Source of the DNA: Anaerotruncus rubiinfantis
GTDB lineage: Bacteria; Bacillota; Clostridia; Oscillospirales; Ruminococcaceae
Length of the DNA: 64,000 nucleotides
Direction: 5' to 3'
NCBI RefSeq assembly: GCF_900078395.1
Contig: NZ_FKLA01000009.1
Location: forward strand, 409,305-473,304
In this document: piece by piece, positions 1 through 64,000 of the stretch
Numbering within the stretch: the first letter of the stretch is position 1
How the letters are laid out: each line of letters opens with the position of its first letter
Made by a program: the position numbers and the translations under genes
Notes under the pieces: model-generated
What the model saw: only the letters and a program-made list of their open reading frames with translations
Database searches by the model: none
Told to the model about the DNA's origin: nothing

Positions 1-454
1 GGATTTCCCGGCCTTTTTCACCGTCCAGGATGGCGTCGACCTCTTCCAGAGTGGTGAAAAGGAAGGGGAAGTCATAAAGGGTGAACTCCGGGGCAAAGTT
101 TGCCACAACCGCCGAAGATGGGCAGGTTCCGTCGAGGGTGCCCATCTGGAGCATTTCGAGCATGGCGCGGTCGTCGCCGACGGTGCCGCTGTGGTTGACC
201 TGGACTTCAAAACGGCCTCCCGTGTTCTTCTCAACCTCTTCCTTAAATTTCAGCAGGCCGAGATACTGCGGATGCTGGTCATTGAGTCCGATGCCAATCC
301 GCATGACCGCCTTGTCGCCGCCCGGGGCAGCCGGAGCGGACGCCGCCGGCTGGGAAGCTGTACCGCCCGAAGCCGCGGGAGCTTCGCTCTTGCCGCATCC
401 GGCCGCTGTAAAGATCATGCAGGTCGCCAGTAAAAGACAAAGGGCCTTTTTCAT
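1..454 (-). CDS. TRAP transporter solute-binding protein, DctP family (partial, N-terminal 151 residues)
   Basis: This is the start of an extracytoplasmic binding protein for a tripartite ATP-independent (TRAP) carboxylate transporter; the rest lies beyond the left edge of the window. It starts at ATG 454, eight to nine bases after a GAGGAG ribosome binding site. It has a lysine-rich hydrophobic signal peptide ending in a lipobox (TAAGC), so it should be lipid-anchored on the outer face of the membrane. An Ala/Pro/Ser-rich linker follows. The mature part resembles the other DctP proteins in this window: the stretch LNDQHPQYLGLLKFKEEVEK, then TGGRFEVQV, then the DFPFLF segment. It lies 54 bases downstream of the HD-domain gene and is probably co-transcribed with it. 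The substrate is unknown. The DctQ and DctM partners are presumably outside the window. Confidence 0.88.
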   Translation of the reverse strand, partial: MKKALCLLLATCMIFTAAGCGKSEAPAASGGTASQPAASAPAAPGGDKAVMRIGIGLNDQHPQYLGLLKFKEEVEKNTGGRFEVQVNHSGTVGDDRAMLEMLQMGTLDGTCPSSAVVANFAPEFTLYDFPFLFTTLEEVDAILDGEKGREI

Positions 455-508
455 TTCTTTGCAACTCCTCTTTCATATACACAGTAGGTTGACAGGCTGC
501 CAGGAAAA

Positions 509-1111
509 TTACATTTTGGGAAGGGTCCAGTTGTGCGCGCTTTCGAGCACCTGCCAGAAAGTCTCGTCCGCGAAATGGACAACGGTGGTCGGCAGGCTGC
601 GGCGGACGAAGCGCCCTTCCGGCGAGTGGCAGCCGCAGGTGTGTGCGACGACCTCGGGCAGGCCGACGGTCATGGCGATGTAGACGCCGTACATTGTGTG
701 ACGCAGGCAGGGCAGTCCCTTTTCCCTGGGATCGGCTTCCCATTCGGCGCGTTTTTTGGGGTTGTATTCATACGGTTTGCCAAGATCGTGACAGAGCGCG
801 CAGGCGATGAGCAGATCGCGGTCGATGCCCAGGGGGGACTGCAGGGTGTCTTCCAGAATATCGACCATTGCGATGGCCAGACGGGCGACCCCCATGATAT
901 GATGGACCTGGTTTCCAATTTCCGGGCCGCCTGGGACGCCGGAACCTGGGATTTCTTCCATGCAGCTGAAATCATTGAGGTTCAGAGAAAGCGCCCAGCC
1001 TTCGATAACCTTTTCGCGAAGGTCCTGATCTTTGATTTCGTTGACCAGCGGAAGGGATTTCACAACAGAAGCTTTGATTTTTTCAGGGATGTCAAATTCA
1101 ATGGTTTTCAT
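509..1111 (-). CDS. HD-domain protein (putative metal-dependent phosphohydrolase)
   Basis: A 200-residue cytoplasmic protein of the HD superfamily. The metal-binding signature is visible as His70/His71, CHDLGKP with His108-Asp109, His138 (RHTMYG), His157 and His162 (AHTCGCHS), and Asp182 (HFADE). Members of this superfamily hydrolyse phosphate esters, often of nucleotides, but the pattern here does not identify a substrate. The start at ATG 1111 is preceded by AAGGAGGAG and by a good sigma-A-type promoter. The gene lies directly upstream of the TRAP binding-protein gene on the same strand, so the enzyme may act in metabolism of the imported compound. That role is inferred from position only. 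Confidence 0.75.
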   Translation of the reverse strand: MKTIEFDIPEKIKASVVKSLPLVNEIKDQDLREKVIEGWALSLNLNDFSCMEEIPGSGVPGGPEIGNQVHHIMGVARLAIAMVDILEDTLQSPLGIDRDLLIACALCHDLGKPYEYNPKKRAEWEADPREKGLPCLRHTMYGVYIAMTVGLPEVVAHTCGCHSPEGRFVRRSLPTTVVHFADETFWQVLESAHNWTLPKM

Positions 1112-1164
1112 AATGCTCCTCCTTAATTCCGGTCTTTTTTTGTCGACGTTTATCCGGTAACCTC

Positions 1165-1193
1165 ATAATATATAATTTTTTGTTATAAGTCAA
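1165..1193 (-). promoter_or_regulatory. Sigma-A-type promoter for the HD-domain / TRAP operon
   Basis: On the minus strand a TTGACT -35 box (1193-1188) is separated by 17 bases from a TATTAT -10 box (1170-1165), about 50 bases upstream of the HD-domain start codon. The surrounding AT-rich stretch (about 1165-1250) contains no gene. Nothing recognisable was seen between about 1200 and 1399. Confidence 0.7.
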
Positions 1194-1399
1194 TGACTTT
1201 TTTTAAGAATAAGAAAATTTTTAAGACTAAAAATAATTGTCAGAATTTGTGCAAAAGAAACAAGCCGATGAGACAGGGGAAATGAAAGATCTGCCGCAGA
1301 TACAAGCGCGTGGATATTGGGCCGGGATGCGCAATTCTTCTTCGGCGCGGTATTCCTGAAAAAGATTTCGGCTCAGCTTTCCGGAATACCGGAAACCGA

Positions 1400-1429
1400 T
1401 TGACAAAACGATTTCCACGGTGCTATACT
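1400..1429 (+). promoter_or_regulatory. Sigma-A-type promoter of the cobalamin-riboswitch operon
   Basis: TTGACA (1400-1405) and TATACT (1424-1429) are separated by 18 bases. Transcription would begin near 1436, immediately before the riboswitch. Confidence 0.7.
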
Positions 1430-1439
1430 GATCCCAAAC

Positions 1440-1630
1440 CGAATCATGGAAACAGGTCATGGAAGCTGGGTGCGAATCCCACACAAGGCCGTTGCTGTAT
1501 TTCGCCGATAAGGCTGGCGGATGCCACTGGAAGAGCATTCCGGGAAGGCGCCAGACATTGTGCCCGCGTGCGGGCATGGGCGATCAGTCAGAATACTTGC
1601 CTGTTTCCTGCCGCGTGAACCGCGCGGCGC
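1440..1630 (+). ncRNA. Cobalamin (B12/AdoCbl-type) riboswitch aptamer
   Basis: The leader shows the hallmark elements of the cobalamin riboswitch family in order: GGGTGCGAATCCCACACA near 1468-1485, then GCCACTGG and GGGAAGGCG near 1522-1552, then the B12-box-like AGTCAGAATACTTGCC near 1587-1602. It lies between a promoter and a rho-independent terminator and precedes a CbiK-type chelatase and a BtuFCD-like ABC importer, a typical context. The exact ends are approximate because no covariance model was run. Confidence 0.85.
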
Positions 1631-1722
1631 GTACATCCCTGCGGACACCGGGGTCATGGACATGAAGGAATGCAAGCCATACCCATCGCATGATGGCGTA
1701 TGTTTATTCCTGCATTAAAATG

Positions 1723-1752
1723 AACGTCTGCAAGCTTTTGCAGGCGTTTTTA
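1723..1752 (+). terminator. Riboswitch expression-platform terminator
   Basis: The stem AACGTCTGCAA / TTGCAGGCGTT is followed directly by a run of T. It lies 80 bases before the first coding sequence. A terminator between aptamer and gene implies that cobalamin binding stops transcription of the operon. Confidence 0.75.
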
Positions 1753-1834
1753 TTTGCATTGGATTCGTTTTGGGCCCGAAGGCGTCCGGGGGAGTTTTTT
1801 CCCGAAAACAAATCACAACAAAGGAGAATGAAAA

Positions 1835-2788
1835 ATGAAAAAACCTGCCCGGAAAATGATCGCACTGCTGCTGACTTTGACCTTATCCCTGTTGGCGTTT
1901 GCCGGCTGTTCCACAAACACCCCGGCGAGCTCTGAAAGCCAGAGCGAGGCGTCCGCCCCGCCCGAGAGCTCCGCGGCAAAAAGCGAAGCCGCTGAGGACG
2001 CCGCGCCGGAAAAGGTCCTTCTGGTGGTCAGCTTCGGTACCAGCTACAACGATAACCGCGACCTGTCAATCGGGAGCATTGAAAACGCACTGCAGTCCGC
2101 CTATCCGGATTACGAGGTGCGGCGCGCCTTCACCAGCCAGATTATCATCGACAAGCTCAAGGAGCGTGACGGGCTGGAGATCGACAATGTGACCCAGGCA
2201 ATGGACCGGCTGGTGGCGGATGGAGTCAGGGAGGTTGTCGTCCAGCCCACGCATGTTATGAGCGGTTATGAATATGACGATGTTGTCGCGGAGGTTACGC
2301 CCTATGCGGACAAGTTTGACAGCTTCAAGCTGGGACAGGCACTTCTGATTGATGATGCGGATTATGACGAGCTTATTTCGGTCATTACGGAGGAAACCAA
2401 GGATTACAATGCCGACGGGACCGCAATCGTATTTATGGGCCATGGAACCGAACATGAAGCGAACGCAACCTATGCAAAGCTCCAGGAACATCTGGCCAAG
2501 GCGGATTACGGCAACTATTTTGTCGGCACGGTAGAAGCAGCCCCCACGCTGGAGGATGTCCTCGGGCTGGTGAAGGGCTCCGGCGCGACCAAAGCGGTGC
2601 TGCTGCCGCTGATGATCGTGGCGGGCGACCACGCCAACAATGATATGGCGGGCGATGAGGAGGACTCCTGGAAAAGTGTGTTTGAAAAGGAAGGCTTTGA
2701 GGTCGAATGTGTCCTGAAAGGCCTGGGGCAGTATCCGGGTATCCAGCGGATGTTCGTTGCGCATGTTGGAAAACTGATTGCGGGATAA
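1835..2788 (+). CDS. Extracytoplasmic CbiK-type sirohydrochlorin cobaltochelatase (lipoprotein)
   Basis: A 317-residue member of the CbiK class II chelatases, which insert Co2+ (or Fe2+/Ni2+) into sirohydrochlorin-type tetrapyrroles. The body starts near residue 60 (VLLVVSFGTSY). It keeps the family histidines at His140 (PTHVMSG), His203/His207 (MGHGTEH) and His266 (IVAGDHANND). Unlike the cytoplasmic cobalamin-pathway enzyme, it has a signal peptide and lipobox (AFAGC, Cys25) and a Ser/Glu/Ala-rich linker, so it should be anchored outside the membrane. Secreted CbiK relatives are known in Desulfovibrio. It starts at ATG 1835 after AAAGGAG and is the first gene behind the riboswitch, followed by a lipoprotein and an ABC importer. 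The most likely role is metal insertion or handling of tetrapyrroles or cobalt before import. The metal and substrate are not shown by the sequence. Confidence 0.85.
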   Translation: MKKPARKMIALLLTLTLSLLAFAGCSTNTPASSESQSEASAPPESSAAKSEAAEDAAPEKVLLVVSFGTSYNDNRDLSIGSIENALQSAYPDYEVRRAFTSQIIIDKLKERDGLEIDNVTQAMDRLVADGVREVVVQPTHVMSGYEYDDVVAEVTPYADKFDSFKLGQALLIDDADYDELISVITEETKDYNADGTAIVFMGHGTEHEANATYAKLQEHLAKADYGNYFVGTVEAAPTLEDVLGLVKGSGATKAVLLPLMIVAGDHANNDMAGDEEDSWKSVFEKEGFEVECVLKGLGQYPGIQRMFVAHVGKLIAG

Positions 2789-2792
2789 AAGA

Positions 2793-2827
2793 CGCGCCGC
2801 CCAGTCCATGCGACTGGGCGGCAGGCG
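2793..2827 (+). other. Intergenic RNA hairpin
   Basis: An 11-bp GC-rich stem (2796-2806 with 2812-2822, five-base loop), extended by three further pairs past a bulge, lies just after the chelatase stop. There is no T-run, so it is more likely an mRNA stability or processing element that sets chelatase dosage relative to the downstream genes. Confidence 0.5.
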
Positions 2828-2846
2828 CGCTGTAAGGAGAAACTCA

Positions 2847-3746
2847 ATGAAAAGAAAAAAACTTTTATGGACGGCGCTGCTGGCCTGCGTTTTGATTGCC
2901 GGATGCGGGCCTGCGCCTTTGGATGGGGGCGGCTCCAGCATACCGCCGGCGGACGAAACGGGTACGCTTTCTGAAGAAGTGGAGAGCGCACCGTCCGCAA
3001 ACGGGACGGCTTCGTCCAATGCGGGAGAAGAAACAACACAGCCCATCTATGGGAACCAGATTCAGGATGGGACTTACCCGATCGGGGTGACGTCCAGCTC
3101 TTCCATGTTTCGGATTGTAGACGCGCAGCTCACTGTTGCGGACGGGAAAATGTCCGCTGTCCTGACGCTGAGCGGGAAGGGTTATGAGAAACTTTACATG
3201 GGTACCGGTGAGGAGGCGCTCGTGGACACGGAGGAGCATTACATCTATTTTGCAAAGGATGCGGACGGGAAGTATACCTATACCGTGCCGGTGCAGGCGC
3301 TGGATCAGGAAACCTGCTGCGCCGCCTTCAGCCTCAAAAAGCAAAAGTGGTATGACCGGACGCTGGTGTTCGAGTCCGCGCTGATCCCGGCGGAGGCGAT
3401 TTTTGCGGCGCGGATGGCCCAGCCGCCCGCCGACGGGCAGTATACGGCCGAGGTGGTGCTGACAGGCGGTACCGGCCGGGTAAGTGTCCAATCCCCGGCG
3501 AAGCTGTCGGTGAAGGACGGGACGGTGACGGCCACGCTTGTCTGGAGCAGCCCTTTTTACGAATCTATGCGGGTGGACGGGGCCGTGTACGATCCGGTGG
3601 CCGCGGGGGAAACTTCCGTCTTTGAGATCCCGGTCATGCTCGACCAGGACCTTGCGGTCAGCGCGCGGACGGTCGCGATGAGCCAGCCGCATGAGATTGA
3701 TTACATCCTGCGTTTCGATTCCGCGACGCTGAAACCTTTGGAGTGA
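2847..3746 (+). CDS. Lipoprotein with two tandem repeat domains, unknown function
   Basis: A 299-residue lipoprotein (lipobox LIAGC, Cys20) with an acidic Ser/Gly-rich linker to about residue 70. Two related domains of about 100-110 residues follow, near 74-185 and 196-295. Each begins DGxY and carries KLSVKDG- or QLTVADG-like strands, then a tyrosine-containing segment, so the fold looks all-beta. Similar repeats occur near iron or tetrapyrrole ABC importers in Clostridia, which makes a surface metal or tetrapyrrole-binding module plausible. I cannot name the family with confidence. The start at ATG 2847 is chosen because AAGGAG precedes it; an in-frame upstream Met at 2778 overlaps the chelatase. 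The stop overlaps the start region of the next gene, so the two are probably translationally coupled. Confidence 0.75.
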   Translation: MKRKKLLWTALLACVLIAGCGPAPLDGGGSSIPPADETGTLSEEVESAPSANGTASSNAGEETTQPIYGNQIQDGTYPIGVTSSSSMFRIVDAQLTVADGKMSAVLTLSGKGYEKLYMGTGEEALVDTEEHYIYFAKDADGKYTYTVPVQALDQETCCAAFSLKKQKWYDRTLVFESALIPAEAIFAARMAQPPADGQYTAEVVLTGGTGRVSVQSPAKLSVKDGTVTATLVWSSPFYESMRVDGAVYDPVAAGETSVFEIPVMLDQDLAVSARTVAMSQPHEIDYILRFDSATLKPLE

Positions 3747-3748
3747 AC

Positions 3749-4900
3749 ATGAATATCGAACGTACGATTCAGAAAATGATCTGTATCCTGCTGGCCGTTC
3801 TGCTGCTGCCCGGCTGCAGGGCCAGCGCGCCCGCCGATTTGTCAGGCGGGCTTGGAAACGGTTGGCAGGCCGAACGCAGCCTGCAGCTGCAATATGCGGA
3901 AAATTTCGAAGTGGACTACTATCCCGGCGGCTATACGCTGCTTTCGATTTCGGACGGAAGCCGGTTCTTGGTAGTCCCGGAAGGAAAACAGGCCCCGGAA
4001 GGGATCGGCGGGGACATCAACGTCCTGCACCGGCCGGTGCAGGATATCTATCTTGTGGCTACCTCCGCCATGTGCCTGTTTGATGCGCTCGGCGCGCTCG
4101 ACAGCATCCGGCTGTCCGGGACAAAGGCGGGAGACTGGTACATTGAAAACGCAAGACAGGCGATGGAAAACGGCGAAATCCTCTATGCGGGAAAATACAG
4201 CGCGCCGGATTATGAGCTCATCCTGTCGGGCGGATGCGGGCTGGCGGTTGAGTCCACGATGGTGAACCATGTCCCGGAGGTGCGGGAAAAACTCGAGGAA
4301 CTCGGCATCCCGGTGCTGATCGACCAGTCCAGCTACGAGTCCCATCCGCTCGGCCGTACCGAGTGGATCAAGCTGTACGGGGCGCTTTTGGGAAAGGAGG
4401 CGCTTGCGCAGCGGCTTTTTGACGAGCAGGCCGCCTATCTGGAAGAAGCGGCCGGCGCGGAAAATACCGGAAAGACGGTGGCGTTTTTCTATATCAGCTC
4501 GTCCGGCTACGCTGTGGCCCGCAAATCCGGCGACTATGTGACAAAAATGATCGAGCTTGCCGGCGGCAACTACATCTTTGCGGATCTGGGCGACCCCGAA
4601 ACCGCCACCAGCACGGTGACGCTGGAGATGGAACAGTTCTACGCCACGGCAAAGGACGCGGATTATATCATCTATAACAGCACCATCGACGGCGAGCTTG
4701 CCACCGTGGAGGAGCTGGTTGCCAAAAATGGGCTGCTCCGGGATTTTAAAGCTGTGCGGAATGGGAACGTCTGGTGCACCGACAAAAACCTCTTTCAGGA
4801 GACGACCCAGCTCGGGCTGATGATTTCGGACATCCGCCGGATGCTGACCGGACAAGTTGCGGATACGGACGAACTGCACTATATGTACCGGCTGCAATGA
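3749..4900 (+). CDS. ABC transporter substrate-binding lipoprotein, BtuF/FecB-like
   Basis: A 383-residue periplasmic-binding protein of the helical-backbone (class III) type used for vitamin B12, heme and siderophores. It has an N-terminal signal with lipobox LLPGC (Cys23). The fold is suggested by the QDIYLVATSAM strand-helix region, the long central helix and the C-terminal half ending near the membrane-transporter gene. ATG 3749 is preferred because GGAG lies six bases before it; GTG 3743, overlapping the previous stop, is an alternative. It should hand its ligand to the permease and ATPase encoded next. The riboswitch argues for cobalamin or a cobalamin precursor, but a different tetrapyrrole or metal chelate is possible. 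Confidence 0.85.
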   Translation: MNIERTIQKMICILLAVLLLPGCRASAPADLSGGLGNGWQAERSLQLQYAENFEVDYYPGGYTLLSISDGSRFLVVPEGKQAPEGIGGDINVLHRPVQDIYLVATSAMCLFDALGALDSIRLSGTKAGDWYIENARQAMENGEILYAGKYSAPDYELILSGGCGLAVESTMVNHVPEVREKLEELGIPVLIDQSSYESHPLGRTEWIKLYGALLGKEALAQRLFDEQAAYLEEAAGAENTGKTVAFFYISSSGYAVARKSGDYVTKMIELAGGNYIFADLGDPETATSTVTLEMEQFYATAKDADYIIYNSTIDGELATVEELVAKNGLLRDFKAVRNGNVWCTDKNLFQETTQLGLMISDIRRMLTGQVADTDELHYMYRLQ

Positions 4901-4935
4901 CGGCGCGAAAGAACATATGCGATGGAGAAGACGGG

Positions 4936-5967
4936 ATGGGAATGAAGGATAAAACCGCGGGGCGCAGCCTGCGTTACAGCGTGGTGCTGACGATATGCAC
5001 AGTCCTGTTTGTCCTGCTGGTGCTGCTGAATATTGGTCTGGGCAGCGTTGAAGTGAAGGCTGCGGACATCGTCAAAATCCTGCTTTCGCAGGGCGGCAGC
5101 GAGACGGGACAGGGAATCATCTGGAAGGTGCGGCTGCCCCGGACGATGGCAGGCATCCTTCTGGGCGGGGCGCTTGCGCTTTCCGGCTTTTTGCTGCAGA
5201 CCTTCTTCAACAACCCGATCGCCGGACCTTATGTGCTGGGCATCTCGTCCGGTGCAAAGCTCACGGTGGCCATCTTCATGGTGGCGGCGCTCAGCCGGTA
5301 CCGCACGGTCGGCTCGGCGGAAATGATCGTAGCGGCGTTTGTGGGCGCGATGCTCTCAATGGGGTTCGTGATCCTTATGGCACGGGCGGTGCAGCGCGCC
5401 TCAATGTTGATTGTCAGCGGCGTGATGATCGGCTACATCTGTTCGGCAATCACCGATTTTATCATCGCCTTTGCGGATGACGCCAGCATCGTAAACCTGC
5501 ACAACTGGTCCCGCGGAAGCTTTTCCGGCGCGTCGTGGGAGGATGTGCGGATCATGGCGGTGGTGGTGCTCCTTGCCTCAGCCGTCGTGTTTTTGATGTC
5601 CAAACCGATTGGGGCGTATCAGCTGGGCGAAAGCTACGCGCAGAACATGGGCGTGAATATCCGGCTGTTTCGGATCGCACTGGTGCTGCTTTCGAGCGTG
5701 CTGAGCGCCTGTGTAACCGCGTTCGCCGGACCGGTGTCTTTTGTGGGGATTGCGGTGCCGCACCTGGTCAAGTCATTTCTGAAAACCGCCAGGCCGCTGG
5801 TTGTGATTCCAGTATGCTTTCTGGGCGGCGCGATCTTCTGCCTGGGCTGCGATTTGGTCGCGCGTACGGCGTTCGCGCCGATGGAACTGAGCATCAGTTC
5901 GGTGACAGCTGTCATCGGAGCGCCTGTCGTGATTGGCATTCTGCTGCGAAAGAAGGTGCGCGGCTAA
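4936..5967 (+). CDS. FecCD/BtuC-family ABC transporter permease
   Basis: A 343-residue polytopic membrane protein with about nine to ten hydrophobic segments. The family hallmarks are visible: RLPRTMAGILLGGALALSG near the N-terminus and GPVSFVGIAVPHL near the C-terminus, the loop that contacts the ATPase in BtuC and FhuB. It forms the translocation channel for the BtuF-like protein. ATG 4936 is chosen because GGAGAAG lies just upstream. ATG 4897, overlapping the previous stop (ATGA), is an alternative that would add 13 residues. Confidence 0.9.
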   Translation: MGMKDKTAGRSLRYSVVLTICTVLFVLLVLLNIGLGSVEVKAADIVKILLSQGGSETGQGIIWKVRLPRTMAGILLGGALALSGFLLQTFFNNPIAGPYVLGISSGAKLTVAIFMVAALSRYRTVGSAEMIVAAFVGAMLSMGFVILMARAVQRASMLIVSGVMIGYICSAITDFIIAFADDASIVNLHNWSRGSFSGASWEDVRIMAVVVLLASAVVFLMSKPIGAYQLGESYAQNMGVNIRLFRIALVLLSSVLSACVTAFAGPVSFVGIAVPHLVKSFLKTARPLVVIPVCFLGGAIFCLGCDLVARTAFAPMELSISSVTAVIGAPVVIGILLRKKVRG

Positions 5968-5969
5968 AC

Positions 5970-7082
5970 ATGGACAGCTTTTTTGAAACGCGGGGCCTGA
6001 CGGTGGGATACCACGGCGTGCCGCTCATCCGGGACATTGAAATCCGGCTCGGCAAAGGGCAGATCCTGACCCTCATCGGGCCGAACGGTTCGGGCAAATC
6101 CACCATCCTCAAAAGCCTTACGAAATATCTGGAAACCATCTGCGGAACAGTCTATATCGGCGGCAGTTCCATCAACGGGATGAGCGGCCGCAGTTTTTCC
6201 CGCAAGGTTTCGGTCGTGCTGACCGAGAAGCTGAAAACCGAGCTTATGACCTGCCAGGATGTCGTGGCGGCCGGACGGTACCCCTACACCGGAATGCTGG
6301 GTATTTTATCGGACGCGGATCATGCGCAGGTGCGAAGCGCGCTTGAAGTGGTGAATGCCTGGGATTTGCGGGACCGGGATTTCACCGAAATCAGCGACGG
6401 GCAGCGACAACGTATTCTGCTTGCGCGCGCGATCTGTCAGCAGCCGCAGGTCATCGTGCTGGATGAACCGACTTCCTTTCTTGATATCCGCTATAAGCTG
6501 GAACTTCTGGAGATCCTGCGAACAATGGCAAAGGAGCGCAAAATCACGGTCATCCTGTCGCTGCACGAACTGGATCTGGCACAGAAGGTGTCGGATCTTG
6601 TGATGTGCGTGAAGGGGGATTCGGTCGTCCGCTTTGGACCGCCGCAGGAGATTTTCAGGAGGAAGCTAATCGATGAACTTTACGAACTCTCAAACGGGAG
6701 TTACAATCCGCTTTTCGGCAGCTTCGAGATGGCGCGTACAGCGGGCGCGCCGCGGGTCTTTGTGATTGCGGGCGGCGGGACGGGAATTCCCGTGTACCGT
6801 GCGCTGCAAAAAAAAAGCATCCCGTTTGCAACCGGCGTCCTGCATGAAAACGACGTCGATTACCAGCTCGCGCGCGACCTGGCAAATGAAGTGGTTGCGG
6901 AGAAGAGCTTCACTCCGATCGGCGAAGCCGCCTGCGCGGACGCTTTGCGGCTCGCGCAGGCCTGCGGTGTGGTTCTCAACTGTCTGAAAAACTATGGTGA
7001 AATGAATGAACGCAACCGGGCGCTTTTGGAAACCGTCCGGCAGATGGAGCTCAGGATCGTGAGCGGCGTGGACGGCCTGTAA
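5970..7082 (+). CDS. BtuD-like ABC transporter ATPase with C-terminal extension
   Basis: A 370-residue ATPase powering the FecCD-type permease encoded two bases upstream. The nucleotide-binding domain spans residues 1-250. It has Walker A GPNGSGKST (37-45), Walker B VIVLDEP (161-167) and the H-loop LSLHE. The ABC signature reads ISDGQ (141-145) rather than LSGGQ. Residues about 261-370 form an extra domain starting RVFVIAGGGTGIPVYRAL, with a Rossmann-like glycine-rich turn that ordinary BtuD lacks. It could sense the ligand or couple import to metabolism; this is a guess. The start at ATG 5970 leaves a two-base gap after the permease. The gene is followed by a strong terminator and closes the operon. 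Confidence 0.87.
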   Translation: MDSFFETRGLTVGYHGVPLIRDIEIRLGKGQILTLIGPNGSGKSTILKSLTKYLETICGTVYIGGSSINGMSGRSFSRKVSVVLTEKLKTELMTCQDVVAAGRYPYTGMLGILSDADHAQVRSALEVVNAWDLRDRDFTEISDGQRQRILLARAICQQPQVIVLDEPTSFLDIRYKLELLEILRTMAKERKITVILSLHELDLAQKVSDLVMCVKGDSVVRFGPPQEIFRRKLIDELYELSNGSYNPLFGSFEMARTAGAPRVFVIAGGGTGIPVYRALQKKSIPFATGVLHENDVDYQLARDLANEVVAEKSFTPIGEAACADALRLAQACGVVLNCLKNYGEMNERNRALLETVRQMELRIVSGVDGL

Positions 7083-7097
7083 GCGCCTGTTTTCAAC

Positions 7098-7140
7098 AAA
7101 ATCCCCGGCAGCGGTGCAAAACCGCTGCCGGGGATTTTTT
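7098..7140 (+). terminator. Rho-independent terminator of the riboswitch operon
   Basis: A perfect stem (ATCCCCGGCAGCGG with CCGCTGCCGGGGAT) and a short loop are followed by a T-run. The stem also lies 25 bases beyond the end of the convergent deaminase gene and may stop transcription from both sides. Confidence 0.9.
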
Positions 7141-7164
7141 GCCGCTGTATGCCGGCCGGCATAT

Positions 7165-7935
7165 TCAGCCTGGGAAAAGGCCCGCGCTGTCCTTATCGAA
7201 GAAAGCGGTCACATTGGGAACCGTACGTATGATCGACGCCGGGCACACTTCTCCAATTGGGCCGAAGAGCGCGTCATGGGAGGACTTCGCCTTGTTGGGG
7301 AACGGCACCACGCAGATTTTATACCGCGCTGAAACCAGGGTGGGCAGGGTCAGGGTAAAAGCGTGGTCAGGCATATCTTCCTCGTCCTTGAAGTAGCCGC
7401 TGGCGATTTGCTGCTTTTTGGAAACGGGATCTATATCGATGATTTTGACCGGTTCCGGGTCGTCGAAATTGGCGCAGTGGGGTTCGTTGAAGGCCAGATG
7501 GCCGTTATCCCCGAAACCAAGGACGGACAGGTCGGTTTTGTGCGCCTTTAGGAGCGCCGCGTAGCGCCGGCATTCAGCCTTTGGGTCTTTCGCCAGGCCG
7601 TCCATGAAATACGCGCCGCGATAAGGCAGTTTTCCAATGAAGTTGTTCAAAAGTTCGTTGCGCAGAGTGCGCTTGTCATCGGCGGCGAGACCGATGTATT
7701 CATCTACATGGAAGAAGTTGATTTTTTCCCATGGGAGATCCATGGAGCAGAGCGCAGGCAGAAAACTATACTGCGAAGAAGCGATTGGCAGAAGGAGGTT
7801 GATTTCCTCCTGTTGGGCGGCGAGCTTTTGGATGATCTGTGCGGCAAAATCCGCGGCAGCCTTGCCCATCTTTTCAAAGGTGTCGTAAACATAAACATCC
7901 ACACCGTCTTTGACAAAATGCTGAGATAATGACAT
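7165..7935 (-). CDS. Glucosamine-6-phosphate deaminase-like protein (NagB family), copy 1
   Basis: A 256-residue member of the NagB/6-phosphogluconolactonase family, which turns glucosamine-6-phosphate into fructose-6-phosphate and ammonia. Family motifs are FHVDEY (75-80) and FGDNGHLAFNEP (141-152) with the catalytic His146. The start at ATG 7935 follows AGGAGGAG; a longer open frame reaching 8073 reads through a hydrophobic, AT-rich intergenic stretch and is unlikely. It is transcribed away from the LacI regulator gene, with a candidate operator between them. Its true substrate could be another amino sugar phosphate, because a second, diverged copy lies nearby. Confidence 0.85.
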   Translation of the reverse strand: MSLSQHFVKDGVDVYVYDTFEKMGKAAADFAAQIIQKLAAQQEEINLLLPIASSQYSFLPALCSMDLPWEKINFFHVDEYIGLAADDKRTLRNELLNNFIGKLPYRGAYFMDGLAKDPKAECRRYAALLKAHKTDLSVLGFGDNGHLAFNEPHCANFDDPEPVKIIDIDPVSKKQQIASGYFKDEEDMPDHAFTLTLPTLVSARYKICVVPFPNKAKSSHDALFGPIGEVCPASIIRTVPNVTAFFDKDSAGLFPG

Positions 7936-8063
7936 TTTAACTCCTCCTGCTATTTCGTTTGTGATTTTACGGTAACACATGGAAATCTGAAAAGCAATAG
8001 TGCTTCGCCAGGGGGCGTTTAGAAAATAAGACAGAAATATTATATAAACGAACAAAGAAATTA

Positions 8064-8088
8064 ACAGAAACATTTAAAACGTTTCTGT
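8064..8088. promoter_or_regulatory. Candidate LacI-family operator
   Basis: An inverted repeat, ACAGAAAC and GTTTCTGT separated by nine bases, lies in the AT-rich region between the divergent nagB-like and lacI-like genes. The size and position fit a LacI-type operator that controls both. The rest of 7936-8357 is AT-rich with no gene seen. Confidence 0.5.
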
Positions 8089-8357
8089 GAGAGGATGAGT
8101 AAATTTAGAAACTTGAAAACAAAAATAAATGTATTTATGAAATTAAAAATTTAAAAAAAGAAACAAAAGATAGAAACAATTGAAAAGTGTGGTATTTTTT
8201 GACGAATAATAGGATAAAATGCACAATAAAATTCCATTTATCCATGAATGTCACATGAAAGTTTTTGCAATTCCGTCAATTGCAAATGAAATGTAAAGAT
8301 TATATACTTTTAAGAAACAAGAGAGGAAACTGCGCGTCAAGAGGAAATAAAACGAAC

Positions 8358-9455
8358 ATGAGCAAGCAGCAAAAAAGAAATGTTTCTATCTATGATATTT
8401 CGGAAAAAACCGGGTATTCCGTTGCAACGGTTTCTCGGGTGCTCAGCGGAAGCGATTACCCGGTCAACGCGCAGACCAAGGCTCAGATTCTGGATTGTGC
8501 GCATGCCTTCAATTATGTGCACCGCAGCCGCAAGGCGATCACCCGCTCCACGCCCATCGAGATTGGCGTAATCCTTCCAACCTGTGTCAACCCGTGGTAC
8601 TCCCAGATCGCCCAGGGGATCGTCCTCGCCGCCCAGAACGACAATATGCGCGCCTGTTTCTGCTATTCTTCCCGCAATGCCGAACAGGAAAAAGAATATG
8701 TGAAAGTCCTGCTGCAAAAAAAGGTGCGGGGCCTGATCGTTTCAACCAGCATGAAGGATCTGTCCTACTGGGAAGCGTTGGCGGAAAAAGGAGTTCCGGT
8801 GGTGCTGGTGGATCAGAACTCCAAGGTGTCAAAATGCAGCCGGGTGACAGTGGACCAGACCAAAAGCGCCATCATGGCGGTGGATTACCTCGTGAACATG
8901 GGCCATCGCAAGATTGCCCTGATTTCCACGCCGCTTACCAAGCTTACCCGCAAAGAGGTCTACCATGGCTATAAGATGGGGATTCTGCATAACGAGCTGG
9001 AGTGGCGCGGCGATTATGTCATCGTCCTGCAGGAGGATGAAACCGATTCCTATGAAAACTTTGAATTCGAAAGCGGGCGCAAACTGGCGCAGATGTGTCT
9101 GCAGCTTCCGGACCGGCCGACCGCGCTGCTTGCCGTGAATGATATGACCGCGATCGGCGCGATCCAGTACCTGGTCAACGAAGCGGCCCTGCGGGTGCCG
9201 AAAGATATGTCCATCATCGGCATTGACAATATTGAGATGGCAAAAGTGATGAACCCGCCGCTCACCACCGTCTCGCTCCCGTCGATCGAAATCGGCCAGA
9301 TGGCGGTGCGGCTGCTGAGCGACAGCATCAGCCGCAAAGACGGATGCAGTTTTTCCCTGTCGATGGAACCGGAATTGGTCATCCGGGGTTCTGTGAAGGA
9401 GTGCAAGCCCCAGGAAATATTTAAGGAGGTCGTACATTATGGAAACGATTATTGA
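8358..9455 (+). CDS. LacI-family transcriptional regulator
   Basis: A 365-residue regulator. The N-terminal helix-turn-helix and hinge read SIYDISEKTGYSVATVSRVL, typical of the family. The rest is a periplasmic-binding-like sugar sensor with ITEIGV-like first strand (IEIGVILPT), the LLAVNDMTAIGAIQYL region and the IIGIDNIE strand. ATG 8358 is chosen because it puts the HTH at the usual distance from the N-terminus; an open frame upstream to 8265 has no family similarity. Its 3' end overlaps the second nagB-like gene by 17 bases, so it probably heads an operon and may be autoregulated through the upstream inverted repeat. Confidence 0.92.
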   Translation: MSKQQKRNVSIYDISEKTGYSVATVSRVLSGSDYPVNAQTKAQILDCAHAFNYVHRSRKAITRSTPIEIGVILPTCVNPWYSQIAQGIVLAAQNDNMRACFCYSSRNAEQEKEYVKVLLQKKVRGLIVSTSMKDLSYWEALAEKGVPVVLVDQNSKVSKCSRVTVDQTKSAIMAVDYLVNMGHRKIALISTPLTKLTRKEVYHGYKMGILHNELEWRGDYVIVLQEDETDSYENFEFESGRKLAQMCLQLPDRPTALLAVNDMTAIGAIQYLVNEAALRVPKDMSIIGIDNIEMAKVMNPPLTTVSLPSIEIGQMAVRLLSDSISRKDGCSFSLSMEPELVIRGSVKECKPQEIFKEVVHYGNDY

Positions 9456-10170
9456 GAAAAGCGCTGAGCAGCTGGGAAAAACCGCTGCGAGGCTGATTGC
9501 AGACCGTCTCAACGCGGCCATCGCGGAGCGCGGCCATGCCCGGATCGTACTTTCCACAGGCGCGTCGCAGTTTACCACCTTCGAGGCGCTCATCAAGGAG
9601 GATGTCGACTGGTCCAAAGTGACGATGTTCCATCTGGATGAATATATCGACCTCGATGAGACCCATCCGGCCAGCTTCAAAAAATACCTCAAGGAACGCT
9701 TTCTGGCGTTTGTGAATGTCGGAGAGGTGGTTTTTGTGGATGACGGTTCGCACGACACCGAAAAGAATATCCGGCGCCTCACTGAGGAAATCCGCAAAGA
9801 GCCGGTGGATATCGGTGTGATCGGCATTGGGCAGAACGCCCATATCGCGTTCAACGACCCGCCGGCGGACTTTGAGAGCCAGGAGGCCTATTTTGTGGTC
9901 TCGCTCGATGACCGCTGCAAGCGCCAGCAGGTCAGTGAAGGCTGGTTTGCGGATATCGGCGCGGTCCCCAAGGTGGCGATCACTATGACCCCCAACCAGA
10001 TCATGTCCTGTAAATGCATCGTTTCCCCGGTGCCGCACGAAGTGAAGGCGGAAGCGGTCGCGCGGGTGCTTGGCGCCAAACAGACCGACCCGATGATCCC
10101 GGCCACGCTGCTCAAGGAGCACCCGGACTTCTATCTCGTGCTCGACGAAGCTTCCGCCTCCCGTCTATGA
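9439..10170 (+). CDS. NagB-family sugar-phosphate deaminase/isomerase, copy 2
   Basis: A 243-residue NagB-family protein with a perfect AAGGAGG site inside the end of the lacI gene. The motif FHLDEY (64-69) is present. The active-site stretch reads GIGQNAHIAFNDPP around His135: Ala replaces the usual Gly before the histidine, and Asp replaces the Glu of HIAFNEP. This suggests an altered substrate or activity. It differs clearly from copy 1 on the opposite strand. Its stop overlaps the next ABC gene start (ATGA), so it is translationally coupled to an export-type ABC operon, an unusual partner for a deaminase. Confidence 0.82.
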   Translation: METIIEKSAEQLGKTAARLIADRLNAAIAERGHARIVLSTGASQFTTFEALIKEDVDWSKVTMFHLDEYIDLDETHPASFKKYLKERFLAFVNVGEVVFVDDGSHDTEKNIRRLTEEIRKEPVDIGVIGIGQNAHIAFNDPPADFESQEAYFVVSLDDRCKRQQVSEGWFADIGAVPKVAITMTPNQIMSCKCIVSPVPHEVKAEAVARVLGAKQTDPMIPATLLKEHPDFYLVLDEASASRL

Positions 10171-11150
10171 ATACGGTGCATGCCAGCGAGCCCGCATTGA
10201 AGGTGGAGGGTCTCACCAAACTGTACGGCGACCGGGCTGCTATCCGGGAGGTTTCCTTCCAGGCGGGCTTTGGCGAGGTGATCGGGCTCATCGGCCACAA
10301 TGGGTCGGGAAAATCCACCACCATGAACATCATCACAGGTTACCTTGCGCCGACCGAAGGTTCGGTGGAGATCGGCGGCCGCAGTATCGTGCAGGACCCG
10401 TCTCGTGCAAAAGCGCAGATCGGCTTTTTGCCTGAAGTGGCGCCCCTCTACCAGGATCTCACGGTGGACGAGCAGCTTTCCTATGCCTGCGGGCTAAAAG
10501 GCATTTCGCGCGGTGAACGCGCGCGGGCGGTGGAAGCGGCGTGCAAACAGGCGGATGTCGCCGGGGTGCGCGGCAGACTCATCAAAAACCTTTCCAAAGG
10601 ATATAAACAGCGGATTGGACTTGCGCAGGCACTGCTCGGAAAGCCGCAGCTTCTGGTGCTGGATGAACCCGCCTCCGGGCTTGACCCCAAACAGATCCTA
10701 GAAATGCGTGAAGTGGTGCGGGAACTGGGGAAGGAACACACGGTGCTCTTCTCATCCCATATTCTTTCGGAGATCACCGCCGTGTCCGACCGCCTGCTGG
10801 TGCTCAGCAACGGCAGGCTGGTGGCGGACGGGACTCCGGAAGAAATCACCGGACGGGTCACGCCGCCCGGCAGGTTTTACTGCGTCGCGCGGGGGGAACC
10901 GCATGCTGTCATGCGGGCCATTGAAGCGCTCCCGGGCGTAAAGAGCTGTGCGCGGCAGGCAGACCAGGACGGGGACCCCGCGTTCCTGATCACGGCCGAA
11001 CCGGATACGGATATCACCGAACCGCTGTTTTACGCGCTTTTTGGGCTGCATTGCCCGATCCGGCAGCTGGCTCCGGTAAAGAGCAGCCTGGAGGAAGCAT
11101 TCTTAGTCCTCACGCAGGACAGACGTTATGAAGATGGAGCACAGACATGA
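10167..11150 (+). CDS. ABC-2-type transporter ATPase (GldA-like)
   Basis: A 327-residue ATPase with Walker A GHNGSGKST (43-51), signature NLSKGYKQR and Walker B LLVLDEP followed by ASGLDP. The C-terminal 100 residues are an accessory region typical of export-type ATPases. It overlaps both neighbours by four bases (ATGA). The next genes encode a membrane subunit, a GldG-like protein and a DUF4340 protein. The same set occurs as GldA/GldF/GldG in Bacteroidetes and as an uncharacterised ABC system in many Firmicutes. The transported substrate is unknown. Confidence 0.88.
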   Translation: MNTVHASEPALKVEGLTKLYGDRAAIREVSFQAGFGEVIGLIGHNGSGKSTTMNIITGYLAPTEGSVEIGGRSIVQDPSRAKAQIGFLPEVAPLYQDLTVDEQLSYACGLKGISRGERARAVEAACKQADVAGVRGRLIKNLSKGYKQRIGLAQALLGKPQLLVLDEPASGLDPKQILEMREVVRELGKEHTVLFSSHILSEITAVSDRLLVLSNGRLVADGTPEEITGRVTPPGRFYCVARGEPHAVMRAIEALPGVKSCARQADQDGDPAFLITAEPDTDITEPLFYALFGLHCPIRQLAPVKSSLEEAFLVLTQDRRYEDGAQT

Positions 11151-11851
11151 GCAGTGTATTTCAAAAGGAACTGAGACAGTATTTTCACGCGGTGAGCGGA
11201 TATGTGTTTCTGGCGATTTTCCTGTTTTTCTGCGGCTATTATTTTGTGCTTGGGAACCTCTTTTCCCAGAACGGGGACATCGGTACCTTTTTTCTTTCAA
11301 TCCTGATGGTGGTGATGTTCCTGCTCCCGCTCATCACCATGCGGGCCTTTGCGGAGGAGCGCAAACTGCGCACCGACCAGCTGCTTTTCACTTCTCCGGT
11401 GGGAATCTCCGGAGTGGTCTGGGGAAAGCTGCTTGCGTCGCTTGCATTTTTCTGCATCGGGCTTGCCGTGACGCTTTCATACGTGGGAATCCTCGCTTGC
11501 TTTGGCCGGTTTGAACCGCTGGCGGTCCTTGGAAACTACTTTGGGATGGTGCTTGCGGCCGCAGCGGTTATCGCGATCGGCATTTTCCTTTCGAGCCTGA
11601 CCGAAAATCAGATTGTCGCCGCGGTGCTGACCTACTGTGTCTGCCTGTCGCTGTGGCTGGTCGATTTTCTGGGGGGCTACGTGAAGGGCGACGGGCTGCG
11701 CGCACTGGTGGCGTACTGCTCCTTCCGGAACCATTTCCGGGAGCTTTCGATGGGAATTTTCAGCCTGTCAAGCGTGGTTTATTATCTGAGCATCACCTTG
11801 CTGTTCCAGTATCTGACGGTACAGGTGCTGGAGAAAAAGAGATGGTCGTAA
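11147..11851 (+). CDS. ABC-2-type transporter permease (GldF-like)
   Basis: A 234-residue membrane protein with about six hydrophobic segments. It starts FQKELRQYFHAVSGYVFL, as in GldF/NosY-type permeases, and carries the conserved RAFAEERKLRTDQLLFTSP loop that follows the second membrane segment in this family. It overlaps the ATPase gene by four bases and is followed after 19 bases by the GldG-like gene. It should form the membrane part of the same complex. Confidence 0.88.
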   Translation: MSSVFQKELRQYFHAVSGYVFLAIFLFFCGYYFVLGNLFSQNGDIGTFFLSILMVVMFLLPLITMRAFAEERKLRTDQLLFTSPVGISGVVWGKLLASLAFFCIGLAVTLSYVGILACFGRFEPLAVLGNYFGMVLAAAAVIAIGIFLSSLTENQIVAAVLTYCVCLSLWLVDFLGGYVKGDGLRALVAYCSFRNHFRELSMGIFSLSSVVYYLSITLLFQYLTVQVLEKKRWS

Positions 11852-11870
11852 AGATGGCGGGTGAGGAAAG

Positions 11871-13274
11871 ATGAAAAAGAAAACTCCGGAAAAGTCCGGT
11901 GCGCGGCGTGTCTGGGCCGCCTCGATGGCCCTGGCGGTCCTGCTCATGGTGCTGGCGAATCTCTGCGCCGCGCTGATGACCGACCGCTTGGGCGCAAAAT
12001 TCGATCTTACGGAAAATAAACTTTATGCGCTTTCGGACACCACCATAGAGATCATCGGGAACCTGGAGACTCCGGTGACCATCCAGGTTTTCAACAACAG
12101 AACGGATTTTTTAATTCTGATCCGGGAGATCCTTGACCGCTACCAGCGCGGGGGCAACATGGTCACCGTGCAGTATGCGGACCCTTATGCCAACCCGCGG
12201 CTGGTGCAAGGCTACAAGGATGAAGGATATGAGATCGGTCTCAACAGTGTGGCAGTCGTTGGCGGCGGACAGAAAAAAGTGTTCGCCATCACCGATCTTT
12301 ACGACATCGATCCCTCCACCCAACAGGTGAATGCCTGCATTGCCGAACAGGTGCTCACGTCGGCAATTTCGGCCGTGGCTGCGGGACACACCAGGCTGGT
12401 GCAGTTCACCGACGGGCATGACGAACGCCCGTCCGCCGGGCTCATGGAAATTTTTGAAAGCAACAACTTTGAAATCCAGCGCACCGCCGTGGCGATCACC
12501 GGGATCGATTCCCGAACCGATCTTCTGGTCATCGCCGCGCCAACCCGCGATTTTGAGGATCGCGAGACGCAGATGATCGGGGATTATCTGCTCGGCGGCG
12601 GCAGGCTGATGGTATTCCTGCCGCCCGCGTCCACCGCCTTTCCAAACCTTACGCAGCTTCTGCGGGAGTGGGGGATCAGCGTTTCGGATGGGGTGGTCCG
12701 CGAACCGCAGCTCTTTATGTACAGCGATCCGGTTAATGTGGCCGCGACCTATGTCGCGCATCCGATCACAGAATTTTTCAGCAAAAACAGGTATTACGTG
12801 GTTTCGCCTTCCTCACGGGCGCTTTCGCAGGAATTCATGCAGATGGGCAGTATTGCCACCCGTCCGGTGCTCACCTCCTCCAGCAAATCCTACGCGAAAT
12901 CCGAAATTGAGACCGGCGACCCGGAAAAGCGGGAAGGCGATGCGGAAGGCCCGTTCCTGCTGGCGGTTACGGCGGAAAGGGACAATGGAACCGACCCGGT
13001 TGCACGAATCTTCTGTATGGGAAGCAGCGGGGTCTATGGGGACGACCTGCTTTCCGCGCGCAGCCTGGCCAACCGGGATCTTCTGATTCAGGCCGCGGGA
13101 TGGCTTGCAGAGGATGAGCCGCTGTTCCATATCCCGGCTAAGAACCTCAACCTCTCCGCGATCGGCATTCTTGATTACCAGGTGGGCATTTTGGGGCTGC
13201 TTCTGATCCTCGTGGTGCCGCTTGCCGTGGTCTGCATCGGCGTTGTGGTCTACCTGCGCAGGAGGCACCTGTGA
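11871..13274 (+). CDS. GldG-family ABC transporter auxiliary protein
   Basis: A 467-residue protein with one membrane anchor near residues 14-36 and a second near the C-terminus (VGILGLLLILVVPLAVVCIG). The large extracytoplasmic region between them starts FDLTENKLYALSD, the usual opening of the GldG/ABC_transp_aux family, and contains the strand TPVTIQVFNNRTD. A segment resembling VQFTDGHDERP matches the family's substrate-like fold. It is part of the ABC operon and has no known catalytic residues. Start ATG 11871 follows GAGGAAAG. Confidence 0.85.
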   Translation: MKKKTPEKSGARRVWAASMALAVLLMVLANLCAALMTDRLGAKFDLTENKLYALSDTTIEIIGNLETPVTIQVFNNRTDFLILIREILDRYQRGGNMVTVQYADPYANPRLVQGYKDEGYEIGLNSVAVVGGGQKKVFAITDLYDIDPSTQQVNACIAEQVLTSAISAVAAGHTRLVQFTDGHDERPSAGLMEIFESNNFEIQRTAVAITGIDSRTDLLVIAAPTRDFEDRETQMIGDYLLGGGRLMVFLPPASTAFPNLTQLLREWGISVSDGVVREPQLFMYSDPVNVAATYVAHPITEFFSKNRYYVVSPSSRALSQEFMQMGSIATRPVLTSSSKSYAKSEIETGDPEKREGDAEGPFLLAVTAERDNGTDPVARIFCMGSSGVYGDDLLSARSLANRDLLIQAAGWLAEDEPLFHIPAKNLNLSAIGILDYQVGILGLLLILVVPLAVVCIGVVVYLRRRHL

Positions 13275-14605
13275 TCCGCGGGGCGCGTTCCCTTTGGGGG
13301 ATGGCAGCGGCAGCGGTGGTGCTGCTGATTTTGACGGCAGTGCTGGCCATGGCCGCCCCGGCGGACGAAAAAACGGCTCCCGCGCGGGAGAACGTCTATG
13401 TGGCCGAAATCCCCATGCAGGAGCTTTATGGGATGGCGCTCAAAAACGGGAATGGCTCTATGGGGATCGCATTGGAAAATGGCGTCCCCGCGCTGCTTGA
13501 TGCTCCCGACAGGGATTTTTCCGCGCAGAAGCTGATGCGGTTTCTGCGGGATTTTTCCTCCCTTCCCGCCCGTCGGGTCACCCAGCCGCTGGACCCGGAG
13601 GAATATGGCCTGGACACACCCTCGGCAACCCTTTCGGTCCTTCTGCGTGACGGGACGACTCTGCGCTTTTTGCTTGGGGATCGCTGCCCCATGGGGGGCG
13701 GCAGTTATCTGATGCAGGAAGGACAGGATGGGATCTATCTGATCGATGAAAAACTGGCGGACCGGCTGTGTGCCTCGATGGACGATTTCCGCGATTTCAC
13801 CCTGTTCCCCGGGCTCGACCGGGATACCCTCGCGAACCTCGAAACAATCGCGGTCGAACGCGCCGACAGCACCTATCTGCTCGACCGGCTGCCCGATGCG
13901 CAGGTGCCGCTTTTTATGCTGCGCGACCCGTTTGAGGCAACCCTGGAGTGGAGTGCCGTGGATGAAAAAATTCTCGCGCCGCTGCAGACGCTCGAGGCGG
14001 ACGGGTTTGTTTCGCAAGACATCCCGCTGGAGGCCTACGGGCTCGACCGGCCGGAGCTGGCGCTGCATCTCATCTACGACGGGAAGGTCGTTTCGGTGGG
14101 GTTTGCAAAGGCCGGGGATGGAAGATATTACTGCGCCGACCTGAGCGGCACCCGGGTGCTTTCCTGCGGCGCGCAAAGCGTACAGTTCCTTGAAACAGGC
14201 TATACCGAACTGTTCGCCGCGTCCGCCTACCATGCGAGCGCGGCCGAGACGCAGAATATCACCGTCACAGCGTCAGGCCTGCGCCTGAGCATTGACCTGA
14301 ATGGCGAAGGGGAAGGCCTGCGCGGTCAATGCGGTGAGAAGACCTTTTCCCAGATGGAGATGACGAAACTCTTTTCCCGGCTGACCGCTTATCCCATCCT
14401 GCGGGAACTGCCCGCGGACACAAACCTTCCGGCTGAAGGCGGTATTTCGGTGAGCGTCACCGGACGGGATGGCCATTCGGATATCATCCGGCTGCTTGCA
14501 CTGGGGCAGGAAGTTGCGGTTGTGATAAATGGCCAGGCAAACTTTTCGACCTATCCCCTTGTGCTGGAGGAGATCGAGTCGGCTCTGCGGCACGCTCTGC
14601 AATGA
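13271..14605 (+). CDS. DUF4340 domain-containing membrane-anchored protein
   Basis: A 444-residue protein with one N-terminal membrane anchor (MAAAAVVLLILTAVLAMA) and a long outer region. Repeated modules follow the DUF4340 pattern: PLDPEEYGLDTPSATLSVLLRDG and, later, PLEAYGLDRPELALHL, each followed by a strand pair with LLGDR- or VGFAK-like ends. It starts with GTG 13271 overlapping the gldG-like stop, with AGGAGG just upstream. DUF4340 genes commonly follow GldG-like genes, so it probably belongs to the same surface complex. Its function is unknown. Confidence 0.82.
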   Translation: MIRGARSLWGMAAAAVVLLILTAVLAMAAPADEKTAPARENVYVAEIPMQELYGMALKNGNGSMGIALENGVPALLDAPDRDFSAQKLMRFLRDFSSLPARRVTQPLDPEEYGLDTPSATLSVLLRDGTTLRFLLGDRCPMGGGSYLMQEGQDGIYLIDEKLADRLCASMDDFRDFTLFPGLDRDTLANLETIAVERADSTYLLDRLPDAQVPLFMLRDPFEATLEWSAVDEKILAPLQTLEADGFVSQDIPLEAYGLDRPELALHLIYDGKVVSVGFAKAGDGRYYCADLSGTRVLSCGAQSVQFLETGYTELFAASAYHASAAETQNITVTASGLRLSIDLNGEGEGLRGQCGEKTFSQMEMTKLFSRLTAYPILRELPADTNLPAEGGISVSVTGRDGHSDIIRLLALGQEVAVVINGQANFSTYPLVLEEIESALRHALQ

Positions 14606-14608
14606 CCG

Positions 14609-14638
14609 GTAATGACAGGCCAAACGGGCCTGTATTAC
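14609..14638 (+). other. Intergenic RNA hairpin
   Basis: GTAAT-G-ACAGGCC pairs with GGCCTGTATTAC around a short loop, leaving one bulged base. It lies between the DUF4340 stop and the next TRAP gene. No T-run follows, so termination is uncertain and the TRAP genes could be co-transcribed. Confidence 0.45.
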
Positions 14639-14663
14639 GATATAAACAAGGAGGAAATGAAAA

Positions 14664-15728
14664 ATGAAAAAGATCCTATGTGCAATCCTGGCGCTGGCTA
14701 TGATGCTCTCCATAGCTGCATGCGGTTCCAGCAGCGCCCCTGCATCCTCGGCGGCCCCGGCGGCATCCAAGGCGCCCGCGGCATCGGCGCCTGCACCCGA
14801 ACCCGCGGCCGATGCGCCCGCGGGCAAAGCATCTTTTGAACTGAGCATGGCCAACACCCAGCCGGAAGCTGACGTAGAAACCCAGGCCATGATCAAATGC
14901 AAGGAAATCCTCGAGGAAAAAACCAATGGCGACATTGCCTGCACCGTGTATCCAAACTCAGAACTTGGCGACACCGACGACCTGGTTGAACAGGCCGCCC
15001 AGGGCATGTCCGTCATGGTCCCCACCGACCCGGCGAGGCTTGCGGCCTACATCCCGGAGTTCGGCATCCTGCAGATGCCCTACCTGTTCCCGGATCTGAG
15101 CTATCTTGACAAAGTCATGGAAACCGAAACCTACAAAGCGTGGGATCAGGAGTTCCTCAACCACAATGTCAAAGTGCTCGCGGCGAACTGGTATGGCGGC
15201 GCGCGTCACTTTGTCCTGAACAAAGAGATCAATACGCCGGAAGATCTGGCCGGTGTCAAGGTCCGCACAATGAAGAATGCGATCGCCACCGATTCCATCA
15301 ACGCGATGGGCGCTGTCGCAACCCCGATGTCCCAGTCGGAAGTCTATTCCGCGGTGGAACAGAAGGCGCTGGACGGCTGCGAGAACCAGTCCACCTCCAC
15401 TTACGCGCAGCGGTACTATGAAGTGCTGAAGGTCATCAACAAGACCAATCACTTCACCCTGATCGGCGTACCGGTCGTGGGTACCCCGTTCTATGATTCT
15501 CTCTCCCCCGAATACCAGAAGCTGATGGTCGACACCTTCACCGGCGTTGGCCATGACTACCAGGAAATCGGCCTGCAGGAAGAAGCCCGCGTCGAAGCCG
15601 AAATGGAAAAAGAAGGCGTGACCCTGCATGAAGTCGATCAGACCGCGTTCCGTGAACGGACCGAGCCGCTCTATGCAAAGTTCGGTTATGAAGAACTGCG
15701 CGCCCACCTGATGGATGAAATGAAGTAA
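14664..15728 (+). CDS. TRAP transporter solute-binding protein, DctP family
   Basis: A 354-residue lipoprotein (lipobox SIAAC, Cys20) with an Ala/Pro/Ser-rich linker to about residue 55. The mature protein has the family segments FELSMANTQPEAD at the start, the LGDTDDLVEQAAQG helix, the LPYLF-like MPYLFPDL, and the signature LAGVKVRTM, whose Arg normally binds the substrate carboxylate. A VYSAVEQKALDGCENQ segment follows. Start ATG 14664 is preceded by AAGGAGG. It is followed by dctQ and dctM homologues and by a cupin. The ligand cannot be read from sequence. Confidence 0.92.
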   Translation: MKKILCAILALAMMLSIAACGSSSAPASSAAPAASKAPAASAPAPEPAADAPAGKASFELSMANTQPEADVETQAMIKCKEILEEKTNGDIACTVYPNSELGDTDDLVEQAAQGMSVMVPTDPARLAAYIPEFGILQMPYLFPDLSYLDKVMETETYKAWDQEFLNHNVKVLAANWYGGARHFVLNKEINTPEDLAGVKVRTMKNAIATDSINAMGAVATPMSQSEVYSAVEQKALDGCENQSTSTYAQRYYEVLKVINKTNHFTLIGVPVVGTPFYDSLSPEYQKLMVDTFTGVGHDYQEIGLQEEARVEAEMEKEGVTLHEVDQTAFRERTEPLYAKFGYEELRAHLMDEMK

Positions 15729-15744
15729 TATTTGGTACTGCCGC

Positions 15745-15777
15745 GGGGATGCCGGTGCATTCGTAACCGGCGTCCCC
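15745..15777 (+). other. Hairpin between TRAP binding-protein and dctQ genes
   Basis: A 12-bp stem (GGGGATGCCGGT with ACCGGCGTCCCC, one wobble) has a nine-base loop and no T-run. Hairpins at the same position occur in two other TRAP operons here. It may stabilise the binding-protein mRNA. Confidence 0.55.
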
Positions 15778-15818
15778 GGTCTGCCAGAGCGAACGATTTC
15801 CCTTGATGAGGAGGAGCT

Positions 15819-16316
15819 ATGAAAAAGTTTTACAAAACCCTGTGTAAGATTGAAGAATCTATCTGTGGGTTTTTCCTGTGCACCATTGTTGCGCTCGTCT
15901 TTCTCTCGGCGGTTGGCCGGGTGATCAACCATCCGCTGCAATGGTCCATCGATATTTCCCAGTTTTTGCTGGCGTGGACCGCCCTTTTGGGTGCGGATCT
16001 TGGCTATCGCTCAGGCAGCGTTCTGGGAGTTGACATTCTGACGCGGAGATTTCCAACCCGCCAGCAGGCGCTGGTCAAATTGTTGGGGACCCTGCTCATA
16101 GGGGCCCTGTTAATCTCATTTATCTACTTCGGAATCAAATTGAGTTATGAGAACCGCCTGCGGCTGTTCCAGTCAATCCATCTGAGCTATTCCTGGGTGA
16201 CCATCAGCCTTCCTGTGATGTCGTCACTGATGTTGATTTCGGTAGCGGCCGATGCGTGGGATGCCTTCCTGGTGCTCATCGGGAAGAAAGACCAGCTTAT
16301 GAATAGGAGGGCTTGA
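15819..16316 (+). CDS. TRAP transporter small permease, DctQ family
   Basis: A 165-residue membrane protein with four predicted membrane segments (near 15-36, 45-65, 85-110 and 125-150). The family feature between segments one and two is WSIDISQFLLAWTALLGADLGYR. It joins the DctM subunit encoded three bases downstream to the binding protein. Start ATG 15819 follows GAGGAG. Confidence 0.9.
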   Translation: MKKFYKTLCKIEESICGFFLCTIVALVFLSAVGRVINHPLQWSIDISQFLLAWTALLGADLGYRSGSVLGVDILTRRFPTRQQALVKLLGTLLIGALLISFIYFGIKLSYENRLRLFQSIHLSYSWVTISLPVMSSLMLISVAADAWDAFLVLIGKKDQLMNRRA

Positions 16317-16319
16317 CAC

Positions 16320-17606
16320 ATGGCGTTACTTGGTGTTTCTTTTGTAATACTGCTTTTGCTCAATGTACCAATCGCTTTTGTCGTGGCGCTTTCCGGCGTG
16401 GGGTTCTTCCTGAGCCATCCGGAGATCCCGTTTTCGATCACTGTGCAGCGCGTGGTTGCCCAAACCCAGTCATACACCTTCCTGGCAATCCCCTTTTTCA
16501 TCTTCGCAGGCAACCTGATGAACGACAGCGGCATCACCAAGCGGCTGCTTTCGCTTGCAAAGCTGCTGACCCGCAGGATGTACGGCGGGCTCGCGCAGGT
16601 CAATATCCTGATGAGTACGCTGATGGGCGGCATTTCCGGCTCCGCCTGCGCGGATGCCTCAATGGAGGCGCGCATCATCGGTCAGGATATGATTAAAGCG
16701 GGCTACACCAAAGGGTATACGACCGCTGTCACCTGCCTTTCCGCGCTGATCACCGCCACCATCCCGCCCAGTTTGGGGCTGATCATCTTTGGATTTGTGG
16801 GCGGCGTTTCAATTGGCCGGCTGCTGGTCGGCGGCATCATACCGGGCATCCTGATGGCAGTGACCTTGATGACAACGGTTGCCATCACCAGCAAGCGGCG
16901 GCATTTCGAACCGCCGATTCCAGATGCCAAGCGCGCGACGGGCAAAGAAATCCTGCATGCCATCCGGGAATCCCTCTGGGCGCTTTTCTTCCCGATTATC
17001 CTGATCGTCGGAATACGGCTCGGACTGTTTACCCCTTCCGAAGCGGGCGCGTTCGCGGTGGTTTATGCGATCTTCATCGGCAAGTTCGTCTATAAGGAAC
17101 TGCACTGGAAAAACTTTAAGGTCTGCCTGCGCAACGCCTGTGTCGACACCGGCGTAATCATGCTGATCATCTGCATGTCCGGTATTTTCTCCTATGCCAT
17201 AACCTATGTCAAGGCGCCGGCGGTCCTGTCGGAATTCATCCTTGGCATCACGACAAACGTCTACCTGCTGCAGCTCATTATTATGCTGTTCCTGTTTGTG
17301 CTGGGCATGTTTATGGACAGCGATGTGAACACCCTGTTGCTGACGCCGATTTTCCTGCCGATGGTCACCTCGGTCGGAATCGATCCGGTGCACTTTGGCG
17401 TTATGATGGCAACGATTATCACTGTGGGCATCATGACCCCGCCGATCGGTACAGCCTGCTATATCGTCTGCGGAATCCTGGACTGCCCGCTGGAAGAATA
17501 TATCAAAGAATCGGTGCCGTTTTTCCTTGCGGTTCTGTTGGAGTTTGCGGTATTGATCTTCTTCCCGCAGGTGGTATTGTTCCTGCCCAACCTGATCTTT
17601 GGATAA
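16320..17606 (+). CDS. TRAP transporter large permease, DctM family
   Basis: A 428-residue polytopic protein with about twelve hydrophobic segments that carries out sodium- or proton-coupled import. Family landmarks are FLAIPFFIFAGNLMNDSGIT, GGISGSACADA, the ATIPPSLGLIIFG loop, LFTPSEAGAFAVVYA, and the C-terminal GIMTPPIGTACY. It is the last of the dctPQM-type set and is followed after 75 bases by a cupin gene, probably in the same transcript. Confidence 0.93.
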   Translation: MALLGVSFVILLLLNVPIAFVVALSGVGFFLSHPEIPFSITVQRVVAQTQSYTFLAIPFFIFAGNLMNDSGITKRLLSLAKLLTRRMYGGLAQVNILMSTLMGGISGSACADASMEARIIGQDMIKAGYTKGYTTAVTCLSALITATIPPSLGLIIFGFVGGVSIGRLLVGGIIPGILMAVTLMTTVAITSKRRHFEPPIPDAKRATGKEILHAIRESLWALFFPIILIVGIRLGLFTPSEAGAFAVVYAIFIGKFVYKELHWKNFKVCLRNACVDTGVIMLIICMSGIFSYAITYVKAPAVLSEFILGITTNVYLLQLIIMLFLFVLGMFMDSDVNTLLLTPIFLPMVTSVGIDPVHFGVMMATIITVGIMTPPIGTACYIVCGILDCPLEEYIKESVPFFLAVLLEFAVLIFFPQVVLFLPNLIFG

Positions 17607-17681
17607 CCCCGCTGTGAAAACAGAGGTAAGATAATGCAAACGGTCCACTCCGTGGGGTGGGCCTGAGAGGATGCTTGTATT

Positions 17682-18020
17682 GTGGAACTGGTACGCAACA
17701 TTGCGGATGCGTTTTCAGACAGTGAAAACCTGATCTTCCATGAAGAAGAATGCGAAACGCTGGCGGTGAACGTGGTCCGCCTGCAAAAAGGGGAACAGTC
17801 CGGGCTCGCCTGCCATCCGGATGAGGAAGAGATCTATCTCGTCACCCAGGGGAAGGGCGCCGTGGAGCTGAATGGAACTGCCTATCCGGTCAGGCCCGGT
17901 CAGGTGATCTATGTACCGCGCAACTATACCCATCGGGCCCGCAATACGGCGGACGAGCCGTTCGAATATGTCTGTGTGGCTAACTGGCCCGACCGGCCCG
18001 GAAAAGCCTGCGCGGAATGA
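17682..18020 (+). CDS. Small single-domain cupin protein
   Basis: A 112-residue beta-barrel protein. The two cupin motifs are readable: motif 1 as CHPDEEEIYLVTQGKGAVEL (His, two Glu) and motif 2 as GQVIYVPRNYTHRARN (His). The metal-ligand set is therefore present, but enzyme activity cannot be assigned; small cupins often act as isomerases or sensors of sugars. It starts with GTG 17682, with GAGAGG 11 bases upstream. No in-frame ATG is nearby. Its position after a TRAP transporter suggests a role with the imported compound. Confidence 0.78.
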   Translation: MELVRNIADAFSDSENLIFHEEECETLAVNVVRLQKGEQSGLACHPDEEEIYLVTQGKGAVELNGTAYPVRPGQVIYVPRNYTHRARNTADEPFEYVCVANWPDRPGKACAE

Positions 18021-18094
18021 TCCCGCTGCTGCGGGACGTATCTATCCGCGAAAACCTTTGCAAATCGTCCCACGGCCCGCTGTTTTTCCTTTTT

Positions 18095-18127
18095 AAAAAA
18101 GAGCCGCTAAATTTTTAGCGGCTCTTT
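18095..18127. terminator. Bidirectional rho-independent terminator
   Basis: The stem AAAGAGCCGCTAAA / TTTAGCGGCTCTTT has T-runs in both directions, stronger on the minus strand. It separates the cupin gene from the convergent DUF4317 gene. Confidence 0.85.
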
Positions 18128-18129
18128 GC

Positions 18130-19275
18130 TTATTGCGGATTCTTTTCCAGGATGCTGATATTGATTCCGTTCACTTCTACACCCTCGTTTGCACGGATGA
18201 GGATGTATTTTGCGCCGTTGATGATGCGGGTCTCGACCAGGTCGCTGCGTTCTGGGTTCACATGGATCGTCACATCCGGGGTGCGGACTTCAAACTGCCT
18301 GGTGTCAACGATGTTGCGCGGGCTGAGATCGGTGTCTGCGCCGAAGGTATCGTCGTATTTCTCATCGAACGCGGTCACGCGCTCCTCGGCAACCCCGCAG
18401 GATTCCAGCACATGCCTGACCGTTTTTTTCGAAACCACAAGCGGTTCCGGTTCTTTGCTGGCCTTGTGTTCTTCGATCATCCCGCAGAGCTGTTCGTTGA
18501 CCGCCTGTACGATTTCGTAACTGCAGTCGCTGTCGAGCGTCTCTTCCAGAAGGTTCTGGAAAGCCTCTTTCTGCTCGGCGGCAGGCATGGGGATTTCGGT
18601 GTTGAAAACGGCGTCAACGAGTTCCTTATGGTTTTCCTTGATGTCCCGCGAATAGTAAAGGGCGTTATAGATGTTGGAACTGCGGTCATCAAAGGCGGGG
18701 AACAAAAAGCCGAGTTCCGGAGCGCCGACGATCCAGTCGGATTTGCAGTTGTGGAAAGCATTTTCATAGATGTAATAGCTCAGGGCGGGTTTCGTCATTT
18801 TGATGGGGCAGATGCTGCAGAGGATGTAGGTATACACCTCCGAGGAGGCGTCCTCCTGCTGTTCCCCGTCTTTTGCGCGGTATGGAACGTCATACTTGTC
18901 ACATGCCAGAAGGATGAGGTAGTTGCCTTCGATCGACAGCGACTGAATGATGCGGGAAAACAGCGCCTGGACAGCTTCGTCGTCTGTGAGCGCCGAATTT
19001 TTGAGCGACATGAGCAGCTTATGTTCCGCGCTGTCCACCACCTGCCGGGTGTCAAATGTAATATCGATCAGATTTTTGCCAAGCGTACCGGAGAGGGTCC
19101 GCTTGAGGATTGACAGAAGCTGTTCGGCTTCCTCCTGCGGCGTGATGCTCAGCGGCTGGCTGAATTCGGAAACGATTTCCCGTTTTTCATTGACATAACA
19201 GCCGCGGATGCTGGAGATATTGCTTTTGTCCGGACGAAACCGGCGGCGGATTTCCGCAATTTCTTTCTCGTTCAT
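18130..19275 (-). CDS. DUF4317 domain-containing protein
   Basis: A 381-residue soluble protein of a family common in Clostridia and of unknown function. The opening NEKEIAEIRRRFRPDKSNIS followed by IRGCYVNEKREI is the characteristic N-terminus. No signal peptide or membrane segment is seen. A regular acidic and alpha/beta composition continues to the end. Start ATG 19275 follows GAGGAAG. It is a single gene with its own terminator and no functional link to its neighbours. Confidence 0.85.
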   Translation of the reverse strand: MNEKEIAEIRRRFRPDKSNISSIRGCYVNEKREIVSEFSQPLSITPQEEAEQLLSILKRTLSGTLGKNLIDITFDTRQVVDSAEHKLLMSLKNSALTDDEAVQALFSRIIQSLSIEGNYLILLACDKYDVPYRAKDGEQQEDASSEVYTYILCSICPIKMTKPALSYYIYENAFHNCKSDWIVGAPELGFLFPAFDDRSSNIYNALYYSRDIKENHKELVDAVFNTEIPMPAAEQKEAFQNLLEETLDSDCSYEIVQAVNEQLCGMIEEHKASKEPEPLVVSKKTVRHVLESCGVAEERVTAFDEKYDDTFGADTDLSPRNIVDTRQFEVRTPDVTIHVNPERSDLVETRIINGAKYILIRANEGVEVNGINISILEKNPQ

Positions 19276-19393
19276 AACTTCCTCTTTGATTCTGTATGGA
19301 ATTTCGGCGGCTGGCCGTTTATACGGTCCAGCCGGTTTGGACTGGGATAAAATAAGCGCAAGGCGCAGCGGCGTGTGAGCCTGCTGCGGCAGG

Positions 19394-22174
19394 CTATTTC
19401 AGAAGGTCATAAAGCAGCCGGTAAAGATAGTTCACATCCAGCGGTTTGGAGACAAATCCGTTCATCCCCGCGGCTCTTGCCGCATCGACGTCCTCCTGGA
19501 AGGAATTGGCGGTCATTGCGATGATGGGGATGCAGGCCGCGTCCGGCCGGGACAGCGCCCGGATCGCGCGGGTGGCGTCCAGTCCGTTCATAACGGGCAT
19601 CTGGATATCCATAAGGATCGCCTGGAATTCTCCGGGCGCGCTGTTCGAAAACCGTGAAACGCATTGTTCGCCATCCTTGCACCGCTCGGTGTCAGCCCCG
19701 CGCATTTCCAGCAGCTGGGCTGCGATTTCAGCATTCAGATCGTTATCCTCCGCCAAAAGGAGCCTTACGCCAGCCAGTGAACCATCTGCCGTAAGGGGCA
19801 AGGTTTCCTCGTCCGGCGTTCCCAAGGGCAGAGAGATCGAAAAATAAAATTCACTTCCCCGGCCGGGTTCGCTGCTGAGACCGAGTTCGCCGCCCATCAG
19901 CTGGACGATGCTGCGGCTGATGGACAGCCCCAGGCCGGTGCCCTGGCTTTTGGAGGAACTGGAACCGAGCTGTTCAAAGGAATCAAAAATCCGCTGCTGA
20001 TCCTCCGGACGGATACCGATCCCATTGTCAATCACCTGGAACATAAAAGCCGCCTGGGCGCCGTCCGAATCGGTTTCGGTCACCCGCAGGGTCACATCCC
20101 CGCCCTCCGGCGTGAACTTGAAAGCATTGGAAAGCAGGTTGGTGAGCACCTGCCGCAGACGGATGACATCGCCAACAAGATGGCTGTGCTCAGTCTGCGT
20201 CTCCATAGTGAAAGCAAGCCCGTGCCTGCCCGCCTCGGCCTGCATCATTCCCTGCAGTTCTTCCAGCATCTGGTCGATCGAGAACGGTTCGCTGCCGATC
20301 GAAAGCATCCCGCTGCCGATGCGGCTCATGTCCAGGATGTCGTTGATGAGGCTGAGCAGATACTGGGAGGAGGAACGAATTTTGACAAGGTTTTTTCGGA
20401 CGTTTTCCGGGACTCCTTCCAGCATGCTGGTCAGATCGGCCAAGCCCACCACCGCGTTCATGGGAGTGCGGATTTCGTGGCTCATGCGGGAGAGGAATTC
20501 TCCCTTGGCGCGGCTTTCCGCCTGCGCTTTTTCAAGGTTGCTCTGAATGACGGCCGCTTTCATCCGCGCCCGGGTGACCAGAAGTACCGCTGCCGCAAGA
20601 ATCAAAAGGACGAAGCCCACGATGGACACGAACAGGATCGGATTGGAGTAGATGAGCTCGGTCAGGGAAAACTGGTTTGCGCCGATGGAGACCAGATTCT
20701 GGTTTAAGATCATATTTTTTTCCCGTGCGGAAAGATTGTTGACCGCTTTGTTGAGCACGGTCAGCAGATCCGCTTTGGCGGGACGGGTGAGGGCGAAACA
20801 GATGCCGTTGGAATCGTTGACAAGCGTCACCGGAACCAGGTTAGTGAGGTGGTTTCGTTGGATTTCCTGCTCCATCCGGGCGGATAGGCCGTAGATAAAA
20901 TCGGCTTCGCCCCGGTTCACCGCGAACAGCGCCTCGGTGATACTGGCGTAGGTGCGCAGCTGAGTCACCTGGATATCACTGGGGATCCGGCGGCCTTTGA
21001 TAACGGCTCCGACCAGCCCTTCGGAGGGGAAACTGGAGGATTTGTTGCGCACAACAATACTGTTCATGTTTACGTAGGGCGCGGTCAGCGCCAATCCCTG
21101 CTGCGCGGCATCCGCCTCGCTTCCAAGAAAGAAGGCAAGCACATCGGCTTCGCCCCGCAGCACCAGATCCACCGCGTCGAAATAGCTGTCCGCCTGCAGA
21201 TAAGAAAATTTCAGGCCTGAAAAATCGGAGACTTCCTTCAGAATCGCCGGTACCAGACCGTCGTGAAGGTCCTCCGGATTATTTATGCAAAAGAGGGGAT
21301 GCCAGTCCGCCGGGACCGCCACGGTTACCGTCCCTTTTTCCTTGATATAGGTTCGTTCTTCCGAATTGAGTTGAATATCGGCGGACAGCTTATCCGGGAA
21401 ATTGGCTTCATAACGCTCGGTGCCAAAGTTGGGGTTGGAATCCAGGATTTTTTCGAGCGCCATGTTCAGCCCGTCAAGAACCTCCTGATTGCCAATCGTG
21501 GTTACGATATAATAGGGCTGCGAATCGTAGGAGGTGACCACCCGAAAATCGCCGTCTGTCTCGGAATTGTTGCCGAGCAGCATGTCCACCTCACCGCTTG
21601 CCAGATAGGGATAGAGATTACCGTTTTCAGAAAGCTGTTCAAAGTGATATTCTTTCAGAGTGCAATCGAGGTTATTGATCGTCAGAAACTCCTGCAAGCG
21701 GCGGATGTTTTCTTTGGCGTTGCCGTAAACCCCGATGGTTTTTCCATTCAGGCTTTCCAGGTTATAACTTTCGAGCCGATGGTCATCCTTGCGCGCGAGG
21801 AGCACCGATTTGCTGTACCCGGTGTTGTAATCCGGGTAGGCGTACAATTCTTCAAGACTGGGAGAATAGTAATTCCCGCCCATCAGATCATATGCGCCTT
21901 CATTAAATTCGTTCAGCATCGTTTCGGCGCTGGTGTCCACATACTCGTATTCCCAGCCGGTATACTTGGCAATTTCGTTGAGATAATCCACGACCAACCC
22001 ATGCCGGCTTCCATCCGCACCGGTTTGGGTGAGGCCTTCCACCTGTGGAAACGCCACACGCAATACGCGGCGTTCCCCTGAAGCAAGTGCGCGCGGACAC
22101 AGCGGCAGGAGCATAATCACGGCTAGCGCGATGGCGGAGCAGCGGCGAAGGCTTTTCATCAGCGGACGGATCAT
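19394..22174 (-). CDS. BvgS-like hybrid histidine kinase with two periplasmic-binding sensor domains
   Basis: A 926-residue membrane sensor. In order it has a signal or anchor segment (about 10-32), two SBP_bac_3-type amino-acid-binding-like domains (about 35-270 and 275-500), a membrane helix (about 510-535) and a short coil. Then come a HisKA domain with the phospho-acceptor motif HEIRTPMN, an HATPase domain (NLLSNAFKFTPEGG, DNGIG, GTGLGLSIS), and a receiver domain with LLAEDND, MDIQMPVMNG (phospho-Asp) and IIAMTAN. Tandem extracytoplasmic Venus-flytrap domains feeding a hybrid kinase are the BvgS/EvgS plan, but no Hpt domain or DNA-binding partner is encoded nearby. ATG 22174 is preferred. 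Upstream in-frame starts to 22228 give no better signal peptide. Confidence 0.88.
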   Translation of the reverse strand: MIRPLMKSLRRCSAIALAVIMLLPLCPRALASGERRVLRVAFPQVEGLTQTGADGSRHGLVVDYLNEIAKYTGWEYEYVDTSAETMLNEFNEGAYDLMGGNYYSPSLEELYAYPDYNTGYSKSVLLARKDDHRLESYNLESLNGKTIGVYGNAKENIRRLQEFLTINNLDCTLKEYHFEQLSENGNLYPYLASGEVDMLLGNNSETDGDFRVVTSYDSQPYYIVTTIGNQEVLDGLNMALEKILDSNPNFGTERYEANFPDKLSADIQLNSEERTYIKEKGTVTVAVPADWHPLFCINNPEDLHDGLVPAILKEVSDFSGLKFSYLQADSYFDAVDLVLRGEADVLAFFLGSEADAAQQGLALTAPYVNMNSIVVRNKSSSFPSEGLVGAVIKGRRIPSDIQVTQLRTYASITEALFAVNRGEADFIYGLSARMEQEIQRNHLTNLVPVTLVNDSNGICFALTRPAKADLLTVLNKAVNNLSAREKNMILNQNLVSIGANQFSLTELIYSNPILFVSIVGFVLLILAAAVLLVTRARMKAAVIQSNLEKAQAESRAKGEFLSRMSHEIRTPMNAVVGLADLTSMLEGVPENVRKNLVKIRSSSQYLLSLINDILDMSRIGSGMLSIGSEPFSIDQMLEELQGMMQAEAGRHGLAFTMETQTEHSHLVGDVIRLRQVLTNLLSNAFKFTPEGGDVTLRVTETDSDGAQAAFMFQVIDNGIGIRPEDQQRIFDSFEQLGSSSSKSQGTGLGLSISRSIVQLMGGELGLSSEPGRGSEFYFSISLPLGTPDEETLPLTADGSLAGVRLLLAEDNDLNAEIAAQLLEMRGADTERCKDGEQCVSRFSNSAPGEFQAILMDIQMPVMNGLDATRAIRALSRPDAACIPIIAMTANSFQEDVDAARAAGMNGFVSKPLDVNYLYRLLYDLLK

Positions 22175-22345
22175 AACTTTATTCACACTCCAAATAAAGC
22201 GGCAGGAGAGGTCGCTTTGGATTTCCATAATACTTTCTTATTTTAACATTATATCGTAGGAACCGCAATGAAAAGATGAGAACTGCCGGAAGGCCGGCCG
22301 CGCTGGCGTGTAATGGCCAGTTCGATTCAGCAGCGCCCCATAAAT

Positions 22346-22386
22346 AAAAGCGCGCATGGGTCCCGTCGGGCCCTGCGCGCTTTTTT
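22346..22386. terminator. Bidirectional rho-independent terminator
   Basis: AAAAGCGCGCATGGG pairs with CCCTGCGCGCTTTT, with T-runs on both ends. It follows the kduD remnant on the minus strand and stands before the sensor kinase gene. Confidence 0.75.
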
Positions 22387-22434
22387 GTTTTATGCTGTAT
22401 GTGCAGAAAGTTTGGTTCTTTCGGTGAAGGCATG

Positions 22435-22845
22435 TTACCTTGCCAGCCAGCCGCCGTCCAGGGCGACAGTAAATCCCTGCATGTAGCTGGAGGCCTCGCT
22501 GGCAAGAAAGACTGCTGTCCCGGCCATATCCCGGGGCGTGCCCCAGCGGCCGGCGGGAATACGGCCGAGAATCTCGGCGGAACGCACCGGGTCCTTTTTC
22601 AGGGCTTCCGTGTTATTGGTGTCGATATAGCCGGGAGCGATGGCGTTTACATTGATGCCGTACTTCGCCCATTCGTTGGCCAGCAGCCGGGTAAGGCCCA
22701 TTACGCCGCTTTTGCTGGCGGTGTAGGAGGGTACTCGGATGCCGCCTTGATAGGAAAGCATCGAAGCGATATTCAGTGATTTCAGTGATGAAATGTTGCT
22801 GTCCCTGCTTATTTTTTCAGCCGCAAAAACGGCCTGATTAAATTG
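22435..22845 (-). pseudogene. 5'-truncated 2-deoxy-D-gluconate 3-dehydrogenase (KduD-like SDR) remnant
   Basis: The frame encodes the C-terminal half of a short-chain dehydrogenase very like KduD: NIASML, GGIRVPSYTASKSGVMGLTR (with the catalytic Tyr-x3-Lys), NVNAIAPGYIDT, ILGRIPAGRWGTP and a DGGWLAR terminus. The N-terminal NAD-binding half (TGxxxGxG, NNAG) is absent. The open frame continues upstream only to a TGA at 22846-22848, inside the 3' end of the GntR gene, with fading similarity. The gene therefore looks truncated by a deletion whose junction is close to the GntR stop. The retained half has no frameshift, so the event may be recent. A 108-residue ORF starting at ATG 22761 could still be made but could not work as a dehydrogenase. 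Confidence 0.8.
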
Positions 22846-23581
22846 TCATGAGAAAATCATCTTCCCAGATTTTGCTTTTCAGGTAATCGGCGCCCTCGAT
22901 CCCGGTAAACAGATCGGGGAACTTGCGCTCCATGCGGATTTCCTCATCTTTTTTATCCACGATATGGCGGTTGATCATCTCCCGGATGCTTGCGTAGTCC
23001 TTGGCCAGCACCAACTGCAAGATCTCCTGATGCTGCCGGTAGGACTGCTCACAGATATCCAGTGCCGAAAGCGACAGCAGACGCATGCGGAAATAATGGC
23101 TCGACATGTTCAGAATGTTTTCCAATGAAAACGGATGGTTGGTTACCTGAAAGAAAACCGAATGAAACGCGTCGTCAGTGCGCAAAAATCCTCGGATATC
23201 CTTATTTTCCATCCGCTGTTTCTGCTGCTCCAAAACATCCTTCAAAGCGTCGATGTGCGTTTGCTCGTAGCATTTTAAAAATTCCTCCAGAATCCGCTCC
23301 TCCACGCAGGCCCGCATAAAGCGTTCATCTTTGGCGCGTGGGATATTGATTTTGGAAACGATCGTGCTCTTTTGCGGTGTGGTTGTCACAAGCCCATCCC
23401 TGGCGAGCTGGACGAGAGCATCCCGGATAGGAGAACGGCTTACCTTTAAAAAATCGCTCAGTTCATTGATGTTTATGGTCTGACCGGGCTTTATCTGAAG
23501 CTGGATGATGTTGGTATGCAGATACTGATATACATTTTCACCCGCCGTCTGCGCTTCTTTGGATTTTTTTTGACTGGTCAT
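22838..23581 (-). CDS. GntR-family (FCD subfamily) transcriptional regulator
   Basis: A 247-residue regulator with an N-terminal winged helix (INELSDFLKVSRSPIRDALV) and an all-helical FCD ligand domain (FLRTDDAFHSVFFQ, the metal/effector-binding helix, and RQHQEILQ). Start ATG 23581 follows GGAGGG; a longer frame to 23653 lacks such a site. It is transcribed away from the alcohol dehydrogenase/TRAP operon and probably controls it, perhaps through the palindrome at 23821-23837. FCD proteins usually sense sugar acids or carboxylates, in keeping with the neighbouring kduD remnant. Confidence 0.88.
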   Translation of the reverse strand: MTSQKKSKEAQTAGENVYQYLHTNIIQLQIKPGQTININELSDFLKVSRSPIRDALVQLARDGLVTTTPQKSTIVSKINIPRAKDERFMRACVEERILEEFLKCYEQTHIDALKDVLEQQKQRMENKDIRGFLRTDDAFHSVFFQVTNHPFSLENILNMSSHYFRMRLLSLSALDICEQSYRQHQEILQLVLAKDYASIREMINRHIVDKKDEEIRMERKFPDLFTGIEGADYLKSKIWEDDFLMTI

Positions 23582-23807
23582 AAATGTCCCTCCGCAAATA
23601 AATAGACTGCGCCGCCAACAACTGGAATATAATCTTAATATATTGTAGTACATTGTGATTCTTTATACAATGGGATTTTCAAATAATATGCATCGCAAAT
23701 TTTATTTAGCATTATTCTTCCAGTTTTTGTATAACCTGATGGATAATCCTAAGAAATTTTGTTGGTTATTCTTATGGACGAATGTATTTTTGAGTGGTAT
23801 ATTAATA

Positions 23808-23837
23808 TTGTCAAAACAGTTATATCATAATGATATA
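23808..23837 (+). promoter_or_regulatory. Candidate promoter with palindromic GntR operator
   Basis: A TTGTCA -35-like box (23808-23813) precedes the 17-bp perfect palindrome TATATCATAATGATATA (23821-23837), which lies in the -10 region. It is about 60 bases before the alcohol dehydrogenase start, in the divergent gap with the GntR gene. The remainder of the gap 23582-23896 is AT-rich and shows no gene. Confidence 0.5.
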
Positions 23838-23896
23838 TCATATTAATATTTTTATTTAAAATAATTATTTATGTTGAAGCTTTAGGGGGTGCGATA

Positions 23897-24928
23897 TTGA
23901 AGGAAGTAGTCATCACCGGACCCAGGCAATATGAAGTGCGTGAGGTCCCAATCCCAAAGCCCGGCGACGGGGAGGTCCTGATCCAAATGAAGGCCGCCGG
24001 CGTCTGCGGGTCGGATATCCATTTGTTTCTGGGAGAAAACCCCAACGCGGTCTATCCCCGCATTCCCGGCCATGAGAATGCCGGCGTGGTGGTGGAAACC
24101 GGCAAAAATGTGACCGCCGTGAAACCCGGCGACGCTGTGGTGGTCGATCTGGTGGTTGCCTGCGGCCGGTGCCCGCAGTGCCTGCGCGGGCGCCGAAATA
24201 TCTGCCGCACGGTCAAAGCGCGCGGTGCGGCGACCGATGGCGGCTGGCGGGAATATTTCACCGTTCCCGCGCATGAGGTCTACCTTTTGCCGAGGCAAAT
24301 CCCTTTCCGGGACGCGGCGCTTATTGAGCCGTTCGCTATTGGGGGCCACTGCACCAGCCGGGCTGGGATACAGGGCGGAGAATCGGTACTGGTGCTTGGC
24401 AGCGGAACCATCGGCGCGGTGATTCTGCAAACCCTGAAGCAAAAAGGCTGCCGGGTCATCTGCGCGGATATCAACGAAAGCTGCCTTGCGCGCGCAAAGG
24501 ATTATGGGGCCGATGCGGTCGTGAATACCAGGACGCAGAATCTTAGGGAATGCGTACAGGCGTTTACAGACGGCGGCGGGGTCGACGCAATTTTTGATTC
24601 CGCGGGCTATCCCGGCTCGCTCACCGCGCTTTTGGAGCAGGGGATTCCCGCAAATGGCGCCACAGTGGTTCCCTTGGGCTTTTGTACGGAAACGGAAGGA
24701 ATTTCCCAAGCGATGATCAATGTGCGGGAGCTCACCATCGCCGGGACCAGGATGTCGTCCGGCCAATTCCAGCCCACGATCCAAAACTTTCTGGAGGGGA
24801 AATTTCAGCTGGAGGGTATGGTCAGCCATTACATTCCGTTTGAACAGGTCGGCCAGGTTTTTGAAAATATCCTGCATCCGGTAAAGGATATGAAGAAGAT
24901 GGTCATTTTGTTTGATGAACAGGAATAA
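23897..24928 (+). CDS. Zinc-dependent alcohol dehydrogenase (sugar-acid/polyol dehydrogenase type)
   Basis: A 343-residue medium-chain dehydrogenase. The catalytic zinc site is CGSDIH with Cys at about 38 and His/Glu in GHENAG. The structural zinc Cys cluster is CGRCPQCLRGRRNIC, and the NAD-binding loop is GSGTIG. It resembles RspB / L-galactonate-5-dehydrogenase-type enzymes more than ethanol dehydrogenases, so the substrate is probably a sugar acid or polyol. The gene starts with TTG 23897 after AGGGGGT. It precedes a TRAP transporter by 106 bases and diverges from a GntR regulator, so it likely acts on the imported compound. Confidence 0.82.
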   Translation: MKEVVITGPRQYEVREVPIPKPGDGEVLIQMKAAGVCGSDIHLFLGENPNAVYPRIPGHENAGVVVETGKNVTAVKPGDAVVVDLVVACGRCPQCLRGRRNICRTVKARGAATDGGWREYFTVPAHEVYLLPRQIPFRDAALIEPFAIGGHCTSRAGIQGGESVLVLGSGTIGAVILQTLKQKGCRVICADINESCLARAKDYGADAVVNTRTQNLRECVQAFTDGGGVDAIFDSAGYPGSLTALLEQGIPANGATVVPLGFCTETEGISQAMINVRELTIAGTRMSSGQFQPTIQNFLEGKFQLEGMVSHYIPFEQVGQVFENILHPVKDMKKMVILFDEQE

Positions 24929-25034
24929 GCGATTGGACAGTTAGCGGCGGGGGAATTATGAAAAGCCGCTGAAGATAGAAAGGGAAAACAACAGGAGAAA
25001 TCCGCAATTTGTGAATGCAGGAGGAATTTAGACA

Positions 25035-26111
25035 ATGAAAAGAATCTTTTCAGCCATTCTTGCGATTGTGACGATCACGGCGTTTACGACAGCCTGCTCT
25101 GAGAGCGCCCCTTCGGGCGGGACTGCCGCCCCGGCGTCAAGCGCGGCGGCACCGAGCGAAAAAGGCGGGGATGCTGCGACGGATGAAAAGGAATTCAGCC
25201 TTAAAGTTGGCGACAACTGGGGCGTCACCCACCCGATGGCGGCGGCGCTCGACAACGTATTTAAGACGCAGATTGAAGAAAAATCCGGCGGCAAAATCAA
25301 GGTCGAGGTGTATCATGACGGCCTGTTGGGCGACGAAGCGGCCCTCTGGCAGGGCGTGCGCGACGGTTCCATTGATTTTGCGGTCGTCGGCACCCCCATG
25401 AACCAGGAGTTTACCATGATGCTGATCTCCGACTGGCCGTTTTTGTACCGTGACCTCGATCACGCGAAAAAAGTTTGGACCGGTTCTATCGCGGACGAAG
25501 TCAACGCGAAATTCCACGAGAAATTCCCGGAAGTGGAAATTCTCGGCTGGGGTCCCAACTCCGCGCGCACCTTCACTTCCAATAAGCCGCTGACGAGCGT
25601 CGAGGATTTTGCGGGCCAGAAATTCCGGATGCCCAATAACCCGATCCATGTCGGCATCACCGAGAATCTCGGCGCTTCTCCAACGGTCATCCCGCTTGGA
25701 GAACTGTTCACCGCGCTTGAAACCGGAACCGTGGACGGGCAGGACAACGGCATGGTGACTGTCATTGCCCAGAATTTCCAGGAAGTACAGAAATATCTCT
25801 ATGAGACCAACCACATCGTCGCGACGCTTGAAATCGTTGCGAATTCCGATAAACTCGCGGAAATGTCCGATAACCAGCGCCAGATTATCGTCGATGCGGG
25901 AAAAGCCACTGCGGAGCAGGCCTGGGTGGATTACATCGCCTCGGTCGACAAGGATCGCAAAACGCTTGAAGAGGCGGGCATGACGGTTACCGCCTGCACC
26001 GCCGAGGACAAAGCAAAGATTATCGAAAAAATTCAGCCCACGCTCGACAAGCTCCTTGCTGAGAACGACTGGGCAGAAGACCTGATCACCAAAATCAATG
26101 CTGTAGAGTAA
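25035..26111 (+). CDS. TRAP transporter solute-binding protein, DctP family
   Basis: A 358-residue lipoprotein (lipobox TTAC, Cys21) with an Ala/Ser/Gly linker. The mature part runs FSLKVGDNWGVTHPMAAAL, EEKSGGKIKVEVY and the SDWPFLYRDL segment, then FAGQKFRMPNNP with the expected carboxylate-binding Arg, and FTALETGTVDGQDNG. Start ATG 25035 follows AGGAGG. A stable hairpin separates it from dctQ. It is the first TRAP subunit behind the dehydrogenase gene. Confidence 0.92.
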   Translation: MKRIFSAILAIVTITAFTTACSESAPSGGTAAPASSAAAPSEKGGDAATDEKEFSLKVGDNWGVTHPMAAALDNVFKTQIEEKSGGKIKVEVYHDGLLGDEAALWQGVRDGSIDFAVVGTPMNQEFTMMLISDWPFLYRDLDHAKKVWTGSIADEVNAKFHEKFPEVEILGWGPNSARTFTSNKPLTSVEDFAGQKFRMPNNPIHVGITENLGASPTVIPLGELFTALETGTVDGQDNGMVTVIAQNFQEVQKYLYETNHIVATLEIVANSDKLAEMSDNQRQIIVDAGKATAEQAWVDYIASVDKDRKTLEEAGMTVTACTAEDKAKIIEKIQPTLDKLLAENDWAEDLITKINAVE

Positions 26112-26122
26112 TTGAATCAGCA

Positions 26123-26158
26123 CAAGACCGTGCCCCTTTCCCCCGGGGTGCGGTCTTG
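26123..26158 (+). other. Hairpin between TRAP binding-protein and dctQ genes
   Basis: CAAGACCGTGCCCC pairs with GGGGTGCGGTCTTG (14 bp, two wobbles). There is no T-run. It has the same location as the hairpin at 15745. Confidence 0.6.
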
Positions 26159-26181
26159 CATATCAAAGAGGAGGATCGTTT

Positions 26182-26760
26182 ATGTCTGAAACCATCCAGA
26201 AGCCGCATGGCTTTCATGCGTTTATCGATAAGCTTTTCAAGGCCCTGGAGGTTGTGATTGCAATCTTTTTGGGTGTTATGATTTTTTTCACCTTTCTAAA
26301 CGTTGTGCTGCGCCAGTTCGGTCTGGGTTTTGCCTGGACGGAAGAGATCGCACGCATCTGCTTCATTTATCTGGTGTACCTGGGGTCGATCATTGCCGCG
26401 CGCGAAAACCGCCACCTGATGATCGACACCTTAATTAATAAACTTGCTCCCGGCGGGCAGAAAGCCCTTTACGTGATCATTCAGGGGATCATCATCTGGA
26501 TGATGGGCGTATTGGCAACAGGCGCGTTCCAGAACGCGTGGAAGAACCGCAATGACTTTTGGGTAGCGACCCATTTCCCGGTGTTCCTGGTGCATTTTGC
26601 CGGCGTCCTGCTGGGCGTATCGGTGATTATCATTTCATTGGTAAACCTGTACCGTGTGTTCGTCCTGAAAGAATCCGTACTGGAGCTGTTTGGGGATCAC
26701 GGAGAGGACGACACACCGTCTTCGGACGGTATCCTGGGGGAAGGAGCGGGTATGCAATGA
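26182..26760 (+). CDS. TRAP transporter small permease, DctQ family
   Basis: A 192-residue protein with four membrane segments. The family motif WTEEIARICFIYLVYLGSII lies after segment one, followed by HLMIDTLI. A hydrophilic 30-residue tail ends in an overlap (ATGA) with the dctM start. It bridges the binding protein and the large permease. Confidence 0.9.
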   Translation: MSETIQKPHGFHAFIDKLFKALEVVIAIFLGVMIFFTFLNVVLRQFGLGFAWTEEIARICFIYLVYLGSIIAARENRHLMIDTLINKLAPGGQKALYVIIQGIIIWMMGVLATGAFQNAWKNRNDFWVATHFPVFLVHFAGVLLGVSVIIISLVNLYRVFVLKESVLELFGDHGEDDTPSSDGILGEGAGMQ

Positions 26761-28055
26761 TTATCGCTATTTTTATCACATCCATGCTCGTAGGCATTCT
26801 GATTGGATTGCCCATTGCCGTGGCGCTGCTCTTCTGCGCCGTTTGCACGGCGCTGTCGCTCGGCGGCGGTGACGCGAATCCCACGATTATCGCGCGCACG
26901 TTGATGCAGGGTTCGGATTCGGTCAGCATGATGGCGCTGCCGTTCTTTGTGCTGGCGGGTGAAATCATGAACCGCGGCGGGCTCACCAAGCGCATTATAG
27001 CGTTCTGCAACGTCTTTATCGGGCGGGTGCGCGGGGGGCTGGGCTACGTTACGATCTTCGCCTGCCTGATGTTCGCCTCGCTGGTCGGTTCCGCCGTCGC
27101 GGCCTGCGCCGCGCTGGGCGCCATTTTAATCCCGATGATGGCCAATTCCGGTTACAACCGGGAAAAGGCCGCAGCGCTTACCGCGAGCGCCAACCTGGTC
27201 GCGCCAATCATGCCGCCGTCTGTGCCGATGATCGTCTACGGAATTTCGGCCGGAGTATCGATCAAGTCGATGTTCCTGGGCGGCATCGCGCCCGCGGTCT
27301 ACCTTACGCTCATCGCCTGTGTGGTGTGGTTTTTTGTTTCGCGGAAAAAAGGGGTTGTGCCGGACACGGAAACCATGCCGCGGCCAACCGCCAAAGAAGC
27401 GGTGCGGATCATCCTTGCCGGCTTGTGGGCGCTGCTGCTTCCGGTGATCATCCTCGTCGGTTTGCGTTCCGGTTATTTCACCGCAACCGAAGCGGGCGTT
27501 ATCGCCTGTGTTTACGCGATCCTGATCGGCCTGTTTGTCTACCGTGAGATGAAAATCAAGGATCTGCGTAAAGCGTTTGTAGCGTCGGCAAAAATGTCGG
27601 CTGTGATTATGTTCCTTGCCGCAACCGCGAACTGCGCCGCCTATTTTATGACGATCTCGCGGATCCCACAGATGATGACAGCCGGCCTTGGCGGGCTGGT
27701 GGAACGGCCAACCCTCCTGATGTTCGTGCTGATGCTCATTGTGGTTGTTGTGGGCCTTGCCATGGACGTGACGCCCAGCATTCTCATCCTTACGCCGATT
27801 ATGCTTCCGCTGGTCAAAGCGGCGGGGATCGATCCTGTGTATTTTGGAATTGTGTTTGTGCTCATGAATGTGCTGGGCCTGACCTCGCCGCCTGTCGGTC
27901 CCGTATTGAATGTGGCCTGCGCCACTGGGAAGGTGAAAATGGACAAAATCATTCTGCCGACCATGCCGTATTTCATCGCGCAGACGGTGCTGTGCTTTTT
28001 GCTTGCACTGATGCCGCCCCTGGTCGAGGTCCCCTTGCGTTGGTTCGGCGGATAA
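26757..28055 (+). CDS. TRAP transporter large permease, DctM family
   Basis: A 432-residue polytopic membrane protein. Landmarks are MMALPFFVLAGEIMNRGGLT, LVGSAVAACAALG, the IMPPSVPMIVYG loop, YFTATEAGVIACVYA, and the C-terminal GLTSPPVGPVLN. ATG 26757 overlaps the dctQ stop. A strong terminator follows at 28106. Confidence 0.93.
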   Translation: MIIAIFITSMLVGILIGLPIAVALLFCAVCTALSLGGGDANPTIIARTLMQGSDSVSMMALPFFVLAGEIMNRGGLTKRIIAFCNVFIGRVRGGLGYVTIFACLMFASLVGSAVAACAALGAILIPMMANSGYNREKAAALTASANLVAPIMPPSVPMIVYGISAGVSIKSMFLGGIAPAVYLTLIACVVWFFVSRKKGVVPDTETMPRPTAKEAVRIILAGLWALLLPVIILVGLRSGYFTATEAGVIACVYAILIGLFVYREMKIKDLRKAFVASAKMSAVIMFLAATANCAAYFMTISRIPQMMTAGLGGLVERPTLLMFVLMLIVVVVGLAMDVTPSILILTPIMLPLVKAAGIDPVYFGIVFVLMNVLGLTSPPVGPVLNVACATGKVKMDKIILPTMPYFIAQTVLCFLLALMPPLVEVPLRWFGG

Positions 28056-28105
28056 AGAAGCCCTCTCCGGAAAAACAGCCCGCGTGGTTCGGGCTTGTGG
28101 AATAT

Positions 28106-28149
28106 AAAAAGGGCCGGACCCCGGCATATGCCGGGGTCCGGCCCTTTTT
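28106..28149. terminator. Bidirectional rho-independent terminator
   Basis: AAAAAGGGCCGGACCCCGGC pairs with GCCGGGGTCCGGCCCTTTTT around a four-base loop. It separates the TRAP operon from the convergent dehydrogenase pair. Confidence 0.92.
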
Positions 28150-28181
28150 CGTTTCGATTGGATGTCTCTCCGGGCGGAAAA

Positions 28182-29084
28182 TCAGGCCTGCCGTGCGGCT
28201 GAGCGCAGATTGTCCAGCACTTTTTTGCTGAGCAGCTCCGCCGCCTGCGCGGTGCGGCCCGCAGACACGTCCCTGCAGGTCACGTTCGGCAGTGCAAAAA
28301 AGCCGTCGCTGACACTGCCCGCGGCGGCCCGCGTGTCACAGAAAAAGTAGTTGCTGCTGTCGCCGCGCACCCACTGCTCCAGCGCGGCCGGATCGAACCC
28401 CGGGCCGATGGAGGTGTTGAACAGGATTTTTCCGCTGCCCAGCTGCGCAAACTCCGGCGCGCCCAATAAGAGCACATTTTTATTCAGGCAGGTGCAAACC
28501 ACCTGGCTGTCGCGCAGCAATTCGTGCAGCGGCGTGAAGCGCATCCCCTGCGCCTGCGCGTCCGGCTTTGGGGAGCGGCAATAATAGGAGATATTTGCCC
28601 CGAGCAGCTGAAGCGCGTCCGCAATCATCCGGCCGGAGGTTCCCAATCCCACGATGCCTACCTTCAGGCCGGTGATCTCCGCAGCCTGCTCATACAGGCG
28701 GGGCCGGTCGAACCCGTGAAGCAGGTCGATCAGCTCGTGCAGCACATACTCCACCACGCCCCGGTCGCCGTAATCCCGAATCCCCAGAACTTTCACGCCC
28801 AGTTCCCGGGCACAGGCAATATCCACATTGGCGCTTTCCTCGGAATACAGGCTACAGCACATCCCGATATATTTCAGGTTGGGACAGCGCCGGATCACCG
28901 AAGCGCCGATCCGGGAGGTGTAGCTCACCAGCACGGCGTCGGAATCGCCGATCCGCCGCAGGATCTCGTCGTCATTGGCCGGCACATCGGAAAACACGCA
29001 AACCTGCCTCGCATAGCCAAAAAGCTCCTGCTGGGCCCAGGGAAGCAGGCTCACCGGCTCAATCGCGGTTAATTTATCAAACAC
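28182..29084 (-). CDS. D-2-hydroxyacid dehydrogenase-like protein
   Basis: A 300-residue protein of the NAD-dependent D-isomer 2-hydroxyacid dehydrogenase superfamily. The dinucleotide loop is readable as VGIVGLGTSGRM. The substrate domain contributes VVEYVLHELIDLLHGF. A C-terminal segment near 235-260 (GSGKILFNTS) matches the usual LxxGAxLVNTSR stretch, but the catalytic Arg of NTSRG is replaced (NTSIGPG), so activity is uncertain. It may be a divergent or non-classical member. It is 13 bases downstream of the aspartate dehydrogenase-like gene and co-transcribed with it. Confidence 0.7.
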   Translation of the reverse strand: MFDKLTAIEPVSLLPWAQQELFGYARQVCVFSDVPANDDEILRRIGDSDAVLVSYTSRIGASVIRRCPNLKYIGMCCSLYSEESANVDIACARELGVKVLGIRDYGDRGVVEYVLHELIDLLHGFDRPRLYEQAAEITGLKVGIVGLGTSGRMIADALQLLGANISYYCRSPKPDAQAQGMRFTPLHELLRDSQVVCTCLNKNVLLLGAPEFAQLGSGKILFNTSIGPGFDPAALEQWVRGDSSNYFFCDTRAAAGSVSDGFFALPNVTCRDVSAGRTAQAAELLSKKVLDNLRSAARQA

Positions 29085-29097
29085 AGCAGACTCCTCC

Positions 29098-29901
29098 TTA
29101 TTGAAATGCGATGGGGGAGATCAGGTTGCGCAGCAGCGCGACCACGCTCCAGCCCGCGATGGCACTGGTGCTGGAGTAGATATCCACAACCGCCTTTACC
29201 CCTTTAATTTCGGCGGTGATCTGGTGGTCATCGCCCAAAAAGCCCGGTACACTTGTAATTTTTACCCCGGTAATCTGCGGCCCGGTAGTGGCAAGTGCAG
29301 TGGCCACCGCGACGTTCACCTTTGTGGGGAACAGGGCGATGGCATCTTTCGCGCAGCCATCGAACACGGTGCTCTCCCGCCGCGCCTTTATCAGCTCCTC
29401 CTGAAAGACGGGGGTATTGCGCAGGGATTCGGGTCCCTTCCGGGTGGAGATGCCCGCCTGTTCAGAATATCCTTCGGCCTGTGCCATCAGGGATATGGTC
29501 TGCAGGACGTCAAAACCGCCGATGGCGCCGCTTGCAAGATGCACCTGCGTACCGTTTTCCAAGGCCGCGGCCTTGACCTGCTCATAGAATTCCGCATCCG
29601 CGAACGCGCCAATGGAGAGCACCACCAGATGCGCGCCGCCGCCCAGCACTTTTAGCGCCAAATCCCGGACGGTTTGGACGCTCGCGGCTTCCGCCACATA
29701 ATCCGGCCGCAGCTTTAGCAGCTCCTCGATGGTATCGCATGCTTTGCAGCCGGCCAGGACGGCAGTTTTTTGAGCGGATTCCCGTGTGCGGCTCATCACG
29801 CCGACCAATTCATATCCTTCGAGAAGGCCGTCTGTATATGCCCTCGCGATAATGTTTCCCAGATATCCGCAGCCCACAAGGGCCAGTTTTTTCGGTTTCA
29901 T
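29098..29901 (-). CDS. Aspartate dehydrogenase-like oxidoreductase (NadX family)
   Basis: A 267-residue protein with an N-terminal NAD(P)-binding loop (LALVGCGYLGNIIARA), a VEAASVQ-like AEAASVQTVRDLAL segment, SIGAFAD and HLASGAIGGFDVLQ, all characteristic of L-aspartate dehydrogenases. These enzymes make iminoaspartate for NAD synthesis or amino-acid catabolism. Start ATG 29901 follows AGGGAA. The longer frame to 29976 has no such site. It heads a two-gene unit with the 2-hydroxyacid dehydrogenase-like gene. No other NAD-biosynthesis gene is close, so the role may be catabolic. Confidence 0.75.
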   Translation of the reverse strand: MKPKKLALVGCGYLGNIIARAYTDGLLEGYELVGVMSRTRESAQKTAVLAGCKACDTIEELLKLRPDYVAEAASVQTVRDLALKVLGGGAHLVVLSIGAFADAEFYEQVKAAALENGTQVHLASGAIGGFDVLQTISLMAQAEGYSEQAGISTRKGPESLRNTPVFQEELIKARRESTVFDGCAKDAIALFPTKVNVAVATALATTGPQITGVKITSVPGFLGDDHQITAEIKGVKAVVDIYSSTSAIAGWSVVALLRNLISPIAFQ

Positions 29902-30049
29902 GGAATTTCCCTGCTTTCTGTGTAGTGATTGCCGGTATCTTTCCCCATAAGGATACCATACCTGCTGATGCCGCACAACGGTATTCCTTCATTTTTTGTA
30001 TTTCCGGGCCCGATAAAATGGCTGCTGACGGCGGGAATCGATGAAACGC

Positions 30050-30094
30050 CAAAAAACCGCCCCGCCGGCCGGAAAAGGACGGCGGGACGGCGGG
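30050..30094 (-). terminator. Rho-independent terminator for the DUF5107/TPR gene
   Basis: On the minus strand CCGTCCCGCCG pairs with CGGCGGGGCGG, followed by TTTTTT. The rest of 29902-30118 shows no gene. Confidence 0.7.
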
Positions 30095-30118
30095 ACACCC
30101 AAAGGGCCTTCGCATCCG

Positions 30119-33100
30119 TCAGACACGAGTTTTGATCTGATGATAGGAATAGATCCGGAAATTGTAGGGATCGAGCCGCGCGGCGGCGGCAATTTCGGTT
30201 TCCGCCTGTTCCCGCTTGCCAAGACCAAGGAGCGCATAACCGCGCAGGATATGGCCATTGACAAGATTCTGCTTTTCAACATCGTACTCAAAAGGCATGG
30301 GGCAGGGTGAACCGACGCCATAATAAGTCCGCAGATCTTTGTCAGCGATCAGAGAATCGCCGGAGGAAAGCATCTCCGCCAGCACAGCGTTTGCCTCGGA
30401 GAAACGGGAGAGCTTTCTGAGCGCCAGGGCCCGGAACAAGGACAGCTCTGAAACGGCGGCTTTATAGACCGAAGCCTCCCAGTAGGCTTTCTGTGCGGCG
30501 TCCTGCTGGCCTTTCGTCTCCAGGAGACGCCCGAGATAATAATAGATGTGGGCTTCCTGGTTGAAGAAGGTCTTTGCTTCGCCATAGGATTTCGGCATAT
30601 TCACGCCGGCATGATAGATTTTTTCCGCTTCGTCCGCCTGTCCGTTTGCGGCGAGCTCATTGCCATAGAGGACATGCATCCACGCATGCTGTTTGGTGAG
30701 GTTTCCCTCTCCGCCCTCGTAGATGTGGAAATGCTTGACAGCGGCCCGGCGGATGGCTTCCTTGTAATCTCCCTGCAGGCAGAGCAGGACGATCTGGTCG
30801 AGATAGCAGTCGTCGCGTTCGGCCAAAAGATCCGGATGCTTTTCATAGACCGCGAGCCGTTCCCGTGGGGAGACGTTGCTGTTTTTGAGCAGCTGCTGAT
30901 ATTCAAACAGCAGCCTGGGATCCGGCTTATATTCCATCGCCTTTTCCATGCAGACGCGCGCCGAAGCGTAATCCCCGCGCTTGTCGAAATAGGCGAGGCT
31001 GAGGTTCCGCAGGGCTTTGGCGTGTTTTGGCTCCCGCCGAACCGCCTCCTCCCAGCAGAGGATGGCTTCCTCGTACCGGAAGCGGTCATAGTAGAGGCTG
31101 CCCAGATAGTAACAGGCATTGGAGTCGTCCGGGTTATGCCGGATGGCGAAGTTCAGGATCTCGATATCCTGGAGCCGGGACGGGAAACAGGTCCCGGTTT
31201 CCAGATGCGCCGCGCGCAGCAGGTCCTGTGTGAACTCCCTGCCGCATTGTCCGAGACAGTAGGCCCGGTAATAGGAGAACAGCGGATAATCATTTCCGGC
31301 GAGATTGAGCACACGCAGCGCGTCCTCAAAAAGGCCGGCCTCCAGATAATCACATACCACGTCGAGAAAATTTTCCGGTTTCTGGCCAAAAATCTCCGCG
31401 ATGCCCGTGTCCTTTCCGGTGAGGAACAGATATTCAAATCTGCTCCAGAGATCCAGGGAATCCGCCCGCATATTGTTCCGCGCGATTGCTTCGGCCTCGG
31501 CTTTGCGTCCGAGCCGCCGCAGGGCGGCAGCTTCCAGATTCCGGGCGCGCAGGTGCCCGGCGTTCAGCCCATAAGAAACGCCGGCCTTTTCAATCGCATC
31601 ACAATAGCGCCCAGCGGCGCAGTCCAAGGCGGCCAGCTTATAATATGCGGCGCTTCTATGGGAATAGTTCCATCCCGCGCGATGCAGAACATCGCAGGCC
31701 TCGGCGGTTTTGCCCAGATAGCAGAGCGCCACCCCTTTGAGATAGAAGGATTCTGTATCGGTGGGATGTTGGTTGCGGGAGGTCAGGCGTGCAATTGCGA
31801 CGTCGCAGTGGTTCACGCATTCATCAAATTTGCCGTCCTTCAGCGCCAGGCGGGCCATGGCGGTATTGCAGCGAATATCGCCGGGGTCCCGCCGGAGCCC
31901 TTCCCGGTAGTAATCCCGTGGGTCAAAGTTATGCTGCTTATACTGTTCCAGATGGTAGCCGTTGAGATAGAGTTCCTCAACCGTCTTCATTTCCGACGGC
32001 CTGATCACAGGCTTGCGCACCTCGATCGGCTTTTTCTGCCCCCGGACATACGGTTGGTAGGAAACCAGGGTTCTGCCGTCCGCCGAGATGAGTGAAACGG
32101 TGAGGGAATAAAAATCGCGTCCCGCGAGCGGAATGGTTTTGAGATAGGCGGTTTCGGGAGCCATGTCGACGGTTTCGGAGAAAACAGTCCCGTTTCCAGC
32201 CGTGACCAGAACTTTGCAGCCGGGGAACACGCCCGTGACGTTGAATCCGATGAACAGCTCTCCGCCGCGCTGCTCCATATTCATCGCGGCGTCCATGGTG
32301 GCGTTTTTCACGTCCCCGATGTCGTGAATCGCATACCAGTACTGCTCGAATTCGCGGGTCTCGTAGGGCTGAAGCCAGGTGAAATCCGGCTGGTTATCAG
32401 TATAAACACCGGTCATCAGCTCGATATAGGGCCCGTTCTGATCGGTCAGGTTCGAGCACCACATTTCCCCGAAATCCCCATGACCCCAGGTCCACATTTT
32501 TTTACCAGGGGCGATATGATGGTCCGCGGTGGTGACAATCCCCTTCTGGATGCCGCTGTCGTAACCTGCCACGAAATCCATGTCCGACTGTCCCTGGGAA
32601 ACCAGGAACGAGGAGGGCACTTTTACCGAATCGTAACGGGACAAATCGGTGCCTGCACCGTAATCGAAGGGCCGGGCAGTTTTGTAAACTCCCTTTGCGA
32701 TGGGCCATTCGATGACCGCCCGCCGGTCGTGGTCGTTCACCCATTCGACATCCGGCGGGAAGATGGTCCTGGTGTTTTCATTGACCGGGACCGCGAGGTT
32801 TGCCCACCACATAAAAATCTGGGGGAGGTCGGTCCGGTTGTAAACACGGATTTTTGCCTTGATGTAGCTGCGGCCCGGGTCCAGGGTGATTCCGGCGGCG
32901 CCGCGCATCCTGTAAAAGGGTTCCACCTCTCCTGTCCAGACGGTGGCCCCGCCATCCGGGCTTTCCTCCAGAGTGGCCTCTAAAGGCATAAAGGTGGTCG
33001 GGCGGTGGTGCTGCGGGAAGTTGAATTCTATGCCGCCCGAAATCCAGGCGCCGGCCAGCCCCACCAGGGCGGGCTTGATGACCTCGTTATGATAAATAAA

Positions 33101-33376
33101 ATCGTAATCCCCGGTTTTGTCGTATCCGCGCAGGATTTTTCCGCCAATGGCAGGCAGTACCTGCGTTTTGACATATTCATTTTCCAATGTGTAAACCTCG
33201 TAGGATACGTCCTGTTTTTCGTCGGTGATACCGTCCGAATAGGGCAGCGGATATAATCTTCCGGAAGCCCCTTGATAGGGCTTCTTTTCGAAGAACATGG
33301 GCAAATCATTCGGCTTTTTTGGCACATAGGTCGGAATGATCTGCCGCTGTTTTCGAGTTATCACTTTTTTGCTCAT
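30119..33376 (-). CDS. Large DUF5107-type protein with C-terminal TPR array
   Basis: A 1085-residue protein with no signal peptide. Residues about 55-370 match DUF5107, a beta-rich domain (QVLPAIGGKILRGYDKTGDYDF, then GGIEFNFP and HGDFGEMWCSN). It looks carbohydrate-related, possibly an epimerase-like fold. From about 480 onward come many helical tetratricopeptide-like repeats (for example NPDDSNACYYLGSLYYDRFR). Some DUF5107/TPR proteins occur in sugar-utilisation loci, but I know of no activity that can be read from these motifs. ATG 33376 is chosen because AAGGAG precedes it. It is divergent from the PBP-LuxR regulator at 33614 with a clean promoter pair between them, which strongly suggests that the regulator controls it. 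Confidence 0.8.
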   Translation of the reverse strand: MSKKVITRKQRQIIPTYVPKKPNDLPMFFEKKPYQGASGRLYPLPYSDGITDEKQDVSYEVYTLENEYVKTQVLPAIGGKILRGYDKTGDYDFIYHNEVIKPALVGLAGAWISGGIEFNFPQHHRPTTFMPLEATLEESPDGGATVWTGEVEPFYRMRGAAGITLDPGRSYIKAKIRVYNRTDLPQIFMWWANLAVPVNENTRTIFPPDVEWVNDHDRRAVIEWPIAKGVYKTARPFDYGAGTDLSRYDSVKVPSSFLVSQGQSDMDFVAGYDSGIQKGIVTTADHHIAPGKKMWTWGHGDFGEMWCSNLTDQNGPYIELMTGVYTDNQPDFTWLQPYETREFEQYWYAIHDIGDVKNATMDAAMNMEQRGGELFIGFNVTGVFPGCKVLVTAGNGTVFSETVDMAPETAYLKTIPLAGRDFYSLTVSLISADGRTLVSYQPYVRGQKKPIEVRKPVIRPSEMKTVEELYLNGYHLEQYKQHNFDPRDYYREGLRRDPGDIRCNTAMARLALKDGKFDECVNHCDVAIARLTSRNQHPTDTESFYLKGVALCYLGKTAEACDVLHRAGWNYSHRSAAYYKLAALDCAAGRYCDAIEKAGVSYGLNAGHLRARNLEAAALRRLGRKAEAEAIARNNMRADSLDLWSRFEYLFLTGKDTGIAEIFGQKPENFLDVVCDYLEAGLFEDALRVLNLAGNDYPLFSYYRAYCLGQCGREFTQDLLRAAHLETGTCFPSRLQDIEILNFAIRHNPDDSNACYYLGSLYYDRFRYEEAILCWEEAVRREPKHAKALRNLSLAYFDKRGDYASARVCMEKAMEYKPDPRLLFEYQQLLKNSNVSPRERLAVYEKHPDLLAERDDCYLDQIVLLCLQGDYKEAIRRAAVKHFHIYEGGEGNLTKQHAWMHVLYGNELAANGQADEAEKIYHAGVNMPKSYGEAKTFFNQEAHIYYYLGRLLETKGQQDAAQKAYWEASVYKAAVSELSLFRALALRKLSRFSEANAVLAEMLSSGDSLIADKDLRTYYGVGSPCPMPFEYDVEKQNLVNGHILRGYALLGLGKREQAETEIAAAARLDPYNFRIYSYHQIKTRV

Positions 33377-33464
33377 AGCGATCTCCTTTGTTTGGTATTC
33401 GGAACCTGGGGCGGGCCGCTTGAAAAATGGCGATGGAACCACGCATAGCGTTTCTTTTGGTTTT

Positions 33465-33493
33465 ATTCTAGAGAATTGCAGAATAAGAGACAA
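33465..33493 (-). promoter_or_regulatory. Promoter of the DUF5107/TPR gene
   Basis: On the minus strand TTGTCT (33493-33488) and TAGAAT (33470-33465) are spaced by 17 bases. This is about 90 bases upstream of the start codon. Confidence 0.55.
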
Positions 33494-33547
33494 GATAAAG
33501 AACGCTGTAAAAAATCCCAACATTCTTGTACCTTGCAGATAGAATGG

Positions 33548-33576
33548 TTTTCCTTTTAAATGGATTTGTGTATAAT
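33548..33576 (+). promoter_or_regulatory. Promoter of the PBP-LuxR regulator gene
   Basis: TTTTCC (33548-33553) and a consensus TATAAT (33571-33576) are spaced by 17 bases. Transcription would start near 33583, about 30 bases before the coding sequence. Confidence 0.6.
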
Positions 33577-33613
33577 AGAATAAAAAGGAAATACCGTACG
33601 GAATGGAGTCATC

Positions 33614-34711
33614 ATGAGTGAAGTTCTGATATTTTTAGAACCCGCATATTCCGGCAGCATGTGGTGCCAAAACCTGCTTGACGGGCTGTTGGGCGTGCTA
33701 AAGCTGAAAAGGATTCCATACAGGATCATCGGTTCCCTGAAGGAAATAAGAGAAAACCGGTATATTTTTTTAATCGGTTCGAACAACACCTGGGTGAAGG
33801 CGGTCCTGCGGGCGTGCAACGAAATTGGGACCTATCCGATTTTGCTCTGCAACCAGACCTACCACAAGTTCAATGCGGATTACAGCGCGATCTGTTCGGA
33901 TGTCGCGGGGTCGATGAAGCATCTGGTGGGGATTCTGGATTCCATGAAACGCAAGAGAATCGCACTGTATGGGGTAAATCCGCAGTCGGTTTCAGACGAA
34001 GGACGCAAGGATAGTTTCCTCGTGGCTATGGGCGGTCGGGGCCGCGGGGATATCTTTATCAATAACGGCTCGCTGCAGCAGTGTTTTGCGCGTTTTTTGC
34101 TGCGGGCGCAGGAATACGACACGGCAATCTGCACGAATGATTTCGCTGCGATTTCACTGGTCCGGCACCTGAAGGAACAGCGGCCTGAGCTGCTGGACCG
34201 CCTCACGATCATTGGCTGCGCCGAAGCGCGCCTGACCGGGCACTATGCTGATCGGATACACTCGGTGCGCCTGAATTTTGAGGAATATGGAAAAGCGGCG
34301 GTGGTCACGCTTGGCAGCCTGCAGAAAACACCCTGCATTTCCAATATCGTCATGATGATAAAATGGGACTGCTCAGCGATTGAGAAGCTCCAGCCGGGCC
34401 AATCAGAAAAGACGGAGATCAAAAAGCCTGCGCTGCCGGTGGAGATGCAATGCACCGAAACCTTTTACAATGACGACGAGCTGCGGGAAATGATGCTGGT
34501 GGAGCGCCTGCTCTGCGAATGCACCGAGGTCGAACGACTGATCCTCCGAAAAATTATGGAGGGATCTTCTTACGAAAAGATCGCGGAAGAGTGCTTTTTG
34601 ATGGAAGGAACCATCAAGTACCATGTCAAAAAAATGGGCAGCCTCTGCCGCGTAAACGGAAAACGCCAGCTGGTGGAGCTGCTGCGCAAATATCTCCTGG
34701 GCAGTGTCTGA
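33614..34711 (+). CDS. Regulator with periplasmic-binding-like sensor and C-terminal LuxR-type HTH
   Basis: A 365-residue cytoplasmic protein. Residues about 1-260 resemble the sugar-binding core of LacI-type (PBP1) regulators: the IALYGVNPQSVSDEGR strand-loop, AICTNDFAAISLVRHL and LTIIGCAE. There is no N-terminal DNA-binding domain. Instead, residues about 300-360 form a LuxR/NarL-type helix-turn-helix (TEVERLILRKIMEGSSYEKI, then EGTIKYHVKKMG). This inverted arrangement is unusual. It probably binds a sugar-like ligand and activates the divergent DUF5107/TPR gene. It is followed by a terminator. The start ATG 33614 is close to the promoter; the leader is only about 30 bases. Confidence 0.78.
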   Translation: MSEVLIFLEPAYSGSMWCQNLLDGLLGVLKLKRIPYRIIGSLKEIRENRYIFLIGSNNTWVKAVLRACNEIGTYPILLCNQTYHKFNADYSAICSDVAGSMKHLVGILDSMKRKRIALYGVNPQSVSDEGRKDSFLVAMGGRGRGDIFINNGSLQQCFARFLLRAQEYDTAICTNDFAAISLVRHLKEQRPELLDRLTIIGCAEARLTGHYADRIHSVRLNFEEYGKAAVVTLGSLQKTPCISNIVMMIKWDCSAIEKLQPGQSEKTEIKKPALPVEMQCTETFYNDDELREMMLVERLLCECTEVERLILRKIMEGSSYEKIAEECFLMEGTIKYHVKKMGSLCRVNGKRQLVELLRKYLLGSV

Positions 34712-34724
34712 ACGGGCCCAAAAC

Positions 34725-34750
34725 AAAAAGCACCCGTCAGGGTGCTTTTT
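34725..34750. terminator. Bidirectional rho-independent terminator
   Basis: AAAAAGCACCC and GGGTGCTTTTT pair around a four-base loop. It lies between the regulator gene and the convergent DUF4432 gene. Confidence 0.88.
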
Positions 34751-34780
34751 CAAAAGGTGCTCCAAATAATGGACGGCTGG

Positions 34781-35656
34781 TTATCGCGGGCCGGAAAAAG
34801 TGTAACGTCTGCTGTAAGTGGTTGATTCGCCGGGTTTGAGCGCAATGCCGCAGAAGGTTTCCGGACAAAAGGCGTCTTTGTTGTTCCAGCTGTAAAAGTT
34901 TACGACGGGGAACAGATCCTCCACAAGCACCGAAAGCGGCGAATCGTCGCGGGTGAGCTTCATCCAGTGGGTTTTCATCCCTTCATACCCATGCACCCAG
35001 AACGCGGTGGATGCGGTCGCCTGGTCGAATGCGGCCACCCGGTAGGCGTCACGCTCGATCAAAAGGCTCCCGCGCCGCAGCGTTGGCGCAATGGAATAGG
35101 GAAACTGCAGCCGGTAGCCGCGGTTCACCCCATCCGCGCCAAAGCGGAAAAAGTTATGGCTGAATTCCGTGGCGCGGATCTCCTTTTCGCCCACGTTGTG
35201 CAGGGTGTGTGTAACCGTCAGAACGGTACCCTGGAGGGAAACTGTCTTGCGCTGGTCGACCGCGATTCCGTTGCAGAAATGGGGAAGGGTATGGAAGGCG
35301 GCTTCCGTATCGTTTTGGCAGAGGACTTCCCGCTCAAACGGCGTTACTTCGTATGCCTTGGTGAACTGAAATGGGAGGGTGTCGCTCTTTTTCAGAAGCC
35401 CGACCCCGATCATTGGAAAGGAATCAGCGAAAGCGGTACTGTCATAAATGGATGTGTCGGCCCACTCGAAGACGCTGCACAGCCCAATCCCGCCGAGTCC
35501 ACAGCCGCCGTCGGACGCAATCTCGCGGGAAAGGAAGGTGGATTTCCCATAAAGCGTCACCTGCTTGACGATTCCGCTCCAGTCGTAGCGGGAACCGCGA
35601 TAGTCGCTCCCAATGTCCGAGATCTCCACAGTCAGAGCATTGTTATGCAGAATCAT
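34781..35656 (-). CDS. DUF4432 (aldose-1-epimerase-like) protein
   Basis: A 291-residue protein of the galactose mutarotase-like superfamily, DUF4432 branch. The strand pattern includes SDYRGSRYDWSGIVKQV near the start, FCNGIAVDQRKTVSL in the middle, TEFSHNFFRFG, and the C-terminal FCGIALKPGESTTYSRRYTF. It probably binds or epimerises a sugar or sugar acid. The preferred start is ATG 35656 with GAGG upstream; ATG 35698 and 35728 are longer alternatives without a ribosome binding site. It diverges from the GntR gene at 35777. One of the two copies of a repeated operator-like motif lies between them. Confidence 0.78.
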   Translation of the reverse strand: MILHNNALTVEISDIGSDYRGSRYDWSGIVKQVTLYGKSTFLSREIASDGGCGLGGIGLCSVFEWADTSIYDSTAFADSFPMIGVGLLKKSDTLPFQFTKAYEVTPFEREVLCQNDTEAAFHTLPHFCNGIAVDQRKTVSLQGTVLTVTHTLHNVGEKEIRATEFSHNFFRFGADGVNRGYRLQFPYSIAPTLRRGSLLIERDAYRVAAFDQATASTAFWVHGYEGMKTHWMKLTRDDSPLSVLVEDLFPVVNFYSWNNKDAFCPETFCGIALKPGESTTYSRRYTFSGPR

Positions 35657-35730
35657 TGCCGTCACATCCTCAATCTTTAAAAATTGTTCATATTGCATAT
35701 TGACTTTTGTGTGAAAACAATATAACATCT

Positions 35731-35751
35731 AAAATATCAAATGTCAAATAT
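35731..35751. promoter_or_regulatory. Candidate GntR operator, copy 1
   Basis: AAAATATCAAAT followed by G and then TCAAATAT lies between the divergent DUF4432 and GntR genes, 26 bases before the GntR start. An almost identical 21-base element occurs at 36524-36544. Confidence 0.6.
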
Positions 35752-35776
35752 ATGATTTTGGGATGGGAATAGAGGT

Positions 35777-36436
35777 ATGCAGGATTTCATTGAAACCAAC
35801 TCCACCGTTGCATCGCGCGTGACTGAAAAGCTGCGTTCGGATATCATCACCAAAAAAATCGCTGCGGGCAGCAGAATCACGATTAAGGAGATCTCCGAGC
35901 GGTATGGCACCAGCAATATGCCGGTGCGGGAAGCCTTTCGAATCCTTGAGGGCGAAAATCTTCTGAAGTTCAGCGCCTATAAAGGCGCGGAGGTTTTAAA
36001 AATTGACATCAGCTTTATCAAGGACATCTATGGGGTTCTGCGGGCTTTGGAGGATCTGATCTATGAAACCGCACTGCCGGCTGTGGATGACGAGCTGCTG
36101 GACCAGCTGACAAAAACCAATGAAAAGATCAGGTCGCTCCAGGATCGTCAGGTTGCTGCCTATGTGGATCTCAATACAAGCTTTCATCAGCTTATCATTG
36201 CGCGGGGCACAAATGAAAAAGCTATCGAGCTTTACACATACTATAACCGTCTGATCAGGGAGATCAGAAAGAGCTACACCCCTTCCTTTGAGCGGATCAA
36301 ACAGGTGATCCCGGAACACGAAAGCATTATCGGTGCACTGAGGGAAAAGGACGTCCTGAAGCTGAAGGCCGCCGTCGACACACATGTTATGAACGCCCAG
36401 AAAAACTTCAGTGTGCAGTACAATTCGGAGAACTGA
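35777..36436 (+). CDS. GntR-family (FCD subfamily) transcriptional regulator
   Basis: A 219-residue regulator. The winged helix reads ITIKEISERYGTSNMPVREAF and the FCD domain follows, with DLNTSFHQLIIA carrying the metal-ligand His region and EHESIIGAL near the C-terminus. Start ATG 35777. It lies between two copies of a repeated sequence and upstream of the lactonase/dehydratase/SDR/TRAP operon. It is the likely local regulator of this operon and of the divergent DUF4432 gene. Confidence 0.87.
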   Translation: MQDFIETNSTVASRVTEKLRSDIITKKIAAGSRITIKEISERYGTSNMPVREAFRILEGENLLKFSAYKGAEVLKIDISFIKDIYGVLRALEDLIYETALPAVDDELLDQLTKTNEKIRSLQDRQVAAYVDLNTSFHQLIIARGTNEKAIELYTYYNRLIREIRKSYTPSFERIKQVIPEHESIIGALREKDVLKLKAAVDTHVMNAQKNFSVQYNSEN

Positions 36437-36523
36437 CTGTTCCGCATGGGGAAAGCGCCGCATGTTCGATGCGCCGTTGTAGGCCGTGGAAAAATAAAAG
36501 AGGGTCCCCATCCTTTTTTATTT

Positions 36524-36544
36524 AAAATATCAAATATCAAATAT
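36524..36544. promoter_or_regulatory. Candidate GntR operator, copy 2
   Basis: AAAATATCAAAT followed by A and then TCAAATAT lies 19 bases before the lactonase start codon. It matches copy 1 at 35731 in 20 of 21 positions. Confidence 0.6.
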
Positions 36545-36563
36545 CATAAACGGGGGGAGAAAA

Positions 36564-37292
36564 ATGAATCTGACCTGGCTGGGGCAGGCCGGTTATTACC
36601 TGGTAAGCCCGGGCGGGCTGCGGATCATGATAGACCCATACCTGTCGGACGCGCTGCGCAGGGCCCAGGGGGAGGATTTCCTGCGGGAAGTTCCGATTGA
36701 CCCTGCCTGGTGTCAGGCGGAGACCGACGTACTGGTCATCACCCATTGCCATGCTGATCATATGGACTTTGAAACGCTTGACTGCCTATTGCTGCGGGAT
36801 CATCCCGTCAGCGTTCTGGCACCGCTCAATGTCTGGCAGATCCTGCGGGCGAGGTACGGAGGCGCGCATAATTACATCCAGTTTGACCATGGGATCGAGG
36901 TGAGCATCGGGGACGTGCTGTTTTGTTCGGTGTTCGCGGCGCACAGCGACGAGCGGGCGATTGGGATCCTCCTCCAAAGCCCGGACTGCGTTCTTTATCA
37001 TACCGGGGACACCCTCTGGCACCGGAGGATATTCGAGGAGATCGACCGCCGCGTCAACGCCCTGCTGCTCCCCATCAACGGGCAGGGGAACAATATGAAC
37101 GCCGTGGATGCAGCCCGCTTTACAAGAAGGATCCAGCCGGATCTGGTGCTTCCAATGCATTTTGACATGTTCCGGAAGTTCGGATGCGGCGTCGGGGATT
37201 TTTACGCGCAGTTTACCGCTGACGAACAGAAGAAGATCCTGGTTCCGGAGCATTACAAAGAATATTGTTTATGGTTTGGAGAGTCGAAATGA
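36564..37292 (+). CDS. Metallo-beta-lactamase-fold hydrolase, UlaG-like lactonase type
   Basis: A 242-residue MBL-fold enzyme. The metal-binding motif is THCHADHMD (His61, His63, Asp65, His66), with later ligands in YHTGDT and LPMHFDM. The overall length and motif style resemble UlaG, the L-ascorbate-6-phosphate lactonase. In this operon a sugar-lactone or phospholactone hydrolase would feed the dehydratase encoded next. Start ATG 36564 follows GGGGGGAG. Its stop overlaps the next start (ATGA). Confidence 0.83.
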   Translation: MNLTWLGQAGYYLVSPGGLRIMIDPYLSDALRRAQGEDFLREVPIDPAWCQAETDVLVITHCHADHMDFETLDCLLLRDHPVSVLAPLNVWQILRARYGGAHNYIQFDHGIEVSIGDVLFCSVFAAHSDERAIGILLQSPDCVLYHTGDTLWHRRIFEEIDRRVNALLLPINGQGNNMNAVDAARFTRRIQPDLVLPMHFDMFRKFGCGVGDFYAQFTADEQKKILVPEHYKEYCLWFGESK

Positions 37293-38461
37293 GGATAACA
37301 GAGATACATACCTATACCGTGTTCATGTACCGTACCAACTATGTGTTCATTGAAATTGAAACCGACGAAGGGACCACCGGCGTTGGGGAGGGTACCCTCG
37401 AATATAAGGAACACGCTCTGCTGGGAGCGGTTGAAGATATCCGGCGGGTCCTGATCGGCAGGGACCCCCGGCAGATTGAAAAGATCACGTCCGAACTTTA
37501 CCGGGATTCCTACTGGCGGAACTGCGCGGCGCTGCAAAGCGCGGTGTCGGCTGTGGATATGGCACTTTGGGACATCAAGGGCAAGCTGCTGGGGGTTCCG
37601 GTGTACGAGCTGCTTGGCGGGAAGGTCCGGGACAGGGTCCGCATGTATGCGAACGGCTGGTTTGCCGGTGCGAATACCCCGCAGGAGTTTGCCTCGGCCG
37701 CAAAGGCGGCAAAAGAAAAAGGCGTGACAGCGCTCAAATGGGACCCATTTGGAAAAGCGTATCTCTATATGGATCGCGGCGAACTGGCGCGGTCGATCGA
37801 GACAGTGGAAGCGGTACGCGCCAGCGTGGGCAGCGAGGTGGATCTGCTCATCGAGGGGCACGGCCGGTTCGATATCGAAACTTCGGTGCGCGTTGCCCAG
37901 GCGCTCAAGCCGTTCGAACCCATGTTTTTCGAGGAACCCACGCCTCCGGACTCGATCGACGCGCTTGCCGAGGTGCGCAGAAAATCGCCGGTTCCCATTG
38001 CGGCCGGGGAACGGCTTTATGCGCCGGTCGCCTTCCGGGATTTTCTGGAGAAGGGCTGTGCGGATTTCATCCAGCCGGATGTCAGCCATTGCGGCGGCAT
38101 CTCCGCGATCAAAAAGATCGCCTCTATGGCGGAGAATTACTATGTTGCGGTTGCCCCCCACAATCCGAGCGGCCCGGTGGCGAACGCGGCCACGCTGCAA
38201 CTGGCGGGATGCCTGACAAACTTTCGGATACTGGAAATTATGATGACCGATATGAGCTGGCGGAAGCGGCTCACGGATGAACGGGTGATTTTTGCGGACG
38301 GGACAATTTTGATTCCGGACCGGCCGGGGTTGGGGCTTTCCCTCAACCGGGAGGAGTGCGGCGCACATCCTTTCCAACCGGTTGACCTGCGGCATTACAA
38401 AGGGTCACTGACAGATATCCGTCCCAGAGACGCGGCGGAATATTATTTTGAAGGGATCTAG
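37289..38461 (+). CDS. Enolase-superfamily acid-sugar dehydratase (D-galactonate dehydratase-like)
   Basis: A 390-residue mandelate racemase/enolase-type protein. The capping domain is N-terminal and the barrel carries the putative metal ligands Glu189 (IEGHGR), Glu215 (FFEEP) and Glu241 (AGERL). His191 and His291 (APHNPSGP) are candidate bases. As I recall, galactonate dehydratase uses Asp183, Glu209, Glu235, His185 and His285. Spacing matches exactly, but Glu replaces the first Asp. The enzyme likely dehydrates a six- or five-carbon aldonate to a 2-keto-3-deoxy acid. ATG 37289 is preferred because GGAG precedes it and the gene overlaps the lactonase stop. Confidence 0.83.
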   Translation: MRITEIHTYTVFMYRTNYVFIEIETDEGTTGVGEGTLEYKEHALLGAVEDIRRVLIGRDPRQIEKITSELYRDSYWRNCAALQSAVSAVDMALWDIKGKLLGVPVYELLGGKVRDRVRMYANGWFAGANTPQEFASAAKAAKEKGVTALKWDPFGKAYLYMDRGELARSIETVEAVRASVGSEVDLLIEGHGRFDIETSVRVAQALKPFEPMFFEEPTPPDSIDALAEVRRKSPVPIAAGERLYAPVAFRDFLEKGCADFIQPDVSHCGGISAIKKIASMAENYYVAVAPHNPSGPVANAATLQLAGCLTNFRILEIMMTDMSWRKRLTDERVIFADGTILIPDRPGLGLSLNREECGAHPFQPVDLRHYKGSLTDIRPRDAAEYYFEGI

Positions 38462-38555
38462 CAGTGCGAAAAATACACAAAACCGCATTGCGGACGTCGC
38501 AAAATTACGAGCGAAAAGTATAAAAAAGCTTTCCTTTTTTACGAGATAATTTGAC

Positions 38556-38584
38556 TTGTGCCAACAAAAGCATTTTCTTAAAAT
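38556..38584 (+). promoter_or_regulatory. Possible promoter of the SDR/TRAP genes
   Basis: TTGTGC (38556-38561) and TAAAAT (38579-38584) are spaced by 17 bases in the 192-base gap after the dehydratase gene. It may allow expression separately from the upstream lactonase/dehydratase pair. Confidence 0.35.
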
Positions 38585-38653
38585 GAAAGCGGCGGGTTTC
38601 TCAGTCCATACAGAATATCCGGCTGGGAGGACCCGCTCCAAAAAGGAGCGTAA

Positions 38654-39427
38654 ATGATGTTTGATCTGAATGGGAAAGTCGCATTGGTAACGGGGTCATC
38701 GGCGGGGCTTGGTGCGGCGATCGCGCGCTGCATGGCGGACGCCGGCGCGGATGTGGCGGTAAACTACGTGTCGCCGTCCTCTGCGGAAAAAGCTGAACGG
38801 CAGGCGGAGTATATCCGTTCAAAAGGCCGCCGGGCGGCGGTGATCCAAGCGGATGTCGCCAGTGAAGCGGATGTCAGGCGGATGATTGACACGGTCCGCC
38901 GGGAGTTCGGAAGGCTGGATATCCTGGTGAACAATGCGGGCATCAACAGCAATTTTAATATTGACAACATGACGCTCGAGGCGTGGCAGAAGATCCAGGA
39001 CGTCAATATCACCGGAGGATTTCTCTGCAGCAAATACGCCCTGCCGGTGATGCGCGAGCATGCATTCGGCAGGATCATCATGATCAGTTCAATGGTGGGC
39101 GAACAGGGAGCTCTCTTTGGGCAGGTTCACTATGCGGCCACCAAAGGGGCGCAGATGTCCTTTGCGAAGACGCTGGCACGTACAGTGGCCAAAGAGAACA
39201 TCACCGTCAATTCGATTGCGCCGGGGGTCCACATGACCGAGACGCTTCATGAGATTCTGGTGGAATCGGATCCGCACCGGATGGATAAGACGATACCGAT
39301 GATTCCGATGGGAAGGCTTGGCACCTGCGAGGAGGTGGGTTATGCGGCGGTATTCCTCGCTTCGGAAGAGGCTTCCTACATCACGGGTTTGACCGTCGAT
39401 GTAAACGGCGGAATGTATATGAGATAA
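38654..39427 (+). CDS. Short-chain dehydrogenase/reductase (SDR)
   Basis: A 257-residue classical SDR with cofactor loop TGSSAGLG, the NNAG motif and the catalytic region ISSMVGEQGALFGQVHYAATK (Ser, Tyr-x3-Lys). The C-terminal stretch matches the usual VNGGMY end. Start ATG 38654 follows AAGGAG. It is most like 3-ketoacyl-ACP or gluconate-type reductases. In this operon it probably oxidises or reduces an intermediate of the sugar-acid pathway. Confidence 0.85.
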   Translation: MMFDLNGKVALVTGSSAGLGAAIARCMADAGADVAVNYVSPSSAEKAERQAEYIRSKGRRAAVIQADVASEADVRRMIDTVRREFGRLDILVNNAGINSNFNIDNMTLEAWQKIQDVNITGGFLCSKYALPVMREHAFGRIIMISSMVGEQGALFGQVHYAATKGAQMSFAKTLARTVAKENITVNSIAPGVHMTETLHEILVESDPHRMDKTIPMIPMGRLGTCEEVGYAAVFLASEEASYITGLTVDVNGGMYMR

Positions 39428-39450
39428 CGATAAGTTAAGGAGGGAAAGCT

Positions 39451-39960
39451 ATGAGGGCTGTCACAAAGCTGTTCGACAAGCTGGAATGGCTGTTAAAACA
39501 GATTTCATCCTGCCTGATGGTGGTTTTCACGTTTCTTGTATTCCTGCAGGTATTTACAAGATACTTTCTCAATTTCCCGCTGAGCTGGACCGAACAGCTC
39601 GCGAGGTACTTGTTTATCTGGATGATCATGCTCTATATGCCGGTACTGATGCGGCAGAAGGTCAATATGTCCTTCGATATTCTGCTTAAGCGCCTCCCCA
39701 AAAACATCCAGGAAATCTTCTTTTTGTTCTGTGAACTCATGATCGCAGTGTTTGCAATCATGTATCTCACCAGCGGAATTGAATTCTGCACCGCATTTCA
39801 GGAGAAAATTCTGATCGGCATCAATATCAAAGCGGTTTATATCTATTCCGCACAGATTGTCGGGTCGGGGATGCTGCTGCTGTTCACGCTGGAGATTATG
39901 TATTATCACTTTATGGAAATGATTGGCAAAAAACGGGCGGAAGGGGGACAGACAGAATGA
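39451..39960 (+). CDS. TRAP transporter small permease, DctQ family
   Basis: A 169-residue protein with four membrane segments. The motif WTEQLARYLFIWMIMLY follows segment one, then QKVNMSFDILL. Start ATG 39451 follows AAGGAGG. Gene order here is dctQ, dctM, then dctP, unlike the other TRAP operons in the window, where the binding protein comes first. Confidence 0.9.
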   Translation: MRAVTKLFDKLEWLLKQISSCLMVVFTFLVFLQVFTRYFLNFPLSWTEQLARYLFIWMIMLYMPVLMRQKVNMSFDILLKRLPKNIQEIFFLFCELMIAVFAIMYLTSGIEFCTAFQEKILIGINIKAVYIYSAQIVGSGMLLLFTLEIMYYHFMEMIGKKRAEGGQTE

Positions 39961-41225
39961 TTGCACAGCTGTTTATTGTGTTTTTTGTACTTATGATGCT
40001 TGGCATGCCGCTCGCTTACGCAATGGCGACCGCTTCCGGCCTCTGCTTCTTTTTGACGCCGGAGCTGCCAAACCTCACCATGGCGCAGAAAATGTTCACC
40101 GCAATGGACTCTTTTTCGATGCTGGCGATCCCGTTCTTCATGTTCGCCGGGTCCCTGATGAACGAGACCGGCATCACCGAAAAAATTATCGCATTTGCCA
40201 AAACGATTGTCGGCCACTTCCGGGGCGGCCTTGCGCAGGCAACGGTTGTGACGGGCGTCATGCTGGCGGGCAAATCCGGTTCGGCCAACGCGGACACCTC
40301 GATCCTCGCCAAGATCATGGTCCCGGCGCTGGAAAAAGAGGGGTATGAAAAGGGGTTCAGCTGTTCGCTGGTCGCGGGCTGCGGCGCGCTTGCCCCGGTT
40401 ATCCCGCCGAGCATTATGATGGTGGTCTATTCCGGCGTGACAGCCATATCGATCGCAAGCCTTTTCATGGCGGGCATCGTGCCGGGACTGATCATCGGCG
40501 GCGGCTACCTGATTGTGAACTATCTCTACGCGAGAAAACGCGGGATTCCCAAATCGCATTTCGTTGGCCTGGCAGCGGTATGGAAAACCTTTAAAAAGGC
40601 GATCTGGGCGCTCATGATGCCGCTCATCATCATCGGCGGCATTATGAGCGGGATGGTCACCGCCACCGAGTCGGGAATGATCGCCACCGTGTATGGGCTT
40701 ATTTATGGGTTCGCATCGAAAAACCTCACCCTGAAAACGCTCAAAAAGTGTATTGACGACGCGGTCAGCGCAACGGTCAACCCGATGCTGATCATCTCGT
40801 TTGCGGGCCTGTTTGGCTTCCTGATCACCTATAACCATTTCTCTGAGCTGGTGATGGGAATTATGAACGGCATCACCACCAATCCATATATGATCCTGAT
40901 CATCATCAGCATCATCCTGCTCATCGCGGGGATGCTGCTGGACGCGAACGCGGCGCTGCTGATGCTGGTTCCCATCTTTGCCCCGCTCATCAGTGTATAC
41001 GGATACGATGAGATCCATTTTGCGATGGTTTGCATCCTGACGCTGGTTATGGGCGGTATGAGCCCGCCGGTGGCGATGCTGCTTTATATCGCGTCAAGCT
41101 GTACGGAGACTCCGCTTGATCAGGTGGTAAAGCATATCTGGCCGTTCCTGGTTGTGAACTATGCGGTGGTTATTTTGGTGATATTCTGTCCGATCATTGT
41201 CACCTGGCTTCCGGCTCTCATGTAG
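39957..41225 (+). CDS. TRAP transporter large permease, DctM family
   Basis: A 422-residue polytopic protein. Landmarks include SMLAIPFFMFAGSLMNETGIT, AGKSGSANADTS, PVIPPSIMMVVYSG, MVTATESGMIATVYG and GGMSPPVAMLLY. It overlaps the dctQ stop by four bases (ATGA). It is the translocating subunit for the binding protein encoded 130 bases downstream. Confidence 0.93.
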   Translation: MIAQLFIVFFVLMMLGMPLAYAMATASGLCFFLTPELPNLTMAQKMFTAMDSFSMLAIPFFMFAGSLMNETGITEKIIAFAKTIVGHFRGGLAQATVVTGVMLAGKSGSANADTSILAKIMVPALEKEGYEKGFSCSLVAGCGALAPVIPPSIMMVVYSGVTAISIASLFMAGIVPGLIIGGGYLIVNYLYARKRGIPKSHFVGLAAVWKTFKKAIWALMMPLIIIGGIMSGMVTATESGMIATVYGLIYGFASKNLTLKTLKKCIDDAVSATVNPMLIISFAGLFGFLITYNHFSELVMGIMNGITTNPYMILIIISIILLIAGMLLDANAALLMLVPIFAPLISVYGYDEIHFAMVCILTLVMGGMSPPVAMLLYIASSCTETPLDQVVKHIWPFLVVNYAVVILVIFCPIIVTWLPALM

Positions 41226-41355
41226 GGCGGTAAAAAAGCTGCGGCAGGCTTTGGAAGCAAAGAGGGGATGATTTGCACTAAAAATGCGGTAACGGAAAAC
41301 GGATCGTATGAGTAGGAAGCAGAAACTGCAATCTATGTTAGAGAAGGAGAAGATT

Positions 41356-42429
41356 ATGAAAAAAAGAGCACTGGGAATTTTATTGGCGGTCTGTATGACG
41401 GTGGGAACACTTCTGGGCGGATGCGGATCGAAGGAAGCGCCGGCCGCACAGCCTTCACAGGCCGCGTCCGCGGAGTCTGGATCAGCGCCGGCCGCCCCGG
41501 AGGAAGAATTCACACAGATTGAAATGCGCCTTTCCCATCACAATGCGCAGAATCAGCCGATTCATGAAGCCTTTGAAAAATGGGTCAGCCTGGTGAGTGA
41601 AAAGACCGGGGGCGCGGTCAAGATCAGCGTTTTTCCGGCGGCTTCGCTCTATAATCAGGAGGACGCCCTGGATGCCGTAAAAGCGGGCGCGCTTGAAATG
41701 GCGCTGGGAGATACCAGCGTAATTTCCAATATCCAGCCCGAGTATGCACTTTTTTCCTATCCATTCCTGCTGGACAGCTACGAAGCGGCGGAAAAAGTCA
41801 TTCTCGGCGACATTGGCAGGAGCGTCGATGAAAAATTTGTCGCGGACAACGGGATCAGGCCGCTTGGCTGGACCTGGAACGGATACCGCAATATCTGCTC
41901 CAACAAGCCGTTGACCTCCATGGCGGACTGCAAAGGGATGAAGCTGAGGAGCCCCGGCGCGGACGTCTACCTCAATACCTTCAAAACCTTGGGAATGGCC
42001 CCGCAGGTTATCTCCTGGTCCGAGGCGTATTCCGCGATGCAGACCGGTATTGTCGACGGTGTTGAAAGCTCGCTCGAAGCATTCTATACCCAGGGTTTCT
42101 ACAAACTCGGCGATAACATCTGCCTGTCCCACCACATGCTTTCCACCATCGGGCCGATCATCAACGAGGATGTGTGGCAGAGCCTCAACGAAAATACCCA
42201 GAAGGTCCTGCTCGACGCATGGGCGCAGTGCCAGGCGGATCTCAACAAGACCTCGATCGAAAATGACAATAAATATCTGGAAGCGCTGAAGGAAGAGGGA
42301 TGCAATATCACCGAATTCTCCGACAAGGATCAGATTTTTAATACCTTCTCTGAGATGTGGGATACCTCTGCCACGGAAATCGGTGCAAAGGATATCCTGG
42401 ATCAGATTAAAGAGACTGTAAAAGGATAA
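41356..42429 (+). CDS. TRAP transporter solute-binding protein, DctP family
   Basis: A 357-residue lipoprotein (lipobox LLGGC). The mature domain begins QIEMRLSHHNAQNQPIHEAF, followed by EKTGGAVKISVFP, the FSYPFLLDSYEAAE segment and GMKLRSPGADV with the conserved Arg. MQTGIVDGVESSLEA follows. ATG 41356 is preferred because GAGAAGGAG lies upstream; an open frame begins at 41308. It is the last gene of the operon and is followed by a long hairpin. Confidence 0.9.
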   Translation: MKKRALGILLAVCMTVGTLLGGCGSKEAPAAQPSQAASAESGSAPAAPEEEFTQIEMRLSHHNAQNQPIHEAFEKWVSLVSEKTGGAVKISVFPAASLYNQEDALDAVKAGALEMALGDTSVISNIQPEYALFSYPFLLDSYEAAEKVILGDIGRSVDEKFVADNGIRPLGWTWNGYRNICSNKPLTSMADCKGMKLRSPGADVYLNTFKTLGMAPQVISWSEAYSAMQTGIVDGVESSLEAFYTQGFYKLGDNICLSHHMLSTIGPIINEDVWQSLNENTQKVLLDAWAQCQADLNKTSIENDNKYLEALKEEGCNITEFSDKDQIFNTFSEMWDTSATEIGAKDILDQIKETVKG

Positions 42430-42501
42430 TCCGCCGCCAGGAACGTATGCAAAAACGGCCGTAAGTTCCTTTTGGAAAATGTGCGGAACATCCCGCGCAT
42501 G

Positions 42502-42556
42502 ACAAATAAACGGAGCCCGGATCAGTGTTATGCTGATTCGGGCTCCGTTTATTTGT
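42502..42556 (+). terminator. Long hairpin ending the TRAP operon
   Basis: A stem of about 24 bp, in which ACAAATAAACGGAGCCCG pairs with TCGGGCTCCGTTTATTTGT, lies 70 bases after the stop. The run after the stem is not a simple T-tract, but size and position make it the likely terminator. Confidence 0.65.
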
Positions 42557-42647
42557 CTGTAAGTGTTCTGATTTATCAATTGGTATGTGCAAATGCAACA
42601 AACAAAATGAATAATATATAGCATAACAGAGAAAAGTGGATAGATTA

Positions 42648-42676
42648 TTGACATAAAAGGACGCATATGCTTTAAT
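42648..42676 (+). promoter_or_regulatory. Sigma-A-type promoter of the TRAP / GntR operon
   Basis: TTGACA (42648-42653) and TTTAAT (42671-42676) are spaced by 17 bases, about 85 bases before the binding-protein start codon. Confidence 0.65.
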
Positions 42677-42689
42677 ATTGTCAGACAAT
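42677..42689. promoter_or_regulatory. Candidate GntR operator, ATTGTCAGACAAT
   Basis: A 13-base perfect palindrome directly adjoins the -10 box. TTGTCAGACAA fits the GntR/FadR operator pattern TNGTNNNACNA. The GntR gene lies at the end of the same operon (45698), which suggests autorepression. Confidence 0.6.
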
Positions 42690-42760
42690 CGTACTAACAT
42701 TCAATCATACAATATTGCTTGAAGAAGTGCGGTCGGACAGATATGAAAAGGAGAATTGAT

Positions 42761-43846
42761 ATGAAGAAAAGATTTGCGGCATTACTCGTTGGTCTCATGG
42801 TGGCGGCTACCGGCCTTATGACCGCCTGCGGCGGCGGAACCTCCGCCTCCTCCGCGGCCCCAGCGGCTTCCTCCGCCCCGGCTTCCTCCGCGGCAGCCGA
42901 TTCCGCAGCCCCTCAGGAGGTCGTTTCCTTCAAAATGGTAGGCAACAACTCCTCCGCCCTTTCGACCGAAGCGGCAAAAAAAATTGCGGCGATTATTGAA
43001 GAAAAGTCCGGCGGCTCCCTCAAACCGGAGCTCTACCTCGAAGGCCAGCTCGGCGACAATGACGAGGACCTTTGCACCGGCCTTTCCGAAGGAAACTATG
43101 AGATGCTGCTCAATGCGGAAATGCTCTTCAACTGGGCGGTTCCCGAGTGGATGGAGCTGTTCAACATGGCGTTCATCTTTGAGGATCAGCAGCACCTGCA
43201 GAAGTTCTGGGAGAGCGATATGGGCAAAGACCTGGGCCAGATGCTGATTGAAAAGTACGGCGTGCGCGCTTATCTCGACACCATCGCGCTGCGCGGACCG
43301 CGTTATCTGACCGCGAACAAAGAAATCAAATCGGTTGCCGATATGGCCGGCGTCAAGCTGCGCACCCCGAACAACGCGGGTGTTATCGCTTCCTGGCAGG
43401 CAACCGGAGCGAACGTCACCCCGGTTGCCTGGGGCGAGCTGTTCGGCGCGCTGCAGAGCGGAATCGTGAACGCGCAGGAAAACCCGCTTGCGAATATCGA
43501 CCAGGCCGGACTTTATCAGGTGCAGAGCTATCTGATGCAGACCGAACATCAGTACACCAACTACTTCATGTACTTCAATGACGCCTGGTATCAGACCCTG
43601 ACCGCCGAACAGCAGGCAATCATCAGCGAGGCGATCGATGAGGGCTTCAAATGGCACAACGAGCAGGTCAACGCCGAGGATGAGCAGTTCCTGAAATCCT
43701 TCCAGGAAAAGGGCATGACCCTTGTAACAAAGGACCAGATCGACATCGACTCCTTTAAAGAGAAGATCATCCCGGCGCTGCTGGAAGAAAATAAAGACCT
43801 CTATCCGGAAGGCGCCTACGAGAAAATCCAGGCTCTGAAAGACTGA
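42761..43846 (+). CDS. TRAP transporter solute-binding protein, DctP family
   Basis: A 361-residue lipoprotein with lipobox LMTAC and a Ser/Ala/Pro linker. The mature part has KPELYLEGQLGDNDED, AEMLFNWAVPEW, MAGVKLRTPNNAGV with the carboxylate-binding Arg, and GALQSGIVNAQENP. ATG 42761 is preferred because AAGGAG precedes it. The next dctQ and dctM genes follow closely. Confidence 0.92.
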   Translation: MKKRFAALLVGLMVAATGLMTACGGGTSASSAAPAASSAPASSAAADSAAPQEVVSFKMVGNNSSALSTEAAKKIAAIIEEKSGGSLKPELYLEGQLGDNDEDLCTGLSEGNYEMLLNAEMLFNWAVPEWMELFNMAFIFEDQQHLQKFWESDMGKDLGQMLIEKYGVRAYLDTIALRGPRYLTANKEIKSVADMAGVKLRTPNNAGVIASWQATGANVTPVAWGELFGALQSGIVNAQENPLANIDQAGLYQVQSYLMQTEHQYTNYFMYFNDAWYQTLTAEQQAIISEAIDEGFKWHNEQVNAEDEQFLKSFQEKGMTLVTKDQIDIDSFKEKIIPALLEENKDLYPEGAYEKIQALKD

Positions 43847-43866
43847 TTTGAAAGGGGAGCTCCCAG

Positions 43867-44403
43867 GTGGGCAAAATTGCAGCGGCAATGGCCAAGCTGA
43901 CCGGCTGGCTGGAAAAGGTCGTCAAAGTGATTGCAATTGCACTGTTGGTGGTCCTGGTCAGCACGGTATTCTTCCAGGTGGCAAGAAGGACACTTACCGG
44001 AAAATCCTTTATCGAAATTGAAGAATTCTCAATCATAATGGCTTCGTGGTGCGCCTTCATGACAGTTGCCTATGCGGTGCGCAGAAAGGTACATGTCCGC
44101 ATCGAGGTGTTCACTGATAAGCTCCCGTTCCATCTGAAACACAGCTTGATGCTGGTGATCCAGGCAACGATATTTGTGGCAAGCGTCCTGCTGGTCAAAT
44201 ACGGCTGGATGCTCGGACAGAAGAAGATGATGGTCCCGCTGACCGTCCTGCCGCTCCATTCGGGCTGGTGGTATTTCTCCTTCCCGGTCGGCATGGCGTT
44301 TGCCTGTGTGTTTCTGCTGGACAATGTGATCCAGGAGGTCGCGACGCTCAAAAACGGACCGGCGGCTGCAGATTTGCAGCCGCCGGAGGAAAGCGGGGTG
44401 TAA
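43867..44403 (+). CDS. TRAP transporter small permease, DctQ family
   Basis: A 178-residue protein with four membrane segments and the motif IEIEEFSIIMASWCAFMTVA. It starts with GTG 43867 after GGGGAG. GGGAGCTCCC is self-complementary and includes the ribosome binding site, so translation may be modulated. It links the binding protein and the permease of the next gene. Confidence 0.88.
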   Translation: MGKIAAAMAKLTGWLEKVVKVIAIALLVVLVSTVFFQVARRTLTGKSFIEIEEFSIIMASWCAFMTVAYAVRRKVHVRIEVFTDKLPFHLKHSLMLVIQATIFVASVLLVKYGWMLGQKKMMVPLTVLPLHSGWWYFSFPVGMAFACVFLLDNVIQEVATLKNGPAAADLQPPEESGV

Positions 44404-44406
44404 GAG

Positions 44407-45687
44407 ATGGTTGTGGTACTGGGATTTATCCTGATGATTATTCTGGGTGTGCCGGTCGGTTTCTCGATGGTTCTTTCGGCTTTTTTCTATGTCGTCCTCA
44501 CCGGATCGGTTTCGCTCACCTTTATCCCGCAGGCAATGATCAGCGGCGTTTCCTCCTATACGATGCTGGCGATTCCGTTTTTCATGCTCGTGGGTGAGCT
44601 GATGAACAGCAGCGGCATCACAAAACGTATCTTCCATTTTGCAAACTGCTGCGTCGGCCACATCACCGGCGGCCTCGGCCACGTCAACATCCTTTCGAGC
44701 ATGCTCTTCGCGGGGATGTCCGGCGCGGCGGTTGCCGACTGCGCGGGGCTGGGCGCGATTGAAATCAAGGCGATGACCGAGGAAGGCTTTGACGTCGATT
44801 TTTCGGTCGGCGTCACAGCGGCCTCGTCGATCATCGGCCCAATCATCCCGCCCAGCAGCCCGATGGTCATGTTCGGCATCGCGGCGGGTGTCTCGATCGG
44901 CTCGCTTTTCATGGGAGGCATCACGGTTGGCGTCATCATGGGGCTATTCATGATGATCACCGTATATATCATTTCCAAAAAACGCAAATATCCGAAACAT
45001 CCGCGCGCAAAGTTTGGGGAGATTTCCAAGGCGTTCTTTTCGGCGCTGCCGGCGCTGCTTTCCCCGATCATCCTCGTGGGCGGCATCCTTTCCGGTTTCT
45101 TCACACCGACCGAAGCGGCGGCTGTGGCCGTGTTCTATTCCCTGTTTGTCGGCGTGTTCATCTACCGGGAGCTCAAATTTGACGACATCCTGCGCGTGCT
45201 GGTCATCGGCATTGAGAACCTCGGGCTGGTCATGCTGCTGATGTCCTCCGGCAAGGTATTCGCATGGGTGCTTGGCATGGAGAAAATCGCCGAACGCGCG
45301 ACTGAGATGCTCTTCAGCATCACCAGCAGTCCGGCGGTGATTATCCTGCTGATCAACCTGCTGCTGCTCTTCATGGGGACTTTTATGGAAACCAATGCGA
45401 GCATCCTCATTTTAACGCCAATTTTAATGCCGATTGTCCAACAAATTGGCATGCATCCGATCCAGTTTGGTGTTATAATGATATTTGCCCTGATGATCGG
45501 GCTTCTGACCCCGCCGATGGCGATCTGCCTGTTCATCACATCAAAGCTGGGAGGGATCTCGTTCCAGCGGGCTTTCAAAGCGGTCACGCCATATTATGTG
45601 GGGCTGCTGGCCGTTCTTGCGCTGATCAATATTTTCCCACAGATAATTCTCACAGTACCGAAACTCTTGTTGGGCAATTCGTTTTAG
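44407..45687 (+). CDS. TRAP transporter large permease, DctM family
   Basis: A 426-residue polytopic protein. Landmarks are TMLAIPFFMLVGELMNSSGIT, FAGMSGAAVADCAGLG, IIPPSSPMVMFG, FFTPTEAAAVAVFY and GLLTPPMAICLF. It starts three bases after the dctQ stop. A GntR gene follows 10 bases later and is co-transcribed. Confidence 0.93.
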   Translation: MVVVLGFILMIILGVPVGFSMVLSAFFYVVLTGSVSLTFIPQAMISGVSSYTMLAIPFFMLVGELMNSSGITKRIFHFANCCVGHITGGLGHVNILSSMLFAGMSGAAVADCAGLGAIEIKAMTEEGFDVDFSVGVTAASSIIGPIIPPSSPMVMFGIAAGVSIGSLFMGGITVGVIMGLFMMITVYIISKKRKYPKHPRAKFGEISKAFFSALPALLSPIILVGGILSGFFTPTEAAAVAVFYSLFVGVFIYRELKFDDILRVLVIGIENLGLVMLLMSSGKVFAWVLGMEKIAERATEMLFSITSSPAVIILLINLLLLFMGTFMETNASILILTPILMPIVQQIGMHPIQFGVIMIFALMIGLLTPPMAICLFITSKLGGISFQRAFKAVTPYYVGLLAVLALINIFPQIILTVPKLLLGNSF

Positions 45688-45697
45688 GTGGTAGTTT

Positions 45698-46396
45698 ATG
45701 GAACCGATTCAAAAGAAATCCACAGTTGACCTTGCGGTGGAAAAGCTGATTGAATATGTGCAGGGCGGCAATATCGAGGTGGGGGAAAAGCTGCCGGCCG
45801 AGGTGGCGCTCTGCAAAGAACTGAATATCAGCCGCACAACTGTGCGGGAAGCTTACCGTGTCCTGCAGTCACAGGGATACCTGGATATACAAACCGGGAA
45901 GGGTGCTTTTGTCAAAAGCAAGGAACGGGATTTTGTCCAGGAAGCGACCAACTGGATTTCCTCACACAAGGTTCAGATGAGCGACTATCTGTTTGTGCGC
46001 ATGGCGCTCGATCCCCTGGCGGCCCGCCTGGCGGCAGAAAATGCGACCGAACAGGATATTGACGACCTATGTGCAATTCATAAAGCGTTCGTGGAGGCAG
46101 TCCACCGCAGGGATAACGAAACGCTGGAACTGCTGGATGCCAAATTTCACGAACGGATCGCGCGGGTGACCCACAATGACCTGTTGCTGTCGCTTGTGCG
46201 CATCACAAACCACTATTTCAAGCTTCTGCGCCAGACCAGTTTCCGCTTTGAAGCCCATGCGGAGCATGCGCTCATGCCGCATGAGCAGATCCTGGAGGCC
46301 ATTGCGGGAAATCATCCGGAGGATGCAGCAAAGGCAAGTACGGAACATATGCTTGCTGCGTTCCAGGATCTTTGCGGCTGGCAGCCGGAAATCTGA
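45698..46396 (+). CDS. GntR-family (FadR subfamily) transcriptional regulator
   Basis: A 232-residue regulator. The winged helix is readable as EVALCKELNISRTTVREAYR, preceded by a two-strand VGEKLPAE region typical of FadR/GntR. The C-terminal FCD domain has DAKFHERIARVTHND with the expected ligand histidines. The gene is the last of the TRAP operon. A candidate operator lies at the operon promoter (42677). It may sense the imported compound or its phosphorylated product. Confidence 0.87.
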   Translation: MEPIQKKSTVDLAVEKLIEYVQGGNIEVGEKLPAEVALCKELNISRTTVREAYRVLQSQGYLDIQTGKGAFVKSKERDFVQEATNWISSHKVQMSDYLFVRMALDPLAARLAAENATEQDIDDLCAIHKAFVEAVHRRDNETLELLDAKFHERIARVTHNDLLLSLVRITNHYFKLLRQTSFRFEAHAEHALMPHEQILEAIAGNHPEDAAKASTEHMLAAFQDLCGWQPEI

Positions 46397-46417
46397 ATGA
46401 TCTTTTCATAGTACGGG

Positions 46418-46452
46418 AAAAGCAGCCGCGGATTCCGCGCGGCTGCTTTTTT
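46418..46452 (+). terminator. Rho-independent terminator or attenuator
   Basis: AAAAGCAGCCGCG and CGCGCGGCTGCTTTT are separated by a short loop and followed by T. It lies between the GntR gene and the split transketolase genes, which start 24 bases on. The two could be separate or attenuated transcripts. Confidence 0.8.
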
Positions 46453-46475
46453 CTGAAAAAATGGAGGAAAACCTG

Positions 46476-47288
46476 ATGAATATACAAGCGCTCGAGGAAA
46501 AATGCCGGCTTCTGCGCCGGGATATCCTGACGATGGTGGGCAATGCCGCCAGCGGTCATCCGGGCGGTTCGCTTTCCGCCGTGGAATTGATGGCGGGCGT
46601 TTATTACACCCAGATGCGGTTTGATCCGAAAAATCCAAAGGATCCCTGCCGGGATCGTTTCGTTCTGAGCAAGGGACATGCAGCCCCCTGTTATTATGCG
46701 GTTCTTGCGGATCTCGGCTTTTTTGATAAAGCAGAATTTCAAAATTTCCGCCAGTTGCACAGTATCCTGCAGGGACATCCGGATACCAAAAAAGTCCCGG
46801 GCGTCGACGCTTCGACCGGTTCGCTTGGCCAGGGAATTTCCATCGCGGTGGGGATGGCGCTCGGTGCGAAACTGCAGAAGAACGGTGTTAGAGTCTATAC
46901 GCTGCTTGGCGACGGCGAACTGCAGGAAGGCCAGGTCTGGGAGGCCTGCATGGCGGCCGCCAATTACCGCCTGGACAATCTGACCATACTAATCGACAAC
47001 AACGGCCTGCAGATCGACGGCAGAAACGAGGAAGTCATGTCGCTGGGCGACCTGCACGCAAAATTTACCGCTTTCGGGTTTGATGTGATTGAACTGCCGG
47101 ACGGCAACGATATCCGCCAGGTGGCCGCTGCGCTGGAAGTGCCGGCAATGCCGGGCAGGCCGAAATGTATCCTTGCCCACACGGTCAAGGGCAAGGGGGT
47201 TTCCTTTATGGAAAACGGTGTCGGCTGGCATGGCAAAGCGCCTGATTTGGAAGAACTCGAACGGGCGCTCCGGGAACTGGAGGGATAA
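46476..47288 (+). CDS. Transketolase, N-terminal (TPP-binding) subunit
   Basis: A 270-residue protein that is the N-terminal half of a split transketolase. The TPP/Mg motif is LLGDGELQEGQVWEA, with the Asp and later Asn as metal ligands (LTILIDNNGLQIDG), and GHPGGSLS and LSKGHAAPCYY are conserved early motifs. It needs the C-terminal partner encoded next to be active. ATG 46476 has GGAGG upstream. Split transketolases are common in Firmicutes. The location beside a TRAP/GntR operon suggests a sugar or sugar-acid catabolic role rather than housekeeping pentose phosphate metabolism. Confidence 0.92.
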   Translation: MNIQALEEKCRLLRRDILTMVGNAASGHPGGSLSAVELMAGVYYTQMRFDPKNPKDPCRDRFVLSKGHAAPCYYAVLADLGFFDKAEFQNFRQLHSILQGHPDTKKVPGVDASTGSLGQGISIAVGMALGAKLQKNGVRVYTLLGDGELQEGQVWEACMAAANYRLDNLTILIDNNGLQIDGRNEEVMSLGDLHAKFTAFGFDVIELPDGNDIRQVAAALEVPAMPGRPKCILAHTVKGKGVSFMENGVGWHGKAPDLEELERALRELEG

Positions 47289-47292
47289 GAAG

Positions 47293-48219
47293 ATGAGTGA
47301 ATTGAAAGCAATCCGCGCCGCGTACGGCGAAGCGCTGGCCGAGCTGGGCGGCCGGGACGAGCGGGTGGTCGCGCTCGACGCAGATCTTGCGCACGCCACC
47401 TATACCTGTTATTTTGCTGAAAAATATCCGGAACGTTTTTTTAATGCGGGAATCGCCGAGGCCAACATGGTTTCGATGAGCGCCGGCCTTTCCGCAATGG
47501 GGTATATCCCTTTTTGCAGCACCTTTGCGGTATTCGGAGCTGGCCGAGCCTATGAACAGGTCCGCAATAGCGTCGCTTATCCGCATTTCAACGTCAAGCT
47601 TGCGATGACCCACGCGGGCATCACGCTCGGGGAGGACGGCGGCAGCCATCAGGCCATCGAGGATATCGCGCTTATGCGGGTGATCCCCGGCATGACGGTT
47701 GTGGTCCCGTGCGATGCCGGCGAAGCCCGCCGCGCCACCTTTGCCGCCGCCCAAATGAACGGGCCGGTCTATCTGCGCCTTGCCCGCACGCCAAGCCACG
47801 TTTTTGAAGAAGAGATGCCTTTTACCCTCGGCAAGGCGAATGTTCTGCGGGAGGGAAGCGATGTGGTCCTGTTTGCCTGCGGAATCATGGTAAAGACCGC
47901 GCTCGACTGCGCGCGGATGCTGGCGCAGGAAAATATTTCGGCAGCGGTGATAAACATGCATACCATCAAGCCGATTGACCGTGAATGCGTACTCAAATAT
48001 GCCGGAACCTGTAAAAGGGTTGTCACCATTGAGGAGCACAGTGTCATTGGCGGGCTTGGTGACGCGGTTGCCGATGTGCTGATCGGTACCGGGGACTACA
48101 AATTCCGGAAGATCGGTGTGCAGGACCGCTTTGGGCAGTCCGGAAAGCCTGCCGATCTCCTGGCGGAATACGGGCTGGATGTCCCGGGCGTCCTGCGGCA
48201 GATCCGCAGCTGTTTCTGA
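47293..48219 (+). CDS. Transketolase, C-terminal subunit
   Basis: A 308-residue partner of the preceding subunit. It carries the pyrimidine-binding region (RFFNAGIAEANMVSMSAGLS, with the catalytic Glu) and the C-terminal domain (EEHSVIGGLGDAV). It starts five bases after the N-subunit stop, and the two form an obligate pair. A hairpin lies just downstream. Confidence 0.92.
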   Translation: MSELKAIRAAYGEALAELGGRDERVVALDADLAHATYTCYFAEKYPERFFNAGIAEANMVSMSAGLSAMGYIPFCSTFAVFGAGRAYEQVRNSVAYPHFNVKLAMTHAGITLGEDGGSHQAIEDIALMRVIPGMTVVVPCDAGEARRATFAAAQMNGPVYLRLARTPSHVFEEEMPFTLGKANVLREGSDVVLFACGIMVKTALDCARMLAQENISAAVINMHTIKPIDRECVLKYAGTCKRVVTIEEHSVIGGLGDAVADVLIGTGDYKFRKIGVQDRFGQSGKPADLLAEYGLDVPGVLRQIRSCF

Positions 48220-48234
48220 CGGTTGTTCCGGCTT

Positions 48235-48288
48235 CCGATCCATCCGCCGCCGGCCTGTGGCTTGGTTCCGGGCGGCGGATGGGATCGG
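48235..48288 (+). other. Hairpin after the transketolase pair
   Basis: CCGATCC plus ATCCGCCGCC pairs with GGCGGCGGAT plus GGATCGG, leaving a small bulge. No T-run follows, so it is more likely a 3' stability structure than a simple terminator. Confidence 0.5.
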
Positions 48289-48328
48289 GGAAGGAAGTGC
48301 GCGGATAAAATTGTTTATATTTCACAAG

Positions 48329-48357
48329 TTGACATTACAACTGTTGTGTGATATACT
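48329..48357 (+). promoter_or_regulatory. Strong sigma-A promoter of the cold-shock operon
   Basis: A consensus -35 box TTGACA (48329-48334) and TATACT (48352-48357) are spaced by exactly 17 bases. Transcription would start near 48364 and give a leader of about 120 bases before the cold-shock gene. Confidence 0.8.
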
Positions 48358-48388
48358 AAACATGTATTCTAAATATTTGCATTGTCTC

Positions 48389-48444
48389 ACATGTTTTTGT
48401 AAGCATTCAATTATTTGAAGGTTTACAAAAACATGTGTTTTTTT
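48389..48444 (+). promoter_or_regulatory. Leader hairpin with T-tract in the cold-shock mRNA
   Basis: A 14-bp perfect stem (ACATGTTTTTGTAA with TTACAAAAACATGT) has a 20-base loop and is followed by seven T. It lies within the long 5' leader. It could terminate transcription at normal temperature and be read through or refolded in the cold. Confidence 0.65.
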
Positions 48445-48487
48445 GTAAGTTTGCGGGTACGAATAATAATTTTTGGAGGTACCAATT

Positions 48488-48700
48488 ATGAATAACGGTA
48501 CAGTAAAATGGTTCAATGCTGACAAGGGTTTCGGCTTTATCAGCAACGACAATGGTGGCGAGGATGTCTTCGTTCACTTCTCCGCCATCCTGAGCGACGG
48601 CTACAAATCCCTCAATGAAGGCGATAAGGTGACTTTTGACACCGAGCAGGACCCTAAGAACAGCCGCAAGCTGCGCGCTGTCAATGTCAAGGTGGCCTAA
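48488..48700 (+). CDS. Cold-shock protein, CspA/CspB family
   Basis: A 70-residue single cold-shock domain. Both RNA-binding motifs are present: KGFGFISND (RNP1) and VFVHFSAI (RNP2). Start ATG 48488 follows GGAGG; the in-frame ATG at 48473 lacks a good site. It binds single-stranded RNA or DNA and prevents secondary structure. A DEAD-box helicase gene follows, as is common in cold-inducible units. Confidence 0.95.
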
Positions 48701-48710
48701 GACATGCCGG

Positions 48711-48744
48711 AGCCGCCCGCCCCGTAAAGGGCCGGCGGCTTTTT
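48711..48744 (+). terminator. Terminator after the cold-shock gene
   Basis: AGCCGCC pairs with GGCGGCT, with CCC and GGG inside, followed by TTTT. It lies 32 bases before the helicase gene, so the helicase is probably only partly co-transcribed. Confidence 0.7.
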
Positions 48745-48775
48745 CGCGCTTATCAACACAAGAAAGGGATTGTGA

Positions 48776-49987
48776 ATGAACGATCAATTTATCAAATTTG
48801 GCTTGAGCCCGGAATTGAATAAGGGCTTGGACAAAATGGGCTTCCAGACCCCTACCCAGGTCCAGGAGGCCGCTATACTGCCAATGCTGGATGGCCAGGA
48901 TCTGCTGGTTCAGGCTCCCACCGGCACCGGCAAGACCTGCGCTTTCGGCATCCCAGCTGTGGAGATGGCTAAGCCGGGCGTACACTATGTGCAGACCGTG
49001 ATCCTGTGCCCTACGCGGGAACTGGCGGTGCAGACCGCGACCGTCCTGAAATCCCTTGCCGCCTATAAGCCGGGCGTAAGGATCCAGGCGGTTTATGGCG
49101 GTGAGCCCATTGGACGGCAGATTTCAGATTTGCGCCGCAAGCCGCAAATCCTCGTGGCGACGCCCGGAAGGCTCATGGACCATATGAGCCGCCGCACGGT
49201 CCGATTGGAGACGGTTTCCCAGATCGTGCTGGATGAGGCGGACAGGATGCTGGATATGGGCTTCCGGGACGATATCAAGGAAATTCTGCGAAATGTCCCA
49301 GAAGAGCGGCAGACAGTTCTGTTTTCCGCAACACTTTCCGCGGACATCCGGCAGATCGCGTCCCAGCACCAGCGGGACGCCCGGAAAATTGAAATTCAGG
49401 AAACGGGGAAATCGGTTGACCGGGTGGAACAGTATTACAGCCAGATGCCGTCAAAAGAAAAGACCCCCGCGTTGCTCGGCCTGCTGGAGGAGAAGAAGTT
49501 TGGCCTTTCCCTGGTGTTTGTGGCTACAAAGTCTATGGCTGACAGGCTGTCCGCGCAGCTCAATGAAAAGGGGATCAAAGCGGATGCCCTGCATGGGGAT
49601 CTGCGCCAAAGCCAGCGGAATATGGTTATGAAGCGGTATCGCAGTGGGCAGATCCGTGTGCTGGTCGCCACCGATGTGGCTGCCAGAGGCATCGATGTCC
49701 AGAATATTGACGCTGTTATCAACTATGACATTCCCGGAGATGCAGACAGCTATGTCCATCGCATCGGACGGACCGGGCGGGCAGGGCAAACCGGCAGCGC
49801 CTACACGTTCGTATCCCGGCAGGAATATGGCAAGCTGAAGAGCTTTATGGATCTGACCCAGGCAAAGATGCGCAAATTGATGCTCGGGGAATGGACACAA
49901 CCGGCTGCAAAGGCTCCGGTCTCCCACCGGAATCAGAACAGCAAGCCGGCATTTCGTGGAAAATCGGCACAGATGCGTATCGCATAG
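48776..49987 (+). CDS. DEAD-box ATP-dependent RNA helicase (DeaD/RhlE-like)
   Basis: A 403-residue helicase. Motifs in order: the Q-motif region (FQTPTQVQEAAI), Walker A APTGTGKT, PTRELA, DEAD as VLDEADRMLDMG, SAT as LFSATLS, VFVATKS, and the C-terminal motifs ATDVAARGIDV and HRIGRTGR. A short basic tail follows. It resolves RNA structure, especially in the cold. Its position after a cold-shock gene supports this. Confidence 0.95.
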   Translation: MNDQFIKFGLSPELNKGLDKMGFQTPTQVQEAAILPMLDGQDLLVQAPTGTGKTCAFGIPAVEMAKPGVHYVQTVILCPTRELAVQTATVLKSLAAYKPGVRIQAVYGGEPIGRQISDLRRKPQILVATPGRLMDHMSRRTVRLETVSQIVLDEADRMLDMGFRDDIKEILRNVPEERQTVLFSATLSADIRQIASQHQRDARKIEIQETGKSVDRVEQYYSQMPSKEKTPALLGLLEEKKFGLSLVFVATKSMADRLSAQLNEKGIKADALHGDLRQSQRNMVMKRYRSGQIRVLVATDVAARGIDVQNIDAVINYDIPGDADSYVHRIGRTGRAGQTGSAYTFVSRQEYGKLKSFMDLTQAKMRKLMLGEWTQPAAKAPVSHRNQNSKPAFRGKSAQMRIA

Positions 49988-49998
49988 AAAATTTTGTA

Positions 49999-50036
49999 AG
50001 GGAACAGGGCACCTGAGGGCGCCCTGTTCCCTTTTT
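49999..50036 (+). terminator. Rho-independent terminator of the helicase gene
   Basis: GGGAACAGGGC pairs with GCCCTGTTCCC, followed by TTTTT. Confidence 0.9.
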
Positions 50037-50158
50037 CAAACCCTAAATATGAGTACCCGCCTCCTATATTTTGGGGGAGGAGGGACTGTAAAAATAGACA
50101 GCCGAAGGGGCAAAAAATCGCTCTTTTTTACGAAACTTCAGATTTTGCCAAAAAAGGC

Positions 50159-50186
50159 TTGCATTTTTCATAGGGTATGCTATTCT
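50159..50186 (+). promoter_or_regulatory. Promoter of the GntR/RraA/TRAP operon
   Basis: TTGCAT (50159-50164) and TATTCT (50181-50186) are spaced by 16 bases. The adjoining palindrome supports its identity. The rest of 50037-50353 carries no visible gene. Confidence 0.5.
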
Positions 50187-50198
50187 ATAAGCAAGCAG

Positions 50199-50212
50199 TT
50201 TGGTATACCAAA
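50199..50212. promoter_or_regulatory. Candidate GntR operator, TTTGGTATACCAAA
   Basis: A perfect 14-base palindrome, with TGGTATACCA as core, matching the GntR/FCD operator style. It lies about 6 bases downstream of the predicted transcription start and would block initiation or early elongation. It is about 140 bases upstream of a GntR gene. Confidence 0.65.
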
Positions 50213-50353
50213 TACCGAATGCCGTTGTTGGGAGCTGTTATCATAAATTCCACGCTGTGCAAAAAAGCCCGGTCGCATTGCGTCCGGCCATATAAATCCA
50301 GCGCTGTGTCCTTTGGGCTTGGCGTGTAATCAATATAAAGTGGGAGCAGACTT

Positions 50354-51016
50354 ATGAATTTTGAAACAAATGTGCCGTATATCCAGAAAGTTTACAGCAC
50401 GCTGAAACGTGCGATCGTTTTGAACGAACTGAAACAGGGACAGGTTCTGAATGAACGCGATCTGAGTGAAGAACTCAATATCAGCCGTACACCGTTGCGC
50501 GACGGTCTTAACCTTCTGGAAAACGAAGGCTGGATCGAAAAACGCGGAAAGAGCCGTATCGTTTCAGTGCTGACCTGGCGGGACATAGAAGAAATTTATG
50601 AGTTGCGCGTGCTTAATGAATGCTATGCGGTGCGCAAGGTCGTGCAGAATCTCACCCCGGAAGGTTCGGCGCATCTGTTGCGGATGCTTGAGCGGATGAG
50701 GGCAGAGTTTCAGGAAAACCGGGATCGGATTACCTTTCTAGAGGCAGATCAGTTATGGCACCAAACCCTGGATGAGTTCTGTGGAAATTCACGGCTGGAC
50801 TCGATCCTGCATGGTATCTATGAGCAATTTGTACGTATCAGCTTTATCACAAATAAGAAAAACAACCTGCGGATTGAAGAGGCCATGGAGGAACATGCTG
50901 CCATCTATCAGGCCATTCTGGATAAAAAACCTGATGAGGCAGCAGCCGCTAGCGAGCGCCATATCGCCGCATGGTTCCACAGTTTGAAAGAAAACTGGGA
51001 GGAGAAAAATGAATGA
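50354..51016 (+). CDS. GntR-family (FCD subfamily) transcriptional regulator
   Basis: A 220-residue regulator. The winged helix reads NERDLSEELNISRTPLRDGL. In the FCD domain, EADQLWHQTLDE carries the metal-binding His region. Start ATG 50354 is near GGGAG. It overlaps the RraA-like gene by eight bases and probably controls the whole RraA/TRAP/amidohydrolase operon through the palindrome at 50199. Confidence 0.88.
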   Translation: MNFETNVPYIQKVYSTLKRAIVLNELKQGQVLNERDLSEELNISRTPLRDGLNLLENEGWIEKRGKSRIVSVLTWRDIEEIYELRVLNECYAVRKVVQNLTPEGSAHLLRMLERMRAEFQENRDRITFLEADQLWHQTLDEFCGNSRLDSILHGIYEQFVRISFITNKKNNLRIEEAMEEHAAIYQAILDKKPDEAAAASERHIAAWFHSLKENWEEKNE

Positions 51017-51653
51017 ATCCCGATACACGGAAAAGGATCTGAAACTTCTCGACATACTGTCCAGTTTCACTTCTGCAACCATCTACGAAGCGCTTGGCCA
51101 GACCGGCGCCTTCTCCAGTGTGATCAAACCGATCGATCCATCCTCTAAAGCTTGTGGTTTTGCCTATACGGTACAGGGAAAACCCGCGGATAATCTCGCC
51201 TTGCATCATGCCATCTACCGAGCACAGAGCTGCGAAGTGATTGTTGCATCGGTGCGCGGCTATACAGAATCCGGTTACTGGGGGGATGTGATGACCTGTG
51301 CCGCGCGCTGCCGCGGCCTACGCGGCCTGATTTTTGATGGAGCGGTTCGTGACACCGCTGAAATCATTTCGTCAGGCTTCCCGGTTTTTTGTCAAGGCAC
51401 CTGTATCAAATGTACCGAAAAGTCCTATCCCGGGGCTTACGGTGTTCCTATCGTCGTCGGCGGTGTCCGGGTTGAACCGGGCGATCTTATCTTTGGCGAC
51501 CGGGATGGTGTGGTTGTGGTTCCGCGCGCCCGCTTGGAAGAAATCGTGCCGCTTGTCACCGCCCGTATAGAAAAGGAGGCCGTCATTGAAGAACGGCTGA
51601 AAAAGGGCGAAAGCACAATTGACATTTATCATCTGATGAAAACAGATTCCTAA
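51009..51653 (+). CDS. RraA-like aldolase/decarboxylase family protein
   Basis: A 214-residue protein of the RraA/4-hydroxy-4-methyl-2-oxoglutarate aldolase (HMG/CHA aldolase) family. Conserved stretches are the first helix region TSATIYEAL, AACRGLRG-like CAARCRGLRGLIFDGAVRDT with the Arg-Asp pair that binds pyruvate and metal, and GDLIFGDRDGVVVVPR. These enzymes often split 4-carboxy-4-hydroxy-2-oxoadipate-like acids into pyruvate. The start at ATG 51009 overlaps the GntR stop. In this operon it may break down a keto acid derived from the TRAP substrate. Confidence 0.83.
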   Translation: MNESRYTEKDLKLLDILSSFTSATIYEALGQTGAFSSVIKPIDPSSKACGFAYTVQGKPADNLALHHAIYRAQSCEVIVASVRGYTESGYWGDVMTCAARCRGLRGLIFDGAVRDTAEIISSGFPVFCQGTCIKCTEKSYPGAYGVPIVVGGVRVEPGDLIFGDRDGVVVVPRARLEEIVPLVTARIEKEAVIEERLKKGESTIDIYHLMKTDS

Positions 51654-51800
51654 CAACAATTATTTTATGGAAAGGAGCGGATGCCCAGGGGCCCCCCACC
51701 CTGCGTGGATTTCCGCCGCCGCTCCCTGCGGCGGGACACTGTGAAAGCCTTCCAACAACGCAAAAGACAAATCGCTTTCGGATAGTGAAAGGAGCTTTTT

Positions 51801-52886
51801 ATGAAGAATTTTACTCAGATGTCCTGCGCGGTTCTTTTGATCGCGATTCTTGTTTTGACCGGCTGCTCCGGTGGCAACGCTTCCTCCAGTACGCTTCCAG
51901 CTTCCCCAGCCCCGTCTTCTAGCGCTTCGGAGTCTGTGTCCGACGCGCCGAAAGGCGCGGAATTCAACCTGCGTATCGGCCTCAACGGTTCTGAGGAGCA
52001 TGTATTTGTGCAGGGTGTGCGCATGATTGAGAAAAAAATTGAAGAAAAAAGCAATGGTCGGATCCAAGTGGAGGTTTTTCCCAATAGCGTACTCGGCGCG
52101 GAGCGGGAAATGATCGAACAAACCATCATGGGCAGCATTGAGATGGCGGTTGTCGCAGCAGACGGCGCGACTCCGGCATGGGTGCCGGACACCCAGATAT
52201 TTACGGTGCCCTACCTGTTTACATCGATCGAAGAGGCGCGTAATGCCGCCGATAACTTCCTGCTTGATTACCTTGAGCCTGGCTTTGAATCGGAAGGGCT
52301 ACGCAATTTCGGCTTTTTTGAACTGGGATTCCGGCATTTCACCAACAACAAGCGTGCCATCTCCAAAGCGGAGGATATGAAGGGCCTTGTTATCCGTGTG
52401 CAGGAGTCCCCCGCTTGGCAGACGCTGATGGAACGGCTTGGCTCCACCCCGACCCCGCTGGCAGTCAATGAGCTGTATGGTGCTTTGCAGCAAGGCGTTG
52501 TGGACGGACAGGAAAATCCCCTGAGCACGATCGTCGCACAGAAATTCTATGAGGTTCAGAAGCACCTCGTTCTTGACGGCCATACCTACTGCGCCGGTGC
52601 GATTCTGATGAATCTCAATTTCTATAATGGGCTTTCAGATGCTGATAAAGAGCTGATTACAAGCTGTATTGATGAAGCAATCGCCGAGCAGCGCGGCCTC
52701 GTTGAGCAGAAGGACGCGGAATATTTGCAGATTTGTAAGGACAACGGTATGGAGATTGTCGAAAATCCGGATCTCGACAGCTTCAAGGCTGCGACGGCGA
52801 ACTTCGGCGAAACCGAAGCGGTCAAGGCGCTTTTTGACACCTCGCTGATCGGGAAAGTCCAGGAATTCCTTGCGGCAAATTCATAA
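51801..52886 (+). CDS. TRAP transporter solute-binding protein, DctP family
   Basis: A 361-residue lipoprotein with lipobox VLTGC and a Ser/Pro linker. The mature part starts EFNLRIGLNGSEEHVFVQGV, then KSNGRIQVEVFP, the VPYLF segment, MKGLVIRVQESP and LYGALQQGVVDGQENPLSTI. Start ATG 51801 follows AAAGGAG. It is followed, after a hairpin, by dctQ and dctM. Confidence 0.92.
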   Translation: MKNFTQMSCAVLLIAILVLTGCSGGNASSSTLPASPAPSSSASESVSDAPKGAEFNLRIGLNGSEEHVFVQGVRMIEKKIEEKSNGRIQVEVFPNSVLGAEREMIEQTIMGSIEMAVVAADGATPAWVPDTQIFTVPYLFTSIEEARNAADNFLLDYLEPGFESEGLRNFGFFELGFRHFTNNKRAISKAEDMKGLVIRVQESPAWQTLMERLGSTPTPLAVNELYGALQQGVVDGQENPLSTIVAQKFYEVQKHLVLDGHTYCAGAILMNLNFYNGLSDADKELITSCIDEAIAEQRGLVEQKDAEYLQICKDNGMEIVENPDLDSFKAATANFGETEAVKALFDTSLIGKVQEFLAANS

Positions 52887-52901
52887 ATTACAGGAGCGTT
52901 T

Positions 52902-52933
52902 CGTCCTTCCACTCTTCCAAGGCTGGAAGGACG
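52902..52933 (+). other. Hairpin between TRAP binding-protein and dctQ genes
   Basis: CGTCCTTCCA pairs with TGGAAGGACG, with a 12-base interior. No T-run follows. It is the third hairpin of this kind in the window. Confidence 0.55.
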
Positions 52934-52968
52934 TTCTGTTTCCCGGCTGTTTTTAGGAGCGTAAGAAT

Positions 52969-53466
52969 ATGAAATATCTGAATTTCGCATTGGATATCCT
53001 TTTGAAAGCGGTTATGGCAGCCAGCACCGCCAGTGTCCTGATCGTTTCGTTTATACAGATTATTTCGCGCTTTGTTGCGCAGATGTCGATTGGCTGGAGC
53101 GCAGATGTTTTGCGCTTGTCCTTTATCTATGCAGTTTTCAGCGGCGCAGCATACTGCGCGAAAAAGAACGAACACATCAATCTGGATATTCTCCTTTCGC
53201 TACTGCCTGTACGCAAACGCATGATCTGTGAAACAGTGATCCTATCGGTCGTCACGGTTTTCTGCGCTGTCCTTACCAAATTTGGCTACGTCTATACTCT
53301 ATCGGGGCTTCGGCAGTCCGCGCCTTTTCTGCCAATTTCAATGGCAGTCTATTATGCGGCGCTTCCGCTTTGTACCGGTATTATGACCTTTTACTATCTG
53401 CAATTGATCATCAAAAACTTCTGCTACCTTTGTAAAAAGCAAGGAGGAGAAAGCGCATGTTTATGA
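52969..53466 (+). CDS. TRAP transporter small permease, DctQ family
   Basis: A 165-residue protein with four membrane segments. The family motif is SIGWSADVLRLSFIYAVFSG, followed by KNEHINLDILL. It overlaps the dctM gene by 10 bases. Confidence 0.9.
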   Translation: MKYLNFALDILLKAVMAASTASVLIVSFIQIISRFVAQMSIGWSADVLRLSFIYAVFSGAAYCAKKNEHINLDILLSLLPVRKRMICETVILSVVTVFCAVLTKFGYVYTLSGLRQSAPFLPISMAVYYAALPLCTGIMTFYYLQLIIKNFCYLCKKQGGESACL

Positions 53467-54725
53467 TCCTCATTCTGTTTATTGTCTTTTTCCTCGGACT
53501 GCCAATCGGCTTTGCGCTCGGAATTGTATCCACCGTGCAGATCGTTCAGATGGGCGTATCGATGAACATGGTCACCCAGCGGCTTTTTTCCGGGATCGAT
53601 AGCACCACATTGACTGCAGTTCTGCTCTTTACGCTGGCAGGGTCTCTGATGATGAAGGGCGGTATGTCCGACCGACTGATCAGCTTTGCTGACGCACTTG
53701 TGGGGCATTTGCCGAGCGGTATGGCAATGGTGAGCGTGCTGGCCTGTATGTTTTTCGCGGCGCTGACCGGCGCTGCGGTGGCTGCTGCCGCAGCAATCGG
53801 CGGAATCATGATTCCGGTCATGTTAGAAAAAGGCTATGATAAGGGATTTACCTCCTCGCTTCTGGCAACGGCCAGTTCGATTGGTCCGATTATTCCGCCG
53901 AGCATTCCCCTACTGATCTACGGAGTGATCGCAAGCTGTTCGGTGGCAAAGCTTTTCATTGGAGGGATCATCCCCGGTATCCTGATGGGGGTTTCCTTGA
54001 TGGCTGTTAGCTACTTTGTCGGAAAAAAAAGAGGTTATATCGGACGACCGAAGCGTGCGACGGCAAAAGAGATTTTCACAGCAGCTAAAAGTGCTGTTTT
54101 TGCGCTGCTCATTCCGGTAATTATTCTGGGCGGAATTATGTCCGGTATTTTTACTGCTACCGAATCCGCTTCTATTGCAGTGGTTTATGCTCTGCTCATC
54201 GGCATCTTTATCTACAAGACCCTGCCTTTACGTGAGATTCTCGCGTCGCTGATAGATGCCTCGAAAACCACCGGAATGGTGCTGCTGGTCGTCGGCTTTG
54301 CCTCTCTCTTCACTTGGGTGATCAGCATGCAGATGCTTCCCGCCCGGCTCACCGAACTTATGAGTTCAGTCATCCATTCAAAATATCTGTTCCTTCTGGT
54401 GGTCAATGTGATCTTGCTGATTGCAGGCACTTTCATCGATACGACCAGTGCAGTGCTGATCTTCTCGCCGCTCTTTTTGCCGATGGCGCAGAGTTTCGGG
54501 ATTGATCCAATCCATCTTGGTGTTGTAATTGCAGTAAATCTAAGTATCGGTATGTGCACCCCCCCACTCGGGGTCTGTCTGTTCGTCACCAGCGGAATCA
54601 CACAGCTCCCGCTCAAAGGGATGTTCCGGGATCTTATCCCACAGCTGGCCGCATTGGTGATCGTGCTGCTGATTATCACTTATTTCCCATGGACGGTTAC
54701 AGCGTTGCCGGCACTGGTTGCCTGA
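53457..54725 (+). CDS. TRAP transporter large permease, DctM family
   Basis: A 422-residue polytopic membrane protein. Landmarks are TLAGSLMMKGGMSDRLI, FAALTGAAVAAAAAIGG, PIIPPSIPLLIYGV, IFTATESASIAVVYA and GMCTPPLGVCLFV. ATG 53457 lies inside the end of dctQ after AAGGAGGAG. Confidence 0.93.
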   Translation: MFMILILFIVFFLGLPIGFALGIVSTVQIVQMGVSMNMVTQRLFSGIDSTTLTAVLLFTLAGSLMMKGGMSDRLISFADALVGHLPSGMAMVSVLACMFFAALTGAAVAAAAAIGGIMIPVMLEKGYDKGFTSSLLATASSIGPIIPPSIPLLIYGVIASCSVAKLFIGGIIPGILMGVSLMAVSYFVGKKRGYIGRPKRATAKEIFTAAKSAVFALLIPVIILGGIMSGIFTATESASIAVVYALLIGIFIYKTLPLREILASLIDASKTTGMVLLVVGFASLFTWVISMQMLPARLTELMSSVIHSKYLFLLVVNVILLIAGTFIDTTSAVLIFSPLFLPMAQSFGIDPIHLGVVIAVNLSIGMCTPPLGVCLFVTSGITQLPLKGMFRDLIPQLAALVIVLLIITYFPWTVTALPALVA

Positions 54726-54768
54726 TCTTCCACATCCGAAACGAAATCATGAAAAAGGAGCTCCAAAC

Positions 54769-55998
54769 ATGTCAATCCTCTTGAAAAATGCCAATCTTGT
54801 GGATGTCTGCAACAAGCAGACACTCCTGGGTTTCGACCTGTTCATCGATAAGAACAGGATTTGTAAAATTGGCCGTGAACTTCGCTGCGAAGCGGAGGAA
54901 ACCTATGATCTGGACGGCAGATGGGTGATGCCGGGGCTAATCAATATGCACGAGCATCAGTCCTATAAACGGCTGATCGGCCCGCTTTACGGCCCGAGCG
55001 GCGCCTGCACCAATCTGAAGGGCACCGATCTTGGAATTCGCGGTGTGCGTACCGCACTTTTCTCGCTCAAATGTGGGATTACAACCATCTGTGAGATGGG
55101 CTCCCTTTGCGGACTGAGCTATTCGATGCGCAGTGCGATTGAAAACGGGGTGATCCCTGGCCCCAGAATGTTTATTTCAGGACAGCACTTTACCACGACT
55201 GGCGGACATGCCTATGAGCTGGCCGCAGAGGTGGATACTCCGGAAGAGATGGTAAAGGCGGTACGCGGAACGATTAAACAGGGCGTCGACTGGATCAAGC
55301 TGCTCTGTTCCCATGAACCGGTTGTCGACGGCAATGATGGTCCCATCTGCGCGGAAATGAGCGAGGAACTGATTTCTGTAGCAGTTACCGAGGCACACGC
55401 GCGGCAGAAAAAAGTTGCCGTTCATGTGATGGGTGAGCTCGAACTCCAACGGGTGATCAATGCCGGCGTGGATGCCGTCCACCATGGGGCCTTTCTGACA
55501 CTTAAACAGGCTCGCCAGATGAAAGAAAAAGGCATAGCGTTCGTATCTACCATCAGCGCCTACCGAAACACATCGAGCCCCGCTTTTGAACGAGGGGAAC
55601 AGTGGGCAAGGGAAAATCTCATTTTACGCCCAGGCTTTGAATCGGCATTGAAAAATGCGATGCAGGCGGATGTGCTGATTGCCCCAGGCACCGATTCTCT
55701 TGGGGATTTGGTGGACGAACTGATTTTTATGCACCGTTTTGGCATGGGCCGAATGGAATGCCTGCGGTCGGCAACCCTGAATGGCGCACAAATTCTCGGG
55801 CAGGAGCAGTATCTTGGCAGTCTCACCGAAGGAAAGCTTGCCGATCTGGTCGTATTGGAGGCCGACCCCAGCGAGAATCTCGAAAACCTGCGCAGGGTTA
55901 TGTGGGTGATGAAAGATGGATTAATTTATCATTTGCCGAATCTCTCACTGGAACATATGAATCCTCGTTGGTTGCTTGAATCTGCGCCAATGGTATGA
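54769..55998 (+). CDS. Amidohydrolase-superfamily protein (imidazolonepropionase/dipeptidase-like)
   Basis: A 409-residue metal-dependent hydrolase. The first metal motif is MHEHQ in LINMHEHQ, near residue 66 (His-x-His pattern). Lys in DWIKLLCS could be the bridging carboxylated lysine. Further ligands are VHVMGE and VHHGAF, and the Asp of APGTDSL. The C-terminal EGKLADLVVLEADP is typical of the family. It hydrolyses an amide or ester of unknown identity. ATG 54769 has GGAG upstream. It closes the GntR/RraA/TRAP operon before a strong terminator, so the TRAP ligand may be an amide or ring-containing acid. Confidence 0.8.
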   Translation: MSILLKNANLVDVCNKQTLLGFDLFIDKNRICKIGRELRCEAEETYDLDGRWVMPGLINMHEHQSYKRLIGPLYGPSGACTNLKGTDLGIRGVRTALFSLKCGITTICEMGSLCGLSYSMRSAIENGVIPGPRMFISGQHFTTTGGHAYELAAEVDTPEEMVKAVRGTIKQGVDWIKLLCSHEPVVDGNDGPICAEMSEELISVAVTEAHARQKKVAVHVMGELELQRVINAGVDAVHHGAFLTLKQARQMKEKGIAFVSTISAYRNTSSPAFERGEQWARENLILRPGFESALKNAMQADVLIAPGTDSLGDLVDELIFMHRFGMGRMECLRSATLNGAQILGQEQYLGSLTEGKLADLVVLEADPSENLENLRRVMWVMKDGLIYHLPNLSLEHMNPRWLLESAPMV

Positions 55999-56054
55999 TA
56001 TACAGTTTATTGGACCCCGGCGCGGGGGTGGGATGACTTTTAGAGAAATCAGAT

Positions 56055-56092
56055 AAAGGACCGGTCAGGGAACGATCCCTGACCGGTCCTTT
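56055..56092. terminator. Bidirectional rho-independent terminator
   Basis: AAAGGACCGGTCAGGG pairs perfectly with CCCTGACCGGTCCTTT. It ends the amidohydrolase operon. The convergent hydrogenase-sensor operon ends 110 bases further on. Confidence 0.9.
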
Positions 56093-56203
56093 GTAGCTTC
56101 TAAAATTTTATGAATAAACACGACCATCCGCATCTCACTGAACAGATTTCGGGTGGATGCTTGCCCTGAAACCGATTTTTCAACCCACGGACTGCGCAGC
56201 GGC

Positions 56204-57376
56204 TCAGCACATGCTGAGTTTAACATTTTTACCCATATGGAGCAGACACTCCTGAATCTGTTTGATGATCCCCATTTTCGCGGGGAAACCGATTTCTGCA
56301 TCCAACCGCTCGTGGGCCTTGTTTTCCGCGCGCCCCACAAAAAGATTGATGTCGGTGGCCTCCTCGAAGAGCATCCGCGCGAGAAGCGACGCGCCGTCGG
56401 TCCGGTTCTTGATTTCAAAGGCCACCCGGGTTCCGGCGGTGTATTCCTGTGCGATTTCGAGCACTTTGCCAAGGGTGATGACCCCTTCGGTCACAAGGTC
56501 GATGCCTTTGATCGAAGCGGCCGCGGGGATCTCCTCGGTGCCGGTATCCGGCAGCGGAACAACCGGCGCGCGCAGATACCGGCTGGCCGCCTGTGCGGTG
56601 GTGCCGCCGCAGACAATATGCCGTCCCTCCTTTGAAAAGAACATGCGCATCACGCTTTCGTCATCCTCTCTATGCGCGGGCGGGCCGATGAGGACGTTGA
56701 CCGCCTGCCGTTTCCGCAGCTTGTAGACGATGATGGTGATGTCGTCGTCCGGCGAGCCAAGATCGAGATCCATGCAGGCTTCGGCCAATGTGGCGGCCAT
56801 CCGCTGTGGAGAGAGGTCCGGCGCGTAGCAGTCCTCCAGATGTTTGATAATATCTTCGCGCGGCCAGCCGTCGAGCATCGTTTTTCCGAGCCCCGCGTTG
56901 GTTACCCCATCCGAAAAAAGGATAAGAAAGTCTCCGGCTGCCAGCCGCAGGACGCTTTCGGAAATCTCCTTGCCGCCGATAATCCGGCGGCTGCGCTCGT
57001 AATCGAAGTTTTTCCCCGCGCGCAGCAGGATTGCGGGCGGGTTGTCAAACTGCGCGAGATAGGCTTCGGTACGGTTGTCATCCAGCTGCAGGATGGTAAA
57101 GGTCGAATAAGCCATTTTACGCACCTTGCAAACCGGGAGGGTGTCGGCCATGGTGCGGATACACTGGGAGATTGGCAGCTTGCGCGCCATCATCGTACTG
57201 AGGATTTTCGCGGTCAGCGTTGCGAGAATATTGGCTTTGACTCCGCTGCCAAGCCCATCCGAAAGTACGATGGTCGTACCGTTTTCTGTTTTGACAGTGG
57301 TATAAAAATCGCCACAGACCGGCTGGTCGTGTTTATTGATGCTGACATAGCCGCCCTCCATGAAGAGATCCTTCAT
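56204..57376 (-). CDS. SpoIIE-type (PP2C) protein phosphatase
   Basis: A 390-residue protein. The PP2C core is at residues about 1-225: VLSDGLGSGVKA, ILFSDGVTNAG and SPDDDITIIVYKL carry the metal-binding Asp residues. The remaining 160 residues are a separate, unnamed domain. It overlaps the sensory hydrogenase gene by four bases and is the third gene of that operon. SpoIIE/PP2C phosphatases next to PAS-containing [FeFe] hydrogenases are a known group C arrangement, thought to pass an H2 or redox signal to a serine-phosphorylated target. The target is unknown. Confidence 0.85.
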   Translation of the reverse strand: MKDLFMEGGYVSINKHDQPVCGDFYTTVKTENGTTIVLSDGLGSGVKANILATLTAKILSTMMARKLPISQCIRTMADTLPVCKVRKMAYSTFTILQLDDNRTEAYLAQFDNPPAILLRAGKNFDYERSRRIIGGKEISESVLRLAAGDFLILFSDGVTNAGLGKTMLDGWPREDIIKHLEDCYAPDLSPQRMAATLAEACMDLDLGSPDDDITIIVYKLRKRQAVNVLIGPPAHREDDESVMRMFFSKEGRHIVCGGTTAQAASRYLRAPVVPLPDTGTEEIPAAASIKGIDLVTEGVITLGKVLEIAQEYTAGTRVAFEIKNRTDGASLLARMLFEEATDINLFVGRAENKAHERLDAEIGFPAKMGIIKQIQECLLHMGKNVKLSMC

Positions 57377-59055
57377 TTTCTGTGCCCCTCCAGCAGAATT
57401 GCCTCCTTGAGGTCGGTCAGCGCCACTTGGGTCTCGGCGGCCGTTTCACCCAGCAGGGAAGCAATTTCATGAACGGTGCGCAGCTGCTTTTCAATGATCT
57501 CATCAGTAATGCGCGCGGCGCTCAGCTTGACGTCCATGATTTTTTCGTTTTCCAGTTCGGCTTCGGTGACATCCTTCATGATACAGATGCAGATTCCGAT
57601 GCCCTTATCGTACAGGAACTCCTGCTCCAGATATTTTTGATATTCGGGCAGGAAGACTTTCTGGGAAAAGCGCCCGCTTTCCGAAGTGATCGCCTTGACA
57701 AAGTCGAACTCGTTGAGAATGCGGGAAACCGGCGCGCCGATCAGCTCCTGTGGACGAAGCAGGCCGAAAACCGCTCCGGCCGCACGGTTGAGCTCCTGTA
57801 TGGTGAGATCGGTATTGACCGTGACAATTGCGCTTGGAACCGCGTCAATCACCTGGAGGGAGACCGACTCCGCGCGTTCCTTCATATAGGGCAGGCACAT
57901 GCTGATCTCTGCCCGGCCAAAATGAACCGCGGCCGCCTTTTCCCGGCAGGTAGCATATCCGCAGGTGCCGCAGTTGAGTTCGTCCTCCGGACGGTGCTTG
58001 CCCATCTTCTGGAGGATCGCGGTGATCTCCTGCTCGCTCGGCGGGATACAGATCACCTCCAGATCGGGGATGCTCTTTTCAAGCGCCGGGGAATCAGGCA
58101 GGTCGAAATCATCTGTCCGTCCGCCGCCGGCAAACGCCTCCACCCGGATACGCGAGGCGAGCGCCTCCTTTTTCCCGCCCGCGCAGGGCCCTCCGATACA
58201 GCTGCCGCTGCAGGCGCTCATCTCGACAAAACAATCGGAAAGACGGCCCTTTCCGATCTCTTCGAGCACCTCCATGCAGTTTTGCAGGCCGTCCACCGCA
58301 AGATAGTGGCAGCCGTTTTCCTGTTCCATGCTCTTCAGAATGCCGCCGCTTTCCGGGAAGAAACGGGAACGGCGCGGGGCGCTTTCTGCGGAAAGGGATG
58401 GAAAGGAGATCCCGCGCGCCTGCATCCAGTCGTTCAGCTCATCAAAAGTGAGCGCGTAATCCGCTCCGTCCGGGAATTGCTCGCATTCGTCCTTCTTGGA
58501 GATGCAGGGCCCGATGAATACGACCACCGCATCCGGGTCCTGCGTTTTCAGGAGTTTGGCGTGCGCCTGCATCGGAGAGAGAACCGGCGCGAGATGCCGC
58601 AAAGCCTTGGGAAAACGCGTTTGGATGAGCTTTACAACCGTCGGGCAGCAGGAAGAAATGAGCAGCTGACCGCGGCGTTCGCGCACAAGCTGTTCATAGC
58701 GGGACTTCACCAGATATGCCCCTTCGGCTGTCTCCCGCGCGCCGGCAAAGCCCAGCGCGCGCAGCGCCTGCGCAAAGGCGTCAAATCCGTCGACCGGATA
58801 GCTTGCGATAAAAGCGGGCGCTACGCTTGCAACGACGGTTTTGCCGCCTGCGATCGCGCTTTCGACCGCTTGGATATCGCTGCGCACCACCTTGGCCTGC
58901 TGTGGACATACCAGGATACAATTGCCGCAGTAGATACAATCCTGCAGGATGACCTGTGCCTGGTGGTTTTTCACTTCGATGGCCTTCACTGGACAGCCGC
59001 GGACGCATTTATAGCAATTTTTGCAGTTGGCTTTTTTCAGCTTCAGGATTTCCAT
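57373..59055 (-). CDS. Sensory [FeFe] hydrogenase-like protein (group C, HydS-like) with PAS domain
   Basis: A 560-residue protein. Domains in order: two N-terminal [4Fe-4S] ferredoxin motifs (CKNCYKCVRGC, CIYCGNCILVC); an H-cluster hydrogenase domain (SSCCP near 131, IGPCISKKDE, and MSACSGSCIGGPC) with all cluster-binding cysteines retained; an extra [4Fe-4S] motif CGTCGYATC near 380; a PAS domain (about 415-520); and a C-terminal helical tail. The motifs differ from the catalytic form (TSCCP, MPCTAKK, MACPGGC), as expected for group C sensory enzymes. It probably senses H2 or redox state and controls the SpoIIE phosphatase encoded next. It does not look like a bulk catalyst. Start ATG 59055, five bases after the mini-ferredoxin gene. 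Confidence 0.88.
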   Translation of the reverse strand: MEILKLKKANCKNCYKCVRGCPVKAIEVKNHQAQVILQDCIYCGNCILVCPQQAKVVRSDIQAVESAIAGGKTVVASVAPAFIASYPVDGFDAFAQALRALGFAGARETAEGAYLVKSRYEQLVRERRGQLLISSCCPTVVKLIQTRFPKALRHLAPVLSPMQAHAKLLKTQDPDAVVVFIGPCISKKDECEQFPDGADYALTFDELNDWMQARGISFPSLSAESAPRRSRFFPESGGILKSMEQENGCHYLAVDGLQNCMEVLEEIGKGRLSDCFVEMSACSGSCIGGPCAGGKKEALASRIRVEAFAGGGRTDDFDLPDSPALEKSIPDLEVICIPPSEQEITAILQKMGKHRPEDELNCGTCGYATCREKAAAVHFGRAEISMCLPYMKERAESVSLQVIDAVPSAIVTVNTDLTIQELNRAAGAVFGLLRPQELIGAPVSRILNEFDFVKAITSESGRFSQKVFLPEYQKYLEQEFLYDKGIGICICIMKDVTEAELENEKIMDVKLSAARITDEIIEKQLRTVHEIASLLGETAAETQVALTDLKEAILLEGHRK

Positions 59056-59060
59056 CTGGT

Positions 59061-59306
59061 TCAGCCCGCTTCCTTCAGAATGTGATTTTCAAAGACGCTT
59101 TCGGCGTTTTCGGGCGTGACGCCGGTGATGAGCCGGCCGTCCACCTGGATGCTGACGCCCTGGTCGCAATGTCCCAGGCAGATGCTTGACCCGAGCTGGA
59201 CGCGGTCCTCGAGATGATTTTGCCGGACCAGCTCGGCAAAACGTTCGCGGACGCGGTAGGAGCCGTTGACATGACAGGCGCTGCCAATACAGATTAGAAC
59301 TTTCAC
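59061..59306 (-). CDS. Thioredoxin-like [2Fe-2S] ferredoxin, copy 1
   Basis: An 81-residue single-domain protein. The [2Fe-2S] ligands are Cys6/Cys11 (CIGSAC) and Cys43/Cys47 (CLGHC), the CX4C...CX3C pattern of the thioredoxin-like ferredoxins related to HydC/NuoE. It is the first gene of the sensor operon and is a paralogue of the protein at 63705. It may deliver electrons to the sensory hydrogenase. Confidence 0.85.
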   Translation of the reverse strand: MKVLICIGSACHVNGSYRVRERFAELVRQNHLEDRVQLGSSICLGHCDQGVSIQVDGRLITGVTPENAESVFENHILKEAG

Positions 59307-59355
59307 AATGTAAACCTCCCGGCTGACAATTCAAAATTTGGTCAATATTGCTTTA

Positions 59356-59385
59356 AGTATACGACGAGTGTTAATTAATTGTCAA
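59356..59385 (-). promoter_or_regulatory. Sigma-A-type promoter of the sensor-hydrogenase operon
   Basis: On the minus strand TTGACA (59385-59380) and TATACT (59361-59356) are spaced by 18 bases, about 50 bases upstream of the first gene. The -35 box lies inside a Rex-like site (59368-59385). Confidence 0.75.
59368..59385. promoter_or_regulatory. Candidate Rex-binding site, sensor operon
   Basis: On the minus strand TTGACAATTAATTAACAC matches 11 of the 14 fixed positions of the clostridial Rex consensus TTGTTAANNNNTTAACAA. It overlaps the -35 region. Rex is an NADH-responsive repressor of fermentation and hydrogenase genes in Clostridia. Confidence 0.45.
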
Positions 59386-59501
59386 TCTCTGCGGGCCAGG
59401 AAAATCTGCAAAAACGGGGGGAATTAGCCATTGACCGATAAAACAGTTTTTTTGCCCAAAAAAGAAGGGAAAAATTCTACAATTAGTCCAACTAAAATGC
59501 C

Positions 59502-59530
59502 TTTCCAAAAGTTGTTGCCTATGGTATACT
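59502..59530 (+). promoter_or_regulatory. Promoter of the bifurcating-hydrogenase operon
   Basis: TTTCCA (59502-59507) and consensus-like TATACT (59525-59530) are spaced by 17 bases. Transcription would begin near 59537, just before a Rex-like site. Confidence 0.55.
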
Positions 59531-59544
59531 TAACTTGTTTTGGA

Positions 59545-59562
59545 TTGTTACAATTTTATCAA
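59545..59562. promoter_or_regulatory. Candidate Rex-binding site, HydABC operon
   Basis: TTGTTACAATTTTATCAA matches 12 of 14 fixed positions of TTGTTAANNNNTTAACAA. It lies about 8 bases downstream of the predicted start of transcription, a good position for repression. Confidence 0.5.
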
Positions 59563-59622
59563 TCTCCCCTCTGCCGATGCACCGTGGCGTGTGCGACGAA
59601 AACGTAAAGAAGGATGGTCCAT

Positions 59623-60111
59623 ATGGGAAACACAACCAATTTTGACAAGGCTGAAGAAATTCTTCAGGCGCATGGAAAAAAGGAATCCGCCCTGATTGCG
59701 ATCATGCAGGATATCCAGGCGGAATACCGCTATCTGCCGCCCGATATTCTCGAGTACATTGCAAAGGGGCTGGGCATCGGTGTGGCGAAGGTGTACAGCG
59801 TCGCCACCTTCTACGAGAATTTTTCGCTTGAACCAAAGGGCAAATACGTCATCCGCATCTGCGACGGCACCGCCTGCCATGTGCGCAAGTCGATTCCGAT
59901 CCTGGAAGCGCTGCGCAAGGAACTGGGCCTCTCGGATAAGAAACACACCACCGATGACCAGGTTTTTACGGTGGAAACCGTCTCCTGCCTGGGCGCCTGC
60001 GGGCTTGCGCCGGTTTTGACGGTGAACGACAAAGTTCATCCCGCCATGACGCCGGACAAAGCGCGGGAGCTGCTGAAAGAACTCAAAGAGGAGGACGCGG
60101 GAAATGCCTAA
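59623..60111 (+). CDS. hydC: Bifurcating [FeFe] hydrogenase, NuoE-like gamma subunit
   Basis: A 162-residue thioredoxin-fold [2Fe-2S] subunit. Four cluster ligands are readable in CDGTACHV and CLGACGLAP, and an N-terminal helical region (EEILQAHGKKESALIAIMQD) matches NuoE. It is the HydC subunit of the NAD- and ferredoxin-dependent hydrogenase. ATG 59623 is chosen because AAGAAGG lies nine bases upstream; an in-frame ATG at 59614 overlaps that site. The gene overlaps hydB by eight bases. Confidence 0.93.
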   Translation: MGNTTNFDKAEEILQAHGKKESALIAIMQDIQAEYRYLPPDILEYIAKGLGIGVAKVYSVATFYENFSLEPKGKYVIRICDGTACHVRKSIPILEALRKELGLSDKKHTTDDQVFTVETVSCLGACGLAPVLTVNDKVHPAMTPDKARELLKELKEEDAGNA

Positions 60112-61984
60112 GGTCAATACATACGCCGAGCTTTCTGAACTGCGCGGGTTTGCGCAGCGTTCGCTCGGCATGCAGAAAAAACAGGTGCTCATCTGTGCCG
60201 GTACCGGCTGCGTCGCGGGCGGTTCGCTGGTCATTTACGACCGGATCAAAAAAGCCTGTGAGGAGCGCGGGCTTGACGTCTGTGTCGAACTGCGCCACGA
60301 GCCCCACGGCGAAAATATCGGGCTCAAAAAGAGCGGCTGCCATGGATTCTGCGAGATGGGCCCGCTGCTGAAGATCGAGCCGCTGGACGTGCTCTACATC
60401 AAGGTGAAACCGGACGACTGTGAAGAGATCATCGAAAAATCGGTGATCGGCGACGAGGTGATCGACCGCCTGCTTTATAAGCTGGAAGGCAGGACCTATC
60501 CAAGTCAGCATGAGATCCCGTTTTATAAAAAACAGACCCGCCTCGTGCTGCATAACTGCGGACAGAACGACGCGGAGGACGTGCTCGAATACATCGCCAA
60601 AGGCGGCTATGAAGCTTTCGCAAAGGCGCTTTCCTCGATGACCGGCGAGGAGATCTGCAAGCAGATCTCCGAATCGAATCTGCGCGGCCGCGGCGGCGGC
60701 GGGTTCCCGACCGGCCGCAAATGGGAACAGGTGCGCCGCCAGAAGGAGCCTGTCAAATATGTCGTCTGCAACGGCGACGAAGGCGATCCGGGCGCTTTTA
60801 TGGACCGTTCGATCATGGAGGGCGACCCGCACAAGATGCTTGAGGGCATGATGATCGCGGGTTACGCGACCGGCGCACAGGAAGGCTACATCTACGTCCG
60901 CGCCGAATATCCGTTGGCGGTCAACCGCCTCAAAACCGCGATCCGAAAAGCCAAGGAACTCGGCCTGCTCGGGGAAAACATCCTGGGGTCCGGTTTCAGC
61001 TTCGAATTGCATATCAACCAGGGCGCGGGCGCGTTCGTCTGCGGCGAAGGAAGCGCGCTGACCGCTTCGATCGAGGGCAACCGCGGCATGCCGCGCGTCA
61101 AGCCCCCGCGCACAGTCGAACAGGGGCTTTTTGGAAAGCCAACCGTCCTTAACAATGTGGAAACCTTCGCCAACGTCCCGATGATTATCCTCAACGGGGC
61201 GGACTGGTTCAAATCGATCGGTCCCGAAAACAGCCCGGGCACCAAGGCGTTCGCCCTCACCGGCAATGTCAACAACACAGGGCTCATTGAGGTGCCGATG
61301 GGCACCACCCTGCGCGAGGTCATCTTTGATATCGGCGGCGGGGTCAAAAATGGCCGCGACTTCAAGGCGGTGCAGATCGGCGGGCCGTCCGGCGGCTGTC
61401 TCACGAAAGAACACCTCGACCTGCCGATGGATTTCGACTCGCTTAAAAAGGTCGGCGCGATGGTCGGCTCGGGCGGCCTGGTCGTCATGGATGACAAGAC
61501 CTGCATGGTCGAGGTTTCCCGGTTCTTCATGAATTTCACCCAGAACGAATCCTGCGGCAAATGTGTCCCCTGCCGCGAGGGTACCAAGCGGATGCTGGAA
61601 ATCCTCGAACGGATCGTTCACGGCAACGGCACGCCGGAGGATCTCGACCTGCTTGACGAGCTGGCCGAAACCATCTCCAAGACCGCACTGTGCGGGCTCG
61701 GAAAAACCGCGGCGTTCCCGGTGCAGTCTACGCTCAAATACTTCAAAGACGAGTATCTCGCCCATGTCGTCGACAAGCGCTGTCCCGCGGGCGACTGTCA
61801 GGCGCTGAAGGTCTATACGATCGATCCCGAAAAGTGCAAAGGCTGCAGCAAATGCGCGCGCGGCTGCCCGGTGAACGCGATTACCGGGAAGATCAAGGAA
61901 CCGTTCGTCATCGATCGGAACAAATGCATCAAATGCGGCGCCTGCGTGGATACCTGCCCGTTTGGGGCGATTAAGGAGGCTTAA
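60104..61984 (+). CDS. hydB: Bifurcating [FeFe] hydrogenase, NuoF-like beta subunit (NAD-binding)
   Basis: A 626-residue flavoprotein. An N-terminal thioredoxin-like [2Fe-2S] domain (CAGTGC, CHGFC) is followed by the FMN/NADH core with GRGGGGFPTG and GNGDEGDPG-like CNGDEGDPGAFMDRS. The [4Fe-4S] site is SCGKCVPCREG. Two ferredoxin motifs follow at the C-terminus: CKGCSKCARGC and CIKCGACVDTC. It exchanges electrons with NAD(H) in the heterotrimeric HydABC enzyme and probably hosts the bifurcation centre. It starts inside the end of hydC. Confidence 0.95.
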   Translation: MPKVNTYAELSELRGFAQRSLGMQKKQVLICAGTGCVAGGSLVIYDRIKKACEERGLDVCVELRHEPHGENIGLKKSGCHGFCEMGPLLKIEPLDVLYIKVKPDDCEEIIEKSVIGDEVIDRLLYKLEGRTYPSQHEIPFYKKQTRLVLHNCGQNDAEDVLEYIAKGGYEAFAKALSSMTGEEICKQISESNLRGRGGGGFPTGRKWEQVRRQKEPVKYVVCNGDEGDPGAFMDRSIMEGDPHKMLEGMMIAGYATGAQEGYIYVRAEYPLAVNRLKTAIRKAKELGLLGENILGSGFSFELHINQGAGAFVCGEGSALTASIEGNRGMPRVKPPRTVEQGLFGKPTVLNNVETFANVPMIILNGADWFKSIGPENSPGTKAFALTGNVNNTGLIEVPMGTTLREVIFDIGGGVKNGRDFKAVQIGGPSGGCLTKEHLDLPMDFDSLKKVGAMVGSGGLVVMDDKTCMVEVSRFFMNFTQNESCGKCVPCREGTKRMLEILERIVHGNGTPEDLDLLDELAETISKTALCGLGKTAAFPVQSTLKYFKDEYLAHVVDKRCPAGDCQALKVYTIDPEKCKGCSKCARGCPVNAITGKIKEPFVIDRNKCIKCGACVDTCPFGAIKEA

Positions 61985-61986
61985 CC

Positions 61987-63693
61987 ATGAGCAAAGGAAT
62001 CATGTATATCGACGGCAAGCGGGTCGCCTTTGACGGGGAGAAAAACGTATTGGCAGTTATCCGCAAGGCGGGGATCGAAATCCCGACCTTCTGCTATTAT
62101 TCGGAACTTTCGGTTTACGGCGCCTGCCGGATGTGTGTTGTGGAGAACGAATGGGGCGGCGTGGAGGCATCCTGTTCGATGCAGCCGCGGGACGGCATGA
62201 AAATCCGGACCAACACCGCCAAGCTTCAAAAACACCGTAAAATGATCCTCGAGCTGCTGCTCGCGGCCCACTGCCGGGATTGCACCGTCTGCGAAAAGAA
62301 CGGTAAATGCAAACTGCAGGAGCTTTCGCTTCAGTACGGTATCCGCCGCATCCGCTTTGAAGATACCCGTGAGAAAATGGAGCTCGACCGTTCGAGCAAA
62401 TCCATCCTGCGCGATCCGAATAAATGCATCCTCTGCGGCGACTGTGTGCGCATGTGCAGCGAGGTGCAGGGGATGGGCGTCATAGATTTTGCCCACCGCG
62501 GCTCCAATCTGCGGATCATGCCTGCGTTCGGGCGTGAAATTGGGGAAACCGACTGTGTGGGCTGCGGCCAGTGCGCGGCGGTTTGTCCGACCGGCGCCAT
62601 CACGATCAAGGGCGACATTGGCCGCGCCTGGAAGGCGATCCAGGACCCGGAGAAGCGGGTCGTCGTGCAGATCGCGCCCGCGGTGCGCGTTGCAATCGGA
62701 GAAGAATTCGGCCTCGCGCCGGGTGAAAATGTCATGGGCAAACTGGTCGCGGCGCTCAAGCTGATGGGTGTGGACTATGTCTTTGATACCACCCTCGGCG
62801 CGGACCTTACAGTCATGGAGGAGGCCAGCGAATTCCTCAAGCGGATCGAAACGGGCGGCCCGTTCCCAATGTTCACCTCCTGCTGCCCGGCGTGGGTGCG
62901 CTACGTCGAGAAACGCAAACCGGAATATCTCACAAACATCTCCTCCTGCAAATCCCCGATGGAGATGTTCGGCGCGGTGCTCAAAGAGCACTATAAATCG
63001 ATGCAGGCTGTCGACGGCAAGGAAACGGTGGTCATTGCGATCATGCCCTGCACCGCCAAAAAATCCGAAGCCGCCCGCAGCGAATTTGTCCGGGCGGGCC
63101 TTGTGGATGTCGACTATGTGCTGACCACCCAGGAGGTCAGCACGATGATCAAAGAAAATGGCATCGTCTTTGACGAAATTGAAAGCGAGTCCCCGGATAT
63201 GCCGTTCGGGCTTGGCAGTGGAGCGGGCGTTATCTTTGGCGCCACCGGCGGCGTGGCCGAGGCGGTCATCCGCCGCTGCGCCGAACAAAAGGATTCCAAT
63301 ACCCTGCGGGAAATTGAATTTTGCGGCGTGCGCGGCATGGAGGCTGTCAAGGAGGCCGCAATTACAGTCGATGGCCAGGAGATTAAGATCGCCGTTGTAA
63401 ACGGGCTTGGAAAAGCACAGGAACTCATCGGGAAGATCGAAAGCGGGGAAGCCTCCTATCACCTGGTGGAAGTTATGGCGTGTCCGGGCGGATGCATCGG
63501 CGGCGCCGGGCAGCCGCTTGGCTTTACAAAACAGCGCGAGGAGCGCGCGAAGGGCATTTACAGTGTTGACCAGCAGTCCCAGATCAAGCGTTCGGAGGAA
63601 AATCCGATGATCATGGCGCTCTATAACGGGGTGCTGCGCAAAAACCGGCACGAACTGCTCCACGTCCACTATCAGGGTGGATCGGAAGAATAG
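61987..63693 (+). CDS. hydA: Bifurcating [FeFe] hydrogenase, catalytic alpha subunit (group A3)
   Basis: A 568-residue hydrogenase. N-terminal [2Fe-2S] domain (CYYSELSVYGACRMC), a His-ligated [4Fe-4S] site (HCRDCTVCEKNGKC), two ferredoxin motifs (CILCGDCVRMC, CVGCGQCAAVC) and the H-cluster domain. The three H-cluster signatures are FTSCCPAW, MPCTAKKSE and EVMACPGGCIGG. It reduces protons to H2 with electrons from ferredoxin and NADH. The length resembles other HydABC alpha subunits that lack the extra C-terminal [2Fe-2S] domain. It starts two bases after hydB. Confidence 0.96.
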   Translation: MSKGIMYIDGKRVAFDGEKNVLAVIRKAGIEIPTFCYYSELSVYGACRMCVVENEWGGVEASCSMQPRDGMKIRTNTAKLQKHRKMILELLLAAHCRDCTVCEKNGKCKLQELSLQYGIRRIRFEDTREKMELDRSSKSILRDPNKCILCGDCVRMCSEVQGMGVIDFAHRGSNLRIMPAFGREIGETDCVGCGQCAAVCPTGAITIKGDIGRAWKAIQDPEKRVVVQIAPAVRVAIGEEFGLAPGENVMGKLVAALKLMGVDYVFDTTLGADLTVMEEASEFLKRIETGGPFPMFTSCCPAWVRYVEKRKPEYLTNISSCKSPMEMFGAVLKEHYKSMQAVDGKETVVIAIMPCTAKKSEAARSEFVRAGLVDVDYVLTTQEVSTMIKENGIVFDEIESESPDMPFGLGSGAGVIFGATGGVAEAVIRRCAEQKDSNTLREIEFCGVRGMEAVKEAAITVDGQEIKIAVVNGLGKAQELIGKIESGEASYHLVEVMACPGGCIGGAGQPLGFTKQREERAKGIYSVDQQSQIKRSEENPMIMALYNGVLRKNRHELLHVHYQGGSEE

Positions 63694-63704
63694 GAGGAAG
63701 CCAA

Positions 63705-63959
63705 ATGCGCGTATTGGAAGTGTGTGTGGGAAGCGCCTGCTACTTGAAAGGCTCTTACAATGTGATCAGTGACTTGCAGGAGCTGGTTTCGGATCATGAT
63801 CTGGCTGAACAGATTGAGATCAAAGCCGCGTTCTGTTTTGGAAACTGCGCGGGAGCCGTATCCGCGAAGTTTGAGGACGAGGATCAGGTGCTGAGCGTGG
63901 ATCCCAAGCAGGTGAAGCGCTTCTTTGACAACGAGGTGCTGCCTCGCCTGCAGGCATAA
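63705..63959 (+). CDS. Thioredoxin-like [2Fe-2S] ferredoxin, copy 2
   Basis: An 84-residue protein with CVGSAC and CFGNC (CX4C...CX3C) ligands, paralogous to the first gene of the divergent sensor operon (59061). It closes the HydABC operon, after AGGAGG. It may be a small electron carrier for the hydrogenase or for the sensor. Confidence 0.85.
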   Translation: MRVLEVCVGSACYLKGSYNVISDLQELVSDHDLAEQIEIKAAFCFGNCAGAVSAKFEDEDQVLSVDPKQVKRFFDNEVLPRLQA

Positions 63960-63963
63960 AACA

Positions 63964-63993
63964 AAACCCCGGTCACATGTGACCGGGGTTTTT
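63964..63993 (+). terminator. Rho-independent terminator of the HydABC operon
   Basis: AAAACCCCGGTCAC pairs with GTGACCGGGGTTTT around a short loop, with T after the stem. Confidence 0.92.
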
Positions 63994-64000
63994 CTATAGG

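Follow-up and report, generated by a model that had tools for sequence, protein, structure and literature searches.

Group C [FeFe] hydrogenases with phosphatases have already been described, as the earlier note on this DNA had stated. HydDB labels its class C3 'Phosphatase-linked (putative)' (PMC5037454), and the hfsABC genes of Thermoanaerobacterium saccharolyticum are reported to encode HfsA, then the PAS hydrogenase HfsB and then the serine-phosphatase-like HfsC (PMC5707799), with a Rex site predicted before hfsABCD (PMC5886521). Such systems are of interest: H2 pressure decides whether gut and biofuel clostridia put out H2, acetate or ethanol, and deletion of the sensor already lifts ethanol yield in thermophiles. 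Ethanol yield in T. saccharolyticum is reported to rise about 1.8-fold, along with NADH-ADH activity, when hfsA or hfsB is deleted; strains that lack hfsC and/or hfsD remain at wild-type level (PMC5707799). The hfsB deletion raised NADH-ADH but not NADH-ALDH activity; it also raised hydrogenase activity (PMC5707799). Since hfsB-D transcripts fell two- to six-fold when hfsA was lost (PMC5707799), the hfsA phenotype may be indirect. T. thermosaccharolyticum lacking hfsABCD is reported to turn ethanologen once hfsD alone is restored, a phenotype that requires hfsD and hydAB and not hfsC (PMC11837493). The phosphatase is thus dispensable for that phenotype and, as the hfsC deletion is also unlike the hfsB deletion, the hfs genetics do not describe a simple sensor-to-phosphatase chain.

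Sensory hydrogenase genes have likewise been noted close to catalytic ones. In Thermotoga maritima, TM1420-TM1422 (sensory) are listed beside TM1424-TM1426 (bifurcating) (PMC3561251), and in Ruminococcus albus there is the hydS-hydA2 pair (Zheng et al. 2014, as cited in PMC5707799 and PMC11837493). Given the hfsABC layout, HydDB class C3 and the 2012 description of sensory beside bifurcating hydrogenases, the pairing considered here is of an already known kind.

The locus compared with described systems

The locus lies in a 64-kb stretch of Anaerotruncus rubiinfantis DNA, all of which was analysed (the window). Like hfsABC(D), it has a hydrogenase gene with a PAS-like part followed by a phosphatase gene, preceded by a probable counterpart of HfsA and by candidate Rex sites; unlike hfsABC(D), it has no HfsD (HydA2) beside the sensor, and the opposite strand encodes HydABC along with another small protein. 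From HydDB group C3 we found no difference in kind, either in domain make-up or in the neighbouring phosphatase. In R. albus, too, a putative H2-sensing hydrogenase adjoins a regulated one, but there the partner of hydS is hydA2, whereas here it is HydABC. Our preferred reading, for which we see about an even chance, is that the locus exerts redox control in this fermenting gut bacterium: HydS would sense, the phosphatase would execute, HydABC or the ethanol branch would be the target, and Rex would act on both operons.

Gene calls and domain searches establish the gene content and families. All seven genes of the two divergent operons postulated earlier, with a sensory hydrogenase and a phosphatase beside HydABC, were found. 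The sensor operon runs on the minus strand from 59306 down to 56204 and comprises fdxS (59061..59306; a small thioredoxin-like [2Fe-2S] protein of 81 aa with a GTG start), HydS (57373..59055; PF02906, PF04060) and a SpoIIE-type PP2C phosphatase (56204..57376; 390 aa), the last two genes sharing 4 bases. The span first given for the pair, 59061-63959, covers fdxS and the HydABC operon but omits HydS and the phosphatase. The HydABC operon (plus strand, 59614-63959) does encode the three subunits, though in the order C-B-A: NuoE-like HydC (59614..60111; 165 aa; PF01257, 172 bits), NuoF-like HydB with a C-terminal [4Fe-4S] pair (60104..61984; 626 aa; PF01512, PF10589, Fer4 at 572-624) and the group A catalytic subunit HydA (61987..63693; 568 aa), which has no fused C-terminal [2Fe-2S] (A5-type) domain. 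These are followed by fdxH (63705..63959), a second small thioredoxin-like [2Fe-2S] protein, of 84 aa. HydA passes TIGR02512 (475 bits) but scores 721.6 bits with NF040763 (group A6, NADH-dependent), below its cut-off of 765, and is therefore called HydABC-type rather than a member of NF040763. With a group A HydA, a NuoF-like HydB and a NuoE-like HydC all in one operon, HydCBA is classed as a HydABC-type, putatively electron-bifurcating hydrogenase.

A terminator-like hairpin closes each operon. That of 17 pairs 3' of the phosphatase gene (56055..56092, minus strand, consensus scan) is the likely end of the sensor operon; the other, 3' of fdxH (63963..63992), which the scan assigns to the minus strand, is symmetric and is followed by a plus-strand T run. 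Rfam gave zero matches at gathering score over 55000-64000.

HydS and its phosphatase

The earlier note had called HydS a group C-like hydrogenase with a PAS domain and had offered phylogeny as a check. The first part is borne out by the tree, in which HydS falls in a 12-row set otherwise made up entirely of C3 proteins (SH-aLRT 99), inside a 35-row group C set (99), that is, in phosphatase-linked group C and not among catalytic group A enzymes. The 22 C3 rows are not one clade alone (3 changes), and the fused rows nest among them. Clade membership being established, the sequence comparisons support assigning HydS to the phosphatase-linked (C3) group C [FeFe] hydrogenases. As for the PAS domain, the PAS models of Pfam match but stay below cut-off (best PF00989, 22.3 against 22.6 bits; PAS_9, PAS_4 and PAS_8 likewise), but the predicted structure has a five-stranded PAS-like pattern at residues 409-495, and precomputed Pfam annotation gives PAS in many HydS relatives.

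Full cluster cysteines combined with altered H-cluster motifs, as had been claimed, are indeed what HydS has. The H-cluster ligands C137, C184, C282 and C286 are kept, as are eight cysteines of two [4Fe-4S] sites in the N-terminal ferredoxin part, and a Cx2Cx4Cx16C motif is formed by C362, C365, C370 and C387 (PF04060, 37.4 bits; cut-off 23). The H-cluster loops deviate from the catalytic pattern at Gly182 and Ser280, which occupy the positions of Met353 and Met497 of CpI (CpI numbering). At these positions C3 relatives have Gly in 146/153 and Ser in 91/153 cases. Cys136, at the proton-transfer position, is kept in HydS and has an equivalent in 111 of the 153 C3 proteins; slow turnover is therefore not to be assumed. 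Gly and Ser in place of the two CpI methionines have been reported for TmHydS (PMC8163306). In group D TamHydS, a protein without PAS, the C-terminal [4Fe-4S] cluster is described as not reduced by H2 (PMC13104023), a result that we count against the sensor mechanism proposed below.

Behind the PAS-like sheet, the C-terminus of HydS is predicted to form a helical hairpin (helices 497-532 and 537-555). A profile of this tail (residues 516-552; 57400..57510, minus strand), used since a narrow regular expression had missed most tails, matches 120/121 close and 19/21 phylum-wide phosphatase-linked HydS, a count that is circular for loci L001-L080, gathered partly via the tail motif, but not for L111-L150 and L171-L190. 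Among 20 sampled group C hydrogenases with a different architecture, it matches none. The co-occurrence of this conserved helical-hairpin tail with phosphatase linkage is established and is new here.

The phosphatase itself bears out the proposed SpoIIE family (PF07228, 84.9 bits) and has the PP2C fold with its metal-binding acidic residues. Its C-terminal domain (about residues 225-390) is conserved and without annotation: no Pfam model matched above cut-off, the best hits of a PDB profile search reached only E 0.054 and 1.3, and a fold search did not place it, the match lists being taken up by the PP2C part. PADLOC returned zero matches for HydS and the phosphatase.

In relatives, wherever the sequence reaches far enough (107/107 loci), HydS is directly followed by the phosphatase gene, and in 103/111 loci a small [2Fe-2S] gene lies ahead of HydS. 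This conserved linkage, which is established, means that the arrangement of the sensor operon is not due to chance and, together with the tail going with the phosphatase, argues that HydS and the phosphatase act jointly. The same adjacency, the 4-base gene overlap and a tail specific to phosphatase-linked HydS make it very improbable that HydS is an ordinary electron-transfer hydrogenase with an incidentally co-transcribed phosphatase, despite its intact cluster ligands and Cys136; the rise of hydrogenase activity on hfsB deletion (PMC5707799) also speaks against such a role.

Genomic neighbourhood in relatives

Catalytic hydrogenases are the commonest neighbours of HydS. Close relatives have a HydA2-type hydrogenase in 44/64 cases and HydABC in 3/64, whereas HydABC lies near the sensor in 6/20 phylum-wide C3 loci, which were hand-picked. 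The comparison supports a recurrent tie between C3 sensors and HydABC, although HydABC is not the commonest neighbour in close relatives. Other neighbours in close relatives are an APH-type kinase-like gene (27/93), AdhE upstream (18/77) and Rex (14/77). Two loci, L015 and L021, have the order Rex-AdhE-APH-fdx-fdx-HydS-phosphatase-HydA2, and in L191, a locus closely analogous to the window, Rex-AdhE stands ahead of HydS.

Such neighbours invite the view that the phosphatase serves the ethanol branch rather than HydABC: together with an APH-type kinase it would set how far AdhE or a regulator is phosphorylated, and HydABC would have no more in common with it than a promoter region under Rex control. 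The effect of the hfsB deletion on NADH-ADH and not NADH-ALDH activity (PMC5707799) would fit. We nevertheless consider this view somewhat unlikely. HydA2 is the commoner neighbour, the T. thermosaccharolyticum phenotype depends on hfsD and hydAB and not on hfsC (PMC11837493), and the window has neither an AdhE nor an APH-type match: a phmmer search of its ORFs with an APH-type kinase, AdhE, Rex, a LysR and HydA2 found no further gene at 35 bits, and hence, for the APH-type query, no kinase partner for the phosphatase.

Rex-like operators

The 307-base gap between the operons (59307-59613) contains two Rex-like operators with 2 mismatches each. One (59368..59385) overlaps a promoter-like TTGACA-18-TATACT (11/12; 59356..59385, minus strand) directed toward the sensor operon; the other (59545..59562) lies directly 3' of the -10 of a promoter-like TTTCCA-17-TATACT (9/12; 59502..59530, plus strand) directed toward hydCBA. 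Only the position of these two sites is unusual, as the 64-kb window holds four 2-mismatch matches and 12 of 100 shuffles reach four. Across relatives, sites occur in 57/138 regions upstream of sensor operons (7.85 expected) and, at one mismatch, in 22/138 (0.75 expected). The enrichment of these predicted operators is established and new here. Two loci, L177 and L182, encode a small [2Fe-2S] protein, HydS, phosphatase and HydA2 in that order and carry the exact 18-base site printed for hfsABCD. HfsA is thus probably a small [2Fe-2S] protein.

A proposed redox circuit

Under the preferred reading of redox control, we infer the sensing, the coupling path, the part of the small proteins in electron transfer, the target and the binding of Rex as follows. 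HydABC would make H2 from NADH and ferredoxin, and HydS, probably with fdxS as a second subunit, would read H2 or the redox state of ferredoxin. The small proteins may carry electrons between the two hydrogenases. The signal would reach the PP2C phosphatase by way of the PAS-like part and the helical hairpin at the C-terminus, more probably as a change of shape than as an electron. The phosphatase would then work on Ser/Thr of some protein in the H2/ethanol branch, with HydABC as the first guess and AdhE as the second, and Rex, responding to NADH/NAD+, would probably tune transcription of both operons via the two operators in their shared gap.

Small [2Fe-2S] proteins

Both small proteins, proposed earlier as paralogues, have four cysteines in the same spacing (Cx4C, Cx3C). 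With PF01257 (cut-off 24.8 bits), fdxS passes at 34.6 and fdxH remains under it at 22.8. As in the window, sensory hydrogenase genes lie beside bifurcating ones in T. maritima, and the best PDB match of fdxS is the C-terminal domain of HydA from T. maritima HydABC (7p5h_A, 572-636, E 4.5e-9). In T. maritima HydA, however, the [2Fe-2S] domain is fused, whereas the window HydA lacks the fusion, a free protein follows it and the operons are divergent. A [2Fe-2S] protein is reportedly encoded in that T. maritima operon, according to Pan et al. in 2003.

A tree of small proteins, based on 85 columns, poorly resolved and with bootstrap not settled, groups both fdxS and fdxH with free small proteins (a set of 40 rows, 99/94), next to the fused HydA domains and not within them. 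That fdxH is simply a split-off HydA domain was rejected on this ground; a free relative taking the place of that domain is the better fit.

The predicted pattern of one small protein per operon amounts to a [2Fe-2S] module for each of two hydrogenases, and it recurs in loci L126, L198 and L204. It would suit an alternative in which HydS curbs its partner hydrogenase directly or via the [2Fe-2S] proteins, by binding or by draining electrons, the phosphatase being a side arm. The hfs genetics lend this some weight, in that hydrogenase activity rose on hfsB deletion and not similarly on hfsC deletion (PMC5707799), and hfsD alone restored the ethanologen state without hfsC (PMC11837493). We still judge a direct curb unlikely, as the invariable adjacency of phosphatase and HydS and the HydS tail that goes with the phosphatase gene point to joint work.

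HydA and the A5-type domain

In the tree that places HydS, the window HydA falls inside the HydA set of HydABC catalytic subunits (SH-aLRT 100). A further tree, of HydA, omits four short or duplicate rows (L151:1237, L153, L185, L207) and scores L163, at a stretch edge, as 'absent'. The window HydA belongs to the clade of HydA with a fused A5 domain, yet has no fusion and is accompanied by a free [2Fe-2S] protein in its place. A cryo-EM paper on HydABC saw no partner for electron transfer closer than 30 Angstrom to cluster A5 and questioned whether the cluster is crucial for bifurcation. It is conceivable, if doubtful, that the A5 module at the HydA C-terminus is a plug to the HydS sensor-phosphatase, through which HydS would read the electron load of HydABC directly, or control it; the window would then present a split form that arose naturally, in which the plug is a free protein encoded after HydA and HydS has a sister copy. 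The pairing may hint at the purpose of the puzzling extra iron-sulfur module in bifurcating hydrogenases and, the A5-like protein being a separate gene here, it could be removed without touching HydA. The conserved tail, the recurrent Rex operators and the A5-sensor link each make the partner of HydS experimentally approachable.

Also new here is that a listed C3 sensor is a more frequent neighbour of HydA with a fused A5 domain than of HydA lacking one. Among the listed rows (150 shown per listing, two or three candidates scored per genome), a C3 sensor stands beside 37/70 HydA with the fused domain and 6/80 without (Fisher p 5e-10, kinship of rows being ignored). For the fused HydA of G488, G702 and G527, which had no listed sensor, reading the locus revealed an adjoining one, whereas the fused-HydA loci L205, L206, L208 and L210 have none within the stretch read. 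Locus L208 carries a 156-residue phosphatase-like ORF.

Two divergent operons and their Rex-like sites

The window comes from Anaerotruncus rubiinfantis or a very close strain, its HydS and its phosphatase being 99% and 100% identical, respectively, to database proteins named for that species. In it, a 307-base gap separates two divergently transcribed operons. The sensor operon, on the minus strand, begins with fdxS (59061-59306), which encodes a small thioredoxin-like [2Fe-2S] protein, and continues with HydS (57373-59055), a group C [FeFe] hydrogenase with a PAS-like part, and a PP2C phosphatase (56204-57376); five bases separate fdxS from HydS, and HydS and the phosphatase overlap by four. 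The tightly packed plus-strand operon (59614-63959) encodes HydC, HydB, HydA and a second small [2Fe-2S] protein, fdxH. A consensus scan placed terminator-like hairpins behind the sensor operon (56055-56092) and the HydABC operon (63963-63992), and domain-family profile matches bore out the protein families that the earlier note had assigned to both. Past the phosphatase terminator, at 52969-55998, the ORFs were judged by eye only: two look like TRAP-transporter membrane proteins and one like an amidohydrolase.

Within the divergent gap a 24-base element occurs twice (the copies are 71% alike), and each copy includes an 18-base palindrome that resembles a Rex operator at two mismatches. One palindrome overlaps the -35 of a promoter-like match (11 of 12) toward fdxS, and the other lies just downstream of the -10 toward hydC. 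It is the location of these sites, not their number, that is unusual, since the whole window has four Rex-like matches against 1.74 expected, and 12 of 100 shuffles had at least four. Upstream of sensor operons in relatives, a Rex-like site is present in 57 of 138 regions (a set that also counts the window itself and a few near-duplicates) versus 7.85 expected from first-order random sequence, and at the one-mismatch level in 22 versus 0.75; as a control, random pieces of the same loci had such a site in 54 of 918 cases. Because a Rex site before the hfsABCD operon of T. saccharolyticum had already been predicted (PMC5886521), these sites extend a known prediction.

A genomic association between the C3 sensor and a [2Fe-2S] module

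The best PDB match of fdxS is the C-terminal domain of T. maritima HydA, which carries the additional cluster A5. According to the available part of the structural report, A5 has no neighbour within 30 Angstrom, and this cluster is missing from the other characterised enzymes; given this distance and absence, its authors suggest that bifurcation may not depend crucially on A5 (PMC9499530). A draw of 398 genomes from the phylum gave, among the matches listed, 150 HydA, 70 with this domain fused and 80 without. Among these listed matches, 37 of the 70 fused HydA but 6 of the 80 unfused ones lie within 8 kb of a HydS of the phosphatase-linked C3 class; near group C hydrogenases of a different architecture, the figures are 0/70 and 8/80. 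Again among matches listed, 17 genomes have a fused HydA, an unfused HydA and a C3 HydS: the one close to the sensor is the fused form in 12 and in no case the unfused form; in 5 neither is close. Each of the six unfused HydA near a sensor has a free small [2Fe-2S] gene in its vicinity; in five of these loci that gene precedes HydS and may belong to it.

A 45-row HydA tree places the window protein within the fused-domain clade (25 rows, 100/100), in a five-member subclade without the fused domain (100/100). A free small protein is encoded directly behind hydA in three of the five (the window, L126 and L191) but not in L061 and L067, the L061 contig ending 332 bases past HydA. L126 (fdxS-HydS-phosphatase-HydC-HydB-HydA-fdxH, Rex upstream) and L191 (Rex-AdhE-HydS-phosphatase-HydC-HydB-HydA-fdxH) are the nearest analogues of the window among the loci examined. 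Also without the fused domain, within the same 25-row clade, is L166, the only member next to a group C hydrogenase of a different architecture; this one case points the same way as the association. There are counter-cases: in L205, L206, L208 and L210 the stretch that was read holds a fused HydA but no sensor. The loci L191-L210 were picked partly by HydA type and form no unbiased sample. Since a 2012 survey lists PAS-type sensors beside HydABC in some clades (PMC3561251), the new part is the tie of the sensor to the [2Fe-2S] module; our literature search, largely of open-access papers, found no paper linking the two.

A conserved HydS tail accompanies the phosphatase

The window HydS retains its cluster cysteines, including Cx2Cx4Cx16C ahead of the PAS-like part, and compared with the available description of TmHydS (PMC8163306), its Gly182 and Ser280 are second-sphere residues of sensory type. 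Pfam PAS models scored slightly below their cut-offs, and a five-stranded pattern is present in the PAS-like part of the predicted structure, whose H-domain resembles [FeFe] hydrogenases of known structure (best E 2e-16). In a 70-row tree, HydS belongs to a 12-row set whose other members are phosphatase-linked HydS (SH-aLRT 99), nested in a 35-row group C set (SH-aLRT 99), and the window HydA groups with HydA of HydABC (SH-aLRT 100).

Phosphatase-linked HydS share a strongly conserved C-terminal stretch (residues 516-552 of the window HydS), which in the predicted structure (pLDDT 79.1, pTM 0.60) forms a helical hairpin following the PAS-like part. In the close set its profile matches 120 of 121 HydS proteins, a count that for L001-L080 is circular and without evidential weight, the motif having helped to fetch those 80 loci; the one that escapes it is probably the truncated HydS of L129. 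Phylum-wide, 19 of 21 HydS from 20 loci match, and the misses, L188 and L189, combine divergent tails with weak phosphatase matches. The profile matches none of the 20 group C hydrogenases with another architecture that were sampled from at least 31 (L151-L170), and no phosphatase gene of the sensor-operon kind was found in these loci. Helical linkers switch RsbU-type PP2C phosphatases; by this analogy, the natural reading is that the tail would act as a phosphatase-contact element. In the phosphatase itself, residues ~1-223 are a SpoIIE-kind PP2C. The remaining ~165 residues (224-390; window 56204-56707) are also conserved, with 29 columns at least 90% conserved in a 50-row alignment (one row cut) and the motifs GPP, CGGT and DLVTEG; no Pfam family scored above cut-off in this part.

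In two loci of the other-architecture set (L154:8231-10477 and L165:7768-9993), the group C [FeFe] hydrogenase is part of a fusion with a sigma-54 activator (PF00158) and a Fis-type HTH; for L153, L155-L158, L160, L161, L164, L166 and L170, the C-terminal residues alone suggest the same type of fusion. These could possibly be one-protein H2-responsive transcription activators. Such a fusion is absent from the C1-C3 classes in the portion of the HydDB description available, and a literature search found no account of it.

Neighbours and a candidate target

Neighbours were counted in 118 loci (80 taken from genome contigs and 40 picked from 139 genomes with a match, minus two near-copies), each denominator being the loci with enough sequence for that neighbour. 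The phosphatase adjoins HydS in 107/107 loci, and a small [2Fe-2S] gene accompanies it in 103/111. Tandem pairs of the latter precede HydS in 32/107 loci (e.g. L015, L018 and L029); nine sampled HydS-proximal copies form one clade (100/99), and thus the tandem copies have distinct identities. Other neighbours are a HydA2-type hydrogenase (44/64), an upstream APH-type kinase-like gene (27/93), AdhE (18/77), Rex (14/77) and, in the close set, HydABC (3/64). HydABC is near the sensor in 6 of 20 phylum-wide loci picked from at least 119 C3-type matches (L176, L179, L181, L185, L188 and L189).

Since catalytic hydrogenases are the most frequent neighbours and the window has only HydABC among them, our first guess for the phosphatase target is HydABC and our second AdhE. 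In the available portions of Thermoanaerobacterium hfs genetics (PMC5707799, PMC11837493), the sensor restrains ethanol formation and high ethanol yield requires the catalytic hydrogenase HfsD. Loss of the phosphatase gene hfsC is not equivalent to loss of the sensor gene hfsB, and putting back just hfsD is enough to recover high ethanol in a strain that lacks the entire hfs operon; as far as these portions go, the genetics does not show the phosphatase between sensor and ethanol. The APH-type kinase-like protein is a candidate partner of the phosphatase. In L015 and L021, the gene order is Rex-AdhE-APH-fdx-fdx-HydS-phosphatase-HydA2, and the L015 APH-type gene (L015:6939-7688), between AdhE and the small [2Fe-2S] genes, encodes a protein scoring 54 bits against PF01636 (cut-off 23.2).

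HydA2 is divergent from the sensor operon in 11/84 loci, a window-like arrangement with a different hydrogenase. Near HydA2 in L131 and L138-L141, a Cys-containing protein of ~104 residues is encoded on the divergent side, on the strand opposite HydS; the ORF of L138 is weakly similar to the small [2Fe-2S] family (19.8 bits).
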